Of a DNA stretch of 64,000 nucleotides, positions 1 to 64,000 are shown one piece after another. The stretch is from Amycolatopsis sp. DSM 110486 (lineage in GTDB: Bacteria; Actinomycetota; Actinomycetes; Mycobacteriales; Pseudonocardiaceae): the NCBI RefSeq assembly GCF_019468465.1, contig NZ_CP080519.1, positions 1,131,001 through 1,195,000 on the forward strand, read 5' to 3'. Below the pieces are notes generated by a model. The model saw only the letters and a program-made list of their open reading frames with translations, searched no databases and was not told where the DNA came from. The translations under genes and the position numbers were made by a program. Position 1 is the first letter of the stretch. Every line of letters starts with the position of its first letter.

Positions 1-1170
1 GGGGCGGGTGTCGGCGCCGCGGCCCAGGCGCGCGAGTTGTTGTTGGTGCCAGGAGGAGTTGAGCAGGTCGTCGAGGAGTTTGTGACCGACTTTGGGGGTG
101 GGGGCGGCGCTGTGGGTGGCGGGGTTGGTCAGGACACGGTGGGGGAACGTCGGGTCGTGGGTGATGGGGCGGGCCAGGCCCACGAGGTCGACGGAGCCGG
201 AGGTGACGGCCTCGGCCATGGCGGCGTGGGAGCGGAAGCCGCCGGTGAGCATGAGGGGGACCGTGAGCTCGCGGGCGAAGTGGTCGGCGAAGTCGTGGAA
301 GTAGGCCTCGCGGGCGCGGGTTGAGGCGCGTTCGGGCGTGCCGTCGACGACAGCGACGCTTTCGTAGGTGCCACCGGAGACTTCGAGCAGGTCGACGCCT
401 TCCTGTTCCAGGGCCTTGGCGACCACGAGGGCGTCTTCGGGGGCGAAGCCGCCGCGTTGGAAGTCGGCGGAGTTGAGTTTGACCGACAGGATGAACGACG
501 GCGGCGCGCCGGCGCGGATGGCGCGGACGACGTCCAGAAGGAAGCGCATCCGGTTCTCCAGCGGGCCGCCCCAGCGGTCGTCACGGCGGTTGACGAGCGG
601 GGACAGGAACTGGTTGAGCAGGTAGCCGTGCGCGGCGTGCAACTGGACCCCGGCGAAGCCCGCTTCGGCCGCGACCTGGGCTGCGGTCGCGAAGCGCTGG
701 ACAAGTGCGACGACTTCCACGTCCGAGAGCGCTCGCGGTCGCCGGAACAGCCACTTGCCCAGGTCCAGGGGCACGGCTGACGGGGCGACGACGTCTTGCT
801 TCCGCCCGGCGAGTTTGAGGCCGCGCATCGACTGCCGGCCGGCGTGCGAGAGCTGCAAGAGCAACTTCGCCTCGGTGCCGACGGTCGCGGCGGCCCATCG
901 GCGCAGCTCGGGCAAGTGGCGGGCGTCTTCGATCACGACATTGCGCTGAGCCTCCAGCGCCGATCCGTCGACCATGACGTTTCCGCTGATCAGCAGGCCG
1001 GCACCGGAGTGCGCGAGCCGCCGGTAGGCCTCCGTGAGCTGCCGCGTCGGTGCGCCGCGCCGGTCGGCCAGGTGCTCACTGGTCGCGGCCTTCGCGAGCC
1101 GATTGGCCAGGACGGCGCCGTTGGGCAGCGTGAGCGGGGTGGCGAGGATGGTCTCCTGTACGTCGTACAT
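1..1170 (-). CDS. Old Yellow Enzyme family NADH:flavin oxidoreductase (3' end outside window)
   Basis: FMN-dependent ene-reductase/xenobiotic reductase family, a cytosolic TIM barrel that reduces activated C=C bonds. The translation opens MYDVQETILATPLTLPNGAV and continues with LANRLAKAATSEHLAD, the usual OYE N-terminus. Further on come LLISGNVMVDG, the substrate motif HAAHGYLLNQFLSP, DDRWGGPLENRMRF, and VGLARPITHDP near the FMN-phosphate site. About 390 residues are visible and the frame is still open at base 1, so the stop lies outside. The ATG at 1170 is chosen because it gives the family N-terminus. A TTGACA hexamer lies about 30 bases upstream, so the mRNA may be leaderless. Two palindromic operators flank this promoter; no cognate repressor is in view on this side. 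It lies outside the tRNA-Lys element and is probably ancestral chromosome. Confidence 0.9.
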   Translation of the reverse strand, partial: MYDVQETILATPLTLPNGAVLANRLAKAATSEHLADRRGAPTRQLTEAYRRLAHSGAGLLISGNVMVDGSALEAQRNVVIEDARHLPELRRWAAATVGTEAKLLLQLSHAGRQSMRGLKLAGRKQDVVAPSAVPLDLGKWLFRRPRALSDVEVVALVQRFATAAQVAAEAGFAGVQLHAAHGYLLNQFLSPLVNRRDDRWGGPLENRMRFLLDVVRAIRAGAPPSFILSVKLNSADFQRGGFAPEDALVVAKALEQEGVDLLEVSGGTYESVAVVDGTPERASTRAREAYFHDFADHFARELTVPLMLTGGFRSHAAMAEAVTSGSVDLVGLARPITHDPTFPHRVLTNPATHSAAPTPKVGHKLLDDLLNSSWHQQQLARLGRGADTRP

Positions 1171-1199
1171 GACACCAGAGTGACCTGTACGACGTACAG
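1156..1199 (-). promoter_or_regulatory. Paired palindromic operators at the ene-reductase start
   Basis: Two perfect 13-bp palindromes, TGTACGTCGTACA at 1157-1169 and TGTACGACGTACA at 1186-1198, are inverted copies of each other with centres 29 bp apart. The first covers the start codon and the second lies in the promoter spacer. This layout suits a TetR- or MarR-type dimer; the binding protein is not identified. Confidence 0.75.
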
Positions 1200-1206
1200 T
1201 TGTCAA
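1177..1206 (-). promoter_or_regulatory. Promoter of the ene-reductase gene, probably leaderless
   Basis: TTGACA on the minus strand (1206-1201) is a consensus -35. A weak -10 (CACTCT, 1182-1177) follows after 18 bases, which puts transcription start at or near the A of the ATG at 1170. No Shine-Dalgarno sequence precedes the ATG. Confidence 0.5.
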
Positions 1207-1403
1207 CGGCCGGTTCACCACCTTGGCGGCCCCACAACGGCCCCCGACCTGTCAGACTGACCTCGAACGCGCAGCTAGGAGCCCTCCAGCCGCCGCGGCG
1301 ACCACCCGCGCGCGGTTAACGTGACCCCCCTGAAACGCGGCTTGAACAGCCTGCTAATCTTTTCCACGTCGCCGAGGGAAACCAAAGCGGCGGGCAGCAC
1401 CAA

Positions 1404-1476
1404 GCGCCATTAGCTCAATTGGCAGAGCAGCTGGCTCTTAACCAGCGGGTTCGGGGTTCGAGTCCCTGATGGCGCA
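1404..1476 (+). tRNA. tRNA-Lys (CTT)
   Basis: A 73-nt cloverleaf. The acceptor GCGCCAT (1404-1410) pairs with ATGGCGC (1469-1475), with A as discriminator. The D-arm is TAGCTCAATTGGCAGAGCA, the anticodon loop is CTCTTAA with anticodon CTT, and the T-arm contains GGTTCGAGTCC. CCA is not encoded. Its 3' half is duplicated at 14328-14371 and partly at 17610, so it is the integration target of the element that follows; the tRNA itself is intact. Confidence 0.95.
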
Positions 1477-1477
1477 C
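1434..1477 (+). repeat. Direct repeat attL (3' half of tRNA-Lys)
   Basis: These 44 bases, from the anticodon loop to one base past the tRNA, are identical to 14328-14371. Length and position are typical of att sites of tyrosine-recombinase elements that use tRNA genes. Confidence 0.85.
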
Positions 1478-1484
1478 CCTCATT

Positions 1485-1514
1485 CCCCAGGTTCGGATCG
1501 CTTCCGGCCTGGGG
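1485..1514 (+). terminator. Hairpin after tRNA-Lys
   Basis: CCCCAGG (1485-1491) pairs with CCTGGGG (1508-1514), with a second TCGGA/TCCGG pairing inside, followed by ATTTGTGTTAT. It could end transcripts from the tRNA and from the oppositely oriented integrase. The same hairpin recurs at 17636-17665 in the duplicated segment. Confidence 0.5.
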
Positions 1515-1548
1515 ATTTGTGTTATGTGGAAGCGTTTCTTCCGCTTGA

Positions 1549-3023
1549 TCACTGTCCACAATGGTCGGTGCGGTGCCCGAGCTGTCGCGTTGCCGTCCGC
1601 GGGATGATTTTGGCTGTGGCCTCGGCGGCCGCGAGTGCGACTTCGGGCAACACGGTCGTGTAGGCGTCGGCGGTCACCGTGATCGACGAATGCCTCAGCA
1701 TGTTCTGCACGACCTTCATATCCGCCCCCGCCTCCAGCGCCAAGCTCGCCGCCGTGTGGCGCAGGTCATGCAGCCGGATCGGCGGCAACCCAGCCTGGCG
1801 GGTGAGTTCCTGGAACCGGGCAGTCACGTCCGCCGGGTGCAACGGGCTGCCATCAGGCTGGGTGAACAGCAGTCCGCTCTCGACCCAGGCGGCGCCGAGC
1901 CGGGCCCGCGCCTCATCCTGGCTGGCGAGGTGCGCCTTGAGCACGATGACAGTGCCGGCGTCCAATGCGACGAGGCCTTCAGACGAGGTGGTCTTGGGAC
2001 CCGACTCCCCGGTCTCCCAGCCGTACTGCACGATCTGATTCGCCCCTCAAGATCGCCGCATCCAAATACGTGTCCGTACGTCGCTGCCCACACGGCTCAC
2101 CACGCCGAAGCCCCACGTGCGCGATCACATGAAACAACGCATACAGCCGGTCATTGACCGCGTGATCCAAAAACCGGCCCGCCTGCCGCGGGGTCCACAC
2201 CATCACCGGCGACGGGACCTCCCCAGTCTGCCGCCACCACGCCACCCGCTCCTCGGTCCACACCTTCGCCTTCGGACGAACCGCCGGCGGCAACTCCACC
2301 AACGACGCCACATTCACCACCAGCAAGCCCTCCTTGACCACCGGGCTCAACATCGCCCGCAACGTCTCCCGAATCCGCCGAACCGACGTCGGACCAACCG
2401 GCCGCTGCCACTTCACCACCGCGATCTTCCGCGAGTCGCCGCTGGCGCGGTACTCGGCGATCAGGTCGTTGTGCTCAACGATCGCGTCAAACATCCCATC
2501 CAAGTGCGCCACGCTCAGCTTGTCCCGCCGGATGTGCGCCAGATGCGGCCGGAAGTAGAGGCGTACTTGTGACTCATAGGAGCGGTAGGTGTTGCGGCTG
2601 CCGGTCTTCCTTTTCTTCGCCAGGAACACGGTGAACACCTCGCCCAAGAACGGATGTTCCAGTACCTCGGCACCCACACGCACCAGCCGGCGCAGATCCT
2701 CGATTTCCGGGAGCTTCTGCTTGGCCGTGATCGCCGCGGCGATCAAGTCGCCGATCTTGCGGAGCATGCATGTCCGTGTCGTCGTCGTCCCCGGCGATGG
2801 CCAGCACGTCACCGACGTGATCCGGTTCGTCCTGGGCCTTTGTCGCGGTCGGGAATCCACCACGCCGCCTCGGCCGGCGACGCCCGGCACGGTCGGCTGG
2901 CAACTCGATGCGGTAGCACCACTGGCCGCGCCTGCTCTGGTCCGGTCTCGGGCACTCCTTGCCCAGGCTTCGACCGCTTTTATCCTTGCAGGAGCAGCGT
3001 TTGTACACCGATCCCTCGGCCAT
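1549..3023 (-). pseudogene. Tyrosine site-specific integrase, broken by two frameshifts
   Basis: The N-terminus MAEGSVYKRCSCKDKSGRSL (from 3023) is the usual Cys-containing start of actinobacterial integrases. A frameshift near 2760-2800 moves to a second frame with LGEVFTVFLAKKRKTGSRNT and HVIAHVGLRRGE (catalytic Arg region). A second shift near 2040-2090 moves to the C-terminal frame with RLHDLRHTAASLALEAGADM (HxLR box) and the region ending in the catalytic Tyr (DAYTTVLPE). All catalytic boxes remain, so decay is recent, or sequence errors are possible. It sits tail-to-tail with tRNA-Lys, the normal place for such an integrase. Its last 60 codons are duplicated at 17696-17881. Confidence 0.85.
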
Positions 3024-3116
3024 CTTCTGCACCCGCCCTTCGGTTGGTTGAATCAGCGGGTTGCCGCGATACTCGCGCTACAGACGGTCCTCGGGGAAGC
3101 CCGAGCCCACCCACGT

Positions 3117-3350
3117 TCACCCAATGGGTGGATCTATACCGAGAACCCGCAGCACCCCGACGACCGGAACGCGGTACTCCCCACCGACCAGCAACAACGG
3201 ACACGGGAAACCATCCTCACGCGCCAACGCGTACGCCGTCGTCCGCCCAATCCGCAAAACCTGCGCCGCCGTCATCAAGTCCACTACTGCGGGCAACGCA
3301 GCCACGTCGGCCACCGTCATCACATCCGCCACGGATTCCCCGGGCTTCAC
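3117..3350 (-). CDS. Excisionase-like helix-turn-helix protein
   Basis: A small DNA-binding protein of the kind encoded just upstream of actinobacterial integrases, where it directs excision. The core MTAAQVLRIGRTTAYALARE is an MerR/Xis-type winged helix, followed by GGEYRVPVVGVLRVLGI, the wing and last helix. Starts at 3350 (GTG), 3320 (ATG) or 3275 (ATG) are all possible; the longest is listed. It lies upstream of and in line with the integrase ruin. With that integrase frameshifted it probably has no partner. Confidence 0.7.
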   Translation of the reverse strand: MKPGESVADVMTVADVAALPAVVDLMTAAQVLRIGRTTAYALAREDGFPCPLLLVGGEYRVPVVGVLRVLGIDPPIG

Positions 3351-4640
3351 GCGGCGGCCCCGATATCAGCGAGTCGGCGGTGTGCCATCGCCTGGCCGGC
3401 CGGGCAAGGTCGATGCCGACGAACGAACACCCCTGCTCCAGCGCAGCAACGCCCGTGGTCCCGCTGCCGCAGAACGGATCGAGCACGACATCGCCACCCG
3501 GACAACCCAGACGGACACAACGCCGGGCGATCTCCAACGTCCCCGCCGCCGGATGCCCAGTGCGGGAACGACCCGCCGACACCTGCCACAGATCCGTCCC
3601 ATCCTCAGCCGCCGAGCCACAGGACCAGAACTGGTGCGTTCCCGACTGCGCCAGCAAGAACACCATCTCGTAGCGCTGGGCAAGCCGATCGCGCACACTC
3701 TCCGGCCGCGCATTCGGCTTCTCCCACACCACCGCGCTCCGCAAGAACCAACCGCGCTCCTGCAAGGAAACACCACCCGCCAGGGCACCCCGACGAGATC
3801 CTTGCTTCGATGAGCCGAATGCGGTGGCCGATGTACCCCGTAGCCAGTCGCAGTCGAGCCCGAGCCGGCGCATCGCGATCCGGTGGTAGGCGGGGTTGGT
3901 GTCGATGCCGATGTAGTGCCGGCCGAGTGCGCGGGCGGTGACTCCGGTGGTGCCACCGCCGCTGAACGGGTCGAAGACGTGGCCGCCGGGTGGAGATCCG
4001 GCCGCGATGCAACGGCCTGGGATCTCCGACGGTGAGGGAGCCTGATGCCCGGCTCGTGTGCGGTCGGGTGGGATGGTCCACACGTTGCCCGGATTACGGC
4101 ACCGCTGGCTATAGCCTGGTGTCCACGGCCAAGGTCGAGGTGCGGTGTTGTGGGTGCCGCCGCGGTGGGCACGGCGGCGCAGGGCATGGTCGTCGGTGTG
4201 CGATTGTCGGATCGCGTCAAGGTCGAAGAAGTAGTCGGGCTGCGTGACGAACAGGAAGACCATCTCGTGGCGGGTGGCGAGACGGTCCTGGATGGGAGTG
4301 GGCGTGGTGTGGGGCTTGTGCCAGACGATCGCCGAGCGCAAGAGCCACCCGTCGTCCTGCATCGCCAACGCCGGCCGCCACGGCATACCGAGCAGATTCT
4401 TGTGCAGCACATCCGCACGCGGCCGGTAACGCGGCTGCCCGAACTCGCCGGGCGCAACGCACCAGTAGCCATCGGAATTGGTGGAGTAGCTGTCACCAAG
4501 GTTGATCCACACCGTGGCCCGCGCAGTAAGCACCCTCCGGGCCGCGGAGAACAACGCACGAAGATTCTCGATGTAATCGTCCGCACTCGGCTCCAGCCCA
4601 ATCTGCGGTTTCTCGCGCCACGCCCCGCAGTCTCGGCATC
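3217..4640 (-). pseudogene. Beta-class DNA methyltransferase, tandem C-terminal halves, N-terminus lost
   Basis: Related to site-specific N4-cytosine/N6-adenine methyltransferases in which the catalytic DPPY/SPPY motif precedes the SAM-binding motif. The open frame begins DCGAWREKPQIGLEPSADDY, immediately after an in-frame TGA that removes the SPPY segment. It then has VWINLGDSY, a recognition region, and FDPFSGGGTTG with GRHYIGIDTNP (motif I). A second paralogous block follows in the same frame: RGWFLRSAVVWEKPNARPES, LDPFCGSGTTG and GCSFVGIDLARP, again without SPPY. The last 40 codons overlap the excisionase in another frame. Two SAM-binding halves without a catalytic half suggest successive deletions between tandem methyltransferase genes; activity is unlikely. 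Confidence 0.7.
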
Positions 4641-4680
4641 GCCACCGCCGGCACCGCGGTCACCGCGTGAGGCACCGGCA

Positions 4681-4830
4681 TCAGCTGGGCGGTGCCGGCA
4701 GCCAGGACGGCCGCCTGTTCTGCTGTCCGGTCAGGCCGAGGCGGCGCAGACCGATGTCGTGGAGGTCGGGGTTGAGGTCGATGCCAATGTAGGAGCGGCC
4801 AGGCTGTTGCGCGGCCAAGAGGTCGCAGGC
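4681..4830 (-). pseudogene. C-terminal tail of a third methyltransferase copy
   Basis: One frame reads DLLAAQQPGRSYIGIDLNPD then LHDIGLRRLGLTGQQNRR and ends at TGA (4681-4683). It matches the end of the same family (compare GRHYIGIDTNP in the neighbour). Only the segment after motif I survives. This makes three methyltransferase remnants in 1.5 kb, all on the minus strand. Confidence 0.55.
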
Positions 4831-5219
4831 CGGACGGTTTGTCCGGGAGTCGGGTATGACGCGGCCGGCCGGAGGTCAGGCCGCGCGGCACAACCTGCGC
4901 ATACCCGGGTTATCCGGCATCAAACTCGCCGGATATGCCCACCGAGCGGCAGGGCTCGCTGCCTTGGGCGGCGACGCTTTGCTGAATGCCGGATCACGGC
5001 AAATAACACCTGAATCGACGAATTCAGCGTAGCCCTGTTCGACCGCCTTGGGACCTCTCCTTCTCGTGTTCGGCGAGGGCGCACATCGGGTACCTCCCCC
5101 GGATGACCGAGTCCGAAGGCACGGGAGGCCGGTCCGGGGACTTCCATCGTGTCCGGCGCGGACGGTAAGCCGCCCGGAATATGCCCGGACGACCACGCCA
5201 GTGAAAGGTCGGATGCACC
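4831..5219. other. Intergenic stretch, no supported gene
   Basis: Short open frames occur on both strands but none has recognisable motifs or a convincing ribosome site. The last 60 bases are the likely promoter/leader of the permease at 5220. Confidence 0.4.
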
Positions 5220-6386
5220 ATGAACAGCGATGAGCCCCCCGCACAGCATGGTGTGCGCAGCGCTGAGGAGGTCCGTGCGGCGGTGCCTTACGGGTTGCGG
5301 GTCGGGGCCGCCGTCTTCGGCCGCCTGCTGGTCGTCGCCGGTGGCTTGGCACTGATCGGGTACGTGGCGGTGAAATTGGCCGCGGTGCTGGTACCGGTCG
5401 CGGTGGCGCTGCTGCTCGCCGCGCTGCTCGCCCCTACGGTCTCCTGGCTGGCCCGGAAGAAGGTACCTCGCGGGCTGGCCACCGCTGTGGTGCTGGTCGG
5501 CGGATTGGCCGTGGTGGGCGGCGTCGTCACCTTCGTGGTCATCACCGTCACGGCGGGCATGCCAGAGCTGATCGCCCAGATCGCGCGCACCGTGGACGAG
5601 CTGCGCACCTGGTTACGCACCGGACCGTTGCACCTGAGCCAGGGCCAGATCGACAGCATGCTCGCCCAGCTGACCACCACACTGAGCGAGAACCAATCGG
5701 CCATCGCCTCCGGCGCGCTGTCCACCGCCGTCACGGTCGGAGAGTTGGTCACCGAGTTCCTGCTGATGGTGTTCTGCCTGATCTTCTTCCTCGCTCAAGG
5801 CGGGAAGATCTGGACGTTCCTGCTCGGCGCCGTCCCCGTTCGGGTGCGGCATCGGGTGGGCCTGGCCGGGCACGCCGGGTTCACCACCCTGGCCGGCTAC
5901 ATTCGCGGCACCGCGGCCGTGGCGGTCGTGGACGCCGTCGGCGTCGGCGTCGGCCTGCTCATTGTCGGCGTGCCGCTGGCCGCTCCGCTGGCCGCGTTGG
6001 TGTTCCTCGGCGCGTTCATCCCGGTGGTCGGGTCTGTGGTCGCCGGCGCAGTCGCGGTGCTCGTGGCACTGGTGACCGGCGGGCTCGTGCCGGCCATCAT
6101 CGTGCTCGCCATCGTGATCGGTGTGATGCAGCTGGAAAGCCATGTGCTGCAACCGTTCCTCCTCGGCCGCGTCGTACGCCTGCACCCCCTGGCCGTCGTG
6201 CTCGCCCTGGCCGCCGGGCTCGTCACCGCCGGCATCATCGGCGCCTTGCTCGCCGTCCCACTGCTCGCCGTGCTCAGCTCCGCCCTGCGCACCCTCGCCG
6301 CCCCGCCGCCGCAACCCGATGCCCCGACTGCGGCGACCGACAGCACTGGTCCAGAGGACTCTTCGGGGCGGCAGACCGCGGCGTAG
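5220..6386 (+). CDS. AI-2E family transporter (YdiK/PerM-like membrane protein)
   Basis: A 388-residue polytopic membrane protein of the AI-2 exporter superfamily. Members export small molecules or exchange ions; no substrate can be read here. An N-terminal pair of hydrophobic helices (about 25-75) is followed by a third (about 85-115). A soluble stretch of about 95 residues contains LRTWLRTGPLHLSQGQIDSM. A C-terminal set of helices (about 165-355) includes the family signature VFLGAFIPVVGSVVAGA and LESHVLQPFLLGRVVRLHPL. The tail is hydrophilic and Pro/Thr-rich. The ATG at 5220 follows a weak AAAGG/GGA. It stands alone between the methyltransferase ruins and a recombinase remnant, inside the putative element. 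Confidence 0.85.
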   Translation: MNSDEPPAQHGVRSAEEVRAAVPYGLRVGAAVFGRLLVVAGGLALIGYVAVKLAAVLVPVAVALLLAALLAPTVSWLARKKVPRGLATAVVLVGGLAVVGGVVTFVVITVTAGMPELIAQIARTVDELRTWLRTGPLHLSQGQIDSMLAQLTTTLSENQSAIASGALSTAVTVGELVTEFLLMVFCLIFFLAQGGKIWTFLLGAVPVRVRHRVGLAGHAGFTTLAGYIRGTAAVAVVDAVGVGVGLLIVGVPLAAPLAALVFLGAFIPVVGSVVAGAVAVLVALVTGGLVPAIIVLAIVIGVMQLESHVLQPFLLGRVVRLHPLAVVLALAAGLVTAGIIGALLAVPLLAVLSSALRTLAAPPPQPDAPTAATDSTGPEDSSGRQTAA

Positions 6387-6459
6387 CGGAGGCCAGGTCG
6401 CACCGGTCCACTGCTCGGACCCGCCAACACGATGTCCTTCGCACCAACCCGGCATCCGG

Positions 6460-6715
6460 CAGCTCTTCCCGGCCGCCGGGCGGGCCGGCCGTTCCGCCCC
6501 GACCACCTGTCCGCACTCCTCAACGACGTCGGGATCCGGCCGGAGCCGCCCTCGGCGCCGCCATCCGGCAGCAACTCCTGGAGATGCCCGCACCGTCGTC
6601 CCGGATGCTTTCGGCTACCACGACAAAACCACCGCCCGACTCCTGAAAGAGACCGGCAGGACCTGGGGTCGATACGCCCCGGAAGCCACGGAAAGTCACT
6701 TCCAGGCTCAGCGAC
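6460..6715 (+). pseudogene. Site-specific recombinase C-terminal remnant, multiply frameshifted
   Basis: Three frames in succession give one recombinase-like thread: GRRAGRPFRPDHLSALLNDV then GIRP; GAALGAAIRQQLLEMPAP; and DAFGYHDKTTARLLKETG then RTWGRYAP. The pattern (GRPxxxDHLxxLL, helical stretch, HxKTTARLxxExGxxWxRYA) resembles the end of phage-type integrases carried by actinobacterial islands. At least two indels break it. It suggests an earlier insertion at this point. Confidence 0.5.
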
Positions 6716-7178
6716 CCCGTCAACACCCGACAGTTGAATACGAGCCCCAACCAGTACCACGGCCGACCCAGCAGCAGTGACACCGACCCAGGCCGCAGCG
6801 GATCGCCTGCTCGACCGTGATGTCCCGTGGTCTACGCCGTACGGCTCGACCGGGTCCAGGGGCGGCTGGGCAAGGGACCGGCCGGGTGCGTGGTGCGATT
6901 GGGCGGCGTGTACCAGGAACGGGTGGCGGCCTCGCCACCCAACGACAACGACGTCGCCTGGCCGGCACGAGACGACGTCGATCGGTGCCCACTGGTGGCG
7001 GCGAGAATCCCGCCCCTCCATCTCCGCGCGCAGACCGGTCGCTTGCAAAGCACGCGGTGCCTGCAGCCTGGCTGGGGGCCGGCCCCGATTCTTCCGGCGA
7101 AGCCATGGCCTGAGCTGCGTGCGCGCCGGTCGCGTGGTGGGGCACGGCGAACGTGGGATCTGTCGTGCCGCTGGCCTG
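6716..7178. other. Intergenic stretch, no supported gene
   Basis: High-GC frames are open on both strands but show no family motif or ribosome site. The GAF-ANTAR gene ends into it from the right. Confidence 0.4.
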
Positions 7179-8057
7179 TCACGGATCACCAGCGACACGT
7201 TCGGCTCGAGCGGCGGTGGCGGGAAGGTTGCTGACCGGTAACCGGGGTCCTTTCTGATGCACCGGCTTTTGCGGCTGGGTGCGGTGCGCGAGGATTGCGG
7301 GGATGTCCGCGGTGCCCTCGGCCACTGCTCGGGCGAGATCGGAGAGACGCTCGTTGTGGGAGCGGGCATAGCCGCGCAGAGCGGTGAACGCCGTTTCCAT
7401 GTCGAGGCCCTCGCCGCCGGTGGAGAGCACGCCTTTGGCCTGTTCGATGATGACCCTGCTGTTGAGCGCGGTCTGCAGCTGTTCGGAGAGCAGGTCTGCG
7501 CTCTCGATCGCCCGCTGTTGCAGCATGCCGATGGTGGCGACGTCGGCGAGTGCCTGCCCGAGCCGGGCGCTGGTGTCGTCGACTCCGTTTCGGTCGGCCT
7601 TGAGCAAGGTGAGCACGCCGATGACCTGGCGGCGCAGCCGCATGGGAACCGCTTGGACGGCGTGGAATCCGCAGTCACGGGCGGCGGCGGCGAAGCGCGG
7701 CCAGCGGGTGGCGTCGGCGGTGAGGTCTGCGCTGGCGATCGGAATTCCGCTGCGAACGCAGTCGATGCAGGGCCCGTCCTCGGTCTGGACAGCGAACACC
7801 TCCAGCACCTGCGCGCGCTCCGAGGATGCCGCTGCCGTGCGCAGTCCGCCGTGCCCGTCGAGCAGGATCACCCCGGCTGCAGACACTTCGAGAAGCTCGA
7901 CGCACTGATCGCACAGCATGTGCAGGAATTCCAGCGCGTCGAACTCGTCGACAAGGGTGTCGGCCAGCGCCACGAACGTGTCGGCCAAACGCTGTTCACG
8001 GCCGTGGCCCCCGGCTGCGCCCGGAATGGTGCGGACGGTGTGGGGTTGTTCGGACAT
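7179..8057 (-). CDS. GAF and ANTAR domain antitermination regulator
   Basis: 292 residues. The GAF sensor domain spans about 25-170 (VEVSAAGVILLDGHGGLRTA, VRSGIPIASADL, AVQAVPMRLRRQVIGVLTLL). The C-terminal ANTAR RNA-binding domain spans about 190-255 (LNSRVIIEQAKGVLSTGGEG, MDTAF-like helix, ARSHNERLSDLARAV). ANTAR proteins bind paired hairpins in nascent RNA and prevent termination; the GAF ligand is unknown. ATG at 8057. It is the last gene of a four-gene run, five bases after the preceding GAF-ANTAR gene. This paralogue keeps the full ANTAR consensus, so it is the more likely RNA binder of the pair. Confidence 0.88.
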   Translation of the reverse strand: MSEQPHTVRTIPGAAGGHGREQRLADTFVALADTLVDEFDALEFLHMLCDQCVELLEVSAAGVILLDGHGGLRTAAASSERAQVLEVFAVQTEDGPCIDCVRSGIPIASADLTADATRWPRFAAAARDCGFHAVQAVPMRLRRQVIGVLTLLKADRNGVDDTSARLGQALADVATIGMLQQRAIESADLLSEQLQTALNSRVIIEQAKGVLSTGGEGLDMETAFTALRGYARSHNERLSDLARAVAEGTADIPAILAHRTQPQKPVHQKGPRLPVSNLPATAARAERVAGDP

Positions 8058-8062
8058 GCTGG

Positions 8063-8761
8063 TCACTCTCCTGTCCCGAGTCGAAGGCGGTAGCTGATGA
8101 TCTGGTGGGACACCTGGTCGAGGGGTGTCTGGTGGGAGTAGGCGTGGGCGCGGATGAGCAAAAGCGCGTCGCGCATTGTCACGTTCAACTGCGCGGTGAC
8201 GACTCCGGTGGCTTGGTGGACCACGGCGTGGATATCGGAGAGCCAGCCGATGTCCATCGGGTCCGGGCTGCGCAGATCGTCGAGGACTGTGTGCGTGGCG
8301 ATGTCGGCCAGTGCCAGCGCGTCCCGCAGCTCGGTCCGGTTCAGGGAGCCCGCGGTGGTGCGGTACAGGTCGAGCGTCCCGAGCCGGACCGCGCCGATGT
8401 GCAGCGGGAACGAGAACACCGCGGCCACGCCGGCAGCTCGGGCTCCGGGGGTGAATCCGGGCCAGCGGGCCTCCGCAGTTGCCAGATCGGCGACCAGGGT
8501 GGGGCCGCCGCGTTCGTGCGCCGCCGGCCCGGGGCCTTCGCCGACCGTGCGCTGCAGGTCGTCGAGGACCAGGCTGGTCGCGTCGGTCGCGCACGCCAAT
8601 GCCTGCGCAGTGCCATCGTCGCCGCCTTGAACAGTCATCGCGGCGCCAGTGACCGCGCACAAGTCGACGCAGAGGCCGGACACCCGCCGCAGCAGGGCCG
8701 CCGGGTCGCTGTGGTCGGCGCGGAGCAGGGCCAGCAGCTCGACGTATCGTTCGGTACTCAT
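8063..8761 (-). CDS. Second GAF and ANTAR domain regulator
   Basis: 232 residues. The GAF-like region spans about 10-150 (LCAVTGAAMTVQGGDDGTAQ, VGEGPGPAAHERGGPTLVAD, AVFSFPLHIGAVRLGTLDLY). The ANTAR-like tail spans about 165-228 (VHQATGVVTAQLNVTMRDAL, IRAHAYSHQTPLDQVSHQII). Its ANTAR helix diverges more than that of the downstream paralogue. The start codon overlaps the WhiB stop as ATGA (8758-8761), so translation is probably coupled. Role inferred: partner or sensor in the same stress pathway. Confidence 0.83.
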   Translation of the reverse strand: MSTERYVELLALLRADHSDPAALLRRVSGLCVDLCAVTGAAMTVQGGDDGTAQALACATDATSLVLDDLQRTVGEGPGPAAHERGGPTLVADLATAEARWPGFTPGARAAGVAAVFSFPLHIGAVRLGTLDLYRTTAGSLNRTELRDALALADIATHTVLDDLRSPDPMDIGWLSDIHAVVHQATGVVTAQLNVTMRDALLLIRAHAYSHQTPLDQVSHQIISYRLRLGTGE

Positions 8762-9051
8762 GGCGCGGGCAGGCTGTCAGCGCTCGGCCGTGCTGCCCGG
8801 CGATCGGTTTCGGACAGCCCGCCCCACACGCCGTAGACCTCCTGGGTCACCAGCGCGTGCGCGCGGCACTGCGCCAGCACCGGGCAGCTGTGGCAGATCT
8901 GCTTGGCCCGGGCCACCCGCTCGGCTTTGACGCGGCCACGTTCGCCGTCGGGGTGGAAGAACAGGGCGCTGTCAAGCCCGCGGCAGGCGCCTCGCAGCTG
9001 CCAGTCCCAGCTGTCCACCACGGCGGTGCCACGTCGCCAGCCGTGAGTCAC
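8758..9051 (-). CDS. WhiB-family iron-sulfur transcription factor
   Basis: About 97 residues with the four cluster-binding cysteines: C in LRGACRGLD and C-x2-C-x5-C in CHSCPVLAQC. Then come the turn motif GVWGGLSETDR and a basic tail. WhiB proteins bind the primary sigma factor through a [4Fe-4S] cluster and respond to redox stress or development. The GTG at 9051 overlaps the desaturase stop as GTGA; an internal GTG pair about 10 codons later is an alternative start. It sits in a coupled operon desaturase-WhiB-GAF/ANTAR-GAF/ANTAR, an unusual pairing of membrane lipid modification with regulators. Confidence 0.88.
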   Translation of the reverse strand: MTHGWRRGTAVVDSWDWQLRGACRGLDSALFFHPDGERGRVKAERVARAKQICHSCPVLAQCRAHALVTQEVYGVWGGLSETDRRAARPSADSLPAP

Positions 9052-10133
9052 GCGGAGCCACCCACGGCGCTCCTGGCGCGCAGCGGCGCGCTGACCCGGT
9101 GCAGGTGCTGCAGGGCGTGGCCGTAGGACCGCAGGAGGCCGCACTGGGTGTACTCGATGCTGTGCTGGGCGCAGAATTGCTGGACCAAGCGCTGAGTGGC
9201 CCGCAGGTTGGTGCGGGGCATGCTCGGGAACAGGTGGTGTTCCACCTGGTAATTCAGCCCGCCGAGCACGAAGTCGACCATCGCACCGCCCCGGACGTTG
9301 CGGCTGCTGAGTACCTGCTTGCGCAGGAAGTCCGGGCTGGCGCCCTCGGTGTAGGTGGGCATGCCCTTGTGCCCTGGCGCGAAGGAACAGCCCATGTACA
9401 CCCCCCACAGCCCTTGGTGCACGGCGATGAACGCCAACGCCACCGGCGGGGACAGAACGAGGAATATCGCGGCCAGGTACACAGCCGTGTGCAGCACCAA
9501 CAGCGTTGCCTCCAGCTTGCGGGCCTTGACTTTGCCCTGCCCGACGGTGGCGATGCTGGCCCAGTGCAGGTTGAGCCCTTCGAGCAGCAGCAACGGGAGG
9601 AACAGGAACGCCTGGTACTTGGCGGTGAAGCGGACGAACCACTTCCGGTCGCGGGACTGGCCGGAGGTGAACGCCAGCATGGGGATGTCGAGGTCGGGGT
9701 CGTCCTCTTCGTGGTTCGGGCTGGTGTGATGACGGTTGCGCTTGTCGATCCACCAGCCGTAGCTGATGCCGACGAGTCCGGCGTGGACGTAGCCGACGGT
9801 GTTGTTGGCCTGCCGGGAGCGGAAGATCTGCCGGTGGCCGGCGTCGTGGCCGATGAAGGCAAGCTGGGTGGACATCACCGCGAAAAACCCGGCCGTGACC
9901 AGCTGCCACCACGTGTCGCCCAGCACAGCGAAAGCGGCACACCCACCGGCGAAGGCCAGGAGTGTCAGGCTGATCTTGACGGCGTAGTACCCGCGGCGCC
10001 GTCCCAGCAGGCCGGCGCGTGCCACGACCCGCTGCAGGTCGGAGAAGCCGGCTTCGGCGGGGGCCACGTGTTTCAAGGAACCGTCGGGGCCACCGACGGC
10101 GGGGCCGGGCGAAATCGGTCGGGACGTGGTCAT
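9048..10133 (-). CDS. Membrane fatty acid desaturase
   Basis: An integral membrane di-iron acyl desaturase of about 361 residues. The three histidine boxes are FIGHDAGH (about 92-99), RHHTSPNH (about 132-139) and NYQVEHHLFPSMP (about 295-307). Four hydrophobic segments lie around 48-88 and 175-235. The third box QVEHH is typical of front-end and DesA3-like enzymes. It needs an electron donor such as ferredoxin or an oxidoreductase, and none is adjacent. ATG at 10133 follows GAGG with a 7-base gap; a GTG codon just before is the alternative. First gene of the operon, its stop overlapping the WhiB start. Confidence 0.9.
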   Translation of the reverse strand: MTTSRPISPGPAVGGPDGSLKHVAPAEAGFSDLQRVVARAGLLGRRRGYYAVKISLTLLAFAGGCAAFAVLGDTWWQLVTAGFFAVMSTQLAFIGHDAGHRQIFRSRQANNTVGYVHAGLVGISYGWWIDKRNRHHTSPNHEEDDPDLDIPMLAFTSGQSRDRKWFVRFTAKYQAFLFLPLLLLEGLNLHWASIATVGQGKVKARKLEATLLVLHTAVYLAAIFLVLSPPVALAFIAVHQGLWGVYMGCSFAPGHKGMPTYTEGASPDFLRKQVLSSRNVRGGAMVDFVLGGLNYQVEHHLFPSMPRTNLRATQRLVQQFCAQHSIEYTQCGLLRSYGHALQHLHRVSAPLRARSAVGGSA

Positions 10134-10435
10134 CACAGATCCTCTGTGGACAGTTTCGGACTGGATCAGTCCTGCGTGCGCCGGGGTCCCGGGCGTGGCT
10201 GTATTCCAGCCTCTGGATGCGAGTGCTCGTTGCGAGCGTTCAATCGATCATAGGCGCTCTGGGTGCAGACTGCGGGCTCACCGCGTTGCCGGGGCGTCCT
10301 GGCGTGAAAAATGGACGGACAGGTAGTAGCCCAGCCCGGTGATCCGCAACGGCCGCAGCACCCGATGAGAACCGGCCACCATCTTGCCGGCCACTACCGA
10401 TCCTCACCGTGCGGATCAGGATCGCGGTGCGCAGG
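10134..10435. other. Intergenic region with desaturase promoter
   Basis: No gene seen. A minus-strand TATGAT (10252-10247) about 115 bases upstream of the desaturase is a candidate -10 without a clear -35. Confidence 0.35.
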
Positions 10436-10963
10436 TCAGGAACGCGACACGGCCGCAACTGGGCGGGTGCCGGTGAAGCCGCCTTCGGATTCCCAGCGGT
10501 AGACATCGTTTTCGGCCGGCAGGTGAGTGACGCCGGCTCCTTCGAGGATCTGTTCCGGGCGTGTCGCGTTGTTCTGATCCGAGGCTGCCGACAGCGCGCG
10601 TTCAGCGATGGCAGGCGTCGTTTGCGGTGGTATGACGAGCAGGGTGAGCCGCTGCATCAAGCTGCCGGTCACGTGCACAACGTGCGGATCTTGCGAGCGG
10701 AACCCTTCCAGGCGCACAACCCGGCCCCGGTGGACCAGCTTGGCTCCGGCGGCCGTCCACGCCTGCGAGGCGAACGCCACGCGCCACACCGGCCCGATCC
10801 GGTCGGCGAGCGCAGCGGCGAGTCCTGGCACCTCGGCTGCCAGATCGCCGGAGGGCGGCCACCAGGCGCCGTCGACGAAGCCGGTGACGGAGAGCCGGGG
10901 CTTGAGCTGCACCCTGGGGCGGTCAGGCGTGGCGGGACCACGACCGTGCGGACTGTCGACCAT
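10436..10963 (-). CDS. DUF5994 family protein (copy 1)
   Basis: 175 residues, function unknown, recognised by the DUF5994 pattern: LSVTGFVDGAWWPPSGDLAA, AFASQAWTAAGAKLVHRGRV, VRLEGFRSQDPHVVHVTG and LTLLVIPPQTTP. The ATG at 10963 has GGAG five bases upstream, so it is preferred over an upstream frame extension. No signal peptide or membrane segment. The family is common in mycobacteria and Pseudonocardiaceae near stress genes. Two paralogues lie at 11073 and 12422. This copy has an extra C-terminal tail of about 30 residues. Confidence 0.8.
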   Translation of the reverse strand: MVDSPHGRGPATPDRPRVQLKPRLSVTGFVDGAWWPPSGDLAAEVPGLAAALADRIGPVWRVAFASQAWTAAGAKLVHRGRVVRLEGFRSQDPHVVHVTGSLMQRLTLLVIPPQTTPAIAERALSAASDQNNATRPEQILEGAGVTHLPAENDVYRWESEGGFTGTRPVAAVSRS

Positions 10964-11072
10964 GAAAACTCCGATCCCGATCAGGAAGGCCGGTGAGGTA
11001 ACGGTGGGCGACACGGCTGGACCGGAGTGCGAATTGCTCCCGGTCCCCTCGAGACTCCCGGTCGGGCGGGGT

Positions 11073-11537
11073 TCATGCCGGGCCGGTGACGCCGCTGGCG
11101 GTCAGGATCAGCTGGGCGGAATCGGTGGTGTCCGGGGCGGAGGTCACGCTCAGCGCGCGTTCCGCTGCGACCGGGTCGGCTTCCGGGGGGATCACCAGCA
11201 GGGTCAGGTGATGGATGCGTGGTCCGATCACCACGATGGTGTGCTGCTGGAGGCCGGAGAAACTCGCCAGCCGCACCAGATCGGGTCCGTGGGCGAGCCG
11301 GTCCGGTGCGAGGTCCCATGCAGCCGGGTTGAAGCCGATGCGGTCCACGCTTCCGAATTCTGCGGTGAGCGAGGCGACGAGGGCGCTGAATTCAGTGACC
11401 GGATCCCTTGACCGTGGCCACCACGCGCCGTCGAAACAGCCTTTTGTGGCTCCCGGTTCCTTCAGCTGCAGCCTATGCCCGATGGCGAAAGAGTTGATCA
11501 CGGTTGCCGAGGCACCGTTGCCTGGTACGAACTTCAT
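11073..11537 (-). CDS. DUF5994 family protein (copy 2)
   Basis: 154 residues with the same landmarks: KGCFDGAWWPRSRDPVTEFS, GFNPAAWDLAPDRLAHGPDL, VRLASFSGLQQHTIVVIG and LTLLVIPPEADPVAAERALS. ATG at 11537 after AGGAG. It lies upstream of copy 1 on the same strand with a 109-base gap, so they may be co-transcribed. Function unknown. The conserved GAWWP and the terminal LLVIPP block suggest a shared fold. Confidence 0.82.
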   Translation of the reverse strand: MKFVPGNGASATVINSFAIGHRLQLKEPGATKGCFDGAWWPRSRDPVTEFSALVASLTAEFGSVDRIGFNPAAWDLAPDRLAHGPDLVRLASFSGLQQHTIVVIGPRIHHLTLLVIPPEADPVAAERALSVTSAPDTTDSAQLILTASGVTGPA

Positions 11538-12421
11538 CGTCGCGCTCCTGTCCGGCCCGCATCGTGCGGTGGTGATTGCCGTGGTTGCTGCGCGGCGGTG
11601 CCGGTGCGCGCCGTTCTCGGCCGACGGAGTCGGACTTCGATTCGCTCAGGCCGATGTGTTCAGCCTACGCCGAATCACAGGCTCTGCTGTCACCGTTCAC
11701 AAGTGGAGCGGGTGCGCGGAAGGGCACAGTCAGCGGCGGCGCTGCCGCCGCGTGCGCGCTTGTGGCTGGCGCGGATGCGTTTCCGCGCGTTCGCCGGGCC
11801 GAGCGGCCGGGGGCCGGAACAAGCTGCCATAACGGGTTTCCTGCGGCTCGACAAGAGCGCCGGACCGACGCTCTTCTGCGACGGGGTGGCTGAAGAGTGG
11901 CTTTCCCAAGGGTGAGGTACTGATGGTTTTCCTTTCGAGACAACGTGATCGATGTCCGCCACCGAGTATCGGGAGCGGGCCACGTCGCACCATCGCCGTA
12001 ACCCTTTTGGGCGCTGTCGGCTGGCACCGCGGACGCGGTCGGAGCCGGAGCGGCTCGACGGCCTTCAGGCCGATGGGTGACGATGGTGTGTCGTGGGCCC
12101 GGCTACATGCCGTGCTCCCGTCCTCGGCCGGAACCGACCGGAGGAGGGCCGAGGACGGCGCGGGCTCGATCGCCCACACACGAGATGCTCTCGGACACCA
12201 CCCACACTACACCGACGAGCGGCCGAACGCGCTGTGGAGTGCTGCCCCTGCGACGAGGGCTCCGTGCGACGGCCGGATACCCGTTGCGGGACAACGGGAC
12301 CGAACCCGGGGAGTAGCCTGGCAGCACCGGAGGCGAAGCAATGTCCGGCCGTTCGCCGGGCCCACCTCTGGCGTGCGAACGATCCCCGGCCCGGTCACGG
12401 GCCGGAGACAGGAGCGCCGGG
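11538..12421. other. Long divergent intergenic region
   Basis: About 880 bases between two divergent DUF5994 genes. Frames are open on both strands but none shows domain motifs or a ribosome site. It must hold the promoters of both copies; no clear hexamers could be fixed. Confidence 0.4.
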
Positions 12422-12880
12422 ATGGTGGTCTCGGTTCAGCTGGAAACGTCGACCGAAGGTGAGCAGCTTTCCACGCCCCGCCTGCGGATGAAGCAGGCCG
12501 GCGCCGAACGCGGCCACGTCGATGGCGGCTGGTGGCCGCGCGCGACGGATCTGGTGGCGGAGCTGCCGTCATTGGCGAATGCGCTTGAGCAGTGGGTGGG
12601 ACCGGTCACGCGCGTGTCCTACCACCTGGACACCTGGGGGCTGGTCACCCGGAAGGTACGCGTCGGCGACCGCATGGTGCGGCTCGAGGGCTTCCGCTTC
12701 ACGGACCCCCACACGATCACCGTGATCGGTTCGGACTCCCGGGGGACGATCCTGCTGGTCGTGCCACCGGGGACCGACAGGGAAGCAGCTCGCGCGGCGC
12801 TGCGGTCGGCTGCCGGTGAGGAGTCCACCGCCGCCGCCGCGGAAATCCTCTCCGGCAAAGAGTTTTCCCCGCGACCCTGA
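12422..12880 (+). CDS. DUF5994 family protein (copy 3)
   Basis: 152 residues: RGHVDGGWWPRATDLVAELP, SYHLDTWGLVTRKVRVGDRM, VRLEGFRFTDPHTITVIG and TILLVVPPGTDREAARAALR. The ATG at 12422 follows AGGAGCGCCGGG; the frame extends further upstream but without family similarity. It is divergent from copies 1 and 2. Three diverged paralogues within 2.5 kb is unusual for a family normally seen in one or two copies per locus (general knowledge, not computed). Confidence 0.82.
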   Translation: MVVSVQLETSTEGEQLSTPRLRMKQAGAERGHVDGGWWPRATDLVAELPSLANALEQWVGPVTRVSYHLDTWGLVTRKVRVGDRMVRLEGFRFTDPHTITVIGSDSRGTILLVVPPGTDREAARAALRSAAGEESTAAAAEILSGKEFSPRP

Positions 12881-13228
12881 GCGACCGCAGGGCCGGTCCG
12901 GTGTCTCGGGTGGACGGTTCGGCCCACCAGCGGCCACCGGACTCCGCCCGATCAGCGCCACGCCGAGCGGCTGATGACCGGAGAACCGCTGGCGGCGGTT
13001 CGTGGACGCTGACCTCGCGGCACAGCGTGGTCCGGCCGGGTGTGCTGTCGTGACCTTCCGGTACCTGGCCACGTGTAGTGTCAGTGGTGTCCGGAAGCAT
13101 CCCGCGCGATGGCAGTAGAGCACGCGCCGTCCCCGGCTCGTAGCACGCCTGGCGATGATCAGCGCCCAAGGCGAGTCACTGGCCGCAGCAGCTGGGCGAG
13201 GCATCGGACACGATGATGACGCACGCGC
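12881..13228. other. Intergenic stretch, no supported gene
   Basis: No recognisable coding signal. It probably contains erased upstream parts of the slipin gene whose end survives at 13283-13456. Confidence 0.35.
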
Positions 13229-13456
13229 TTGCGTTGCTCTGCAATCTGCAGAGCTCGCGTTGCTCTGCAATCTGCAGAGCTCGTGGAGCTCGGCGTGGAC
13301 AAGAACACCACCGTGGTGTTCCCCGCCCCGCTGATGAGCACCATCGGTGAGCTGGGCGCTTTCCTCGCCCGCGAGAACGCGGCCGCGAACACCCCGCCGC
13401 CGCCGTTCGTCGCGACGGTCGTGACGTCGAACGGAGCCGAGGCGGCCGACCAGTGA
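13229..13456 (+). pseudogene. SPFH/slipin (stomatin-like) C-terminal fragment
   Basis: Only the end of a band-7/slipin membrane-associated protein remains: ELVELGVDKNTTVVFPAPLM then STIGELGAFLAREN. In the family this segment closes the SPFH domain and oligomerisation region. Upstream, a 26-bp tandem duplication (13231-13282) shifts the frame and the remaining about 250 residues are missing. The fragment ends at TGA 13454-13456, with GGAG for the next gene immediately after, so the two were once in one operon. Confidence 0.6.
13231..13282 (+). repeat. 26-bp perfect tandem duplication
   Basis: Unit 13231-13256 (begins GCGTTGCTCTGCAATCTGCA) is repeated exactly at 13257-13282. Each unit contains the palindrome TCTGCAGA. 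26 is not a multiple of three, so the duplication alters the reading frame of the slipin remnant. Confidence 0.9.
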
Positions 13457-13466
13457 GGAGCACGAA

Positions 13467-13823
13467 TTGATCACCGAACTCGCCCCATTGCCGCCGACGG
13501 GCGTGCGGACGGACGTTGGCGGCTGCCCTGTCTGTCCACATGAGACAGACAGCCACGACACGATCGCGAGCCGCTTCTGCGCGGCGACGGCGGCAGGTGG
13601 GCTCCACCGTGGCTGCGCCTGCCCTGCAAGAAGCCCGGAAACCGAGGAAGAGGAAGAGATCATGACCAGTGAGGTGGTCTTCGTGTCGCGGTACGACCGG
13701 CGGGTCGTACTGGTACGCGATGTGCTGAAAGCAGATACGGACCTGACCGAAGCGGCGTGCCAAGCGCTTGCGGTGCGGCTACTGCACCTCATCGACGAGG
13801 CACCCGAGAAAGTGCGGCGGTAG
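13467..13823 (+). CDS. RGCVC-like cysteine-rich small protein with C-terminal extension
   Basis: 118 residues from TTG 13467, preceded by GAGGAG. The N-terminal half has CPVCPHETDSHDTIASRFC followed by GLHRGCACP. This fits the small actinobacterial RGCVC family, whose paired Cys/His positions suggest zinc or cluster binding (inference). An acidic linker ETEEEEE leads into a second block from an internal ATG (MTSEVVFVSRYDRRVVLVRD, LTEAACQALAVRLLHLIDEA). That block has its own GGAAGAGG upstream and may be a separate 53-residue protein in the same frame. It follows the slipin remnant with a 10-base gap. Confidence 0.6.
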   Translation: MITELAPLPPTGVRTDVGGCPVCPHETDSHDTIASRFCAATAAGGLHRGCACPARSPETEEEEEIMTSEVVFVSRYDRRVVLVRDVLKADTDLTEAACQALAVRLLHLIDEAPEKVRR

Positions 13824-14327
13824 GAGCTCGCCTTGCCGGTCCGGAAGGCGGCACAGGATGGGGCGGAGGTTTCCACCGAGCTGTTCGTTCCCGTCGGCTA
13901 CTGGATCGCGGCCCGGGTGTCCACCAGCCCTGGCTCGTGGCAAACATCGTCAGCCACGGGCCGTGAGCCGAATGCCGTGGGGCATGGCGGAGAGCATGGT
14001 TGCCGCGGCGGGGACGTGGTGGAGGCGCCGGAGCGCAATCGACCAGGCAAGGGCAAGGAGCAGGACGGCTTGCCAGCCGGCGCACCACCGGACCCGGTGC
14101 CTGACCAAATCCCCCGTTCTCCCGAATTCGCATCCATGGGGACCAGTGTCGGTGACCGGGCACCATTTCCCGCATTCAGAACCCGCGACGGGAGAACCCC
14201 GCAGGGGACCCGCTAAGCCCGCCGTATCAGCTCGCCATGAAGTCCGCACGAAATCCGCCGACGCCGGGATACCGCCGAGTAGAGGAAAAGGTCGAGCCCG
14301 GCATCACTCGACACCATCCGACACGTC
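13824..14327. other. Intergenic stretch before the right att repeat
   Basis: About 500 bases without a supported gene on either strand; the att copy begins at 14328. Confidence 0.4.
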
Positions 14328-14371
14328 GCTCTTAACCAGCGGGTTCGGGGTTCGAGTCCCTGATGGCGCAC
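14328..14371 (+). repeat. Direct repeat attR (copy of tRNA-Lys 3' half)
   Basis: 44 bases identical to 1434-1477, beginning GCTCTTAACCAGCGGGTTCG. The 5' half of a tRNA is absent, so it cannot fold as one. Likely right end of the element and left border of a second, older insertion to its right. Confidence 0.85.
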
Positions 14372-14399
14372 ATTCCTGAATCGAGGGCGGCGGCCGCGG

Positions 14400-14830
14400 G
14401 CGGTGGTGTGGACGGATGCCGGGGTGGCGCATTGGCGGGCCGCCGGTGAACGTCCGCCGGTGGCGGTGTGGACGGCGCAGCAAACGGCCGAGTTCCTCGA
14501 CCACGCGCGGCCGCATCCGCTTTATGAGTTGTACCTGTCGATCGCCCTGCTCGGTCTGCGTCGTGCTGAGGCGGCGGGGCTTCGGTGGTGTGATCTTGAT
14601 TTGGATGTGGGGACCGTGCAGGTGTCGCATCAGGTGCAGGACCGTGGCGGTCGGACTGTCGTGTGCCCGCCGAAGACTGAGGGGCTGCGTGCGCACGTTG
14701 GCTTTGGACCACGTCCTGAGGCGTTCGTTGCGGAAGTTTGGTGTGCGCACCCGTGCGGGTCAGCCGTCCGGATTCGTCTTTTCTCGGCCGGGCGGACTAC
14801 CGTTCAGCCCTGGCTATCTGACGTTGGCAG
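14400..14830 (+). pseudogene. Second tyrosine integrase fragment
   Basis: The central part of an integrase on the plus strand: WTAQQTAEFLDHARPHPLYE, YLSIALLGLRRAEAAGLRW (catalytic Arg region), DLDVGTVQVSHQVQDRGGRT. A frameshift near 14690 then leads to LDHVLRRSLRKFG and GFVFSRPGGLPFSPGYLT. The C-terminal HxLR and Tyr boxes are missing, as is the N-terminus. It is oriented opposite to, and diverged from, the integrase at 1.5-3.0 kb, so a different element. Confidence 0.7.
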
Positions 14831-14902
14831 GGTGTGGCATGCCGGACCCGAAGGCTGAGCCGATGGTGATGTCCAGCGAGGAACAGCGAGTTTTGCTGGG
14901 AC

Positions 14903-15300
14903 GTGTTACGTGCCGTCGCCGAGACCGGTGGGGTGATCGGGATGTCCGCGCCGCCGCACACCACCTTGTCGCATAGCCATCTCCTGCACGACATCCATTC
15001 GGGCAAGGACCATTTCCGGTACTGCGCAGACCTGGTCGGCATCGAGCACGTCGCGGTCGGGCCCGACACCCGCTACGGCGACCACGTCGGCCTGCACACC
15101 GTGTTCGGGCATCTGCTCGGCAAGACGACAGGAGGCGGACCGCCCCGTGAGAAAGTGCCCCATGTGGACGGATTGGAGAACCCGACGGAGAACTTCGGCA
15201 ACATCTGTGGGGAGCTGGTCCGAGACGGGCTCTCCGACAGCGAGATCGCGCCGTGCTGGGCGGCAACATCCTGCGGGTGCTGAAGGAAGTCCGGGCATGA
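14903..15300 (+). pseudogene. Membrane dipeptidase (peptidase M19) C-terminal fragment
   Basis: Zinc dipeptidase family, last third only: VAETGGVIGMSAPPHTTLSH, FRYCADLVGIEHVAVGPDTR with the YGDH loop, EKVPHVDGLENPTENFGNI. A one-base shift near 15250 separates it from its natural end VLGGNILRVLKEVRA at TGA 15298-15300. N-terminal metal ligands are absent. It was probably a chromosomal gene cut by the insertions on its left. Confidence 0.72.
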
Positions 15301-15342
15301 CCGCTGCGCCCGGCCGGATCGCCGGGCGCAGTCCTGCCTGCG

Positions 15343-17040
15343 TTACCCGCAGACAGCGCCCTGGGAGGCCGAGCCGACGAGCCTGGAGTACTTGGCCAGC
15401 ACGCCGCGAGTGTAGCGGGCCGGCAGTGGCGTCCAGCCCGCCCGGCGGGTCGCCAGCTCGGCGGCATCCACGCCGAGGTCCAGCATGCCGGTCGCGACGT
15501 TGAGGCTGACGGGATCGCCATCGCGGACGAAGGCGATCGGCCCGCCGTCGGCTGCCTCCGGGGCGACATGGCCGACGCACAGGCCCGTCGTGCCGCCGGA
15601 GAAACGGCCGTCGGTGAGCAGCAGGACGTCCTTGCCGAGCCCCGCGCCCTTGATCGCCGCAGTGATGGCGAGCATCTCCCGCATCCCCGGCCCGCCCTTG
15701 GGGCCCTCGTAGCGGATCACCACGACGTCGCCCGCGATGATCGTGCCGTCCTCCAGCGCGTCCATCGCGGCGCGTTCGCGATCGAACACCCTGGCGGTGC
15801 CGGTGAATACGTCCGAGTCGAAACCGGCGGACTTCACGACCGCGCCGTCCGGCGCCAGGGAACCACGCAGGATCGTGATGCCGCCGGTCGGGTGGATCGG
15901 CGAGGCCATCGCGCGCAGCACCGTGCCGTCCGGGTCCGGCGGCGCGATCTCGGCCAGGTTCTCGGCGACCGTACGCCCGGTCACGGTCAGGCAATCGCCG
16001 TGCAGAAGATCCGCTTCCAGCAACGCTTTCATCACCACGGGCACGCCGCCGATGCGGTCGACGTCGGTCATCACATGCCGTCCGAACGGTTTCACGTCGG
16101 CCAGGTGCGGCACCCGCGCACCGATCCGCGTGAAGTCGTCCAGGCTGAGCGGTACCTCCGCCTCGTGCGCGATGGCGAGCAGGTGCAGGACCGCGTTGGT
16201 GGAGCCGCCGAACGCCATCACCACGGCGATCGCGTTCTCGAACGCCTCCAGAGTCATGATCTGCCGAGCGGTGATCCCCTTGCGCAGCATCTCGACCACC
16301 GCCTGACCGGACCGCCGCGCGAACCCGTCACGCCGCCGGTCCGTCGCCGGCGGAGCCGCGCTGCCGGGCAGCGACATACCCAGTGCCTCGGCCGCACTGG
16401 CCATCGTGTTCGCCGTGTACATCCCGCCACACGCGCCTTCGCCGGGGCAGATAGCGCGCTCGATCAGTCCGACGTCCGCGCGGCTCATCAGGCCCCTGGC
16501 GCAGGCACCGACTGCCTCGAACGCGTCGATGATCGTGACTTCGCGCTCGCCGCCGTCCGACAGCGTGACCCGCCCGGGCAGGATCGAACCGGCGTAGAGG
16601 AACACGCTGGCGAGGTCGAGCCGGGCGGCCGCCATCAGCATTCCCGGCAGCGACTTGTCACAGCCGGCCAGCAGCACTGAGCCGTCCAGCCGCTCGGCCT
16701 GCATCACGGTCTCCACACTGTCCGCGATCACCTCACGCGACACCAGAGAGAAGTGCATGCCCTCGTGGCCCATCGAGATACCGTCGGACACCGAGATCGT
16801 GCCGAACTCCAGCGGGTAGCCACCCGCGGCGTGCACGCCGTCCTTGCTCGCCTTCGCCAGCCGGTCCAGTGACAGGTTGCACGGCGTGATCTCGTTCCAC
16901 GAAGAAGCGACACCGATCTGGGGCTTCACCCAGTCGTCGTCACCCATACCCACGGCCCGCAGCATCCCGCGCGCGGCGGTGCGCTCCAGGCCGTCCGTGA
17001 CGTCGCGACTGCGCGGCTTGATGTCCGGAGTCTCGTCCAT
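15343..17040 (-). CDS. ilvD: Dihydroxy-acid dehydratase
   Basis: Iron-sulfur dehydratase of valine/isoleucine biosynthesis, converting 2,3-dihydroxy-3-methylbutanoate (or -pentanoate) to the 2-oxo acid. 565 residues, full length for the family. Cluster cysteines appear in [23 protein letters not shown] and [14 protein letters not shown]. The C-terminal half has [36 protein letters not shown] and the end [21 protein letters not shown] at 17040. It stands alone, between a dipeptidase ruin and a metal-permease ruin. Isolated ilvD paralogues also occur as sugar-acid dehydratases, but the motifs here fit IlvD well. Confidence 0.92.
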
Positions 17041-17049
17041 GAACGGAGC

Positions 17050-17608
17050 CTACCGCTCCACCACGCCACGAGGAGCACCAAAAGAGCTGTCACGGATGGC
17101 GAAGCTGGGTGCCAGGTTCGGGACCGTGTAGCTCAACGCCAGGCCGGCCCACATGTCCGCGACGGCTGGCACCACGGACAGGCCCAGTGCCCGGTAGGGA
17201 CGAGTGGTCAGCCGGACGGCCGCTCCGGCGGGGGCGGCGAGGCCGAGCAACAGCAAAGCCCCGACCGCCTGCGCGGCTTCAGCGGTGCAAGCGCCGACGA
17301 GGGCGAGAAAACCGAACCCGATCAGCCGCACCGGCAGGCCGCGGGCAGCGGCGGCGTCCGGGTCCAGGGTCGCGAACAGCAGCGGCCGCGCGAGCAGCTG
17401 CATCAGCAGGCACAGCACGGCACCGATGACCGCGGCAAGAACGGCGTTACCGGAACTGATGCCGAAGATCGATCCGAACAGGACGTTCACCCCGGCGGGC
17501 GCCGTTGCCGGTGCTGCGGTTGGTGGTGTCCACGGTGAGGAAGAAGACGCCGAGTCCCAGGATCCAGGCGAAGATGTTGCCGATCACGACGTCGTCCGGG
17601 TGTCCCCT
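17050..17608 (-). pseudogene. ABC-3 family metal (Zn/Mn) permease, truncated and frameshifted
   Basis: A ZnuB/MntB-like membrane permease. One frame has VVIGNIFAWILGLGVFFLTV; after a shift near 17490 the next has NVLFGSIFGISSGNAVLAAV, LDPDAAAARGLPVRLIGFGF and LLLLGLAAPAGAAVRLTTRP. The N-terminal third is missing because the sequence switches at 17609-17611 to a copy of the tRNA-Lys 3' end. That junction is a recombination breakpoint. The ATPase and binding protein partners are not present. Confidence 0.72.
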
Positions 17609-17609
17609 G

Positions 17610-17880
17610 CGAGTCCCTGATGGCGCACCCTCACCCCCCAGGTTCGGATCACTTCCGACCTGGGGATTTGTGTTATGTGGACGCATTTCTTCCGATTACT
17701 CACCGTCCACAATGGTCGGTGGCGTGCCCGATTCGTGCGCGAGCTGTCGCGTTGCCGACCGTGGGATGATCTTGGCGGTGGCCTCGGCAGCAGCGAGGGC
17801 GACTTCAGGCAGCACGGTCGTGTAGGTATCCATGGTCACCGTGATCGACGAATGCCGAAGCATGTTCTGCACAACCTTCA
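17610..17880 (+). repeat. Third copy of the tRNA-Lys end plus adjacent integrase tail
   Basis: From CGAGTCCCTGATGGCGCACC onward it follows 1459 to about 1738 closely with scattered differences: tRNA end, the CCCCAGG hairpin, ATTTGTGTTATGTGG and the last integrase codons. It ends abruptly at 17880. It is the left-end signature of a sister element whose remainder was deleted. Confidence 0.8.
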
Positions 17881-17881
17881 T
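17696..17881 (-). pseudogene. Integrase C-terminal fragment (sister element)
   Basis: The last 60 codons of a tyrosine integrase: MKVVQNMLRHSSITVTMDTY then TTVLPEVALAAAEATAKIIP, including the catalytic Tyr in DTYTTVL. It differs at several residues from the paralogue at 1549. The copy begins exactly where similarity stops at 17881. Confidence 0.8.
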
Positions 17882-18366
17882 CGGAAAACGTGAATACTAG
17901 TGGCCTACAACGTAGCACCTACACTTATCTACCCCTTTAATGTGACTCCAAATGTCCGGCTCCCATGCCCCTGATCCCGCCTCGTGCGAACATCCTTACG
18001 TTCAGTCCCGGATCACACTCAGTTTGCGTCCCGGGCATGTCCGAGGGTTTCCCATGTCCGAGTTCCCGTTCCGCATCGACCCCGTCGGTTGCTCATGCCA
18101 GCACTGCCAAGGAGGATGGCGCAGCAGCCCTTTCAATCCCGTCGGCGGCCCCATGCAGTTCCAGTAACTGCTGCACGAAGGGGTCCGCGACGCCACCCGA
18201 TGACGACACTGGTGGATCGCACGACCGGACAGCCGGCCTCCGCACTGAGGTGCGGGACGTCGGCGGCGGCGCGGGCGCCACCGATGCCGTGTTCTGCGAA
18301 CTCCGCCAGTTTCCAGGAGCTGCCGGCGTTTGGTCCGAGGTGCCGCGACAGTCACCGGGATTTCGT
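17882..18366. other. Intergenic stretch after the duplicated att segment
   Basis: It starts with a locally AT-richer run (about 17890-17950), unlike the rest of the window. Apart from the small frame at 18054 nothing is supported; 18190-18360 may be scrambled coding remnants. Confidence 0.35.
18054..18167 (+). CDS. Tiny cysteine-motif protein (37 residues)
   Basis: ATG 18054 to TAA 18165-18167, reading MSEFPFRIDPVGCSCQHCQG then GWRSSPFNPVGGP. The core DPVGCxCxxCxxG resembles a short motif in small actinobacterial proteins of islands and prophages, possibly metal-binding (inference). The upstream CCGAGGG is a poor ribosome site. It could equally be a chance fragment. Confidence 0.35.
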   Translation: MSEFPFRIDPVGCSCQHCQGGWRSSPFNPVGGPMQFQ

Positions 18367-19569
18367 TCACCCCGTCCGCGGATCGACACCAGGACGGGGT
18401 GTCCCGGCGCCCGCGGGCGGGTGGGCCACGGTGAGGGCTCCGGCGATGGTCGTCGCGAGCACGCGGTGGTCGATGTCCTCGATGCGGGCGCAGGCGGTGA
18501 GGGCCATCGCGCGGTCGAGCTCCGAGGTCAGTATCTGCAGCACCCGCTCCACGCCCGCTTGCCCGCCGGCCGCGAGCCCGTACAAGTAGGGCCGGCCGAT
18601 CAGCACCGCGCGGGCGCCGGTGGCCAGGGCGGCGAGCACGTCGGTGCCCCGTCGCACGCCGCCGTCCAGGAACACCTCGGCGTGGCCCGCGACTTCGGCG
18701 ACGACGCCTGCGAGGGCTTCGATGGTGGCGGGCGCACGGTCGAGCTGGCGGCCGCCGTGGTTGGACACCACGATGCCGTCGGCGCCGTGGTCGAGCAGCA
18801 CGCGGCAGTCGGCCGGGCGAAGCACGCCCTTGACCACGAGCGGGCCGGACCACCACGCGCGCAGGTCGGCGAGGTCCCGCGCGGTCACCGGGTAGAGGCT
18901 GCGCAGCATGTCTCGCTGCATCGCGTGCGGCGCGACCCGGCCGTGGCGCGAGCCGCGCCGCCGCAGGTGACCGCGCGCGATGTCCACCGCCCAGCTCGGG
19001 CGCGTGGCGCAGTGCAGCGCCATCCGGGGCCCGAATCGCATCGGCACGGTGAATCCGTTGCGGCGGTCCCGTTCGCGGTTGCCGAACACCGCACTGTCCA
19101 CAGTGACCACCAGAGCCCGGTACCCGGCCGCCGCGACGCGGTCCAGCAGCGCGCGCACCGCGGCGCGGTCCGGCCAGAGGTAGAGCTGGTACCACCGCGG
19201 GCCAGGGGCCGCGGCGGCGACCTGCTCAAGGGTGAAGCTGCCCACCATGCCCTGGACGTAGACGGTGTCGCGGGCAGCGGCCGCACGGGCGACGGCCATC
19301 TCGGCGTCGCCGTGCAGCACCCGTGCCGCGCCGGTCGGTGCGAGCAGGATCGGCGACGCCAGCCGGTCGCCGAAGATCCGCACCGCGGTATCGCGCTCGC
19401 CGGGCATGGCCAGGGCCGAGGGCAGCAGCCGCGTGGCACGGAACGCTTCGACGTTGCGCCGCAGCGTCACCTCGTCTTCGGCGCCGCCCTCGACCAGGTC
19501 GAACACCGGGCGAGGGACCCGGCGGCGTGCGCGCTCGCGCAGTTCGGCGATGTTGCCGGCGCGGTTCAC
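18367..19569 (-). CDS. FMN-dependent alpha-hydroxy-acid dehydrogenase (lactate/mandelate type)
   Basis: 400 residues. It oxidises an L-2-hydroxy acid to the 2-oxo acid, passing electrons to oxygen or a quinone. The N-terminal part has RPVFDLVEGGAEDEVTLRRN and PTGAARVLHGDAEMAVARAA; then YQLYLWPDRA, VVTVDSAVFGNRERDRRNGF, VVKGVLRPADC, the active-site box VVSNHGGRQLDRAPATIEAL, and DGGVRRGTDVLAALATGARA (FMN phosphate). The GTG at 19569 overlaps the stop of the preceding D-2-hydroxyacid dehydrogenase as GTGA, so it is the last gene of the long minus-strand operon. The exact substrate is unknown; beside gentisate genes a mandelate-like aryl acid is plausible. Confidence 0.87.
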   Translation of the reverse strand: MNRAGNIAELRERARRRVPRPVFDLVEGGAEDEVTLRRNVEAFRATRLLPSALAMPGERDTAVRIFGDRLASPILLAPTGAARVLHGDAEMAVARAAAARDTVYVQGMVGSFTLEQVAAAAPGPRWYQLYLWPDRAAVRALLDRVAAAGYRALVVTVDSAVFGNRERDRRNGFTVPMRFGPRMALHCATRPSWAVDIARGHLRRRGSRHGRVAPHAMQRDMLRSLYPVTARDLADLRAWWSGPLVVKGVLRPADCRVLLDHGADGIVVSNHGGRQLDRAPATIEALAGVVAEVAGHAEVFLDGGVRRGTDVLAALATGARAVLIGRPYLYGLAAGGQAGVERVLQILTSELDRAMALTACARIEDIDHRVLATTIAGALTVAHPPAGAGTPRPGVDPRTG

Positions 19570-20465
19570 CCCTCGCCTCGCGCGTACCGTGCCAGCAGGT
19601 CGGCCGCCGCCTCGATCGCCCGCGCCTTTCCCTGCCGCGTTGCGCCCGCGATGTGCGGCGACAGGAAACACCCCGGGGCCGTCCACAGTGGATGATCCGG
19701 CGGCAGTGGCTCGGGGTCGGTGACGTCCAGCACCGCCAGCAGCCGCCCGGCGAGGACCTCGGCGGTCAGCGCCGCCGTGTCGACCACCGTGCCGCGCGCG
19801 GCGTTCACCAGCACGGCCCCGTCCGGCATCCGGGCCAGCAATCCCGCCCCCACCAGGCCCGCGGTGCCGGCGGTCGCCGGCACGAGCAGGACCACCGCGT
19901 CGGCCTCGGCCACGAGGTCGTCGAGCTCGGTCACCGGGTGCACCCCGGCACGACCGGTGCGCGCGACCACGGTGACCGATGCCCCGAGGCCGGCGAGCTT
20001 GTCGCGGGCGCAGCGGCCGATCGACCCGGCACCGACGAGCACCGCCCGGGCCCCGGCCAGCTCCGCGCTCACCGTACGGCGCCATCGCCGCTGACACTGC
20101 TCGCGCACGGCGAGCAGCAGCCCGCTGGCCAGCCCGAGCAACGCCGCGGCGACCCACTCGGCCACCGCGTTGTCGCGCGCACCGGCGGGCCGACTCAGCC
20201 GCACCCGGTCCGGCAGGTACGGCTCGAGCCACTCGGCACCGGCGATCAGCGTCTGCACGACCCGCAGCGCGGGCAGCTCGCCGAGCACGGGGAGCAGGTC
20301 GGTGCGCTGGTGCTCCAGCACGAGGAACTCGACGTCCCACAACGCCCGCACCGCTGCCGGTCCCCCGGACGAGGGGAGCGGGACGACGCAGACCCGCCCC
20401 GGCGCGGCGGCGCGCAGCGCGGGCAGTGCCTCGTCCGGTCCGGAAACCACGACCTGACTCGTCAT
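19566..20465 (-). CDS. D-isomer-specific 2-hydroxyacid dehydrogenase
   Basis: 299 residues, NAD(P)-dependent. The Rossmann motif is AVLVGAGSIGRCARDKLAGL. Catalytic Arg lies in LVNAARGTVVDTAAL, Glu in VTDPEPLPPDHPL and His in FLSPHIAGATRQGKA. ATG at 20465 overlaps the preceding stop (TGATG). The following gene is an FMN L-2-hydroxyacid dehydrogenase, so the pair could interconvert D- and L-hydroxy acids through the shared oxo acid (inference). Confidence 0.87.
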   Translation of the reverse strand: MTSQVVVSGPDEALPALRAAAPGRVCVVPLPSSGGPAAVRALWDVEFLVLEHQRTDLLPVLGELPALRVVQTLIAGAEWLEPYLPDRVRLSRPAGARDNAVAEWVAAALLGLASGLLLAVREQCQRRWRRTVSAELAGARAVLVGAGSIGRCARDKLAGLGASVTVVARTGRAGVHPVTELDDLVAEADAVVLLVPATAGTAGLVGAGLLARMPDGAVLVNAARGTVVDTAALTAEVLAGRLLAVLDVTDPEPLPPDHPLWTAPGCFLSPHIAGATRQGKARAIEAAADLLARYARGEG

Positions 20466-21667
20466 CAGCCCAGCTCGGCCAGCCGCTTGTCGAACTTGTG
20501 CAGCTCCTCGACGCCGTCGTCCCCGATGATCACGTTGTCGCACACCCAGTGGCAGAAGCCGTCGAGCACGTAGCGCGGGTGGCAGGCGAGGTTCATACCC
20601 GCGGCCAGCACCATCGGCTCTTCGGCCCGGATCAGCGGGCGCTCGACGAGATCGGTGCCCTGGCCGTGGCAGTGCAGCCGCAGCTCCTCCGGCCGCCCGT
20701 TGTCGCACAGGAACTCGTTGTACTCCGCCCAGATGTCGGCGGGCGCTGCGCCTGGACGCAGCAGGCCGTAGCAGAACCGCTGCGCCCGCAGGCAGAACTC
20801 GTACTCCTCGGCGATCCGGTCCGGGACCCGGCCGACGACGCCGGAGCGGCCGATCTCGGTGTACATCCCGCCAGGGCCGTTCACCTCCACCATGAGGTGG
20901 AACGCATCGCCCTCGCGGATCACCCGGTGCTGGCTGTGCGGGTGCGCGATCCGGCCGGGCTCGCCGAGTGGTGTCGAGACGCACCAGTAGATGCCTTGCT
21001 CACTGCCCAGCGACTGCGCCGTGTGCTGCGCGATGGCGGCCACGTCGCTGTCGCGCATCCCCGGTGCCACCGCCTCGAACGCCGCCGCGATCGCCGCGTC
21101 CTGCAGCTTCGCGGTGGCGCGCACCAGGTCCAGCTCCTCTTCGGACTTGAGCGCACGGACGGTGTCGACGACGTCGGCGGCTTCGGTGAACGTCGCCGCG
21201 TGCAGCTCACGCTGCAGGTACTCGCCGAAGGCCATCGGGATCGTGCCGGTGCCGACCCATCCGATCCGGCCGGTGGCGAACGGCCGCAGCGCGTCGAGCG
21301 CGAGCTCCGCAGCGTCGTAGCGGGTGTAGGACACCGAGCTCATGTACGGGCTCGCCAGCGCCCGGCCGACGCCGCGCAGCACCGGGTCGTGGACGGGATC
21401 GACCACCAGATCCTCGCCGCGCGCGCCGTGCCGGATGATCGTCATCGGCTCCTCGCGGGGGAACACGACGGTGACCGGGTAGCCGTTGGTCGCCGGGATG
21501 TCGGTGAGGTAGCGGATGTAGCCGCCGACGTAGTCGTTGTTCGTCTGCGCCACCAGCACGTCGATCCCGCAGGCGGCCATACCCTCGCGGATCGCGCGCC
21601 ACCGCCGCTGCAGCTCGGCGGTGCTCACCGGGTGGTTCAGCCGTTCGGACAGCTCGGTTCCGGTCAT
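20465..21667 (-). CDS. M24 family (creatinase/Xaa-Pro peptidase-like) protein
   Basis: 400 residues with an N-terminal creatinase domain (about 15-165) and a C-terminal pita-bread domain (about 175-395). Typical M24 metal ligands are not all present. The first Asp motif appears as FHLMVEVNGPGG, the His motif is kept (LHCHGQGTDLVE), and the usual TIEP glutamate region reads AGMNLACHP. This resembles creatinase-like, metal-free C-N hydrolases more than aminopeptidases. The start overlaps the ABC ATPase stop (ATGA), tying it to an importer: it may act on the imported compound. Confidence 0.8.
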   Translation of the reverse strand: MTGTELSERLNHPVSTAELQRRWRAIREGMAACGIDVLVAQTNNDYVGGYIRYLTDIPATNGYPVTVVFPREEPMTIIRHGARGEDLVVDPVHDPVLRGVGRALASPYMSSVSYTRYDAAELALDALRPFATGRIGWVGTGTIPMAFGEYLQRELHAATFTEAADVVDTVRALKSEEELDLVRATAKLQDAAIAAAFEAVAPGMRDSDVAAIAQHTAQSLGSEQGIYWCVSTPLGEPGRIAHPHSQHRVIREGDAFHLMVEVNGPGGMYTEIGRSGVVGRVPDRIAEEYEFCLRAQRFCYGLLRPGAAPADIWAEYNEFLCDNGRPEELRLHCHGQGTDLVERPLIRAEEPMVLAAGMNLACHPRYVLDGFCHWVCDNVIIGDDGVEELHKFDKRLAELG

Positions 21668-22446
21668 CGGGCAGCTCCCGTCTTCGCGCCGCTGATCAGG
21701 GTGAGCACCTCGGTGCGCAGCTCGGTGAACCGCGGCAGGGCCTTGGTCGTCACCTGGCTGCGCGGCCGGGGCAGGTCGACGTCGAGCGTCCGCAGCACCG
21801 TGGTCGGGCGTCCGGACATCACGATCACCCGGTCACCGAGGTACACGGCTTCGTCGATGTCGTGGGTGACCAGCACGATCGTCAGCCCGGCGTCGTGGCG
21901 CACCCGCAGCACCAGGTCCTCCAGGTCCGCGCGCGTCTGGGCGTCCACCGACGCGAACGGCTCGTCCATGATGAGGAACTCGGGCCGGTAGGCGATGGCC
22001 CGCGCGATCGCGACCCGCTGCTGCATCCCGCCGGAGAGCTGCCACGGGTAGCTGTCGTCGAATCCGTCGAGGCCCACCTCTTCCAGCGCCTTGCGCACCG
22101 CGGCCCGGCGCGCCGCGCGGTCGCGGATCTTGTTCTTCAACGGGATCGCGACGTTGCGGGCGACCTTCGACCAGGGCATCAGCGATCGGCTGTAGTCCTG
22201 GAAGACGCACGCGACCTCCGGCGGCGGGCTCTCGATCACCTTGCCCGTCTCGGTGAGCACGACCTTGCCCCCGGACGAGGGCAGCAGGCCGGACAGGCAG
22301 CGCAGCAAGGTGGTCTTACCGGCACCGGACGGGCCGACGATCGTGACGAACTCGCCGGCGTTCACGGTGAACGAGATGTCGCGCAGCACCTCCAGCTCGC
22401 TGCCGGCGGAGCGGTAGGACTTCCTCAGGTGTTCCACGGTCAGCAT
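21664..22446 (-). CDS. ABC transporter ATP-binding protein, nitrate/sulfonate/taurine type
   Basis: 260 residues. Walker A GPSGAGKTTLLRC, Q-loop ACVFQDYSRSLMPW, signature LSGGMQQRVAIARAI, Walker B FLIMDEPFASVDAQT, switch His VTHDIDEAVYLG. Similar to SsuB/TauC-partner ATPases. It energises the two permeases encoded immediately upstream; one base separates their reading frames. Confidence 0.92.
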   Translation of the reverse strand: MLTVEHLRKSYRSAGSELEVLRDISFTVNAGEFVTIVGPSGAGKTTLLRCLSGLLPSSGGKVVLTETGKVIESPPPEVACVFQDYSRSLMPWSKVARNVAIPLKNKIRDRAARRAAVRKALEEVGLDGFDDSYPWQLSGGMQQRVAIARAIAYRPEFLIMDEPFASVDAQTRADLEDLVLRVRHDAGLTIVLVTHDIDEAVYLGDRVIVMSGRPTTVLRTLDVDLPRPRSQVTTKALPRFTELRTEVLTLISGAKTGAAR

Positions 22447-22447
22447 G

Positions 22448-23239
22448 TCAGCTCTCCCGATCCTTGGTGTACCAGCGCAGCAGCCGGCGTTCGACCAGCA
22501 CGAAGGCGCCGTTGAAGAGCACGCCGAGGATCCCCAGCAGGAGCATGCCCGCCCACATCTGGGACACCTCGAAGCTCTGCTGCGCCTGCAACGTGACGAA
22601 CCCGATCCCGTTGGTCGCCGCCACGAGCTCGGTCACCACCATCATCACGAACGCCACGGTCAGGGCGATGCGCATCCCGGCGAGGATGTTCGGCGCGGCG
22701 GCGGGCAGCTGCACGTGCAGCACCCGCTGCGCCCGGGTCAGCCGGTAGGACCGCGCGGCATCCTCGAGCTCCCGATCGACTGCCCGCACCCCGTCGATGG
22801 TGTTGAGCAGCACGGGAAAGACCGTGACGAACGCGGTGAGCACGATCTTCGGCAGGTCACCGATCCCGAGCAGCACGATGCTCACCGGCACCAGTGCGGT
22901 GGCGGGCAAGGCCCGGCAGAACTGCAGCGCCGGGTCGAACGCCCGGTGCAGCAGCGGCAACCGTCCGAAGAGGACACCGAGCGCTATGCCGATCACCACG
23001 GCGACGCAGTAGCCCAGCAGCATCCGGCCGACGCTCGGCAGCACGTCGGAGGCGAACCGGCTGAACAGCCACAACTGCTGGAACGACACCAGGATCGAGC
23101 GCAGCGAAGGCCAGAACGGCGAGGTGTTGCCGAGCGAGGCGAACCACCAGGTCAGCAGTGCCGCGACCGGGACGATGAGCGAGACGAGCCACGCCGTGAA
23201 CCGGTGTCCGGCCCGGCGCGGGCGCACCATCGAAGTCAT
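22448..23239 (-). CDS. ABC transporter permease (SsuC/TauC type)
   Basis: 263 residues with about six membrane helices and the EAA-like loop (LEDAARSYRLTRAQRVLHVQ) that contacts the ATPase. An N-terminal basic segment precedes the first helix. Its start overlaps the stop of the other permease (ATGA at 23236-23239). Two different permeases suggest a heterodimeric channel. Confidence 0.88.
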   Translation of the reverse strand: MTSMVRPRRAGHRFTAWLVSLIVPVAALLTWWFASLGNTSPFWPSLRSILVSFQQLWLFSRFASDVLPSVGRMLLGYCVAVVIGIALGVLFGRLPLLHRAFDPALQFCRALPATALVPVSIVLLGIGDLPKIVLTAFVTVFPVLLNTIDGVRAVDRELEDAARSYRLTRAQRVLHVQLPAAAPNILAGMRIALTVAFVMMVVTELVAATNGIGFVTLQAQQSFEVSQMWAGMLLLGILGVLFNGAFVLVERRLLRWYTKDRES

Positions 23240-24096
23240 CTGGCCTCCTCACGGTAGGAGATGTGCCAGCCCAGCACACGACGCTCGATCGCGAGCAGTC
23301 CGACGTTGGCCAGGACACCGAGCACACCGACGACGAACACCAGCGCGTACATGCTCGGGTAGACCGCGTTGGAGGCGTAGACGGCGATATCGGCACCGAT
23401 CCCCCGCACTGACGCGATGATCTCGACCGCCACCACCACGACCAGCACGTGCGACGCAGCGAGCCGCACCCCGGTGGCCACGAACGGCGCCACGGCGGGC
23501 AGCACCACGTGCCCGAGCCGTTGGTGGGCTCGCAGCCCGAACACGCGGGCGCTGTCGCGCAGCACGTCGTTGATGCCGCTGACCCCGTAGAAGGTCTGGA
23601 AGAGCATCGGCCACAGCGCGCCGACCATGCCGAGCAAAGTGGACACCCGGGGGGTGGCACCGAGCAACAGCAGCATCAGCGGCAGGAACACCACTGCCGG
23701 CACGAAACGCAGGAAGTCGAGCGGGTAGTGCACGAGCCGGTACAGCAGCGGCACGGTGCCGAGCGCGACGCCGAGGACCAGGCCGGCGACCACACCGCCG
23801 GCCAGGCCGACGGCGACCTGCTCCAGGGTCGCCATCAGGGCGTGGACGAACCCCGCGGTGGGAGCCAATTCGACGAGCGCCGCCCCGATCGCGCTGATCG
23901 ACGGCACCTCCGGCGGCAGCCAGCCGGCGCGGGCGATCAGTTCCCACAGCACGAGGATGCCGAGGGTGGTCAGCCACGGGAGGCCGCGCAGCAGCCACGG
24001 CCGGGAAGCCCGGCGGGCGGGGGCGGCCGCCGGCGTCGGTGCGTCGAATCCGGCGGGCGCGGGGGCCAGGCCGGTGGGGGTCGGCTGGGTGCTCAC
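23236..24096 (-). CDS. ABC transporter permease, second subunit
   Basis: 286 residues. A Pro/Ala-rich N-terminus precedes about six helices; the EAA loop region is VLRDSARVFGLRAHQRLGHV. It overlaps the binding-protein gene upstream (ATGA, 24093-24096) and the partner permease downstream, so all four transporter genes are translationally coupled. Confidence 0.88.
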   Translation of the reverse strand: MSTQPTPTGLAPAPAGFDAPTPAAAPARRASRPWLLRGLPWLTTLGILVLWELIARAGWLPPEVPSISAIGAALVELAPTAGFVHALMATLEQVAVGLAGGVVAGLVLGVALGTVPLLYRLVHYPLDFLRFVPAVVFLPLMLLLLGATPRVSTLLGMVGALWPMLFQTFYGVSGINDVLRDSARVFGLRAHQRLGHVVLPAVAPFVATGVRLAASHVLVVVVAVEIIASVRGIGADIAVYASNAVYPSMYALVFVVGVLGVLANVGLLAIERRVLGWHISYREEAR

Positions 24097-25076
24097 GGCA
24101 CTACGTACGTTCCGTACGCGGGCGCGACCGAGACCACCCCGTACTTGACTGTGAACGCCGCTTCCTTCTCGATCACCTGGCGGCTGACGTCCGCGGTGTA
24201 GAGCGGTAACGGAGCCTGGGCCACGAGATCGGGATCGGCCTTCGTCTGCTTCACGATGGCCTTGCGGGTCTCGTCGGGATGTGCGTTGGCGTACTCACTG
24301 GACTCTCGCACCGCCTTGCGCCACCTTTCCACGATGCCGGGATGCTGGTCGATGAAGGACTTGGCCATGAAGAACACCGTGTTGTCGGCGTCCGGATCGG
24401 CGAACGCGACGGCCGGCGAGTCACCGATGTCCCGAAAGCCCTTCTTCCGCAACGCCGTCGCGTACGGCTGGGCGGTGCTGATCGCGTCGACCTTGCCCTG
24501 ATCGAGGGCGGTGATCTGGTCGGGGAACGTGAGCTGTACCAAGTGGACGGACGACGCGTCGCCGCCGTCCTTCTCGATCGCCTCGCGGATCCAGAACTCC
24601 CAGCAGCACTTCAGGGAGTTCACGGCGACCGTCTTGCCCGCAAGGTCCTTGAAGGACCGGATCGAGCTGCCGCCCGCCACCATGGTCTGGTACTGCGCCC
24701 CGGCCGCGGCGGGACGGTCGGCGACCGCGCCCGACACGATCTGCACCGGGATGTGCGAGGCCGCCGCGATCACGACCGGCGAGATGCCGCCGAGCGCCAC
24801 CTGCTGCTGGCCGTTGATGACCTGGGTGATCGCTCCGGCGCCGGTGGCCGCGCGGCCGATGGTGAGGTCGATCCCGTTCTGCGCGAAGAACCCGTGCTGC
24901 TCTCCCACCAGGATCGCGGTGGACGACTGCGACGCCGCGACCCCCGCCGTGATCGGGATCAGGCCGCCGGTCGACCCGCCACCGAGCGTGTTGGTCGCGC
25001 TCAGCGCCCCGCACGCCGACAGCAGGAACATGGCCCCGGTGAGCACCAGGCACGCGAGTTTGCGTCGATACTTCAC
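24093..25076 (-). CDS. ABC transporter substrate-binding lipoprotein, NrtA/SsuA/TauA-like
   Basis: 327 residues from GTG 25076, with GGAG upstream. A lipoprotein signal peptide has basic residues KYRRK, a hydrophobic core and the lipobox LLSAC. The mature part has LVGEQHGFFAQNGIDLTIGR, INGQQQVALGGISPVVIAAA, LAGKTVAVNSLKCCWEFWIR and KVDAISTAQPYATAL, the clamshell of the NMT1/SsuA family. Relatives bind taurine, sulfonates, riboflavin precursors, phthalate or other aromatic acids. In this cluster an aromatic or N-containing acid is the best guess. The ligand-pocket pair CC in LKCCWEF is unusual. Confidence 0.88.
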   Translation of the reverse strand: MKYRRKLACLVLTGAMFLLSACGALSATNTLGGGSTGGLIPITAGVAASQSSTAILVGEQHGFFAQNGIDLTIGRAATGAGAITQVINGQQQVALGGISPVVIAAASHIPVQIVSGAVADRPAAAGAQYQTMVAGGSSIRSFKDLAGKTVAVNSLKCCWEFWIREAIEKDGGDASSVHLVQLTFPDQITALDQGKVDAISTAQPYATALRKKGFRDIGDSPAVAFADPDADNTVFFMAKSFIDQHPGIVERWRKAVRESSEYANAHPDETRKAIVKQTKADPDLVAQAPLPLYTADVSRQVIEKEAAFTVKYGVVSVAPAYGTYVVP

Positions 25077-25085
25077 GGTTGGCTC

Positions 25086-25103
25086 CGTTTCGCCGGTGAA
25101 ACG
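25086..25103 (-). promoter_or_regulatory. Inverted repeat upstream of the transporter operon
   Basis: CGTTTC (25086-25091) and GAAACG (25098-25103) with a 6-base spacer, 10 bases upstream of the binding-protein start. Candidate operator in the leader; the regulator is unknown. Confidence 0.45.
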
Positions 25104-25161
25104 AATCAAAGTCCTTGCGGGGCCGCGGAAATCGCCCGTTCGGGAGAAGAATTGTGCCCGT

Positions 25162-25191
25162 ATCGTACGCCGTGCTCGCGCGCACGAACAC
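25162..25191 (-). promoter_or_regulatory. Candidate promoter of the transporter operon
   Basis: Minus-strand TACGAT (25167-25162) as -10, with TGTTCG about 17 bases upstream as a weak -35, about 85 bases before the GTG. The 130-base gap between amidohydrolase and binding protein is one of the few in the cluster. Confidence 0.4.
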
Positions 25192-25206
25192 AGTTTTTCG
25201 TTGTTA

Positions 25207-26169
25207 TTACTGGGAAATACGCGCCGTGTCCGCTTCGGACACCCGCGGTAGCAGTGCGAGTGCGTTGTCCCGGTTGACGGCGGCGCGCTGCGTTTCGGAC
25301 AGCGGATACGCGTCCAGCTGCGCGGTGAAGTACTGGGAATTGTCGCCGCGGGCATAGGGCCAGTCGCTGCCGTAGAGCACGCGGTCCGGCGCGGCGAACG
25401 CGAGCAGGCTCGGCAGGGTGTCCGCGTTGGCGGACAACGCCGTGTCGAAGTAGAACGTGCGCAGGTCGCGCAGGAAGTTCTCGCGCGTGACGACGTGCCC
25501 CGCCGCGCCTTCGGTGAGACTGGCCATGCGGTGTGCCGCGTACGGTACGAACCCGCCGGCGTGCGAGAGGATCATCCGCATCCGGGTCGACCGGGCCACC
25601 ACGCCGTGGCGCACGAGGTTGAGGGCCGCGCGGGTGGTGTCGAGCAAGAAGTCGGCGGCGAAGGGCGGCACGCCCGGCACCGCGGGTCCGGGCGGCGCGG
25701 TCGGATGGACGAACACCACCGCCGCCCGCCGGTCCAATTCGGCCATCAGCGGGTCGAACGCCGGGTCGCCGAGGTACACGCCGTCCACATTGGCCAACAG
25801 GATCACGCCGTCGGCGTGCAGCTCGTCGAAGGCGTAGGCCACCTCGGCGAGCGAACCGTCCACATCGGGCAGTGGTACCGAGGCGAAGAACCCGAAGCGA
25901 CCGGGGTGGTCGCGGACCAGCCCGGCGGAGAACTCGTTGACCTGCCGTGCCAATTTCCGCGTGTCGGCGGCGCTGCCGCCCAGGTGCACGCCGGGACGCC
26001 CGACGGAGACGACGGCCGTCGCAATGGCGAGCTCGTCGAGCAGCTCGAGCGCGGCGGCCGGGCTCCACGCCGGCGTGGCCTGCCCGCCGAAGTAGCCGCT
26101 CGTGCGCAGCGCGTCCGCCCACACAGGGGGGACGATGTGGTGGTGGGTGTCGATCCGGCCGGTGGTCAT
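25207..26169 (-). CDS. Amidohydrolase family 2 protein (ACMSD/resorcylate decarboxylase-like)
   Basis: 320 residues, metal-dependent TIM barrel. The N-terminal HxH is RIDTHHHIVPP; later come VFVHPTAPPGP (His ligand), MILSHAGGFVPYAAHR (His) and VLYGSDWPYARGDNS (catalytic Asp). The family includes aminocarboxymuconate semialdehyde decarboxylase, gamma-resorcylate decarboxylase and hydrolases of N-aryl compounds. ATG 26169 overlaps the stop of the reductase upstream (ATGA). Decarboxylation or hydrolysis of the pathway substrate is an inference. Confidence 0.85.
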   Translation of the reverse strand: MTTGRIDTHHHIVPPVWADALRTSGYFGGQATPAWSPAAALELLDELAIATAVVSVGRPGVHLGGSAADTRKLARQVNEFSAGLVRDHPGRFGFFASVPLPDVDGSLAEVAYAFDELHADGVILLANVDGVYLGDPAFDPLMAELDRRAAVVFVHPTAPPGPAVPGVPPFAADFLLDTTRAALNLVRHGVVARSTRMRMILSHAGGFVPYAAHRMASLTEGAAGHVVTRENFLRDLRTFYFDTALSANADTLPSLLAFAAPDRVLYGSDWPYARGDNSQYFTAQLDAYPLSETQRAAVNRDNALALLPRVSEADTARISQ

Positions 26170-27344
26170 GTCAGCACTTTCCCTTCCGTGCTTTTCCCTT
26201 CCCCGGCCGGGGCGCCAAGCCTGCCTCGGGCCCGGGTGAACCCGCGGGGGTTGTTCCAACCGAGGATGCCGGTCACGCGGCCGCCCGCCGCGTGGGCGGC
26301 CACGAACTTGCCATCGGCCACCGAGCCGTCGACGACCGTCAGCTCACCGTCGGCGAAGGTGCCGGCGGCCTGGATCCGGATGTCGCCGGCGTCGGTCCAG
26401 AAGAAACGCGACGGCGCGAACGGCTCGTCGTGCCCGAGCAGGTTCAGCGCGGCGCGCCGGCCTTGCTCGGTGGCGTTCATCCGGTGTTCGAACCGGCGGT
26501 GGGTACCGGTCGCCGGATCGGGGTTGGCCGCGACGTCGCCGGCCACGTAGACGCCGTCGGCGGCTCGGCAGAACGCGTCGCAGCGCACGCCACCGCGCAG
26601 GTCCAGCCCGGAGCCGGCAAGCCACTCCGTGGCCGGTTCGGCGCCGACGGCCGCGACCACGACGTCGGCCGCGAGCGTCGTGCCATCGTCCAGCCGCACC
26701 AATCCGGCGTCCGCGGTCGTGACCCCGACGCCCATCCGGAACTCCACGCCGCGTTCTTCACCCGCCGCCCGCACAAGCTCGCCCAATGCCGGCCCGAATT
26801 GCCGGATCATGGGACTGGGCAACGGATCGACGACGGTGACGGTCGAGCCGAGCGACCGCGCGGCCGCCGCGATCTCGACGCCGAGGAACCCCGCGCCGAC
26901 CACGACGGTGCGCCGCGCCGAGCGCAGCCGTTCCCGCAGGACCACTGCGTCCTCGACCGTACGCAGGTAACACACGCCCTCGGCGCCGGGCAGCCGCCGC
27001 GGCCGCACGCCGGTGGCGATCACGAGCGCGTCGAACGCCACTGCCGTCCCATCGTCGAGCCGGACGCGGCGGCCGGGCAGGTCCAGCCCGGTTGCCTGCC
27101 GGCCGAACCGGGTGTCCAGCCCGAGCTCGGTGTAGCTGCCGGGCGGGCGCAGTGCGAGCCGGTCCGGCTCCCAGGAACCGAGCAGCACCTGCTTCGACAG
27201 CGGCGGCCGGTCGTACGGGGCGTGGGGCTCCGCGCCGATCAGGGTGAGCCGGCCGTCGAAACCGTGCTCCCGCAGCGTCTCCACCGCAGTGAGCCCCGCC
27301 GCGCCCGCACCCACGACCACCACCGCTCTCATGCCCGCGCTCAC
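26166..27344 (-). CDS. FAD-dependent NAD(P)H ferredoxin reductase
   Basis: 392 residues. The FAD dinucleotide motif is VVVGAGAAGLTAVETLREHG and the NAD motif VVVGAGFLGVEIAAAARSLG; GVYVAGDVAANPD is the second FAD box. The C-terminal domain is that of rubredoxin/ferredoxin reductases serving P450s and Rieske oxygenases. It overlaps the ferredoxin gene (27341-27344) and lies directly after the P450, so it completes a three-component monooxygenase. Such complete sets are less common than P450s relying on distant reductases. Confidence 0.9.
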   Translation of the reverse strand: MSAGMRAVVVVGAGAAGLTAVETLREHGFDGRLTLIGAEPHAPYDRPPLSKQVLLGSWEPDRLALRPPGSYTELGLDTRFGRQATGLDLPGRRVRLDDGTAVAFDALVIATGVRPRRLPGAEGVCYLRTVEDAVVLRERLRSARRTVVVGAGFLGVEIAAAARSLGSTVTVVDPLPSPMIRQFGPALGELVRAAGEERGVEFRMGVGVTTADAGLVRLDDGTTLAADVVVAAVGAEPATEWLAGSGLDLRGGVRCDAFCRAADGVYVAGDVAANPDPATGTHRRFEHRMNATEQGRRAALNLLGHDEPFAPSRFFWTDAGDIRIQAAGTFADGELTVVDGSVADGKFVAAHAAGGRVTGILGWNNPRGFTRARGRLGAPAGEGKSTEGKVLT

Positions 27345-27544
27345 CCGCCCGACGTGGTCAGGCGGATCGCCCGCGCGGGACAGATCCGTTCGGCGCTGCG
27401 GACGGCGTCCTCTTCGGACGAAGGCACGTCGTTCACGCGGAGCACGACGATCCCGTCGTCCTCACGCTGGTCGAACACCGCGTCGGACAACAGCACGCAC
27501 TGCCCCGACGCGATGCACTTGTCGGCTTCCACTTCGACCTTCAT
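27341..27544 (-). CDS. 3Fe-4S ferredoxin
   Basis: 67 residues. Three cysteines in the one-cluster pattern: DKCIASGQCV and RICPARAI, with no fourth Cys. Electron carrier between the reductase and P450 of the same operon; ATG 27544, 12 bases after the P450 stop. Very similar in layout to the ferredoxin at 38851 (both have VFDQREDDGIVVL), so the two P450/ferredoxin pairs are paralogous. Confidence 0.92.
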   Translation of the reverse strand: MKVEVEADKCIASGQCVLLSDAVFDQREDDGIVVLRVNDVPSSEEDAVRSAERICPARAIRLTTSGG

Positions 27545-27556
27545 GCATTGGCTCCG

Positions 27557-28738
27557 TTACCACTCGACGGGCATCGCGAAGAGCCCGTAGAACACGTTCT
27601 TCGTCTTGAACGGCAGTTCGCTCACCGGCGCCGCGAGCCGCAGATCCGGCAGGCGCCGCAGCAGCGTGGGGTACACCACTTGCAGCTCGACGCGCGCCAG
27701 CGGCTGCCCGAGGCACTGGTGGACCCCGTAGCCGAAGGTGAGGTGGTGCCGCGCGGACCGGGACAGGTCCAGCTCGTCGGGGTTGTCGCCGAACGCCTCC
27801 GGGTCGCGATTGGCCGAGTCGTTGGCCGCCACCACGCCCTCGCCCTTGCGGATCAGCCTGCCCGCGACCTCGACGTCCTCGAGCGCGACGCGCCGCCGGC
27901 CGTAGTGCGTGATCGTCAGGTAGCGCAGCAACTCCTCGACCGCGTTCGCCACCACTGCCGGCGAAGTGTCGGCCTTCAACGCGGCGAGCTGGGCGGGGTT
28001 CTGAAGCAGCGCCAACGTCCCGAGCGCGATCATGTTGGCGGTCGTCTCGTGCCCGGCGCGCAGCAGCAGGTTGAGCATGTTGATCAACTCGTCGCGGCTC
28101 AGGCCGCCCGCGCGCTCGATTTCGAGCAGGTGGCTGATCACGTCCGGTGCGGGCTCGGCGGCCTTGCGCTCGACCAGGCCACCGAGGTACTCGCGGATCG
28201 TGGCGAACGCCTCCAACGCCTCGTCCGCACCGGTCTCACCGGAGATGAGCAACCCACTCTGCCGCTGGAAGAACTCGTGATCTTCGTACGGAACACCGAG
28301 CAGTTCGGAGATCACCGACGAGGTGACCGGCAGTGCGAATCCGGTGACCAGGTCGGCGGGCTGTGGGCCGGCCGTGAACTCGTCGAGCAGCTCGTCGACG
28401 TGCCGCTGGATGCGCGGGCGCAGCGCCTCGACCCGCTTGATCATGAAGTCCCGGGTGAGCATCCGGCGGTGCCTGGCGTGCTCGGGGTCGTCCATGTTCA
28501 AGAACGTGGGGTGCTTCTGGCGGGTCACGGAAACGCCCGCGCTGTGGCTGGGGAAGCCCGGGTTGGTCATGTCCGCGCTGAACCGCGGGTCGGCCAGCAC
28601 CTCGCGGACGTCGTCGAAGCGGGTGACCAGCCAGGCGATCTTGCCGTCCCACAACCGCACGCGGGAGATCGGCTCGTCCGCGCGCAGGTCGCGGAACTCG
28701 GCGGGCGGGTCGAACGGACAGCCCGGCGGGCGGGACAT
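27557..28738 (-). CDS. Cytochrome P450 (CYP105-like bacterial class I)
   Basis: About 393 residues, full length. I-helix LLLRAGHETTANMIALG, where the usual acidic residue before Thr is Glu-Thr in GHETT. K-helix VEELLRYL (ExxR), heme-binding loop FGYGVHQCLGQPLARVEL. The listed ATG 28738 lacks a ribosome site. A perfect GGAGG (28794-28790) lies six bases before an in-frame ATC at 28783. The peptide from there (TTTEISGQPIPDYP before MSRPPG) matches the N-terminal extension of the paralogue at 37616, so true initiation may be at ATC or the start may be mutated. Likely hydroxylates or demethylates an aromatic compound entering the gentisate route. Confidence 0.9.
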   Translation of the reverse strand: MSRPPGCPFDPPAEFRDLRADEPISRVRLWDGKIAWLVTRFDDVREVLADPRFSADMTNPGFPSHSAGVSVTRQKHPTFLNMDDPEHARHRRMLTRDFMIKRVEALRPRIQRHVDELLDEFTAGPQPADLVTGFALPVTSSVISELLGVPYEDHEFFQRQSGLLISGETGADEALEAFATIREYLGGLVERKAAEPAPDVISHLLEIERAGGLSRDELINMLNLLLRAGHETTANMIALGTLALLQNPAQLAALKADTSPAVVANAVEELLRYLTITHYGRRRVALEDVEVAGRLIRKGEGVVAANDSANRDPEAFGDNPDELDLSRSARHHLTFGYGVHQCLGQPLARVELQVVYPTLLRRLPDLRLAAPVSELPFKTKNVFYGLFAMPVEW

Positions 28739-28824
28739 CGGGTAGTCGGGGATCGGCTGCCCGGAAATCTCTGTGGTAGTGATGGTGCACCTCCGACTTG
28801 GCTTGAGCGGCCGGGAAAGCGGGA

Positions 28825-29739
28825 TCAGTTCGCCGTGCGAGCGCGGACGGGGGTGAGCTCGGCCGGCGGCACCGGGCCCGCCCCCGCGCCCAGGGTCGGG
28901 CAGGTGACGGCACCGGCCGCGCTGACGCCGACGGTCAGCTCGCCGACCCGCGTCACGGCCGCGGTCACCGAATCGCCGTCGTTGATGGCCCCGACGCCGG
29001 CCGGCGTGCCGGTGCTGATGACGTCACCAGGATGGAGTGTCATCACCGACGAGACGTACTCGATGAGCGCGGGCACGTCCCAGATGAGGTCGCGGACGTC
29101 GGCGTCCTGGCGCAGGGTGCCGTTCACCGAGCAGGTCAGCCGGAGTGTCTCGAGTGGACCGACCTCGTCCGGCGTCACCAGCCAGGGCCCCATCGGCGTG
29201 AAGGTGTCGAACGACTTGCGGGTGGAGCGGTCCTCGCCGCCGCGCATGGTGATGTCGAGCAGGCACGTGTAGCCGAACACATGCGACAGTGCGTCGGCCG
29301 CGGGCACCCCGCGGGCCGTGCGGCCGATCACCACGGCCAGCTCACCCTCCTGGTCGAACCGGCGGTCGGTGTAGGGCAGGCGGACCACGTCGCCGGCACC
29401 GATCAGCGACGAGGGTGCCTTGAGGAACACGCCGAGCGAGCCGACGTGCACGCTCTGGCTCATCTCGGCCTGGTGGTCCACGTAGTTCACCGGCGCGGCC
29501 ACGATCTTGGTCGGATCCGGCACCGGCGGCAGCACGCGGACCTCGTCGAGCGGGACGCCGGGACCGTCGGCGAGCGGGACCTCCCCCGCGGGAGACCCGG
29601 ACGCCGCGATGAGGCGCCGCATCGGGCTGAGCCCGGCCGGCCCGGCGGCGCGTTCCGGTGAGACCTCGCGCACCACGCCGTCGGCGACGACGCCGACCCG
29701 GTCGAGGCCGTCGCGGCCGCGGTAACTGAGCAACTTCAT
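28825..29739 (-). CDS. Fumarylacetoacetate hydrolase family protein (maleyl-/fumarylpyruvate hydrolase candidate)
   Basis: 304 residues. N-terminal small domain, then the FAH catalytic fold: PTKIVAAPVNYVDHQAEMSQ, metal-binding FDQEGELAVVIGRTARGV, YTCLLDITMRGGEDRSTRKS, and HPGDVISTGTPAGVGAINDG. The family cleaves C-C bonds of 2,4-dioxo acids with Mg2+. Beside a gentisate dioxygenase, the expected reaction is hydrolysis of maleylpyruvate or fumarylpyruvate to pyruvate plus maleate/fumarate. No maleylpyruvate isomerase gene is in the cluster. Confidence 0.88.
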   Translation of the reverse strand: MKLLSYRGRDGLDRVGVVADGVVREVSPERAAGPAGLSPMRRLIAASGSPAGEVPLADGPGVPLDEVRVLPPVPDPTKIVAAPVNYVDHQAEMSQSVHVGSLGVFLKAPSSLIGAGDVVRLPYTDRRFDQEGELAVVIGRTARGVPAADALSHVFGYTCLLDITMRGGEDRSTRKSFDTFTPMGPWLVTPDEVGPLETLRLTCSVNGTLRQDADVRDLIWDVPALIEYVSSVMTLHPGDVISTGTPAGVGAINDGDSVTAAVTRVGELTVGVSAAGAVTCPTLGAGAGPVPPAELTPVRARTAN

Positions 29740-29764
29740 TGTCGGCTCCTCGGTGTCGTGCCGA

Positions 29765-30955
29765 TCAGGACGAAAGGACGGCGGATTCCGCCGCGTACAA
29801 CCAGTCCAGCTCGCTGTAGTCGTCCGGCCGCCGGGAGCGCATGTACCGGTCGCGCAGCGCGAGTGTGACCGGGTCGCCGGTGTGCCAGACCTGGCCCCAC
29901 AGCCGCGCCCGCGTCTGGCATAGGCCGGCGCGGGGGACGCGGACGGCGTCGTAGGACTTCACGGCTTTCCCGATGTCGGTGCCGCTCCCGCGGACCGCTT
30001 CGCCGAGCGCCAGCGCGTCCTCGAGCGCCTGGCACGCCCCCTGGCCGAGGTACTGCAGCATCGGATGCGCCGCGTCGCCGAGGAGCACCGCCCGGCCGTG
30101 CACCCACGTGGGCAGCGGGTCCCGGTCGTAGATCGGCCAGCAGCGGCCGGTCTCGATGCGCGAGACGTGCCGCTGCACCTCCTCGCACGCTTCGCCGAAC
30201 CGGCCGAACAGCTCCTCGACCGGGCCCACCTGCTCGTCGCCGCGGCCGAAGCTGTCACTGCGGAACACCGCGACCTGGTTGTACAGCTCGCCGCGGCGCA
30301 CCGGGTACTGGATGAGGTGCAGCCCGGGCCCTACCCACAGCACCACGTCGTCGTTGCTGACCTCGGTCCTCACCTCGCTCATGGGCAGCGCGCCGCGGTA
30401 GGCGACGAATCCGCTCGGCACCGGCTGGTCGACGGAGACCAGCTTGCGCACCACGGAGTGCAGCCCATCGGCGCCGACGAGCAGCTCGGCGCGGTACGTG
30501 GCGCCGTCCTCGCAGCGCACGCCGGCGCTGTCCTCGTCGGCCCACGCCTCGGCGACGACCCGGTTTTTCTCCAGCCGCACCAACGGTTCCGCCCGGCAGG
30601 CTTCGACCAGAATGGACAGCAGATCACTGCGGTGCACCACCACGTAGGGGTAGCCGTAGCGCTCCCGGAAGGCACCGCCGAGATCGAGTGTGGTGAGCGG
30701 GTCGGCGGTGATCGCGTGCCGCATCACGCCGTGCCGCGGCAACACCGCGACGTCGAGCAGCTCGGTGAGCAGGCCGAGCCGGTCGAGCATCCGGATCGCG
30801 TTCGGGCCGAACTGCAGGCCGGCGCCGATCTCGGTGAACTCGGCCGCGCGTTCGAGCAGGTGGACCTCGCGCCCGGCGCGCGCCACGGACAGCGCCGCGG
30901 CAAGCCCGCCGATACCGCCACCGACGATCAACGTGGGCAGTGGTGTCGTCACCAT
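29765..30955 (-). CDS. FAD-dependent aromatic hydroxylase, 3-hydroxybenzoate 6-hydroxylase-like
   Basis: 396 residues. FAD motif LIVGGGIGGLAAALSVARAG, DG box LLVGADGLHSVVRK, second FAD box VLLGDAAHPMLQYLGQGACQ then ALEDALALGE. NAD(P)H-dependent flavin monooxygenase acting on a hydroxybenzoate; sequence style and context (next to gentisate dioxygenase) favour 3-hydroxybenzoate to gentisate. Salicylate hydroxylase is the main alternative. ATG 30955 follows the dioxygenase stop by four bases, so they are co-translated. Confidence 0.87.
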   Translation of the reverse strand: MVTTPLPTLIVGGGIGGLAAALSVARAGREVHLLERAAEFTEIGAGLQFGPNAIRMLDRLGLLTELLDVAVLPRHGVMRHAITADPLTTLDLGGAFRERYGYPYVVVHRSDLLSILVEACRAEPLVRLEKNRVVAEAWADEDSAGVRCEDGATYRAELLVGADGLHSVVRKLVSVDQPVPSGFVAYRGALPMSEVRTEVSNDDVVLWVGPGLHLIQYPVRRGELYNQVAVFRSDSFGRGDEQVGPVEELFGRFGEACEEVQRHVSRIETGRCWPIYDRDPLPTWVHGRAVLLGDAAHPMLQYLGQGACQALEDALALGEAVRGSGTDIGKAVKSYDAVRVPRAGLCQTRARLWGQVWHTGDPVTLALRDRYMRSRRPDDYSELDWLYAAESAVLSS

Positions 30956-30959
30956 GCGC

Positions 30960-32012
30960 TCAGCACTCCCGTTCGCGGTAGAGGCCCAGCGCTTCCAGCA
31001 CGGGTGCGTCACTGACGCTGAACACGTCCAGGTGCTCCTCGGCGGCAAGGCCGTAGGGAGCCCACGACGGCACAGCGAAGACGTCACCCGGTGCGAGCGC
31101 GAAGCGCTGGTCACCGATCAGCACCTCGCCGGTGCCGGCCAGCACGGCCCCCACCCGGGACCCTGCCTGGCGGGTTGTGCGGCTGCGGCTGCCGGCGCGC
31201 ACGCGGCGCATCTCGCAGCGCATGGTGGGCATGACGTCGGCGCCGGTCTGCGGATTGGTGTAGCGGATCTGCGCCTCGCTCGCGCCGGTGGCGGCCAGCT
31301 GCGCCGCGAGCGCCCGGTCGGTGTCGGCGCGCCGGTACACCAGCAGCGGCGAATGCGCCGCCTCGTGCCGGGCCTTGCCGAGCCCGCCGGGCACGAGGCC
31401 GGGACCAGCGCCCCAGAGCCGTTCGGCGGCCGAAGCAGGCTCACTGCTCAAGCCACCCTGCGCGTCGGAGCCCTCCTCGAAGAACACCGCGTCGAGCGCG
31501 GCGACGACCGGCAAGTCGAGCACGTCCAGCCACATCATCGGCTCGGCGCCGGGGTTGTGGTGTTCGTGGAAGGTCATGCTCGGGGTGAGCACGAGGTCGC
31601 CGGTCGCCATGCGCAACGGGTCGCCGTCGACAAGCGTCCAGGCACCCTCGCCTGCGAGGACGAATCGCAGGGCCGCCGGGGTGTGCCGGTGCGCGGGCGC
31701 GCGCTCCCCCGCGCCCAGGTACTGCATCCCGGCCCACATGGTGGAGGTCGCGTACGGCGCACCGCCGAGACCGGGATTCGCGCAGGCCAGCACCCGGCGA
31801 TCGCCGCCCCGGTCGATGCCGACCAGTTCGCCACTGCGCGCCGCGAGCCCGCTGAGCGCTTCGGCCCGCCACCGGTACGGGACGGTCCGGGGCACCGGCT
31901 CCGGCGTCAACAGGCCGGAGAGCTTCCACAACGGCTGGAGATCGGCTGCCGCTACGTCGCCGTACAGCTCGTCCAGCCGGCTGTCCTGATCCGTGAAGCG
32001 AGATGTCGCCAT
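30960..32012 (-). CDS. Gentisate 1,2-dioxygenase
   Basis: 350 residues, bicupin Fe(II) ring-cleavage dioxygenase that converts gentisate to maleylpyruvate. The N-terminal cupin has MQYLGAGERAPAHRHTPAAL and MTFHEHHNPGAEP (iron-ligand His). The C-terminal cupin has ALAPGDVFAVPSWAPYGLAA. ATG 32012 is preceded by GGAGG at 9 bases. First gene of the minus-strand catabolic cluster; a 16-bp operator lies 39-54 bases upstream, with the divergent tandem MarR regulator beyond it. Confidence 0.92.
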   Translation of the reverse strand: MATSRFTDQDSRLDELYGDVAAADLQPLWKLSGLLTPEPVPRTVPYRWRAEALSGLAARSGELVGIDRGGDRRVLACANPGLGGAPYATSTMWAGMQYLGAGERAPAHRHTPAALRFVLAGEGAWTLVDGDPLRMATGDLVLTPSMTFHEHHNPGAEPMMWLDVLDLPVVAALDAVFFEEGSDAQGGLSSEPASAAERLWGAGPGLVPGGLGKARHEAAHSPLLVYRRADTDRALAAQLAATGASEAQIRYTNPQTGADVMPTMRCEMRRVRAGSRSRTTRQAGSRVGAVLAGTGEVLIGDQRFALAPGDVFAVPSWAPYGLAAEEHLDVFSVSDAPVLEALGLYREREC

Positions 32013-32050
32013 GGGGGTTTCCCTCCGCATGCCACGAGACAAGCTGAATT

Positions 32051-32066
32051 AGTACGTGTACGTACT
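32051..32066. promoter_or_regulatory. MarR-type operator of the gentisate cluster
   Basis: AGTACGTGTACGTACT: 7-bp arms with a 2-bp centre. A half-site AGTACG recurs at 32146-32151, nearer the regulator. A minus-strand TTGCAT (about 32073) abuts the palindrome, so bound protein would block the promoter of the dioxygenase operon. Confidence 0.7.
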
Positions 32067-32203
32067 ATGCAACGGGACGCTAGACGCTGATTTCCTGACA
32101 GTCAAGGGCTTCGCGGCGCAACCACGGCGTCGATCAAGCCAAGATAGTACGGACACGGCCGATCTCGGTCCGCTACAGTGAACCGGTCAAGAAGGGGACT
32201 CTC

Positions 32204-33133
32204 GTGCGAAACACCGCCATCGGCAGCAGCCCACCTCCCCAGGCACCGGGACCGGTCACCCTCGTGCTGCCACCCGACACGACGGCCGGGCACCTCATCC
32301 GCCGCGCCCAGCAGGCGCACACGGCGCTGTGGTCAGCCGAGGTCGGCACCGAAGTCACCGGCCCGCAGTACGCGATCCTGAGCGCGCTGAGCCGCCGGTC
32401 GGGGGTCGACCAGGTCACCGCGGGCCGCGCGGCGTCACTGGACAAGTCGACGACGGCCGACATCGTCGACCGGCTGCGGCGCAAGGACTGGATCCAGCGT
32501 GACCGCGACACCGGCGACGGCCGCCGGTACCTGCTGTCGCTGACCCCCTCGGCCAAGGCGATGCTGCCCGACCTCACCGCCCGGGTGGAGACGGTGCAGG
32601 ACCGGCTGCTGCACCCGCTGGGACCGAACCTGCGGCGCAGCTTCGGCAGACTGCTGGGCCAAGTGGCCTACCAGGGGCCGGTGCCCACCGGAGGCAAGGA
32701 CGAGGACAAGGACATCGAGGTGCTGCGGCTCAGCTCGACGCCCGGCCACCTCATCCGGCGGGCCGAGCAAGTGCACGGCGCACTCTGGACCCGGCACGTC
32801 GGCACCCAGCTCACGCCATCGCAGTACGCGCTGCTGTGCAGCCTCGTCTGGCGCCCGGCCATCGACCAGACCGCGGCCGGCGAGATGGCGTCGCTCGACA
32901 AGTCCAGTGCCGCGGACATCGTGGCGCGACTGCGGCGGCGAGGCTGGCTGCTCGACACCCGGGACGAGACCGACCGGCGGCGCAAGCTCCTGGTGCTCAC
33001 CGACCTCGCGCGCTACACGCTCGCCGAGGTGACGCCCGCGGTGCAGACCGTTCAGCGCGACCTGGTGGCACCGCTGTCTCCCGCCGAACAGGACAAGCTG
33101 ATCAGCCTGCTGCGGCGCGTCGCGTACCAATGA
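32204..33133 (+). CDS. Tandem (duplicated) MarR-family regulator in one polypeptide
   Basis: 309 residues from GTG 32204 (AAGAAGGGG upstream). Two complete MarR winged-helix domains are joined head to tail. Domain 1 (about 25-160) has GHLIRRAQQAHTALWSAEVG, SLDKSTTADIVDRLRRKDWI, RDTGDGRRYLLSLT. Domain 2 (about 180-309) has GHLIRRAEQVHGALWTRHVG, SLDKSSAADIVARLRRRGWL, RDETDRRRKLLVLT. MarR proteins normally act as dimers of about 150 residues; here one chain could form the dimer. Divergent from the gentisate operon and near its palindrome, so probably its aromatic-acid-responsive repressor. Confidence 0.88.
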   Translation: MRNTAIGSSPPPQAPGPVTLVLPPDTTAGHLIRRAQQAHTALWSAEVGTEVTGPQYAILSALSRRSGVDQVTAGRAASLDKSTTADIVDRLRRKDWIQRDRDTGDGRRYLLSLTPSAKAMLPDLTARVETVQDRLLHPLGPNLRRSFGRLLGQVAYQGPVPTGGKDEDKDIEVLRLSSTPGHLIRRAEQVHGALWTRHVGTQLTPSQYALLCSLVWRPAIDQTAAGEMASLDKSSAADIVARLRRRGWLLDTRDETDRRRKLLVLTDLARYTLAEVTPAVQTVQRDLVAPLSPAEQDKLISLLRRVAYQ

Positions 33134-33687
33134 CCGTCCGGTGAAGACTGTCGCCGCATCAGGTGACCGAGTCGGAACGCGAGGTGGTCCGTGTACGCGC
33201 CGCGCACGTGCGCGAGGTCCTGACCGAGTCGTCATCGTCCCAACTATCGGCAACGGATTCTCGACGCGATCAACACTGCCCGCCTGCGATGCTCCACTTT
33301 CCCTTGTGGCACTGAATGTCTCGTCCTTGTGACGCAATGCCTGCCCGCGAGACACTTGGAATGTCGACCGGGAAGATCGCAGAAATGTAGTCCTGACAGG
33401 GTTCGTCGAACTCGGCGATTCAGATCAGATCCTTTTGCGGCCGATGGACGGAGGGGCCTTGTCCTCCAGCAGATCCCGGGTGCCGTCGTGTCCAGGACTC
33501 CGGGAATCGGCGATGAATGCGTGAAGAAACGCAAAGCCAATTGCCAATCCGACTCCATGGGTCACCACAAACCTGGCTGGTGTGACAGCAAGACCACCGA
33601 GGAAGAGTTCAAGACACTGTGCGACCTTTCGGACCGCCGAAAGTGAGCCCCGAAACGTGGGTGGTCACCTGAGCCGATGGCCGGGCC
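33134..33687. other. Intergenic stretch, no supported gene
   Basis: About 550 bases with lower coding bias than neighbours. A plus-strand frame 33329-33646 is open but has no start signal or known motif. Confidence 0.35.
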
Positions 33688-34589
33688 CTACCGCGGGATG
33701 GCGGTGTGGTCGATGTCGAGGATGACGGGCGCGTGGTCGGTGCACTGGCCGACGGCGGCGTGGTCGACGACGTGGACGCTGCGGACGGCGGCGTCGGGCG
33801 CGTGGTGGGTGGCGTACCAGCGGTCGATGCGGCGGGGCGGGTGGTGATCGGCCGGGTGGAACCCGGTGGTGGCGGCCCAGGGGCGCCGGTGATCCGGGCG
33901 CAGTCGCGCATCCGGCCCAGGTGCTCGAGCCGGATCGCGACGCGGCGGTCGAGGTGTCCGTGCTCGTCGAACTGGTAGGCGTGGTCGGGGTGCCAGGGCT
34001 GGTGCAGGTAGGGGTCGTGGTCGTAGAAGTGGCTGTCGCCGTCGACGGTCGGGACCGTGGTGGCGCCGACGCCGTTGAAGCCCCCGCCGATGAACCCGGG
34101 CACGTCGTCGCGGTGCATGGCACGCAGGATCTGCGCGGCGTCCGACCATCCCCAGGCCTGGTCGAACCGGGACAGTTGAACGGACCCGACGCGCAGTCGT
34201 GGGCCGCCGAGGTCGAAGACGCAGGTGACCATCGAGTGCCACATCCCGGCGTCGGCGCGCTCGAACCGGCCGATGGTGCCGGGCACGGGGGTGACTCCGT
34301 CGCGCCAGAGCAGCGCGGTGTGGTGGATGTCGCCGCCCAGGGCGAGCATCGGCTCGCCGCGGTGTTTCCACTGCCGGTCCACGGCCTTGGCCAGTCGTCG
34401 CAGCCGCGTCGTCGCCAGGTCCCGCTTGTCGGGGTCGCGGGGGCCGGGTTCGCGGGCGACGATCTCCTGCACCGCCAGCACATCCGCGTCGAGCCCACGC
34501 ACTAGCGCCTCCAGGCGCGCGAACCGTTCCTCCGCGGCCGGGCTGTCGCCGTCGTAGAGGTTGAACGCGTTCACCGACACCAGCCGCAC
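33688..34589 (-). pseudogene. Endonuclease/exonuclease/phosphatase family protein, single frameshift
   Basis: DNase I-like metal-dependent fold. From GTG 34589 (GGAGG upstream) the frame has VRLVSVNAFNLYDGDSPAAE, LDADVLAVQEIVAREPGP (catalytic Glu), LALGGDIHHTALLWRDGVTP, DVPGFIGGGFNG. Near 33880, in a GC-run, the frame shifts; the second frame finishes RRIDRWYATHHAPDAAVRSV and CTDHAPVILDIDHTAIPR with the catalytic DHxPV-like box. Everything needed is there apart from one indel, so a sequencing error or very recent mutation is possible. Confidence 0.75.
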
Positions 34590-34739
34590 CGCGACCTCCG
34601 AGTTCGTCCCGTCCAGCACCGACCGGCCCAGCCGATGGCGCGGGGCCGACGGCGACACCGTAGCGCGGTGATCACCGCGCCGGCCCGGTGCCGAGAGCCG
34701 GGCCTGCCAGGATGAGGTGATGATTCAGGACAGGCCGTC

Positions 34740-35060
34740 GTGGAGGGACGCGACTTAAAGGACTACACCGCTGCCAACGACCCGAACCACATGCTCCGCC
34801 GGCCCAACGGCTACACATCCAAAGACGCGTTCGCCGACAGCCGGATCCCTGCCGACCAACTGCAGGGATCCGAGGCCGACGCGATCGAGCGCGGCGGCAG
34901 TATCGAGGTGTTCGCCGACGAGGACTGCGCGAAGACCCGGATGGACTACATCCAAGCGATCGGGAAGGGCCTGCCCGCTGCGGCCGAGTATGACTTCCTC
35001 GCCGGCCCCATGCCAGTCGCGAGTTCTCCGGCGACTCTATATTCAGCGGTCCCTCGATGA
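34740..35060 (+). pseudogene. Lipoprotein fragment, ends missing
   Basis: Middle part of an actinobacterial secreted lipoprotein family (function unknown): ANDPNHMLRRPNGYTSKDAF, ADSRIPADQLQGSEADAIER, GGSIEVFADEDCAKTRMDYI, AAEYDFLAGPM. The signal peptide and the usual C-terminal strand are absent; after about residue 90 the frame loses similarity. Confidence 0.6.
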
Positions 35061-35289
35061 CACCAGGCCCGGCGCGACCAGATCATGCCGCGGGGCGTCG
35101 AATCGGATGGAGAGGGCTCGAAGGCCTTCGAGCAGCTCGACGCACGCCAGGCCGTAGCCGAGGCTGCTCCGTCGAACGAGCCGTTCGTGACGGTCGCCAG
35201 CTGCATGGGCAGGCTCGCCTTCAGCGGTGACTCCTTCGGATCGACGCTGCCGAGCCGTCGAACTCATCGTCAACCACGGGGCGGGCGCG
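35061..35289. other. Intergenic stretch, no supported gene
   Basis: Short frames on both strands only. The end of the MmcQ/YjbR gene enters from the right. Confidence 0.3.
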
Positions 35290-35649
35290 TCATCCCGGAC
35301 CATCGGGATGGGAGAGGTCGTAGGCGCGGGAGACCTTCTGGGGGACCACCATCCGCCACGCGTCCACGACGAACTCGCGGGCCTCGGTCGGGTCCAGCGG
35401 AGCGAGCTCGGCGTGGACCCAGTTGAACCGCATGTCCGACTCCGACGGCAGCCCGAACTTCTCCGGCTCGCCGGCGATGAGCGCGGCGCGCTCCTCTTTC
35501 GGGAACGCGAACCCCATCACTGTCTCGTCGAGGGAGAACGCGACATAGACGATCTGCTTGACCCGGAACTTCAACCGGCCGCGCACGTAGACCGGATAGG
35601 AGCGCTCGAGCTCCGAGCCCAGGGCGCGAACGTCCTCGATTACCGCCAT
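35290..35649 (-). CDS. MmcQ/YjbR family protein
   Basis: About 119 residues from ATG 35649. Landmarks: LERSYPVYVRGRLKFRVKQI, VYVAFSLDETVMGFAFPKEE, SDMRFNWVHAELAPLDPTEA, EFVVDAWRMVVPQKV. The family adopts a CyaY-like/DNA-binding fold; role unknown, often next to small hypothetical genes. It follows a frameshifted gene by 11 bases, and the two may form a transcription unit. Confidence 0.8.
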   Translation of the reverse strand: MAVIEDVRALGSELERSYPVYVRGRLKFRVKQIVYVAFSLDETVMGFAFPKEERAALIAGEPEKFGLPSESDMRFNWVHAELAPLDPTEAREFVVDAWRMVVPQKVSRAYDLSHPDGPG

Positions 35650-35660
35650 GACGCACCTCC

Positions 35661-36103
35661 TCACCCGAGGACTAAGGCTGCCACGTCGCGCCCAGCGCGC
35701 GCGGGATGCCGGTTGTCCTGGGTCGTTCCCGTCACCAGGGTGCCCTCGATCGGCAGATGCAGCCAGCCGGCCGCGCGCTCGGGGTCGGTGTGGTCCATCT
35801 CCTCCAGCTCCCCAATCAGGCGCTCACCAAGCCGCCGGCGGAACCCTCGGTCTCGACTCGGGCCGGATAGTCGGGATCCTCGAGGGCGATGTCGCCGGCG
35901 AAGTAGAGGCAGCAGCGGAAGTCGTCGTTCGCGACGAGCTCGTCGAGCCGGTCGAAGAGGCCGAGCAGTTCGCACTGCGACAGTGCGGCAACGGCGGCGT
36001 TGCCCGGCGCCGCGTGCGCTTGTTCTTGACCTGGGATGTCGAACGGCGTCTCGAAATGGTTTCGAGCAACCAGTTCCCCGGCCCGCGCGCGCGAACCATC
36101 CAC
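35661..36103 (-). pseudogene. Unrecognised gene with one frameshift
   Basis: One frame runs HFETPFDIPGQEQAHAAPGN, AAVAALSQCELLGLFDRLDE, LVANDDFRCCLYFAGDIALE. Near 35825 it shifts to LGERLIGELEEMDHTDPERA, AGWLHLPIEGTLVTGTTQDN and the end DVAALVLG. Composition and phase suggest a real protein of about 145 residues. No family recognised. Its stop is 11 bases before the MmcQ/YjbR start. Confidence 0.45.
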
Positions 36104-36836
36104 AGTGATCGCCCAAGGGATTAGTGCGAGATCAGATACGCGGACTTACCGGTCGCATTGGCGTATCGCCTCGGGACAGATAACGACGCGCGCCCCCAGC
36201 CGGTTCGCCAACCTGCACCATCTTGACCCTACTCCGTGGTCGCCGGTACCTCGGTGGACGAGCGGCGAGGTTTCGACCGCGACCGGGCTGCGAAAAGACG
36301 AATCCGAAGATCATCAAGAGGTCGACAAACGCGGTGCCGATGCACACACCGAAGTCGATCTCATCGGGTCGATGCAGGTCCACCGCCGCCGCCGGGTCGG
36401 CGACCACCTCGACAGCCGAACCGGACAGTTGGACCGCAGAGCAGTTCACGCCGCCGTCCAAGTACACGAAGAACGCAATGGTCGTCGTCACGCCGGACGG
36501 GCAGCGTGGCGTCGTCGCCGTCGACGGCGACAAGCCCTTAGTTGTGCTGGCGGTCGCGCGAGCGGTAGCGGTGTTCCCTGTCGACTGATGGCGACGACGC
36601 ACGCGTGGTCGACGCGGTGAAGCTGGTGTTGGCCACGGCGGTGGCACGAGAGCGCCAGCTCGAGCGTGTCCATGTAGTGACTGACAGTGGTGCCACTCCG
36701 ACCGCTCAATGATCGGCATGACCGCCATTGTCTCGATCCACATCGATGACAGCATCCATCGATTCGGACCGATACTCTCCGAAACGAAGGAGGGGCCGAC
36801 CCGCGTGACGGGCTGGCAGACGGTAAGAATGAGAGC
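36104..36836. other. Intergenic stretch, no supported gene
   Basis: About 730 bases with competing frames on both strands and no recognisable motif. The last 60 bases hold GGAGGGG and the leader of the TetR gene. Confidence 0.4.
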
Positions 36837-37463
36837 GTGCCGGAAGAAGTCGAGGTCAGCGCCGGGCGCACCCGCAACAGACGCGGCGAAGGCGACCGGC
36901 TGCGCAGGGAGATCCTCGACGCGGCCAGCCGGCTGCTGTCCGAGCTCGGCGGCGAAGACGGGCTCACGATCCGCGGCGTCGCCCGCGCGGTCGGCATCGC
37001 GCCCGCGAGCATCTACCAGCACTTCACGGACCGCTCCGCGCTCGTCGCGGGCCTGCTCGACTACGAGTTCGCCCGGCTACGCGCCGCGATGGAAGCGGCC
37101 GAAGCGAGCGAGGACCCGGACGACGTCGTCGGCCGCGTGCGGGCGCTGCTCCACGCCTACTGCCGGTTCGCCATGGAGAACCCGGGGCACCACCGGCTGA
37201 TGATGGCCAACGGGGTCACCCGGCCCGGGCCCGAGGTGCGCCCGCAAGGGCCGCTGCCGGCCATCGTCGATCTGGTCATCACCGGCTTCGCTCGCTGCGA
37301 CGCCGGCGGCTTCCCGCTGCGGGTACCCGCCGAGCGGGCCGGCGTGATCGCGTTCGTCGGCGCCCACGGTCGAGTCGCGCTGTTCCACAATTCGCCGGAG
37401 CGTGCGAACGCCGCCACGATGGAGCCGTTCGTCGACGAGGTCGTTTCGCTCGTCTTTGCTTGA
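36837..37463 (+). CDS. TetR-family repressor of the P450-ferredoxin cassette
   Basis: 208 residues from GTG 36837. HTH near the N-terminus: LRREILDAASRLLSELGGED, LTIRGVARAVGIAPASIYQH followed by FTDRSALV. The C-terminal ligand domain resembles TetR_C_13/33 types (MENPGHHRLMMANG). It is followed after 152 bases by the P450 at 37616, with the palindrome at 37577-37592 between them. Both genes point the same way, so the operator probably serves the P450 promoter. Confidence 0.88.
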   Translation: MPEEVEVSAGRTRNRRGEGDRLRREILDAASRLLSELGGEDGLTIRGVARAVGIAPASIYQHFTDRSALVAGLLDYEFARLRAAMEAAEASEDPDDVVGRVRALLHAYCRFAMENPGHHRLMMANGVTRPGPEVRPQGPLPAIVDLVITGFARCDAGGFPLRVPAERAGVIAFVGAHGRVALFHNSPERANAATMEPFVDEVVSLVFA

Positions 37464-37576
37464 CCCACGGGCGTTTTCTCCCGTTTGCCCCCGACTGTTC
37501 TCGGCCGTCCCGGTGATCTTGTGCACGAGGGTGGCCAACTTCCCACCAGGTTGCTTACTCTGTGCTCAGTCCTTAT

Positions 37577-37592
37577 CCGAACAATCGTTCGG
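37577..37592 (+). promoter_or_regulatory. TetR-type operator before the P450
   Basis: CCGAACAATCGTTCGG: perfect 6-bp arms with a 4-bp centre, 24 bases upstream of the P450 start. Typical of TetR boxes; the adjacent TetR gene is the obvious candidate. Confidence 0.7.
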
Positions 37593-37615
37593 TTACCCTG
37601 CGTAGGAGGTATGAG

Positions 37616-38827
37616 ATGTCGGAGGCTCTGTCCGACGCGCCCCAATACCCGATGTCGCGCGGCCGCTGTCCGTTCGACCCGCCGCCGGAACTCGATCGGC
37701 GACTGCATGACGAGCCGGTGTCCCACGTCAAGATCTGGGACGGCAGCGAACCCTGGCTGTTCACACGCTACGAAGACGTCCGGGCGATGCTCGCCGACTC
37801 GCGGGTCAGTGCCGACACCGATGTACCCGGCTATCCGCAGCAGTCCCCGGGTATCGCCGCCAGGAGCAAGCGCGCCAAGGTGTTTTTCAGCATGGACGAT
37901 CCCGGACACGCCGCCCAACGGCGCCTGTTCACCGCCGACTTCATGGTGAAGAAGGTGGAGCGCCTGCGGCCACGGATCCAGAAGATCGTCGACGAGCTGA
38001 TCGACGACTTGCTGGCCGGCCCGAAGCCCGTGGACCTGGTGCAGGCCTTCGCCCTGCCCCTGCCTTCGCTGGTGATCTGCGAGCTGCTCGGTGTGCCGTA
38101 CTCCGACCGCGCGTTTTTCCACCGCGTCAGCAAGATCCTGATCTCGAAGGCATCGTCGCCGGATGAACAAATGTCGGGAACGGAAGAGCTGCTGGCCTAC
38201 CTGCGCGGGCTGGTGAAGGAGAAGCAGGCCGAGCCGGGCGACGACGTGCTCAGCCGGCTCGCCGTGGAGCAGGTGACCACCGGGAAGATGACCGCGGACG
38301 AAGTCGCGATGATGGGCCAGCTGCTGCTCGTGGCCGGCCACGAGACCACGGCCAACATGATCGCGCTCGGTACCACGGCACTGCTGGAACACCCGGATCA
38401 GCTCGACCTCGTGCGAGACGGCGACCCGGCGCTGGTGGCCAACGCCGTGGAGGAACTGCTGCGCTACCTCTCGATCGTCCACACGGGACGCCGACGGGTG
38501 GCGCTGGAGGACATGGAGCTCGCCGGGCAGACGATTCGCAAGGGCGACGGGTTGATCGGCGCGTCGGACGTCGCGAACCGCGACGCCGAGGCGTTCCCGG
38601 AGCCCGACAAGCTCGATGTCACGCGCAAGGCTCGCCACCACGTGGCGTTCGGCTACGGCGTGCACCAGTGTCTCGGGCAGCCGCTGGCTCGAGTCGAGCT
38701 ACAGGTGGTCTACAGCACGCTCTACCGGCGGATCCCGACGCTCAAGCTCGCAGCGCCATTGGAGGAGCTGGACTTCAAGCACGACATGGTCGTCTACGGG
38801 CTGCACTCACTGCCCGTGACATGGTGA
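37616..38827 (+). CDS. Cytochrome P450 (class I, second copy)
   Basis: 403 residues from ATG 37616, 5 bases after TAGGAGGT. Landmarks: LLLVAGHETTANMIALGTTA (I-helix), VEELLRYLSIVHTGRRRVAL (ExxR), HHVAFGYGVHQCLGQPLARV (heme Cys). The N-terminus MSEALSDAPQYPMSRGRCPF is typical. Clearly paralogous to the P450 at 27557 (same GHETTANMIALG and heme loop). It lacks its own reductase and could borrow the one at 26166. Substrate unknown. Confidence 0.92.
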   Translation: MSEALSDAPQYPMSRGRCPFDPPPELDRRLHDEPVSHVKIWDGSEPWLFTRYEDVRAMLADSRVSADTDVPGYPQQSPGIAARSKRAKVFFSMDDPGHAAQRRLFTADFMVKKVERLRPRIQKIVDELIDDLLAGPKPVDLVQAFALPLPSLVICELLGVPYSDRAFFHRVSKILISKASSPDEQMSGTEELLAYLRGLVKEKQAEPGDDVLSRLAVEQVTTGKMTADEVAMMGQLLLVAGHETTANMIALGTTALLEHPDQLDLVRDGDPALVANAVEELLRYLSIVHTGRRRVALEDMELAGQTIRKGDGLIGASDVANRDAEAFPEPDKLDVTRKARHHVAFGYGVHQCLGQPLARVELQVVYSTLYRRIPTLKLAAPLEELDFKHDMVVYGLHSLPVTW

Positions 38828-38850
38828 CTGTTCCCGAAAGGACGCAACAG

Positions 38851-39045
38851 ATGAAGGTGGTCATCGACCAGGCCCGGTGCGTCGGAGCGGGCCAGTGCGT
38901 GCTCGCGGCGCCGGAGGTGTTCGACCAGCGCGAGGACGACGGCATCGTGGTGCTGCTGGACGAGAACCCGCCCGAACAGCTGCACAACCAGGTCCGCGAG
39001 GCGGCGCAGATCTGCCCCGCACTGGCGATCGAACTGGAGAGCTGA
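38851..39045 (+). CDS. 3Fe-4S ferredoxin (second copy)
   Basis: 64 residues. The three cluster cysteines are ARCVGAGQCV and QICPALAI. ATG 38851 follows GAAAGGA and starts 23 bases after the P450 stop, forming the P450 redox pair. Confidence 0.92.
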   Translation: MKVVIDQARCVGAGQCVLAAPEVFDQREDDGIVVLLDENPPEQLHNQVREAAQICPALAIELES

Positions 39046-39213
39046 GGGTTTCCGGTTGTCCACTGTGGAACAGGTCGCGCGCCACACGGTGGTGTGACGC
39101 CCGACCGGATGTCCGGGGGGCCAGCCGCCCGTGCTAGATCGGCCTGAGGCTCATGGACAGGTCGGCTCGCGCGCCGAACGGGGTGGTGGTCGTTGTCGTG
39201 ACTGGTCTTCGCT

Positions 39214-39990
39214 TCATCCGCGGTGTCGGCACGGTCCGGCGCGGACTGGTTCGAGGACGACTGTCCAGAGTGGACTGGTGCGTCGGGTGTGGAGCAGGCG
39301 GTGGAGCACAGCCCCGAACACGGCGCCCAGGACCGGGGCGATCAGGTAGATCCACAGATCGCCGAGGTGTCCGCTGAGGATGGCCGGCCCGAGCTGGCGG
39401 GCCGGGTTGAGCGAACCACCGCTGCGCGGCCCGAGGAGTGCGATCACCAGGCCGACCGACAGCCCGATGACGTACGGAATCAGGCGGGCGTGACCGGAGA
39501 AGCTTCCAACCACGAGCATCAAGAGGGCCATGAAGCCCGCTTCCGCGAGGAAGACGGAAGCGGGCTGCCAGCCGGGCGCGGGGCTGATCGCGGCAATCGC
39601 GATCTGCGGGTGGGTGACCACCTGCCCCCACGCCAGCCGCCCGAGGGCGGCGCCCGCCACCGAACCCGTGAGCTGGGCGAGCACATACGGCGCGACGCGA
39701 CGCCCCGGGAAGTCGTTCATCAGCCACAGTGCGACCGTCACGGCGGGGTTCATGTGTCCCCCGCTGCGCCTGCCGAGCGGGCTCAGCATGAGTCCGATGA
39801 GCATCGCCCCGCTGAGTACCCCGATCACGGCCAGCGCGCGGGGCAAGTTGGCGATGTAAAGCGTGCCTCCCGGATCACGCAGCCACCGGACCTCGGTCAC
39901 CGTGAGGAACAGCAACACGGTGGTGAGCACGAATTCGTCGGCGGCGTATGCGAAGGACAACCGGCGTAGCAGGACAGGAGCGGTATTCAC
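39214..39990 (-). CDS. MIP/aquaporin family channel
   Basis: 258 residues from GTG 39990, six membrane helices and both half-helix signatures: GGHMNPAVTVALWLMN and GGSLNPARQLGPAILSG. Positions after the second NPA (NPARQLGP) fit water-selective rather than glycerol-type channels (inference). A single gene, convergent with the ferredoxin gene. Confidence 0.88.
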   Translation of the reverse strand: MNTAPVLLRRLSFAYAADEFVLTTVLLFLTVTEVRWLRDPGGTLYIANLPRALAVIGVLSGAMLIGLMLSPLGRRSGGHMNPAVTVALWLMNDFPGRRVAPYVLAQLTGSVAGAALGRLAWGQVVTHPQIAIAAISPAPGWQPASVFLAEAGFMALLMLVVGSFSGHARLIPYVIGLSVGLVIALLGPRSGGSLNPARQLGPAILSGHLGDLWIYLIAPVLGAVFGAVLHRLLHTRRTSPLWTVVLEPVRAGPCRHRG

Positions 39991-40134
39991 GATGGCCTCC
40001 GAGGGTCGCGTGCCGGGAACCGGGAATTTCCCGGCACCGTGGCCGCTGATCAGCCGCGCAGTCCTACGGCGAGTTCGCCGGCGCCCGCAGCGGGTACACG
40101 CAGTCCGCACCGGGGCGGTGCGGTCGTTTTCGCG

Positions 40135-40620
40135 TCAGGCGTTCGGCGTGTAGTGGCCGGGCACCATGCGAGTCGACACGCCGAAGCGGTTGAACGCGTT
40201 GATGGTGGTGATGGCCGCGATGAGGTGGGCGAGTTCGGTTTCGTCGAACTCCTTCGCCGCCTTCGCGTACACGTCGTTCGGGACGAATCCGTCGGTGATC
40301 ACGGTGATCGCCTCGGTGAGTTCGATCGCCGCGATTTCCCGTGCGGTGTAGAAGTGCCGCGATTCCGCCCACGCGTCCAGTTGCAGGATCCGTTCCGCGG
40401 ATTCACCAGTGGCCAGGGCGTCCTTGCTGTGCATGTCGAGGCAGAAAGCGCAGTGGTTGAGCTGCGACGCGCGGATCTTGACCAGGTTGACCAGGTCGGG
40501 GTCGAGGTTCTTCTTCGCCGCGGTGTCCAGGCGCAGCATCGCCTTGAACACGTCTGGGGCCAGCTTCATCCAGTCGAGGCGTGGAGCGTGCTCCGGGAGG
40601 CGTATGTGATTCGTCGTCAT
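40135..40620 (-). CDS. AhpD-like / carboxymuconolactone decarboxylase family protein
   Basis: 161 residues. The CMD core is LVNLVKIRASQLNHCAFCLD with HSKDALA: the C-x2-C-x3-H peroxidase-like motif. Then ERILQLDAWAESRHFYTARE and TINAFNRFGVSTRMVPG. Such proteins act as alkylhydroperoxidases or gamma-carboxymuconolactone decarboxylases; the CxxC favours the peroxidase type. ATG 40620. Divergent from the chimera at 40821. Confidence 0.87.
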   Translation of the reverse strand: MTTNHIRLPEHAPRLDWMKLAPDVFKAMLRLDTAAKKNLDPDLVNLVKIRASQLNHCAFCLDMHSKDALATGESAERILQLDAWAESRHFYTAREIAAIELTEAITVITDGFVPNDVYAKAAKEFDETELAHLIAAITTINAFNRFGVSTRMVPGHYTPNA

Positions 40621-40820
40621 GACAGCCACGCTACGGGCCACAATCCCGCACACCTGGTCCATTTCCCGGCCGGGGCGGTGGGCCACTCACGGCCGCGTCC
40701 GGTATGAGCCAGTGCACAGTGGACATGCCACCGGCTGCCCTTACAGTGGGAAGACCGAGGCCCGCCGACCGAAACAGGCCGCGCCCGAATTCAGCACCGA
40801 CTCCAAGAAGGAATCACGGG

Positions 40821-41996
40821 ATGAACCAGACGTACCCCGTGCTGCTCGATTTCGCCGTGAGTGGCACCGGCACCCTCCTCGTCGCCCTGCACGTACCCGG
40901 TGAAAACCGTCGATCGTGGGACCGGCTCATGCTCGAGAGCCACTTTCGCGTGATCCACGTCGATCTGCCACGGCCGGCTGCCCACGACGTCCTCACCCTC
41001 GCAGACGACTTGCACGCCGTCGTCGAGGCGGTCGCGCCGGGGCATCGGCCGCGGCTGGTAGGGCAGTCGATCGGCGCGGTGGTCGCCGCCGCGTACGCCG
41101 CTGCCCACCCCGCAGGCGAAGTGGCCAACCTGGACCAGCTGCTCGAACTGTCCGTTGTGGACTTCCGGCGGTGGGTCGCACGCAGCACCTCCACACCGGC
41201 ATGGCTCGTCGCCCTGGACATCGACGGGACCCTGCTGCGCGAAGACGGGTCCGTGAGCGACGCGGTGCTCACGCAGGTCCACCGGCTCGATGCCGCCGGG
41301 CACCATGTGGTGCTCACCACCGGCCGCTCCGCAGCGACCACCGTCCCGCTGCTCGACCGTCTCGGCATCACCCCGCAGTTCCTGGTGTGCGCCAACGGAG
41401 CGGTGACCCTACACCGGGATCTGGACGTCCCAGGCGGCTACCGGCGCGGCCGGGTGGAGTCCTTCGACCCGGCCGACGTGCTCCGGTCGATCCGCGCACA
41501 TCTGCCCGACGCCCGCTTCGCCGCCGAGGACAACCACGGTCGTTACCGCCTCACGGAACCCTTCCCGTTCGGCACGACCGGATTCGACGACGAGCCGGTA
41601 CAGGTGGCGTTCGAGGACCTTTTGGGCCATCCCGCGACCCGCGTCGTCGCGTTCGCGCCCGGCCACGACATGACCGATTTCCTTTCCGTGGTGGGGAAAA
41701 TGAGCCTGCGGCGGGTGAGTTTCGCCGTCGGCTGCACACCGTGGCTCGACCTCGCCGCCGAGGGCGTCAACAAGGCCAGGGCGGCTGAAGGCGTACGCGC
41801 CGAGCTCGGCGTCCCCCGCGAGCGGGTCCTGGCCGTCGGCGACGGCCACAACGACCTCGAACTGCTCGCCTGGGCGGCCGAGCGCGGCCGCGGCGTCGCG
41901 ATGGGACAGTCGCCCGCCGAGCTGATCGCGGCCGCCGGCGAACTGACCGGAACCGTCCACGAAGACGGGCTCGCCCAGGTCCTCGCCACGCTGTAG
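40821..41996 (+). CDS. Chimeric protein: truncated alpha/beta hydrolase fused to Cof-type HAD phosphatase
   Basis: 391 residues from ATG 40821. Residues 1-about 115 are the first half of an alpha/beta hydrolase: VLLDFAVSGTGTLLVALHVP, HFRVIHVDLPRP, nucleophile elbow LVGQSIGAVVAAAYAAAHPA. There is no catalytic Asp/His half. From about 130 a complete HAD phosphatase follows: WLVALDIDGTLLREDGSVSD (nucleophile Asp), VVLTTGRSAATTV, GVNKARAAEGVRA (Lys), VLAVGDGHNDLELLAW. The joining sequence DFRRWVARSTSTPAW carries no start codon, so it is a true in-frame fusion, probably from a deletion. The phosphatase half should work; the hydrolase half should not. Confidence 0.82.
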   Translation: MNQTYPVLLDFAVSGTGTLLVALHVPGENRRSWDRLMLESHFRVIHVDLPRPAAHDVLTLADDLHAVVEAVAPGHRPRLVGQSIGAVVAAAYAAAHPAGEVANLDQLLELSVVDFRRWVARSTSTPAWLVALDIDGTLLREDGSVSDAVLTQVHRLDAAGHHVVLTTGRSAATTVPLLDRLGITPQFLVCANGAVTLHRDLDVPGGYRRGRVESFDPADVLRSIRAHLPDARFAAEDNHGRYRLTEPFPFGTTGFDDEPVQVAFEDLLGHPATRVVAFAPGHDMTDFLSVVGKMSLRRVSFAVGCTPWLDLAAEGVNKARAAEGVRAELGVPRERVLAVGDGHNDLELLAWAAERGRGVAMGQSPAELIAAAGELTGTVHEDGLAQVLATL

Positions 41997-41997
41997 C

Positions 41998-43497
41998 TCA
42001 GCGAGGCAGCACCTGGCACAGCGCGGCGAGCGCGCCCGCCCACGCACTGTCGGACGGGGTGGCGTACCCCACGACGAGCCCGTCACCGCGCGGCACCGGT
42101 CGCTCCCCCGCATCGTCCGGATGGGACTCCCGCACTGACGGGTGCGCGAAGTCCCCCAGCCCGTCGAGAGCGACACCCACCCGGGCACCCGCGGCGATCA
42201 CCGACCGCTCGGTGCCCGGCGGGAGGTCGAGCACCGCGTGAAGACCCGCCGCGATCCCTGACACGCGAATCCCTGGCGCCTGCTCCGCGACCGCCGCGAC
42301 CAGCTGGTCACGGCGGCGCCGGTAGCGCAGCCGCATCGCCCGCACGTGCCGGTCGTAGTCGCCGGACGTGAGGAACTCGGCGAGCGTCAGCTGGTCGAAG
42401 GACCCGGGTGCCCAGTCCACGTGGCCCTTGGCGGCGATCACGCCCTGCGTCACCGACCGGGGTAGCACCATCCACCCGATGCGCAGCCCGGGCGCGAGCG
42501 ATTTGCTCGCGGTGCCGAAATAGACGACCCGATCGGGGTCAAGGCCTTGCAGCGCACCAATGGGCTGGCGGTCGTACCGGAACTCGCCGTCGTAGTCGTC
42601 CTCGAGCACCAGCCCGCCGGTCGCCCGCGCCCAGTCGATGACGGCGGCCCGGCGGTCCGGACGCAGCGCACCGCCGGTCGGGTACTGGTGCGCTGGCGTG
42701 AGCAGGACCGCACCCGCGTCGAGGGAGGCGAGTTCCTCGATCCGCGTGCCGTCCTCGTCCAGCGGCAGAGCCGGCGTCTGCAGGCCGGTTTCGGTGAGCA
42801 GGTCGTAGTACTGGGGCACGCCGTACGTCTCGACGGCGACGGTCCGCACGCTGCGCGCCTTCAGCACGCTGCCGATCAGGCGCAGCCCATGGACGAACCC
42901 CGCGCAGATCACGATGCGCTCGGGCGACGCGTAAACGCCGCGGGCGCGCGCGAGGTAGTCGGCGAGCGCCGTGCGGAGTTCGACGCGGCCGCGCGGGTCG
43001 CCGTAGCCGAGGGCTTCGTGGGGCGCGGCCATGATCGCGCGCCGGGACGCCGCGAGCCATTGCGCGCGCGGGAAACTCGCCAGGTCCGGGTTGCCGGGCA
43101 GCAGGCTGAACCGCGTGTCGGGCGTGCGGATCGGCGTCGGCCGGCGGAGCGCGACGCGGTCGGAGCCAGGTGTCGGCGCACGACGGGGCTCCGCCCGGCG
43201 GGCGACGCGCGTGCCCGAACCCTGCCGCGCGGTGAGCCAGCCTTCGGCTACGAGCTCGGCGTACGCGTCGGCCACGGTGTTGCGCGCGATCGACAGATCA
43301 GCCGCCAGCGTCCGCGACGACGGCAACTGCGCGCCGGGCACGAGGCGGCCCGTGCGGACGGCCTCGCGCAGGGCGTCCATGAGCGAAGTGCGCACGCCGT
43401 GGCGACCGCGAAGGTCCAGGTGATCCAGGTACAGATCAGCGCCGAGACCCTCGGCGGACCGCTTTTCCTCCGGCGAATTGGCCCGTGTTCCCGACAT
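41998..43497 (-). CDS. MocR/PdxR-type regulator (GntR HTH plus aminotransferase domain)
   Basis: 499 residues. The winged helix spans about 35-105 (LMDALREAVRTGRLVPGAQL, LPSSRTLAADLSIARNTVAD). A fold-type I aminotransferase domain spans about 130-495 (FSLLPGNPDLASFPRAQWLA, LTPAHQYPTGG, LEDDYDGEFRYD, PLP lysine in VYFGTASKSLAPGLRIGW). These regulators use PLP as cofactor and often control vitamin B6, GABA or transporter genes. It is divergent from the MFS exporter at 43645, its likely target. ATGGA (43502-43506) and TCCAT (43519-43523) form an inverted repeat just upstream of the start. Confidence 0.92.
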   Translation of the reverse strand: MSGTRANSPEEKRSAEGLGADLYLDHLDLRGRHGVRTSLMDALREAVRTGRLVPGAQLPSSRTLAADLSIARNTVADAYAELVAEGWLTARQGSGTRVARRAEPRRAPTPGSDRVALRRPTPIRTPDTRFSLLPGNPDLASFPRAQWLAASRRAIMAAPHEALGYGDPRGRVELRTALADYLARARGVYASPERIVICAGFVHGLRLIGSVLKARSVRTVAVETYGVPQYYDLLTETGLQTPALPLDEDGTRIEELASLDAGAVLLTPAHQYPTGGALRPDRRAAVIDWARATGGLVLEDDYDGEFRYDRQPIGALQGLDPDRVVYFGTASKSLAPGLRIGWMVLPRSVTQGVIAAKGHVDWAPGSFDQLTLAEFLTSGDYDRHVRAMRLRYRRRRDQLVAAVAEQAPGIRVSGIAAGLHAVLDLPPGTERSVIAAGARVGVALDGLGDFAHPSVRESHPDDAGERPVPRGDGLVVGYATPSDSAWAGALAALCQVLPR

Positions 43498-43644
43498 GTA
43501 AATGGACCATACTCCTGATCCATTTTGATCTAGCGTGAGAACTGAGCCTGTCGCACCGATCGCGAATCCGGTTGCAATTCACCACCGCTCGCCAGTCGCC
43601 CCGATCCGCTCAGCGCGAGTCGCACCCAGCCCCAAGGAAGAGCC

Positions 43645-44889
43645 ATGAGTTCACTCGACGTCCGGGAAACGCCCGGCGAACCACCACCCGGCATCAGCAC
43701 CAAGTTCGCGGTCCTGCTGGCCGTTGTCTGCGGGATCGCAGTCGCCAACATCTACTACGCCCAGCCGTTGCTGGAGGAGATCGGGAACGACCTCGGGGTC
43801 GGGCCGGCCGGGCTGGGGTTCGTGTCGACCGTGACCCAAGTCGGCTACTTCGCCGGACTGATCTTCATCGTGCCGCTCGGCGACCTGCTCAACCGGCGGG
43901 TCCTCATTCCGATCGGGTCGGTGATCGCGGCGGTGGCCCTGGTCGCCGTGGCCGTCTCACCGGGGCCGGTGACGTTCTTCATCGCCAGCGGTGTCGTCGG
44001 ACTGGCGACCGTGGTGCAGCAGGTCATCATCGCCTACTCGGCCGTGCTGAGCAGCCCTGAATCGCGGGGCCGGGTCCTCGGCATCGTGACCAGCGGCGTC
44101 GTCATCGGCATCCTGCTCGCCCGAACGATCTCCGGCCTGCTGGCCGACGCATTCGGCTGGCGCTCGGTCTTCGTCGTCTCCGCCCTGCTGATGCTCGGAG
44201 TGGCCCTCGTCCTCGGTGTCAAGTTGCCGCCGGAGCTGCCGAACCGACCGTCGGTCTCGTACCGCAAGCTGATCACGTCGATCGTCACGCTGACCGCGCG
44301 CGAACGCGTGTTCCGCGTGCGCAGCCTCATCACGCTGTTCATGTTCGCCGGCTTCGGCGCGCTGTGGGGCTCGATGGCACTGCCGCTTTCGGCTGACCCG
44401 TGGAACTTGTCGACATCGACGGTCGGGCTCTTCGGCCTCGTCGGCGCCGCGGGCGCGTTCGGCGCCGCCCGCGCGGGCGCGCTGGCCGACCGCGGCCGGG
44501 CGCAGTGGGTCACCGGCATCACGCTGGTGCTGTTCGCGGTGTCCTGGCTGCCGATCGCCTGGCTGCCCCACTCCCTCATTCCGCTGCTCATCGGAATCGT
44601 GGTCATCGACTTCGCCGGCCAGGCCATCCACGTCACCAACCAGCACCTGATCGTCGGCATCAACCCCAACGCGAGCAGCCGGCTCATCGGCAGCAACATG
44701 GCGTACTACTCCGTAGGCTTCGGCGGCGGTGCCGTCGCGGCGACCACGGTGTACAGCGCGTGGGGCTGGACCGCCGTGAGCATCCTCGGCGCCGGCTTCA
44801 GCCTGGTGGCCCTACTGATCTGGGGCGTCGACCGGATCTCTTCCGCTCGCAACGCCGGGCCGGCGCTGGCCGAAACGACAGTGTCCTGA
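43645..44889 (+). CDS. MFS transporter (DHA1-like exporter)
   Basis: 414 residues, about 12 helices. Loop 2-3 signature FIVPLGDLLNRRVLIPIGSV; motif C-like GIVTSGVVIGILLARTISGL in helix 5. Typical of YdeR/Cmr-like drug or metabolite exporters. ATG 43645 after AAGGAAGAGCC. Divergent from a MocR regulator; strong terminator at 44914. Confidence 0.9.
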   Translation: MSSLDVRETPGEPPPGISTKFAVLLAVVCGIAVANIYYAQPLLEEIGNDLGVGPAGLGFVSTVTQVGYFAGLIFIVPLGDLLNRRVLIPIGSVIAAVALVAVAVSPGPVTFFIASGVVGLATVVQQVIIAYSAVLSSPESRGRVLGIVTSGVVIGILLARTISGLLADAFGWRSVFVVSALLMLGVALVLGVKLPPELPNRPSVSYRKLITSIVTLTARERVFRVRSLITLFMFAGFGALWGSMALPLSADPWNLSTSTVGLFGLVGAAGAFGAARAGALADRGRAQWVTGITLVLFAVSWLPIAWLPHSLIPLLIGIVVIDFAGQAIHVTNQHLIVGINPNASSRLIGSNMAYYSVGFGGGAVAATTVYSAWGWTAVSILGAGFSLVALLIWGVDRISSARNAGPALAETTVS

Positions 44890-44913
44890 ACAGAGTGTCC
44901 ACACCAGACAGAC

Positions 44914-44941
44914 GGGCTCGGGGACCACGCTCCCCGAGCCC
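44914..44941 (+). terminator. Strong hairpin terminator after the MFS gene
   Basis: GGGCTCGGGG (44914-44923) pairs perfectly with CCCCGAGCCC (44932-44941) around an 8-base loop, 25 bases after the stop. No U-tract, as is common in actinobacteria. Confidence 0.75.
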
Positions 44942-45049
44942 GCACCGAATGGCCCACGGATTCCCCGGCCCAATGGACCACAGATAGCCGCCACCTGCCT
45001 CGTAGCGTGGTTGTCAGCAGAGAAGTTTTCCCAATTACCAGGAGAAGTG

Positions 45050-45631
45050 ATGAAGGTATTCCTCGCCGGCGCTTCCGGCGTTCTCGGTCAGCGGCTCATC
45101 CCGCGGCTGGTCGAGGCCGGACACGAAGTCGGCGCCATGACGCGCTCGTCGGCCAAAATGGAAGGGCTCGTCCACCTCGGCGCCGTCGCGATCCTGTGCG
45201 ACGTCTTCGACCGCGACGAACTCGTGCAGACGGTCCACGACTTCAAACCGGACGTCATCCTCAATGAGCTGACCGACCTGCCGGACGACGTCACGAAGAT
45301 CGGCGATCACGGCGAGCGCAACGCGCGTATCCGCACCGAGGGCAACCAGAACCTGATCGAAGCCGCCCGCAAGAGCGGCTCCCCGAAGATCCTGGCCCAG
45401 AGCGTCGCCTGGCAGCTGCCCGACGGCCCCGACGCACTCGCCGTCGCGGAGCTCGAGCGCTCCGTCCTCGCCGAGGGTGGCGTGGTGCTCAGCTACGGGC
45501 AGTTCTACGGCTCCGGCACCTACAACGAGCAGGAAAAGCCCGCGGAACCCCGGGTCCACATCGACCGCGCGGCCGAACGCACGGTGGAGGCCCTTGACGA
45601 GCCCTCGGGCGTCGTCGTCATCGTCGACTGA
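45050..45631 (+). CDS. Short NAD(P)-binding protein, NmrA/epimerase-like
   Basis: 193 residues from ATG 45050 (CAGGAG upstream). Rossmann start MKVFLAGASGVLGQRLIPRL; then VEAGHEVGAMTRSSAKMEGL, PDVILNELTDLPDD, RTEGNQNLIEAARKSGSPKI. It ends at VEALDEPSGVVVIVD, about 100 residues earlier than many relatives, so it may lack part of the substrate domain. Single gene; the downstream amidase ruin is convergent. Confidence 0.82.
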   Translation: MKVFLAGASGVLGQRLIPRLVEAGHEVGAMTRSSAKMEGLVHLGAVAILCDVFDRDELVQTVHDFKPDVILNELTDLPDDVTKIGDHGERNARIRTEGNQNLIEAARKSGSPKILAQSVAWQLPDGPDALAVAELERSVLAEGGVVLSYGQFYGSGTYNEQEKPAEPRVHIDRAAERTVEALDEPSGVVVIVD

Positions 45632-46450
45632 ACTCGCGCACGCACGGACCGGCAGCCCACCGATCCGGATCGCCCCTCCTCGGAGGCCACTGCTCTCCGG
45701 AGAAACCGTCACTGTCCTCGAAGGTGTCCGAGATTCGGTGGCGACGGAGGAACTCGCGGAGCGCGAGCATGGTTTCGTGGAAGAAGATCGGCCAGGTCGA
45801 GCTCTCCGCGATCTCGGAGAAGTCCTTTCCCAGGTCAATCTCGACGAGCCGGGCGCCGGCGTCCTCGAGTTTCCCGCGAGCCTGGTCGAACAGCAGCGTG
45901 ACCACGGGATCGACGCCGTCGAGCCGTTGCTTGGGCTCGTACGCGAACCGGGCGTCCTTGACGCCGTCCGGCGCCTGGCCGGAGTGCGGTCGCCGTGACG
46001 ACGGAGTCGACGAGCGGGCGGTCCTCGACGCTACGCGCGATGACGCCCGTCGAGTCCAATGTGGCCGAAATCGGCGCGACCCCGCCGTCGGGCCAGCGTC
46101 CCCGGCTGGGCTTTACACCACCACACCGCACAGCGACGCCGGGATCCGGATTGAGCCGATCGTGCCCCCGGCGAGCGCGGCCGGCACGATGCGGGCCGCG
46201 ACCGCCGCCGCGGCCGACGACATGCAGAACCGGCCGGCACCTGGGACAGAGACGACCGCCTCGGCATCCCTGGCCGCAACGACCACCTCGGCGTCGTGGT
46301 CGGGAACTTACCCGCGCAGGGCCGAGTTGCCGAACGCAGTGGTGACCCGCCCCGAGCGGGACACCCAGCAATGGGCCGGTTGCGCGTGTCTCGTCGGCAC
46401 CCCTCGCGGCGGTCAGCACGACGTCGCGGGCGACGCGATCCAGCACGAAG
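45618..46450 (-). pseudogene. Amidase-signature hydrolase, heavily frameshifted
   Basis: Three frames give one amidase thread: a GGTIGS-like serine region around 46160, VKPSRGRWPDGGVAPISATL then DSTGVIARSVEDRPLVDSVV, and finally VVTLLFDQARGKLEDAGARL, GKDFSEIAESSTWPIFFHET. The N-terminal catalytic Lys region cannot be found. Mandelamide/indoleacetamide hydrolase-like in its late motifs. Inactive. Confidence 0.7.
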
Positions 46451-46932
46451 TCGAACCCGACATCCCTGTTTGACGGCCGGAAGTTCGGTGCTGCCACGGG
46501 CCAGGCGAACGGCGGAGGCAGTCACACAGGGCATCCGACCGGACGAACCAACACACTCAAGCTCACCAGGGCCGAACGCCTGACCGCAGTACGCAGTCCA
46601 CGACTCCGGCGCGGCCTCCTCCGGTGGGAGCGGGAACCCGTGGACAACGCGAGATCGCCAACGTTGCCCGAGGATCGGGCGCGCAATGACCAGGCGCATC
46701 GTCATCGGGCACCACGCCAAGCGTGGTGATCCACGGGAACGAACATGGTCGAAGCGCCCGCAGTTCCCGCCGGCGTGGTGGTCCGCCGGTCCTGCACGGG
46801 AATGAACCGCACGCGTTGAGGCGGGCCCGGCAGCAGGTTGGCGGCCTGCAGCAACGCCGTCGATCCAGATACGCACGTGCCGCAGAGGAGGCCCCGGTTG
46901 CGCCGGGCCGAGACCTCCCCCGCACGGGGTTT
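46451..46932. other. Degenerate stretch, no supported gene
   Basis: It may hold scrambled upstream parts of the amidase. No intact frame with a start signal. Confidence 0.35.
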
Positions 46933-47940
46933 TCAGTGGGTCAGGGGCGGGGTGACGCCGAAGCTCCAGTTGTGGCTGAGGTCGGATTCACGCGCGCCGG
47001 CGACCTTGATCTCGTTCAAGCGCGCGATCTCGTCGTCGGTGAGGGCGAGATCGGCGGCCGCGGTGTTCTGTTCGAGGTAGGCCCGGCGGCGCGTGCCGGG
47101 GATGGGCACGACGCTGGGCGTCTGCGCGAGCAGCCAGGCGATGGCGACCTGCCCGGGCGTGGCGCCGTGCACCGCAGAAATCTCCCGGACGGTGTTCACC
47201 GATGCCAGGTTGGCGTCGAACGTTTCCGCGGCAAAGCGTGGCATCGTGCGCCGGTGGTCACTTTCGGGCAGGTCGTCGCGGGAGGTGAAGGTGCCGGTCA
47301 GCGCGCCTCGGCCCAGCGGGCTGAATGCCACGAGGCCGATACCCAGCTCCTGGCATGCAGGCAGCACTTCGGTCTCTACCTCGCGCGACCACAGCGACCA
47401 TTCCGACTGCACCGCGGTGATGGGATGGACTGCGTGCGCACGACGAATGGTGTCCGGCGCGGCCTCCGACAGGCCGAGGTAGCGGACCTTGCCGGCCTGG
47501 ACGAGCTCCGCCATCGCCCCCACGGTCTCCTCGATCGGCACCGCCGGGTCGGCCCGATGCTGGTAGTAGACGTCGATGTAGTCCGTGCGCAACCTCTTCA
47601 GCGAGCGCTCGACGCGCTCACGCACGTATGCGGGCGTCCCATTGATGATGGCCGGCTTGCCGTCCATCGGCCGTTGGACGATGCCGAACTTCGTAGCCAC
47701 GACAACCTGATCGCGCCTACCGGCGATGGCTTCTCCGAGCACCTCCTCGCTGGGGCCGTAGACGTCGGCAGTGTCGATCATGGTGGTGCCGAGCTCGAGA
47801 GCGCGGCTGACCAGATCCCGAGGGGTGTCGGAGCCGTCGGCGAGATTCTGCCCGTAGACGCCCGCGAAGCTCATCGCTCCGAGCCCCACGGCTCCGACGG
47901 TCAGTGCCTGGTCGCCGAGAGTTCGCACAGGAATAGGCAT
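46933..47940 (-). CDS. Aldo/keto reductase
   Basis: 335 residues from ATG 47940. Catalytic tetrad: [20 protein letters not shown] (Asp, Tyr), [10 protein letters not shown] (Lys), [16 protein letters not shown] (His). NADPH site near the C-terminus: [20 protein letters not shown]. It reduces aldehydes or ketones with NADPH. Divergent from the TetR at 48144, with a 45-bp palindromic operator between, so probably under its control. Confidence 0.92.
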
Positions 47941-48030
47941 GAAGAAGTTCCTTGTCATGTGATCGATTGATGCGGAGCGCTGTCGCACCATCGCCACTCG
48001 CCACGCGCTCGCGAGCTCATGGCCACGGTG

Positions 48031-48075
48031 CATGTCTCCACTTGGGGACATCATATGTCCCCAAGTGGAGACATG
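48031..48075. promoter_or_regulatory. Double TetR operator between aldo/keto reductase and TetR
   Basis: A perfect hyphenated palindrome with two 21-bp arms (48031-48051 and 48055-48075) and a 3-bp centre CAT. Each arm is itself a near-palindrome: TGTCTCCACTTGGGGACA (48033-48050) and its inverse (48056-48073), centres 23 bp apart. This fits two repressor dimers bound side by side. Confidence 0.85.
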
Positions 48076-48143
48076 CAAGGCCGCCAAGCCTCGCCCGCGG
48101 CCGGCGCCGAGCAGTAGCGTCCGAATCCTCTACTCTGGCTGTT

Positions 48144-48773
48144 GTGACGGAGACCAAGCAGCACGCCTCTGGAGCCGAAGCTCGGCGCAGGGATTCGGCT
48201 GCGACGAAGCGGGCGCTGCTGGCCGCCGCACGCGAAGTCTTCACCCGTCAGGGGTACGACAACGCGGGCCTCCGGGACATCGCCCAGCGGGCCGGGACCG
48301 ACAAACGTCTGATCGGCCGCTACTTCGGCTCAAAGGAGAACCTGTTCGCGGAGGTAGTCGCCGAGGCGTACGAGAAAATGTTGCTGTCGGCCCCCGAGGC
48401 GACCCACGCGACGGCCGTCGCCCTTCTCAGCGGCGCCGAACCTGACAACCCCGACGGGCTTCTCTTGACGCTTCGCTCCGCCTCCAGCGAACGCGCCGCC
48501 GAGATCATGCGCGACAGCATCGAGCGCACCTGCGAAGCCGCCCTCGCCGACGCACTGATCGGACCGGATGCGGTCGGCCGGGCCGCGCTGCTGCTCTCCA
48601 TCTGCGCCGGGGTTCACCTCCAACGCAACATCCTCCACAGCAGGTCCCTCACGAACGCGGACAACACGGACCGGCTCGTGCCCTACCTCAAAGCTGCCCT
48701 TGACGCGATCGCCGCAACTCCGGCCGCGGCCCCCGCCGGAGACAGTGTGGACCAGTCACCGCAATCAGACTGA
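48144..48773 (+). CDS. TetR-family regulator
   Basis: 209 residues from GTG 48144. HTH: TKRALLAAAREVFTRQGYDN, LRDIAQRAGTDKRLIGRYFG with SKENLFAEV. A TACTCT at 48131-48136 places transcription start at the GTG, so the gene may be leaderless. Likely autoregulated through the 48031-48075 operator and controlling the divergent aldo/keto reductase; the inducer may be a carbonyl compound (inference). Confidence 0.88.
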   Translation: MTETKQHASGAEARRRDSAATKRALLAAAREVFTRQGYDNAGLRDIAQRAGTDKRLIGRYFGSKENLFAEVVAEAYEKMLLSAPEATHATAVALLSGAEPDNPDGLLLTLRSASSERAAEIMRDSIERTCEAALADALIGPDAVGRAALLLSICAGVHLQRNILHSRSLTNADNTDRLVPYLKAALDAIAATPAAAPAGDSVDQSPQSD

Positions 48774-48901
48774 CGAGAATCGTCGCAGTCCCGACCCCAA
48801 CGTGTGAACACCGGATCCACAGTGGACGCCCATGACGAGCCGAACACTGGCAACTGCGCCCGCGCCGGAAAGCGCCGTCAGGAATATCTTCAACGACGTT
48901 C

Positions 48902-49519
48902 TCATGTAGGTGACCGACGGCTGAGCCCGGTGAGAAAGGTGTCGACGATCGCATCCACAGGCGGAACCACGTGCCCGGACGGCTGGACGTTCACGACTCC
49001 GCCCACGACGGTCGAAATCATCATGTTGACCGTCGAGAGTGCATCGATGTCCGCGCGAAGCGTCCCTGCGTCGATCTCTCGTTGGAGGAGTCGCACGAGG
49101 GCGTCGATGCGCGGGGCGATGAACTCTTCCGCGTAGAGGCGGGTCGCCTCGGAGTAGCGGTCGTCGCTACCGATCAGTCGGCACCAGGCGCGGCCGACCC
49201 GGGTCGATGTCAAGCGCTCACTCAGGTTGGCCAGGACGGCGATCAGCGTCGAACGCAGTTCGCCGTCGGGGTCGATCACGGGCGGCACTTCGACATGTCC
49301 CAGGGCGTAGGCGACAAGTTCTTCTTTGTTGCTCCAGCGCCGGTAGATGGTCGGTTTGCCGACCTTGGCTCGTCGGGCAATGTTGTCGATGGTCAAACCG
49401 GTGACGCCTGATTCGTCGATCAGGTCGAGCACCGCGTCGACAAGCGCCTTCTCCGCGCGTTCGCCGCGGGCCGACGCCTGTACGGCGCCGTCCGTGGCGT
49501 GCGCGCTCGTGCTTGGCAT
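48902..49519 (-). CDS. TetR-family regulator of the adjacent MFS pump
   Basis: 205 residues. HTH: ALVDAVLDLIDESGVTGLTI, NIARRAKVGKPTIYRRWSNK with EELVAY. C-terminal TetR_C_11-like domain. It starts 10 bases after the MFS stop, so pump and regulator share a transcript and the repressor would control its own mRNA through the operator at 51054. Confidence 0.88.
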   Translation of the reverse strand: MPSTSAHATDGAVQASARGERAEKALVDAVLDLIDESGVTGLTIDNIARRAKVGKPTIYRRWSNKEELVAYALGHVEVPPVIDPDGELRSTLIAVLANLSERLTSTRVGRAWCRLIGSDDRYSEATRLYAEEFIAPRIDALVRLLQREIDAGTLRADIDALSTVNMMISTVVGGVVNVQPSGHVVPPVDAIVDTFLTGLSRRSPT

Positions 49520-49529
49520 GCGAGTCAGC

Positions 49530-51035
49530 TTAGCTCGGCACCGCTGCCGCCCGGGTGTGGCCGAGCGATGCGGTCACCCCGACGAGGACAGCGCACACGA
49601 GTGCGACACCACCCGCTACGAGAGAGGTGAGATGCAGTGCGCTGAGGAACGCGCTGCGGGCAGCGGTGATCCCCGGGTGGTCGTGCAGCACGGCCAACGT
49701 GCCGGACAGGGACTGCCGCGCGTCCCCCTGTTCCCCGGTGGGCAGTGTGGCGAGGGCCGGCCCGACGTCGGAGCCGTATGCGGACCACAGCAATGAACCG
49801 AGAACCGCCACACCCAATGCGCTGGAAACCTGTCGCGCGGTGTTCAGGAGCGCCGATCCGGCACCGACACGGGAGCCCGGCACCGTGCTCATCGCCGCGG
49901 TCGTTCCAGGGCTGAGCACCAGGGCGAAACCGAGTGCGAGCGCCAAAAAGACCGAGAGGATGAGCACGACCGAGGTCGTCATCGAGTAGAACGCGATCAC
50001 CGTCATCGCGACCGTGATCAGCAGCAGGCCGGCGGCGATGGTCGGTCCTGTTCCGAGGCGCTCCACCAGTCGCCGCGATATCGGAGCCCCGATCACGAGC
50101 CCGGCGGACATCGGGATGAAGAGCAGACCGGTCTGGAACGGCGTGTAGCCGCGGGCGACCTGCAGGTAGAAGGTCAGCAGGTACATGGCGCCGAACACGA
50201 CCAGCGCGGCGACGCTCAGCGCGAGCACGGACATCGCGAAGCCCCGGTCGCGGAACAACCGTACGTCCGCGAGCGCATCGTCTCGTCGCCCCTCGCTCAC
50301 GATCAGCACCGCCAGGAGCGCCAGCCCGACCACCACGGGGCAGAGCGTCGTGAAGCCCAGCCAATCACTGGTCTGGCCCCCGTCGAGCACCCCGAGGACG
50401 AGCAGCCCGATTCCTGCGATGGACAGGACCACAGGCAGGAATCGGAGTTCTCCGGTCCCAGACGCCGGCAGGCGGGGAACGACGATGAGCGACGCGAGAA
50501 GTGCGATCAGTGCCAGAACACCGACGAGCACGAGCACGGAGCCCCACCACAGGCCCGCACTGAGCATCAGACCCCCCGCCAGCGGGCCGGCCGAGATCGA
50601 GATTCCGGACGCGGCCGCCCACACCACAATCGCTCCGGCACGCTTCTGCGTCGGGTACAGGCGCAGGATGATCGCGAGCGTCGTCGGCATGATCGCCGCG
50701 GCGAAGACCCCCATCAGCGCGCGCATCGCGATGACGAACCCCACCGTCGTGGGGAGCGACGCGAGCGCGGTCACGACGATGAATCCCGCCAGCCCGACCA
50801 GCAGAGTTCGGCGAAGCCCGAATCGATCGCCCACCGTGCCGGCGATCAACAGGAATCCCGCGAACGTCAAGGTGTAGCTGTTGAGCACCCACTGCTGCCC
50901 CACGTTGGTCAGAGCGAGGGCCTGCGTCATCTCCGGCAGTGCGACGTTGAGGATCGTGCTTCCCAGCAGCACCACCGACACGGCGACCACGAGCGAGGAC
51001 AACGCGGCAACCCGGCGCCCACTCGAAATCTCCAC
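49530..51035 (-). CDS. MFS drug transporter, DHA2 (14-helix) type
   Basis: 501 residues from GTG 51035 with GGAGG upstream. Landmarks: LNVALPEMTQALALTNVGQQ then WVLNSYTLTFAGFLLIAGTV, GDRFGLRRTLLVGLAGF (loop 2-3 motif), WAAASGISISAGPLAGGLML (motif C). EmrB/QacA-like multidrug exporter. It forms an operon with the TetR gene downstream. Confidence 0.92.
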   Translation of the reverse strand: MEISSGRRVAALSSLVVAVSVVLLGSTILNVALPEMTQALALTNVGQQWVLNSYTLTFAGFLLIAGTVGDRFGLRRTLLVGLAGFIVVTALASLPTTVGFVIAMRALMGVFAAAIMPTTLAIILRLYPTQKRAGAIVVWAAASGISISAGPLAGGLMLSAGLWWGSVLVLVGVLALIALLASLIVVPRLPASGTGELRFLPVVLSIAGIGLLVLGVLDGGQTSDWLGFTTLCPVVVGLALLAVLIVSEGRRDDALADVRLFRDRGFAMSVLALSVAALVVFGAMYLLTFYLQVARGYTPFQTGLLFIPMSAGLVIGAPISRRLVERLGTGPTIAAGLLLITVAMTVIAFYSMTTSVVLILSVFLALALGFALVLSPGTTAAMSTVPGSRVGAGSALLNTARQVSSALGVAVLGSLLWSAYGSDVGPALATLPTGEQGDARQSLSGTLAVLHDHPGITAARSAFLSALHLTSLVAGGVALVCAVLVGVTASLGHTRAAAVPS

Positions 51036-51053
51036 CCCTTACCTCCTACGTTA

Positions 51054-51066
51054 CGAAACGGTTTCG
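51054..51066. promoter_or_regulatory. TetR operator upstream of the MFS-TetR operon
   Basis: CGAAACGGTTTCG, a 13-bp palindrome 19 bases upstream of the MFS start codon and overlapping the presumed -10. A further GTTTCG overlaps its right half and runs on to 51071. Confidence 0.65.
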
Positions 51067-51303
51067 TTTCGAACCACCCTACGGCATGGTCAATCGCACT
51101 GCGCCGGGGCCCATCGAGTTCATCGCGCCCGTCCGCAACCCGTTCGAGCCCGTTCTCGTCCGCGGGCGGGTCGTACGCGTGCGGATGTGGCGATGCGCGG
51201 CCAAGCTCAGCGGCTCGATCCAGAAGCCCGAACCCCACGAAGACCGCAGGGATGAACTGGGACAAAAAGCTTCGAGAAGCGCTTTCGAGCAATCGCAACC
51301 GCG

Positions 51304-51996
51304 ATGGTCGACGCGGGAATCGTCCAGGCGGCGGCGAACTACGCGGAGGCGGTGCGCGAAACGGGCGGAAACCCGCGCACCGTCGTGATGTCGATGGGCC
51401 CGTCGACGCGCACGCATCCGAGCCACCTCGGCCGGGGCCAGTGGCTGTCGGAGGAAGTGCTGCAGTGGGCCGGGCTGGACGTGACGATCCTGCGCATGGC
51501 CGCGGTGTTCCACGAGGACCTGCCGTTGTTCTCGACCCAGTCGGTGCGCCACGAGAGCGTGATCCGAAACTGTTTCGTCGAAAAGCCGGTGAGCTGGCTG
51601 AACGCGCTCGACGCCGCCGAGTTCTGCGTCGCGGCCCTGCTGCGCCCAGAGCTGTTCGCCGACGCGCCGGTGCACTACCTGCCCGGCCCGGAGTTCTTCG
51701 ACTTCCACCAGGTCGCCAAGGTGTTCAGCGACGTGCTCGGCCGGCCGGTCCACTTCGAACCGATCAGCCGCGAGGCCTGGGAGAAGGAGCTGCTCGACCT
51801 GGTCGCCTCGCCGCGGGCGGGCCTGCTCAAGGCCGACATGTCGCGCCACATCACGGCGTGCGGCTACGCCGTGGCCCAGGGAATGGAGCGCGGCAACACG
51901 AAGTACACCGACACCGACGCGTTCCGGCGCATCACCGGCCGTACTCCGATCACCCTGCACGACTACCTCACCGAGCACGCCGCCGTCTTCCGCTGA
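51304..51996 (+). pseudogene. NmrA-like NAD(P)-binding protein, N-terminus missing
   Basis: 230 codons of the later part of an NmrA family protein: TVVMSMGPSTRTHPSHLGRG, GLDVTILRMAAVFHEDLPLF, VSWLNALDAAEFCVAALLRP, HYLPGPEFFDFHQVAKVFSD, VLGRPVHFEPISREAWEKEL. The GxxGxxG dinucleotide motif and first strands are absent, and nothing upstream supplies them. It may be expressed as a truncated protein; activity is unlikely. Similar in style to the NmrA gene at the right edge (HYEPISVEEFSASGL). Confidence 0.62.
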
Positions 51997-52018
51997 CCCG
52001 GATCGCGCGCCGTGGTCA

Positions 52019-52141
52019 GCCCGTGGTGCGGTAGGCCGCGGCGGTGTCGGCGTAGACCTGAGCGCGCACGAAGTTGCCGTCGGGGTTTCGAGCAGCCAAA
52101 GGTTCTCGAACACGGTCGTCTCGCCGGTCTTGTGTGACTTT
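52019..52141 (-). pseudogene. SnoaL/NTF2-like C-terminal scrap
   Basis: One frame reads GETTVFENLWLLE; after a one-base shift the next reads NPDGNFVRAQVYADTAAAYR and TTG before TGA (52019-52021). This looks like the final strand of a small NTF2-fold protein. Too short for certainty. Confidence 0.35.
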
Positions 52142-52228
52142 CGTTCGCCGCGCGCACGACTGCCGTCATACGCGTGCCGCCGTTCGCGGCCTAACGTCCC
52201 CCGCAGCACGCGAAGGGACACCGCCACG

Positions 52229-52717
52229 ATGGACAGCGACCTCATTCCGAAGCCCGTGAACGCCTCCGGGCTGTGGGCCGACGACCTGCACGAGGGGATG
52301 GCGTTCCGGTCCTCGACCTACGTCGTGACCGAAGAACAGATCATCACCTTCGCGACGACGTTCGACCCGCAGCTCTACCACCTCGACGCCGACGGCGCGC
52401 GGGGCACGTTCTTCGACGGGCTCGTCGCGAGCGGCCGGCACACCGCGGCGATCACCATGCGCCTGCTGGTGACCTCCGCGCTGCCGCTCGCCACAGGCAT
52501 CGTCGGCGCGGCCATCGACCTGGCGCGGCCGTCGGCGGCCCGCGCGGGTGATGCGCTGCGCGTCGAGGGGCAGATCGACAAGCTCAGCTTCTCGCGGTCG
52601 CGGCCCTCGCGGGCCACCGTGCTGATGTCGTACAAGACGGAGGACCAGGACGGCGACGTCCGGCAGAGCACGTCCGCGCGCGTCCTGACGTTCCGTCGGC
52701 CCGAAGCCGGGGACTAG
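52229..52717 (+). CDS. MaoC-like (R)-enoyl-CoA/acyl hydratase
   Basis: 162 residues from ATG 52229 (AAGGGA upstream). Hot-dog hydratase 2 motif: FDPQLYHLDADGARGTFFDG followed by LVASGRHTAAITMRL. The motif His corresponds to LYHLD. Cytosolic hydration of trans-2-enoyl thioesters, or dehydration in the reverse direction. It ends exactly where the convergent KAS gene ends (52717/52718), so both share the 3' junction. Confidence 0.88.
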   Translation: MDSDLIPKPVNASGLWADDLHEGMAFRSSTYVVTEEQIITFATTFDPQLYHLDADGARGTFFDGLVASGRHTAAITMRLLVTSALPLATGIVGAAIDLARPSAARAGDALRVEGQIDKLSFSRSRPSRATVLMSYKTEDQDGDVRQSTSARVLTFRRPEAGD

Positions 52718-53923
52718 TCAGGCGACCGGCGAGAACACGAGGCCGCCGTTGTGCCCGCCGAAGCCGAAGCTGTTGGAGAGCACGGGTCCCGGCGTCCACG
52801 GCGTGGGTTCACGGGGCACGTCGATGTCGAGCACCGGATCCTGTGTGGACAGTCCGAGCGTCGGCGGGATCAGCTCGTGCGCCATCGTCAGCGCCACGGC
52901 GACGGCCTCCACTGCGCCGGCCGAGCCGAACGAGTGCCCGGTGGCGCCCTTGATGCTGGTCACCAGCGGCCTGGAGGCACCGAAGACGCGGCGGATGGCG
53001 TGGGCCTCGGCGGCGTCGTTGAGGGCCGTCGAGGTGCCGTGGGCGTTGATGTGGGTGATGTCCCGCGGTGCGTAGCCGGCGTCCTCGATCGCCATGCGCA
53101 TGCAGCGCTCGGCGCCGGCGCCGTTCGGGGCGGGCGCGGTGACGTGGTAGGCGTCGGCGGTCGAGGCGGTGCCGTCGATGGTCAGGTAGATGCTCGCGCC
53201 GCGCTCCAGCGCGAGCTCCAGCGGCTCGAGCACGAGGATGCCGGCCGCTTCCGACGCGGCGAGGCCGTCTCTGTCCACATCGAACGGACGCGAGATCCCG
53301 CTGCGGCTCAGTGCGCGCATGTTGGTGAACCCGGCCACGCACACGGGCGTGAGGCTCGAGTCGCTGCCGCCCGCGAGCACCAGGTCGGCGGCGCCCGAGG
53401 CGATGAGCCTGGCGCCCGCGGCGATCGCGTCGGTGCCGGCCGCGCAGGCCGTGGTGATCACCGACGCGCCGCCCTGGAAGCCGTAGCGGATGCTGAGCGC
53501 CGCGGCGCCCGCGTTCGGCATCGTCATGGGCACGGTGTGCGGCGACACCTTGCGCTCGCCCTGCGCGGCCAGGACCGCGGCCTGCGACTCCAGAGTGGAC
53601 ACGCCACCGATGCCCGTGCCGAGCGAGACGGCGGCGCGTTCGGCGTCGAGCACCGTCACCGCCGGCTCGATCTCGCCGGTCAGCAGCCCCGCGTCCGCCA
53701 GCGCCTCGTCGGCGGCCGCGACCGCCATCTGCGTCGCCAGGTCCGCCGTGCGCGCCACCTTGTGCGACATCCAGCGCCGCGGGTCGAAGCCGCTGAGCCG
53801 CCGCACGTTCGCCGCGGCGGCAGGACGCGACAGCCCGTCCCAGAACTCCTTCACGCCGATGCCGGCCGGCGACACGACACCGATCCCGGTCACCGCGACG
53901 CGCCGGTTGAGGACTGGCTTCAT
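52718..53923 (-). CDS. Beta-ketoacyl-ACP synthase II-like (KAS)
   Basis: 401 residues. Active-site Cys in [16 protein letters not shown], His in [20 protein letters not shown], Lys/His in [20 protein letters not shown]; glycine-rich end [16 protein letters not shown]. Claisen condensation of malonyl-ACP with an acyl primer. Single KAS genes outside fab operons often serve special lipids. ATG 53923 after GAAGGAG. A 24-bp inverted repeat shared with two other promoters lies at 53955-53978. Confidence 0.92.
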
Positions 53924-53954
53924 GCACGTGCTCCTTCGAAAACGGGCCCAAGAT

Positions 53955-53978
53955 CTGGCTAGGCTTTTGCACAGTCAG
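53955..53978 (-). promoter_or_regulatory. Shared regulon box, KAS/LLM intergenic region
   Basis: Minus strand CTGACTG-N10-TAGCCAG. Same architecture as the boxes at 56380-56403 and 61874-61897. It lies 32 bases upstream of the KAS start and 136 bases upstream of the divergent LLM gene. Confidence 0.72.
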
Positions 53979-54113
53979 GTGTAGTCTACGGGACGACCGC
54001 GCCGGAGCCGCACCGATCGAACCCAAGTCACACCGGCGGTTGACGAGTGAGTTGCCTTGCGCAACCCTGAGGGCACGCAGCAACTTCACCGGGGCAGGAA
54101 AGCAGGCGGAACC

Positions 54114-55166
54114 GTGCTTGTCGGCATCTACAACGAGTACAGCGCGAAAGGCAGCTTCCGCGACCTGGCCGGCGACGTCGTCGCCTACGAACGCGCCGGC
54201 GCCGACATCGCCTATGTGGCCGAGGTGTACACGTTCGACGCGGTGAGCCAGCTCGGCGCGCTCGCCGCGCTCACGAGCACCATCCGCATCGGCTCGGCGA
54301 TCCTGCCGATCTACACGCGCACGCCGTCTCTGATCGCGATGACCGCCGCGGGCCTGGACCACGTGAGCGAGGGCCGGTTCATCCTCGGCCTCGGCGCGTC
54401 GGGGCCGCAGGTGATCGAAGGGTTCCACGGCGTGCCGTACACCGCGCCGCTCGGGCGGACCCGCGAGGTCGTCGAGATCTGCCGCCAGGTCTGGCGGCGC
54501 GAACGCGTCGTCCACCAGGGCAAGCACTACCGCATCCCACTGCCGGAGGACGAGGGCACCGGCCTCGGCAAGCCGCTCAAGCTGATCAACACGCCGGTGC
54601 GCAGCCGGATCCCGATCCTGATCGCGTCGATCGGACCCAAGAACGTCGCCATGACCGCCGAGCTCGCGGACATCTGGCAGCCGTTCTTCTTCCTGCCGGA
54701 GAAGGCGAAGGACGTCTGGGGCCAGTCGCTGGCCGACGGCGCCGGGAAGCGCGCCGACGACCTGCCACCGCTGCAGATCGAGGCCCAGGCGGTCTTCCGC
54801 ATCACCGACGACCCCCGGCCGATGCTGGACGCGATGCGCCCGACGCTCGCGCTGTACATCGGCGGCATGGGCGCGAAGGGCCACAACTTCTACAACGACC
54901 TCGTGCGCCGCTACGGCTTCGAAGCCGAGGCAGAGAAGATCCAGGACCTCTACCTGGCCGGCAAGAAGCAGGCAGCTGAAGCGGCGGTCCCGGAAGAACT
55001 GCTCCGCTCGGTCTCGTTGATCGGCCCCGAAAGCCACGTCCGCGAGCGCATCGCCGCCTACCAGGAAGCCGGAGTCACCACGCTCACCATCACCCCCGCC
55101 GGCGCGACGCGGGACGAGCGGGCCGGCGTGGTCGAACAGTTCCGCACGCTGGTGGACAAGAGCTGA
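54114..55166 (+). CDS. LLM-class (F420-dependent) oxidoreductase
   Basis: 350 residues from GTG 54114; upstream codons in frame lack similarity. TIM-barrel luciferase-like fold: VGIYNEYSAKGSFRDLAGDV, AAGLDHVSEGRFILGLGASG, SIGPKNVAMTAELADIWQPF. Similar to F420-dependent oxidoreductases of mycobacteria; substrate unknown. Divergent from KAS, with the box at 53955 between, and ending at the hairpin 55405-55437 after a small gene. Confidence 0.9.
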   Translation: MLVGIYNEYSAKGSFRDLAGDVVAYERAGADIAYVAEVYTFDAVSQLGALAALTSTIRIGSAILPIYTRTPSLIAMTAAGLDHVSEGRFILGLGASGPQVIEGFHGVPYTAPLGRTREVVEICRQVWRRERVVHQGKHYRIPLPEDEGTGLGKPLKLINTPVRSRIPILIASIGPKNVAMTAELADIWQPFFFLPEKAKDVWGQSLADGAGKRADDLPPLQIEAQAVFRITDDPRPMLDAMRPTLALYIGGMGAKGHNFYNDLVRRYGFEAEAEKIQDLYLAGKKQAAEAAVPEELLRSVSLIGPESHVRERIAAYQEAGVTTLTITPAGATRDERAGVVEQFRTLVDKS

Positions 55167-55168
55167 CT

Positions 55169-55390
55169 GTGCTGCCCTCACTCGCGAGCCTGGTCGAATC
55201 GGGTCTCACCGCGGCGGCGTTGCTTTCCGCGGCCGCACCCGGCGCGGTGTTCGACAGCGTGGTCACCGACTGGCCGGGCCTGTCCCGCGAGCAGTCGGCG
55301 ACCCTGCTCGCCGCGGAGACAACCGGTATCGGGAACGCCGAGATCACCGAGCGTTTCATCGTCGAGAAGCTCACTGGTACCACGGCCTGA
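55169..55390 (+). CDS. Small hypothetical protein after the LLM gene
   Basis: 73 residues, GTG 55169 two bases after the LLM stop: LASLVESGLTAAALLSAAAP, VTDWPGLSREQSATLLAAET, AEITERFIVEKLTGTT. Predicted all-helical and soluble. Not recognised. Its close spacing and the terminator right after it support it as a real operon member. Confidence 0.55.
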   Translation: MLPSLASLVESGLTAAALLSAAAPGAVFDSVVTDWPGLSREQSATLLAAETTGIGNAEITERFIVEKLTGTTA

Positions 55391-55404
55391 GGGCCCCGCC
55401 GACG

Positions 55405-55437
55405 GATGCCGGTGCGCGGAAAGTGCGCGCCGGCATC
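55405..55437 (+). terminator. Hairpin after the LLM operon
   Basis: GATGCCGG (55405-55412) pairs with CCGGCATC (55430-55437); inner GCGC pairs extend the stem around GGAAAGT. Confidence 0.65.
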
Positions 55438-55458
55438 CTGTGGGTTCTCGGGCGCGGG

Positions 55459-56360
55459 TCAGAGGTAGCTGTCGTAGTCCGGCTGCCCGGCCCAGAAGTA
55501 GTCGGGGCCGAGCTCTTCGCCGAGACGGGAGCGCGGGACTGGAGCGAGCTCAGCCTGGACCGCGCCAACCACCGCATCGGCTACTTCACCGGCGACATCC
55601 AGGGCAAGCCCGTCTCGATCGCGTCCGTGATGCGCTTCGACGAGCACGGGCTGGCCGACGTCCTCGCGTGCTCACGTCCGGCGGAAGCCACGGCACGGCC
55701 CAGGCCTCGGGCGGCAGGTCGTCGAACGCCGCCTTCGCGCGGTTTCGCAGCGTGGTGAAGGGCTGGGTGCTGTTGAAGAAGCTCTTGACCGTGGTCAGGC
55801 GCCGGGTTTCGTCGCCGGTGGCGAGGAGGATCTGCCGGATGGGCTCGCCCTCGATCTCGCCGGCGAGCATCAGGCCCTCGGCGCGTTCGCCGGAACTCCG
55901 CCACTTTGCCGTCCAGGCCATAGGCCGTGCGGGTCAGCTCTTCGTTGCCGATGAAGTTGAAGATCGACGACGGCAGGTCGTAGGTCACGCGGGCGCGGCC
56001 GTCGGCGTCTTCGTAGACCATGATCCGGTTCGGCGCCTCGAGGCCGAAGCGCGTGTCGTAGCGCATCATGGTCTCGGCGATGAGCGGGTTGCCGTAGACG
56101 TACTTCTTGGCCTTCACCTGGTGCCCGTAGAAGCCCATCCAGCGGCCGTGGTCGACCTCGAAGAAGCGCAGCATCCCGCTCGGGCCGAGCTGCTTGGTGA
56201 TCTCCGCGTTCCACTCCTCGACGGTCTCCGACGCGGCGAGGATGTCGTTGAACTTGCCCCGCTCGACGTCCCCGAGCACGGCGTCGAGCTCCGCCACCAC
56301 TTCCTCGTAGGTCTTGTCGCTGATGTACTCGTAGTTTTCCACCGTGTACTTGGTTTTCAC
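55459..56360 (-). pseudogene. DUF302-domain protein, broken in its C-terminal half
   Basis: From GTG 56360 (GGGAG upstream): YTVENYEYISDKTYEEVVAE, LGPSGMLRFFEVDHGRWMGF, YGNPLIAETMMRYDTRFGLE, VTYDLPSSIFNFIGNEELTR. This is a DUF302-like fold of unknown role. After about residue 150 (near 55905) the frame shifts; a second frame has LMLAGEIEGEPIRQILLATG, VKSFFNSTQPFTTLRNRAKA, and a third ends YFWAGQPDYDSYL at 55459. Whether these belong to one protein is unclear. Meanwhile the plus strand at 55500-55680 reads coding-like (RIGYFTGDIQGKPVSIASVM), hinting at a local rearrangement. The N-terminal domain alone may still be made. Confidence 0.55.
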
Positions 56361-56379
56361 GGATTTCTCCCATCGGGAT

Positions 56380-56403
56380 CTGCCTAAGTCAAAGCATAGT
56401 CAG
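56380..56403 (-). promoter_or_regulatory. Shared regulon box upstream of the DUF302 gene
   Basis: Minus strand CTGACTA-N10-TAGGCAG, 20 bases upstream of the GTG. Matches the boxes at 53955 and 61874. Confidence 0.75.
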
Positions 56404-56418
56404 CCTAGCACCGGAAGA

Positions 56419-59400
56419 TCAGATCAGACCGAGATTCGCGAGGTCCGAGGCGTACTTCTCGATCAGCTCGGCAGTCACGTGCGGAATGTCCGCATCCGCG
56501 CCCACGCGGGCCTTCCGCACGGCCGCACGGAAGCGATCCGCCGGAATGAGGGCCCCCGCAACGGGTTTCTCCGGCTCCGTGTAGGCGTGCAGCAACGGCA
56601 GGAGCGAGTGTTGCTTCTGCTTCTCCGGCAACGCGCGGATCGCCGTCTCGAACCGCTCGAACCACGTGTGGTAGTCCTCGACACGGCTGATCCGGTGGCC
56701 GGCCGCGACGAGCCAGTCCACACAGGTGTCGAGCGAGATGCCGTCCTCGTGCGAGTTCAGCACGTTGTAGGTCCGGTAACCCTCGGTCTCCAGGCCGAGC
56801 GCCGTGATCGCCTCGGCCGTGAAGTCCACGGGCAGCCCGTCGAAGTGCGCCGGTCCCGGTCCACTGTAGAACGACCGCGGCGCGATCCCCGTGACGATCA
56901 GGCTCAGCAGCAGGCGCGTGAACATGTCGGGCACGTTCAGCTGCCCGGCGTAGCGGCTGTGCGCCAGGATCAGGTCCGAACGGAACGTGGTCACCGGCAG
57001 GTCCACCGCATCGCCGGCCTCGCGCAGCAGCACCTCCCCCGCCCACTTGCTGGTGCCGTAGCCGTTGGCGTAGCTGTCGTCGAGTGTCCTCGAAGGACTC
57101 GTCTCGCGGATGTCCGACACCTCGTCACCCGAAGTGGCCTGCGCGGCCACGGCGAAGGTCGAGAGGTAGATGACCGGCTTGAGCCGCGTGGTGATCGCGA
57201 GCCGGATCAGCTCCGCGGTGCCCACCACGTTGGGGCCGAAGAGCTGGTCGTAGGGCAGCACGTGGTTGACCAGCGCGGCCGGGTGCACGATGAGGTCGAC
57301 AGTGTCGGCCAGCCGCCGCCACGCCGGCGCTTCGAGACCGAGGTCGGCCGAGCCGATGTCGCCGGCCAGCACCTCCAGGTGATCGGCGGCCAGCTCGCAG
57401 AAGTGCTGCAGCAGAGCGATATCGCCCGTGTCGAACGCTTCCTCGAGCCGCGCGTACGCCGCTTCCGCGGTGCGCCCGCGCACGAGGCAGACGAGTTTGC
57501 CGCCGGTCTCGGCGAGGCGCTCCAGCCATTCGAGGCAGAGGAAGCGGCCAAGGTAACCGTTGGCTCCGGTCAGCAGGACCGTGCGCACGGTGCCCGTGGG
57601 GCGAGGCAGATTCCGGGCCGACGCCAGGGTTTCGGCGTCGATGAACTTGTCGAGCGTGAGCTCGGCGGCGTGGACGACGGTGCTCTCGGCGCCGTGCACC
57701 GTGGCGAACGTCGGCCGCTTCACGCCCGGCTTCCGCGCGTCCTCGATGTGCCGGGCGATCGCTCGCAGGTCGTTGGCCGGGCTGATCACCACGTCGACCG
57801 GAACGTCGACACCGAAGATGTCGCGCAGCAGGTTCGAGAACGACAGCGCCGACAGCGAGTCGCCGCCGAGGTCGCCGAAGTGGGCCTCCGGGCCCAGCTC
57901 CGCCGCCGACGCCCCGAGCAGGGCTTCCGCCGCCCGCGCCACCGTCTCCACCACCGGCCGGTCGCGCCCCAGCTGCCGCAGTTCCCGCAGCTCGCTGCCT
58001 TCGCGGTCGGCGATCTCGGCGTACAGCGCTTCCAGACGCTCGCCGTAGTGCTTCTTCAACGCCGGGCGCTGCAGCTTCTTGATCCCGGTGAGCAGACCGT
58101 TGACGGTACTGAACGGATCGGTCTCGACCAGGAAGTCGCGCGGGATCTCGTACGAGTTGAGCTCGGCCTCCTTCGCCGCCTGCTGCAGCGAATCGCTCAA
58201 TCGGCGCTTCAGTGCCGCGGGGTCACTCTCGGCGAGCGCTGCCCGCGTCGGCACGATCACCGCGAGCAGGTGGGAGCGTTCGCTGCTGCCGTAGACGTAG
58301 ATCTGCTCGACCAGCGGCGCCGCCCCGAACATGGCCTCCAGTTTGGACACCGCGACGAACTCGCCCTGCGACAGCTTCAGCACGTTCTTGCGCCGGTCGA
58401 CATACACCAGCTCGCTCGTGCTGTGCTCCGCCATGATGTCGCCGGTGTTGTAGTAGCCCTCGGCATCGAAGACCTCGGCCGTAGTGTCCGGCCGGCGGTA
58501 GTACCCGGTGACCAGCGTGCCGCCCTTGATCACCAGCTCACCGCGCGGGTGCGGCAGGTCGGTGGAGAAGTAGCCGAGCTCCGGCACGTCGAGCAGCCGG
58601 TAGCCGGACACGCGGTGCTGCCACATCTTCCCGTCGAGCATGACGACACCGCCGGTTTCGGTGGCGCCGTAGCCGTCGTGCATCGGGACATGCAGCAGGG
58701 ACTCCATGAACGTGGTCAGCTCCGCCGAAAGCGGCGCGGACCCGAAGCCGGCCCAGAGGATCCGGTCGCCGAGGGTGTTCTCGCGCAGCTCGGTCTTCAC
58801 CTCTTCGTCGAGGCCCTCGCGGAACCCGTCGGCGGCGACGCGGCCGTCGAGCTCACTGCGGTAGTGCTGGAACAGCATCTCGCAGATCCGCGGCACGACC
58901 AGCAGCTCGGTCGGGCGCACCAGCGACTAGTCCTCCAGCATGGTGGACAGGTCGCTCTTGCCGACCAGGTAGACGGTTCCGCCGCACCCCAGCGTGCTGG
59001 CCATCACGTTCTGGCCGACGACGTGGCTCATCGGCAGGAAGTCGAGCACGATCGCGGGATTGTCGCGGCCGGGCATGAAATCGCGCCACAGCTCGCGGGA
59101 GACGCGTTCGGTGTACATGGCGCCCTTGGGTGTGCCGGTGCTGCCCGAGGTGTAGATGAGCATCGCGAGCGGATCGGCGTCCGCGGGATCGGCGGTGGCG
59201 AGGGGCGCGGCCGGGAGCGCGCGACCACGTTCGACGACGGTGGGCAGGACGTCGAGCGCGACGTCGCTGCCCGCCTCGGAAAGGCGTGTCCGCGCTGCTT
59301 CGACGCTGTCGCGGTGACCGTCGAGCTCGGCGGTGTGGTCGAAGACCACGAGCCGGAGCACCGACGGGCTCGCGAGGACGAGGTCGACGGCCGTGCCGAG

Positions 59401-59925
59401 GTACTCCGGGCTCGCGACGAGCACCTAGGCGCCGGTCTCCTCGACGATGGGCTTGAGGGCGCCCGCGGCAGCCCCGGCCTGCAGTGGCACGGAAACCGCG
59501 CCGAGCCGGATGCAGGCGAGTTCGACCGCGACATAGTCGGAGCTGACGAAACCCAGTGTGGCGACGAAATCGCCCCGGCGCAGCGGCGTGTGGGGGTCGT
59601 GGTGCCATTCGCTCGCGACGGCGGTCGCGCGGGCCCAGAGCTCGCCGTAGCTGATCGTCTCGAAGCGCTGCAGCAACCGGACCTCGGTCCGGCCCGTGGC
59701 CGGATCGGTGAAGATCTCCCGCGCGCGCTCGCCCAGCGCGGGCCGATCGGCATAACCCGCCCTGACGGCGGCCACGGTCTCCGCCAGCGAAAGGCCCGGC
59801 CGGAACGCCGCCTCGCGGACGTCGGCCCGGGGAATCGCGTCGCGAACCTGTGAATCATTTTCGCACAGCTGCGCCGTCCGCCGCTCGTACTGCTCCCGGG
59901 CGTCGCGTGGATAGGTAGTGGTCAT
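56419..59925 (-). pseudogene. car: Carboxylic acid reductase interrupted by two in-frame TAG codons
   Basis: CAR reduces a carboxylic acid to the aldehyde with ATP and NADPH. ATG 59925 has GGGAGG six bases upstream. One phase stays open for 1,168 codons except for TAG at codon 167 (59427-59425) and codon 333 (58929-58927). Adenylation domain: [78 protein letters not shown]. Carrier domain: [20 protein letters not shown]. Reductase: [40 protein letters not shown]. No frameshift anywhere and full family length. Both stops lie inside CTAG. TAG ends normal genes nearby, so readthrough is not expected; recent nonsense mutations, sequence error or suppression are the options. It needs a phosphopantetheinyl transferase, which is not in the window. 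Confidence 0.85.
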
Positions 59926-60271
59926 GACTTTCCTCCCCGAAAGTGTGTGGTCGGCCGGAATCCAGGCCAGGAAGAGGGTTGAGAAACACAACCTACTACG
60001 GGGTGGAAAGTTTTTGCCATCCCCCAATGTGATCTTCAGGGCGCCGTGTCCTATTGGTCGGGAAAAAGGATCGAGTATTTTTTCCGACTGGCGAAATTCC
60101 CGAAGGAGGACAGCACAAAGGCCGTCCTGGCCACTCTGCCAGGACGGTTTCGGAGGATTGATCGTGCTTTTTGACTAACGCTTTCAGGACTCCGGCGGAC
60201 GGAGGACCGTGAGCAGAAGATCGGCGCTCCGGACGAAACTCATCTGCTCGTAGATCCGCGCGGCGACCCGG
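59926..60271. other. CAR promoter region with an inverted repeat
   Basis: No gene. GGTTG (59977-59981) and CAACC (59989-59993) form an inverted repeat about 55 bases upstream of the CAR start, a candidate operator. An AT-rich run (about 60060-60085) is unusual here. Confidence 0.4.
60122..60147 (-). terminator. Hairpin terminator after the MFS gene
   Basis: CCGTCCTGG (60122-60130) pairs perfectly with CCAGGACGG (60139-60147) around an 8-base loop. It would end the minus-strand MFS transcript before the CAR promoter. Confidence 0.7.
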
Positions 60272-61855
60272 TCATGTCCGTGCTCCTTCCGCGCGACGGC
60301 GGACGGCCGTGTGCCGCACGAAGGCGACGGTCGGCACCGCCATGACCACGAGGACGATGCCGCCCACGGTCAGTCCCGAGTGGACGGCGTCGGTGAACGC
60401 GGAGGCCGCGGAGCTCGTGACCGTCGTCTTCAGGGAGGCCGGAACTCCGGCGGTGCTGCCGCCGTGACTCGCGCCGTCCACGATCTGGCGGGTCACCCCG
60501 GCGGGCATCCGGGCGTCGAGGAGCCGGTCGGACAGGTTCTTCGGGAACTCGGTCGTGACGATCGTGCCCAGCACACTCGGGCCGAGCACGCTGCCCAGCT
60601 GCCGGAACATGTTCACCGCGGCGCTGGCCATGCCCGCCTGCTGCGCGGGCACGCTGTTCACCGCGGCCGCGGTCGAGGGCGCCACCAGCAGACCGGAACC
60701 GATACCGACGATCAGCAGGCCGGGCCACACCTGCCCGAACCCCGGCGTCGGCCCCGTCACCAGCAGAAGCAGCGCGCCGGCACCCATGATCACCAGCCCG
60801 CCGGTGAGCATGGTGACGACGCCGACGCGCCGCACCAGCCGGGCCGCGACGGCGCTGACCACGATGTAGGTGCCGAACATGACCAGCATCCGTACGCCGG
60901 TGGCCAGCGCGCCCAGGTGCTGCACGCGTTCGAGATACAGCACGCTCACCAGCGAGATCCCGACGAAGCCGAACATCGTGGTGGTCGCGACGCCCATGAC
61001 CGCCGCGAACGACGGGCTCTTGAACAGCCGCAGGTCCAGCATCGGGTCATGGTGGCGCAGCTCCAGGCGGACGAAAGCCGCGAGTGACACCGCGAAAACC
61101 ACGTACACCGCGATGATCTGCGCGGCCGCGTAGCCGACGGATCCGCCTTCGATGATCGCGTACGTCGCCGACGCGACGACGATCGTGCCCAGCACCACGC
61201 CGGCCGGGTCGAGCCGCCGCGTCGGGTGCTTGCTCTCCGGGACCAGCATCGGCGTCAGCGCGATCGTGACGATGCCGAGCACGACGTTGGTCAGGAACAC
61301 CGCGTGCCAGCTCGAGTGGTCGAGGAGGATGCCCGCCACGGGCGGGCCGATCGCGAGGCCCAGCCCCGAGCAGCTCGCCCACACGCTGATCGCGCTCGTG
61401 CGTTGGCGCGGATCGGTGAAGGAGTGGCTGACGATCGACAGGCTGGCGGGGAGGATCGCGGCGCCGCCGACGCCCATGAGCGCCTGGGCCGCGATCAGCA
61501 AGCCCGCGCTGTCGGAGAAGAACGCCAGCGCGCTGCTCGCGGCGAATACGACCACCCCGGCGAGGAACACCGCGCGGCGGCCGATCAGGTCGCCCAGCGT
61601 GCCCGCCGTAAGCACCAGGCTCACGACGACGAGCGTGTACGCGCTGCTGACCCACACCAGCTGAGCCGACGACGTGTGCAGATCGGACTGGATGGCCGGC
61701 AGCGCGGAGATCATCGAGGAGACGTTGACGAACGCCATCATCACGCCGAGGCAGACCACTGCCAGGGCCCACCACCGGCCTCGCGCGGAAGCTTCGGCTT
61801 CGGGTCTCGCGGTCCCTGACCTGGTCACGGACACCTGCTGACTCTCCAAATGCAT
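60272..61855 (-). CDS. MFS transporter, DHA2 type
   Basis: About 527 residues from ATG 61855 (a GTG three codons upstream is possible). Fourteen predicted helices. Landmarks: VSSMISALPAIQSDLHTSSA, WVSSAYTLVVVSLVLTAGTL then GDLIGRRAVFLAG, SVWASCSGLGLAIGPPVAGI (motif C). Exports drugs or toxic metabolites. Divergent from the HxlR regulator with the shared box between them, so almost certainly HxlR-controlled. Confidence 0.9.
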   Translation of the reverse strand: MHLESQQVSVTRSGTARPEAEASARGRWWALAVVCLGVMMAFVNVSSMISALPAIQSDLHTSSAQLVWVSSAYTLVVVSLVLTAGTLGDLIGRRAVFLAGVVVFAASSALAFFSDSAGLLIAAQALMGVGGAAILPASLSIVSHSFTDPRQRTSAISVWASCSGLGLAIGPPVAGILLDHSSWHAVFLTNVVLGIVTIALTPMLVPESKHPTRRLDPAGVVLGTIVVASATYAIIEGGSVGYAAAQIIAVYVVFAVSLAAFVRLELRHHDPMLDLRLFKSPSFAAVMGVATTTMFGFVGISLVSVLYLERVQHLGALATGVRMLVMFGTYIVVSAVAARLVRRVGVVTMLTGGLVIMGAGALLLLVTGPTPGFGQVWPGLLIVGIGSGLLVAPSTAAAVNSVPAQQAGMASAAVNMFRQLGSVLGPSVLGTIVTTEFPKNLSDRLLDARMPAGVTRQIVDGASHGGSTAGVPASLKTTVTSSAASAFTDAVHSGLTVGGIVLVVMAVPTVAFVRHTAVRRRAEGART

Positions 61856-61873
61856 AGCCAGCACGCTAACAGC

Positions 61874-61897
61874 CTGACTATGGTCAAAGCTAGACAG
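61874..61897 (+). promoter_or_regulatory. Shared regulon box between MFS and HxlR
   Basis: CTGACTA-N10-TAGACAG. Third copy of the box. It overlaps a smaller palindrome TGACTATGGTCA (61875-61886); another, TGACTGTCA, lies at 61904-61912 over the regulator start. Position between divergent regulator and pump makes HxlR the likely binder. Confidence 0.78.
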
Positions 61898-61911
61898 GTA
61901 CAGTGACTGTC

Positions 61912-62439
61912 ATGGCACACACACAGGAGCCCGAGGCGGACCGTCCCGTGGTGACGCGCGTCGGCCGGTTCGTCGACCGCGACGCGTGGACTGCCGAGGG
62001 CTGGTGCAAGATCGAGCGCGCGCTGGAGCTCGTCGGCACCCGGTCGGCGATGATCCTGCTGCGCGAGGCGTTCTACGGTGGCCGGCGCTTCGACGAGCTC
62101 ACCCGGCGCACCGGCCTGAGCGACGCGGTCGCGGCGAAGCGGCTCAAGCAGCTCGTCGACGACGGCCTGCTGCGCCAGCAGCCCTACCGCGAGCCCGGAT
62201 CGCGCACCCGCCACGAGTACGTGCTGACCGAGCAGGGCCGTTCGCTGTTCCCCGTGGTGGTCGCGATGATGAAGTGGGGCGGCACTTTGGCGGGTCCGAC
62301 CGGCGGCGTCGAACTGGTGCACGCCGGCTGTGGTGAACCGCTCCTCGCCGCCGTGCGCTGCGCGGCGGGCCACGACGTCACCATGGAGGACACCGAGGCG
62401 CAGATCTCCCGCGACGCCAAACGGGCGCGGCGGGCGTAG
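61912..62439 (+). CDS. HxlR-family transcriptional regulator
   Basis: 175 residues from ATG 61912 (GTG 61903 also possible). Winged helix: WCKIERALELVGTRSAMILL, REAFYGGRRFDELTRRTGLS, AKRLKQLVDDGLLRQQPYRE, YVLTEQGRSLFPVVVAMMKW. The Cys just before the first helix (EGWCKIE) is where redox- or electrophile-sensing HxlR proteins carry their sensor thiol. C-terminal extension of about 60 residues includes three more Cys. An aldehyde signal would suit the nearby CAR gene (inference). Confidence 0.9.
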   Translation: MAHTQEPEADRPVVTRVGRFVDRDAWTAEGWCKIERALELVGTRSAMILLREAFYGGRRFDELTRRTGLSDAVAAKRLKQLVDDGLLRQQPYREPGSRTRHEYVLTEQGRSLFPVVVAMMKWGGTLAGPTGGVELVHAGCGEPLLAAVRCAAGHDVTMEDTEAQISRDAKRARRA

Positions 62440-62480
62440 CCTTCCCCGAGTGTCGAGTGTGGACGATTGCAGCGCGCTCA

Positions 62481-63107
62481 TCACACCACCCGCCGTCGCC
62501 GGGCGCGGGAAGCCCGCAGGTTGGCGATGTTGCCGCAAACCGTGACGTCGTGCCAGACGCGGCTGTTGTTGCGTGACCGGTCGTAGAACGCGATCGGGCA
62601 CGCCGAGCTACGGCAGGTCTTCAGGCGCCGCCACTCGTCCAGCCGGCCGGCGCGGTGGATCTCGAGCAGCACCGCGCCGCCGACGAGCTGCCACCCGCTC
62701 CCAGTCGGTTCGAGGTCCAATCGGCCGTCGGTGGTGGTGCCCGCGGTGAGCGTCAGCCCGGACAACGCGGGCAGCACCGGCTCGTCCTCGGTCCGCACGA
62801 GGGCCGCGAGTTGTTCCCGGAGCTGCCGAAGCTCGTCGACATCCGCGGTCCTGAGCTGAACCCGGCGTCGGCGATGTCCTTCGGCCTCAGCCCATTCCGC
62901 CATCGCCGCGGCCGCCCACCGCTGCGCCGAGCCCACTGTGGACAGCAGATCGACGAACCCTTTCCGCGGGCTCGGCCGGGTGTTGAGCACGTCCTGGACG
63001 AGCGCGAGCCCGCTCGGCGCGGCGGCGATGCCGAACCGCTCGCCGGCCGGCCAAGCCGTGGCGACCCCTCGCCGCGCAGAAGGCTCCGGATCCACCGCGT
63101 AGGACAA
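62481..63107 (-). CDS. CGNR zinc-finger protein with ABATE-type N-terminal domain
   Basis: 208 residues. N-terminal ligand-like domain (about 30-150): LALVQDVLNTRPSPRKGFVD, ELRQLREQLAALVRTEDEPV. C-terminal CGNR finger: LKTCRSSACPIAFYDRSRNN, HDVTVCGNIANLRASRARRR. Putative stress-responsive transcription factors. It follows the NmrA-like gene by 32 bases on the same strand, so the two may be co-transcribed. Confidence 0.87.
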   Translation of the reverse strand: MSYAVDPEPSARRGVATAWPAGERFGIAAAPSGLALVQDVLNTRPSPRKGFVDLLSTVGSAQRWAAAAMAEWAEAEGHRRRRVQLRTADVDELRQLREQLAALVRTEDEPVLPALSGLTLTAGTTTDGRLDLEPTGSGWQLVGGAVLLEIHRAGRLDEWRRLKTCRSSACPIAFYDRSRNNSRVWHDVTVCGNIANLRASRARRRRVV

Positions 63108-63139
63108 CGGACTCTCCTCGATCGGTCAGGCCGCCCGCG

Positions 63140-64000
63140 TCACGGTGCGGGGACGAAACGCGGTCCGCTGGTCGCGAAGTCGGCGCGGTTCTCGCGGACG
63201 AAGTCCGCCACCGAGAGCGGCGGGCGGCCGCCGATCTTCTCGACGACGTCGTTCGTGCCGGAGAACACGCCGTTGCGGTAGTCGATCGCGACGTTCGAGA
63301 GGTGCTGCACGAGGTGCGCGTCCGCGCCCTTCTTCAGCCCTGACGCGGAGAACTCTTCGACGCTGATCGGTTCGTAGTGCACCGGGTGACCGAGTTCCGT
63401 CGCGATGGCCTTGGCGATGTCGTGGTGGTTCAGCTCGACCGGACCGTGCAACGAGTACGCCGCGCGGTTGTGCGGCTCGGGCTGCAGGAGCAGGGCGGCG
63501 ATCACGCGCGACTGGTCGGCCGAGGCGATCGGAGCGTGCCGGCCCTCGCCGAACGGCAGGCGCAGGTAGCCCTCGCCGTCGCGCATCTCCCACCACAGCT
63601 TGAGCCACTCGGCGAAGAACGTCGGCCGGATGTGCGTGGTGAGCAGATCGGTCCGATCCAGCAGGCGCTCGCACAGCCAGTGCTGCCGGGCCGCGTTGCT
63701 GCCGGCCTCGCGACGGGCCGAGATCTGCGACATGTTGACCACCGAGCGCACCCCGGCCTCGGTCGCCGCCTGCGCGAAGATCACCGTCGACTCCACCAGG
63801 CCCGGCAGGATCGGGTGACAGAAGTACGCGCCGGTCACCCCCTGCAGAGCGGTGGTCATCCCGTCGAGGTCGTGCAGGTCGGCCACGACCACCTCCGCAC
63901 CGGCCTCCGCCAGCGCGCGGGAGCGGTCGTCCTCGCCGTGCACCATCGCGCGGACGCGGTGGCCGCCTTCGAGCAGCAGCTTGAGCGCGCCGCCCCCGGT
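63140..64000 (-). CDS. NmrA-family NAD(P)-binding protein (5' end outside window)
   Basis: The visible 286 codons begin inside the Rossmann start: TGGGALKLLLEGGHRVRAMV, then VVVADLHDLDGMTTALQGVT, GAYFCHPILPGLVESTVIFA, VRSVVNMSQISARREAGSNA, HGPVELNHHDIAKAIATELG. NmrA-like regulators or reductases of the atypical SDR class. The frame is open to base 64000. It lies upstream of the CGNR regulator gene. Confidence 0.88.
   Translation of the reverse strand, partial: TGGGALKLLLEGGHRVRAMVHGEDDRSRALAEAGAEVVVADLHDLDGMTTALQGVTGAYFCHPILPGLVESTVIFAQAATEAGVRSVVNMSQISARREAGSNAARQHWLCERLLDRTDLLTTHIRPTFFAEWLKLWWEMRDGEGYLRLPFGEGRHAPIASADQSRVIAALLLQPEPHNRAAYSLHGPVELNHHDIAKAIATELGHPVHYEPISVEEFSASGLKKGADAHLVQHLSNVAIDYRNGVFSGTNDVVEKIGGRPPLSVADFVRENRADFATSGPRFVPAP

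Follow-up and report, generated by a model that had tools for sequence, protein, structure and literature searches.

Bacillus subtilis HxlR is described as a positive regulator of hxlAB (PMC4776306, PMC7835342) that is activated by formaldehyde via Cys11–Lys13 (PMC7835342). By comparison, the HxlR protein encoded in the window, by which we mean the whole 64,000-nucleotide stretch of Amycolatopsis sp. DSM 110486 DNA analysed here, lacks the formaldehyde-type Cys-x-Lys pair (Cys32–Lys33–Ile34 here, with no Lys at position 34 in any of 58 aligned proteins), and it differs further in its candidate targets and in having boxes that lie over the putative promoter core. Distinct from the thiol and quinone regulators YodB, HypR and QsrR, it also contains an extra C-terminal set, H137/C140/C150/H154, of which all four residues are present in 50 of the 58 aligned proteins and none in the other 8. 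The operators of YodB, HypR and QsrR differ in sequence and spacing from the putative operators described below.

In its arrangement, the locus resembles the repressor-controlled DHA2 pumps of the LfrA type, in that a small regulator stands divergent from an LfrA/EmrB-like pump. The regulator of LfrA belongs to another family, and the present locus is further unlike LfrA-type systems in its paired putative operators and in its enzymes as further putative targets; the pump scores 220 bits against the LfrA model (cut-off 825) and is therefore not LfrA. In a literature search that covered few subscription journals and listed 40 of the 84 papers containing 'HxlR', no title or abstract dealt with this operator, and no paper contained DUF302 together with HxlR. 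Many genomes of this genus encode 14 to at least 23 HxlR-like proteins (E 0.001 or better, among the matches listed), and for most of these we know of no targets. Our comparison points to a reading, to which we assign a probability of roughly 0.7, in which the adjacent HxlR represses its own gene, the pump gene, a beta-ketoacyl synthase (KAS) gene and a DUF302 gene through a shared 24-bp palindrome, with residue 71 helping to read position 5. The genes concerned are as follows.

61912..62439, + strand: hxlR gene, 175 aa (P0001); HxlR/DUF24 family (Pfam PF01638), domain score 62.9 bits, curated cut-off 20.8
60272..61855, − strand: DHA2-like MFS efflux pump gene; MFS_1 185 bits; EmrB-type 193.5 bits, under the 230.2 cut-off
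56419..59925, − strand: carboxylic acid reductase frame, interrupted by two in-frame TAG; lacks a box ahead of it and is left out of the target set
55581..56360, − strand: DUF302 gene; PF03625 38 bits, cut-off 23, domain at residues 70–129; frame doubtful near its end in our reading
54114..55166, + strand: F420-dependent LLM oxidoreductase, divergent from KAS; TIGR03559 (Rv3520c group) 484 bits, cut-off 335
52718..53923, − strand: FabF-like KAS; PRK07314 389.4 bits, cut-off 387

The AF2 model of HxlR (pLDDT 86.4) displays a winged-helix fold that matches HxlR/DUF24 structures, and residues 71–83 constitute the recognition helix. The N-terminal cysteine anticipated by an earlier reading of the letters of this DNA (hereafter the sequence-only reading) is Cys32, which is present in 57 of 58 aligned proteins. 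Cys32, the C-terminal His/Cys set or both are the probable sensors of a putative inducing signal.

The palindromic boxes in this genome

The sequence-only reading reported CTGACTR-N10-TAGNCAG at three places, all of which we confirmed with zero mismatches (53955–53978, − strand; 56380–56403, − strand; 61874–61897, + strand). The boxes at 53955 and 61874 lie between divergent genes, the kind of placement that it describes for HxlR palindromes. A fourth box with one mismatch (61838–61861, + strand), overlooked there, starts 36 bp before the box at 61874.

61874..61897, + strand: box 1, hxlR-proximal putative operator, CTGACTATGGTCAAAGCTAGACAG; independent-matrix rank 3; 12/12 arm bases kept in the related genome G028
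61838..61861, + strand: box 2, pump-proximal putative operator, CTGACTCTCCAAATGCATAGCCAG; independent-matrix rank 2; changed at six bases in G028
53955..53978, − strand: KAS-gene putative operator, CTGACTGTGCAAAAGCCTAGCCAG; independent-matrix rank 1; kept in G028
56380..56403, − strand: DUF302-gene putative operator, CTGACTATGCTTTGACTTAGGCAG; independent-matrix rank 4

The ranks derive from a scoring matrix built from 39 boxes of 23 other hxlR loci, with this genome and G028 excluded. When this matrix is run over all window positions, the four boxes take ranks 1–4 (27.1, 25.9, 24.0 and 21.0 bits), and the next position scores 15.7 bits.

The box set is local in this genome, as the sequence-only reading proposed for its regulon: CTGNCT-N12-AGNCAG occurs at six places in the whole 11.0 Mb, four of which are these boxes, as compared with two places for the reversed-pattern control. 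Genome-wide across 150 relatives, CTGNCTA-N10-TAGNCAG, a strict form of the pattern, shows no enrichment (19 places versus, by our count, 32 for the reversed control), and only six of the 19 places fall within this cluster or beside an HxlR gene. The palindrome signal is one of location rather than of total count. With relaxed patterns, four places are found in this genome, three being boxes described here, against three for the control, and matches are found in five of nine relatives, at six places (three at hxlR or KAS, three elsewhere). A wider regulon in this genome was rejected as a candidate, the other exact matches, at 5325746 and 8160592, not exceeding the two places of the reversed control. 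By our reading of the frames, the match at 8160592 precedes a SNF2-like gene.

Boxes at other hxlR loci and residue 71

Among 58 HxlR loci, the best of the matches listed, 42 have a box near hxlR (at least 10 of 12 arm bases) and 32 have a box pair, with a spacing of 32–38 bp in 31 of these 32. Boxes also recur at hxlR promoters in other families, and many relatives of this regulator in other actinobacteria come with the palindrome. Where gene order is shuffled, the boxes travel with the genes: at G366, a pair lies before the pump and a single box before hxlR, and at G039, a single box lies before hxlR and another before the next gene. In the flanking DNA examined at 10 distant HxlR loci (35–39% identity; contig search), no box with at least 11 arm bases was found.

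The position-5 base of the half-site tracks residue 71 of the protein. C-type boxes (CTGRCT) accompany Asp/Glu in 25 cases and Lys in none, whereas G-type boxes (CTGRGT) accompany Lys in 17 cases and Asp/Glu in none; on the tree, the switch between C and G comes down to one or two events, and the two types are split equally well by residues 113 and 117, which lie outside the helix. No locus encoding a Leu74 protein is boxed (0/9), and of the 49 proteins without Leu74 seven have no proximal box, four of the seven having boxes before an upstream gene, a division made post hoc with both sets already known. In plasmid loci, the best 10 of 482 records, which took no part in defining the motif, boxes are present at six of six loci without Leu74 and at none of four with it; two of the six boxes suit both types equally, and two proteins of this set carry Pro or Ala at residue 71.

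These comparisons bear on two alternative explanations of the boxes. That their recurrence in the window reflects chance or a copied segment has a negligible probability. With up to three mismatches allowed, the window holds an unremarkable 20 matches, a count near chance (shuffle mean 13.0; reached in 6 of 100 shuffles), but strict matches far exceed chance, with four boxes of at least 11 of 12 fixed arm bases within 8.05 kb as compared with one in a single 3-Mb simulation, which gives a rough rate, and the spacers are unlike each other, as the sequence-only reading had already noted against a copied segment; this explanation is contradicted. It is very unlikely, too, that the palindromes belong to another regulator of which hxlR is just one further target. 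Similar palindromes do exist elsewhere, 13 of the 19 strict matches in the 150 relatives lying away from HxlR genes and this cluster, but seven of the 13 are one distinct recurring palindrome, CTGTCTAGC-N6-GCTAGACAG, and the boxes found at hxlR homologues of several families track residue 71 and are missing at Leu74 proteins. Sequence comparison gives good support to assigning the boxes to this HxlR subfamily as its probable operators: hxlR promoters of the subfamily carry them in other families too, and their position-5 base tracks residue 71.

Promoter layout and putative repression

Four putative −10 elements were read from the sequence around the boxes.

61899..61904, + strand: TACAGT of hxlR, with the ATG 7 nt downstream, which would give a leaderless mRNA
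61863..61868, − strand: TAGCGT of the pump gene, within the 12 bp that separate box 2 from box 1
53983..53988, − strand: TAGACT of KAS, also in G028, 4 nt upstream of the KAS box
56402..56407, − strand: TAGGCT of DUF302, overlapping the DUF302 box; uncertain

Among the 42 boxed loci, 21 show a like −10 layout at hxlR, against a mean of 1.8 and a maximum of 6 in 500 shuffles; of the 32 inter-box gaps, 15 contain an opposite-strand TANNNT, against a mean of 3.1 and a maximum of 9 in 1000 shuffles. Both layouts are mostly C-type, with 17 of 25 C-type versus 4 of 17 G-type loci for hxlR, and 14 of 17 versus 1 of 15 for the gap. A sigma-70 scan found no promoter. An alternative DUF302 −10 element, TATGCT, lies within the DUF302 box, and an in-frame GTG at 61834 is a possible alternative start of the pump gene.

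We infer that an HxlR dimer would grip two half-sites CTGRCTW, and that residue 71, the first of the recognition helix, would help to read half-site position 5 (C by Asp/Glu, G by Lys). Two dimers would occupy the boxes 36 bp apart at the hxlR/pump promoter, where box 1 is predicted to cover the hxlR −35 region, and probably the pump's as well, and box 2 the transcription start and ribosome site of the pump gene; binding at both would close the hxlR and pump promoters, resulting in autorepression. KAS and DUF302 would be repressed by single boxes at the transcription start, and a signal that frees HxlR from DNA would switch on the pump, KAS and DUF302 together. This layout, with boxes over putative promoter elements, is suggestive of repression through occlusion of the promoters.

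Candidate targets and the G028 comparison

The target set that the sequence-only reading assigned to HxlR is supported in part. The KAS and DUF302 boxes have matrix scores comparable to those of the boxes at hxlR. The carboxylic acid reductase, around which the unit had been drawn, has no box before it and is rejected as a regulon core for this and for its two in-frame TAG codons (59425–59427 and 58927–58929); it is not an uninterrupted NF041592 frame, and its C-terminal piece alone scores 1397 bits (cut-off 1300). The LLM gene, which starts 136 bp from the KAS box, is so far not supported as a box target. Its homologues in the genus, matched in 92 of 150 genomes, represent a different copy of about 65% identity, which this genome has too (C1:10883612), and at 29 such loci (L138–L166) no box has 11 or more arm bases, three having a box of 10. 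KAS itself scores 402.2 bits against the fabF equivalog, under its cut-off of 493.75, and is found in two of 80 genus genomes, a class search of 394 returning this genome itself only; its co-occurrence was rejected as independent evidence because the gene is too rare.

In G028, the segment corresponding to window positions 55291–61800, including most of the pump gene, is absent at this place, with a junction that is not clean, and the LLM gene beside KAS is broken. The KAS box can be compared in G028 only, and the DUF302 box in this genome only. The KAS box has one change, in its spacer (26.2 bits), and the hxlR box two (21.6 bits), whereas the pump-side box has changes at six of 24 bases (4.9 bits). 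In DNA of 92–93% identity, the kept boxes are no better conserved than expected from their flanks, which leaves the pump-side box as the one informative box there, and modestly so. At the KAS paralogue of G028 (78%), a box was looked for and none was found.

That HxlR binds its own promoter pair alone, the KAS and DUF302 boxes being vestiges of gene shuffling without present effect, seems unlikely to us. KAS and DUF302 are both accessory and KAS is rare, the cluster is decaying in G028 as judged from its broken LLM gene, and the DUF302 frame is in doubt towards its end in our reading, all of which would suit vestiges; however, the two boxes rank 1 and 4, as high as the hxlR boxes, lie at putative −10/start regions, and the KAS box still scores 26.2 bits in G028. 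We consider it quite improbable that HxlR activates some of these promoters, on the model of the positively acting B. subtilis HxlR at hxlAB (PMC4776306, PMC7835342), since the boxes here cover putative −35/start regions rather than sites upstream. Repression of all four genes by the adjacent HxlR is the preferred reading.

Extended to the large actinobacterial HxlR subfamily without Leu74, this reading could equally prove right or wrong as a whole: the subfamily would share one operator grammar, with paired 24-bp palindromes interleaved with leaderless hxlR and divergent promoters and an Asp/Glu71–C5, Lys71–G5 code. One signal would connect DUF302, NAD(P)-binding proteins, thioesterases and pumps with thiolases or a FabF-like synthase; possible candidates for it are reactive acyl compounds, quinone-like compounds and inhibitors of condensing enzymes. 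If true, the regulons of many HxlR proteins would be predictable from sequence through the residue–base code. The accessory FabF-like enzyme would share a regulator with an efflux pump, as would DUF302, whose function as a domain is unknown, and this would make the function of both testable by finding the inducer. DUF302 also lies within the thiolase gene set at two f8 loci that carry box pairs.

Protein records place KAS and HxlR on equal-sized contigs in Amycolatopsis rhabdoformis (10,405,981 bases) and in A. sp. NPDC051903 (51,372 bases).

Boxes in the window and in related genomes

The three 24-bp palindromes CTGACTR-N10-TAGNCAG described in the sequence-only reading are all present in the window, and a motif scan of the window revealed a fourth, starting 36 bp ahead of the 61874 box. 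The features concerned are:

53955–53978, minus strand: box at the gene for a FabF-like synthase (KAS)
56380–56403, minus strand: box at the DUF302 gene
56419–59925: carboxylic acid reductase (CAR) frame, with in-frame TAG at 59425–59427 and 58927–58929 and no further stop before its end
60272–61855, minus strand: DHA2-like MFS pump
61838–61861: box 2, on the pump side
61874–61897: box 1, on the hxlR side
61912–62439, plus strand: hxlR
62320–62373: H-x2-C-G-x8-C-x3-H, HxlR residues 137–154

When 3 mismatches are allowed, a loose threshold, matches in the window are not enriched (20 matches versus a shuffle mean of 13.0, with 6 of 100 shuffles as high). At a strict threshold (at least 11 of the 12 fixed arm bases), four boxes lie within 8.05 kb, compared with 1 match in a 3-Mb simulation. 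In the whole of this genome, four of the six strict places are the window's boxes (reversed control, 2). In the 150 relatives, CTGNCTA-N10-TAGNCAG is not enriched genome-wide (19 places versus 32 tallied for the reversed control). Of these 19 places, six belong to this cluster or are found beside an HxlR gene, and seven represent one other recurring palindrome. The evidence for the box is its location, not its total number. A position matrix built from 39 boxes at 23 loci, excluding this genome and G028 (a relative carrying KAS and hxlR) and including the same-genus G039, gives CTGRCTW as the half-site; scored with it, the four boxes take ranks 1–4 in the window, the KAS box being the top.

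The recurring palindrome, CTGTCTAGC-N6-GCTAGACAG, differs from the box and is found in 7 of the 150 genomes (L051–L057, in G140, G103, G132, G115, G124, G146 and G034). A strict box with a purine at both fourth positions (G131:C36:46082-46105) lies apart from the HxlR locus found in its genome and is possibly a second target there.

Boxes at HxlR homologues and the residue 71 switch

Searches for HxlR homologues covered the 150 relatives and, for the class, 394 genomes; the proteins matched far outnumber the loci listed, from which the set was taken. The 58 aligned loci comprise 30 from relatives, 26 from the class and second copies from this genome and G028. The C-type motif (half-site CTGRCT) was fixed from the window, and the G-type motif (CTGRGT) was derived from the loci themselves. 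Among the matches listed, a box (at least 10/12 arm bases) lies near hxlR in 42 of the 58 aligned loci, for which the chance expectation is estimated to be well below 1 at the simulated 0.009 per kb. The 32 two-box loci have a spacing of 32–38 bp in 31 cases and 43 bp in one.

Proteins with Leu74 have a proximal box in 0/9 loci; the proximal box is missing in 7/49 proteins without Leu74. Four of these seven (L116, L117, L124 and L129) have boxes farther upstream; the gene preceding hxlR is thioesterase-like in two of them and codes for an NAD(P)-binding protein in the other two (Pfam on L116 and L124 only). The box pair of L077 falls slightly below threshold, and no box was seen at L037 or L082. 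L077 (G000:C1:8872000-8890000) is an HxlR paralogue (52%) with Pro71 and two weak mixed-type boxes (9/12), perhaps with a separate specificity. In a plasmid test set outside the motif-setting data (best 10 of 482 records), a box is present in 6/6 loci without Leu74 and 0/4 with it; the division by Leu74 was made only after this set and the aligned loci had been viewed.

CTGRGTA replaces CTGRCTA in 17 loci, 16 of family f8 and one of f41; f8 is judged to be mycobacteria from the names of proteins 79–82% identical to one member. Residue 71, the first of recognition helix 71–83 in the structure model (mean pLDDT 97), is Lys in 17/17 G-type loci and Asp or Glu in 25/25 C-type loci (Fisher 4e-12, kinship ignored). 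Contacts of Asp or Glu with cytosine, and of Lys with guanine, would be chemically sensible. When the helix columns are left out of the tree, box type and residue 71 switch twice, both times together; since the second change depends on a single, weakly supported row, L013 (91/46), there may have been just one switch. The types are also divided by residues 113 and 117. Two plasmid-set proteins have Pro or Ala at position 71, and two boxes match both types equally; therefore, a residue 71 code is not the whole story. HxlR binding to DNA repeats is already known; the boxes, their pairing and the residue–base switch did not turn up among the papers listed in searches of the open literature, in which few subscription journals are covered.

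Promoter layout

TANNNT ending 6–7 nt ahead of an in-frame hxlR start, the expectation for a leaderless mRNA, occurs in 21/42 boxed loci (shuffle mean 1.8, maximum 6 in 500), and as TACAGT 7 nt upstream of ATG 61912 in the window. Opposite-strand TANNNT lies in the inter-box gap of 15/32 pairs (shuffle mean 3.1, maximum 9 in 1000); in the window, TAGCGT is directed at the pump. Both features are mostly C-type (17/25 versus 4/17 G-type for the hxlR layout, and 14/17 versus 1/15 for the gap). From this placement, box 1 therefore lies over the putative hxlR −35 region, and box 2 over the pump start and ribosome site. The hexamer upstream of the KAS box is TAGACT, at a distance of 4 nt, and TAGGCT overlaps the DUF302 box. 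A strict sigma-70 scan found no promoter. As judged from the layout, HxlR on the boxes would repress by promoter occlusion.

Cluster genes, candidate sensors and neighbours

CAR had been taken as the core of the unit, which is not supported: it has no box and carries two in-frame TAG codons. Its frame is probably a pseudogene. In G028, the equivalent of 55291–61800 (~6.5 kb) is absent at this place, including CAR, DUF302 and the pump gene except its first codons, and the flanks are 92–93% identical to the window. The remaining pump start points to DNA loss in G028 rather than gain in this genome. The junction is not clean, because the one piece found there, 58 bp long (55471–55528, 86%), is in reversed orientation. 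The G028 KAS box has one spacer change (26.2 bits) and the hxlR box two changes, both at half-site fourth positions (21.6 bits); change in the kept boxes is not below the rate predicted from the flanks. The pump-side box, adjoining the break, has 6/24 bases altered (4.9 bits), suggestive of lost selection. The G028 LLM (F420-dependent oxidoreductase) gene, L068:9735-10783, aligns as two pieces; its frame is therefore broken. In the window, the LLM gene is at most a candidate target of HxlR.

The formaldehyde-sensing residue pair is absent from this HxlR. Candidate sensors are Cys32, present in 57/58 aligned homologues, and the C-terminal H137/C140/C150/H154, of which all four occur in 50/58 homologues and none in the other 8; the latter possibly resembles a metal or thiol/redox site.

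Genes were clustered by blastp in 40 wider stretches, of which two are centred elsewhere than on an HxlR gene. In 17 stretches, hxlR adjoins a pump gene that clusters with the pump of the window; in 12, a neighbour of hxlR falls in the thiolase cluster (Pfam on three thiolases). DUF302 is present in two thiolase gene sets (L081 and L126). Thiolase is found with G-type boxes and, in L087 and L133, with C-type ones; thus, box type tracks the regulator, not the target.

The window encodes a second DHA2-like pump (49530–51035), whose gene has no box. An NAD(P)-binding protein gene (45011–45631), with no box near it in the window, is a homologue of the gene ahead of hxlR behind the boxes in L124 and L129. 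A second palindrome, GTTGC-N5-GCAAC (54051–54065), lies upstream of the LLM gene and may be the site of another regulator; in G028, its arms are intact and one spacer base differs.
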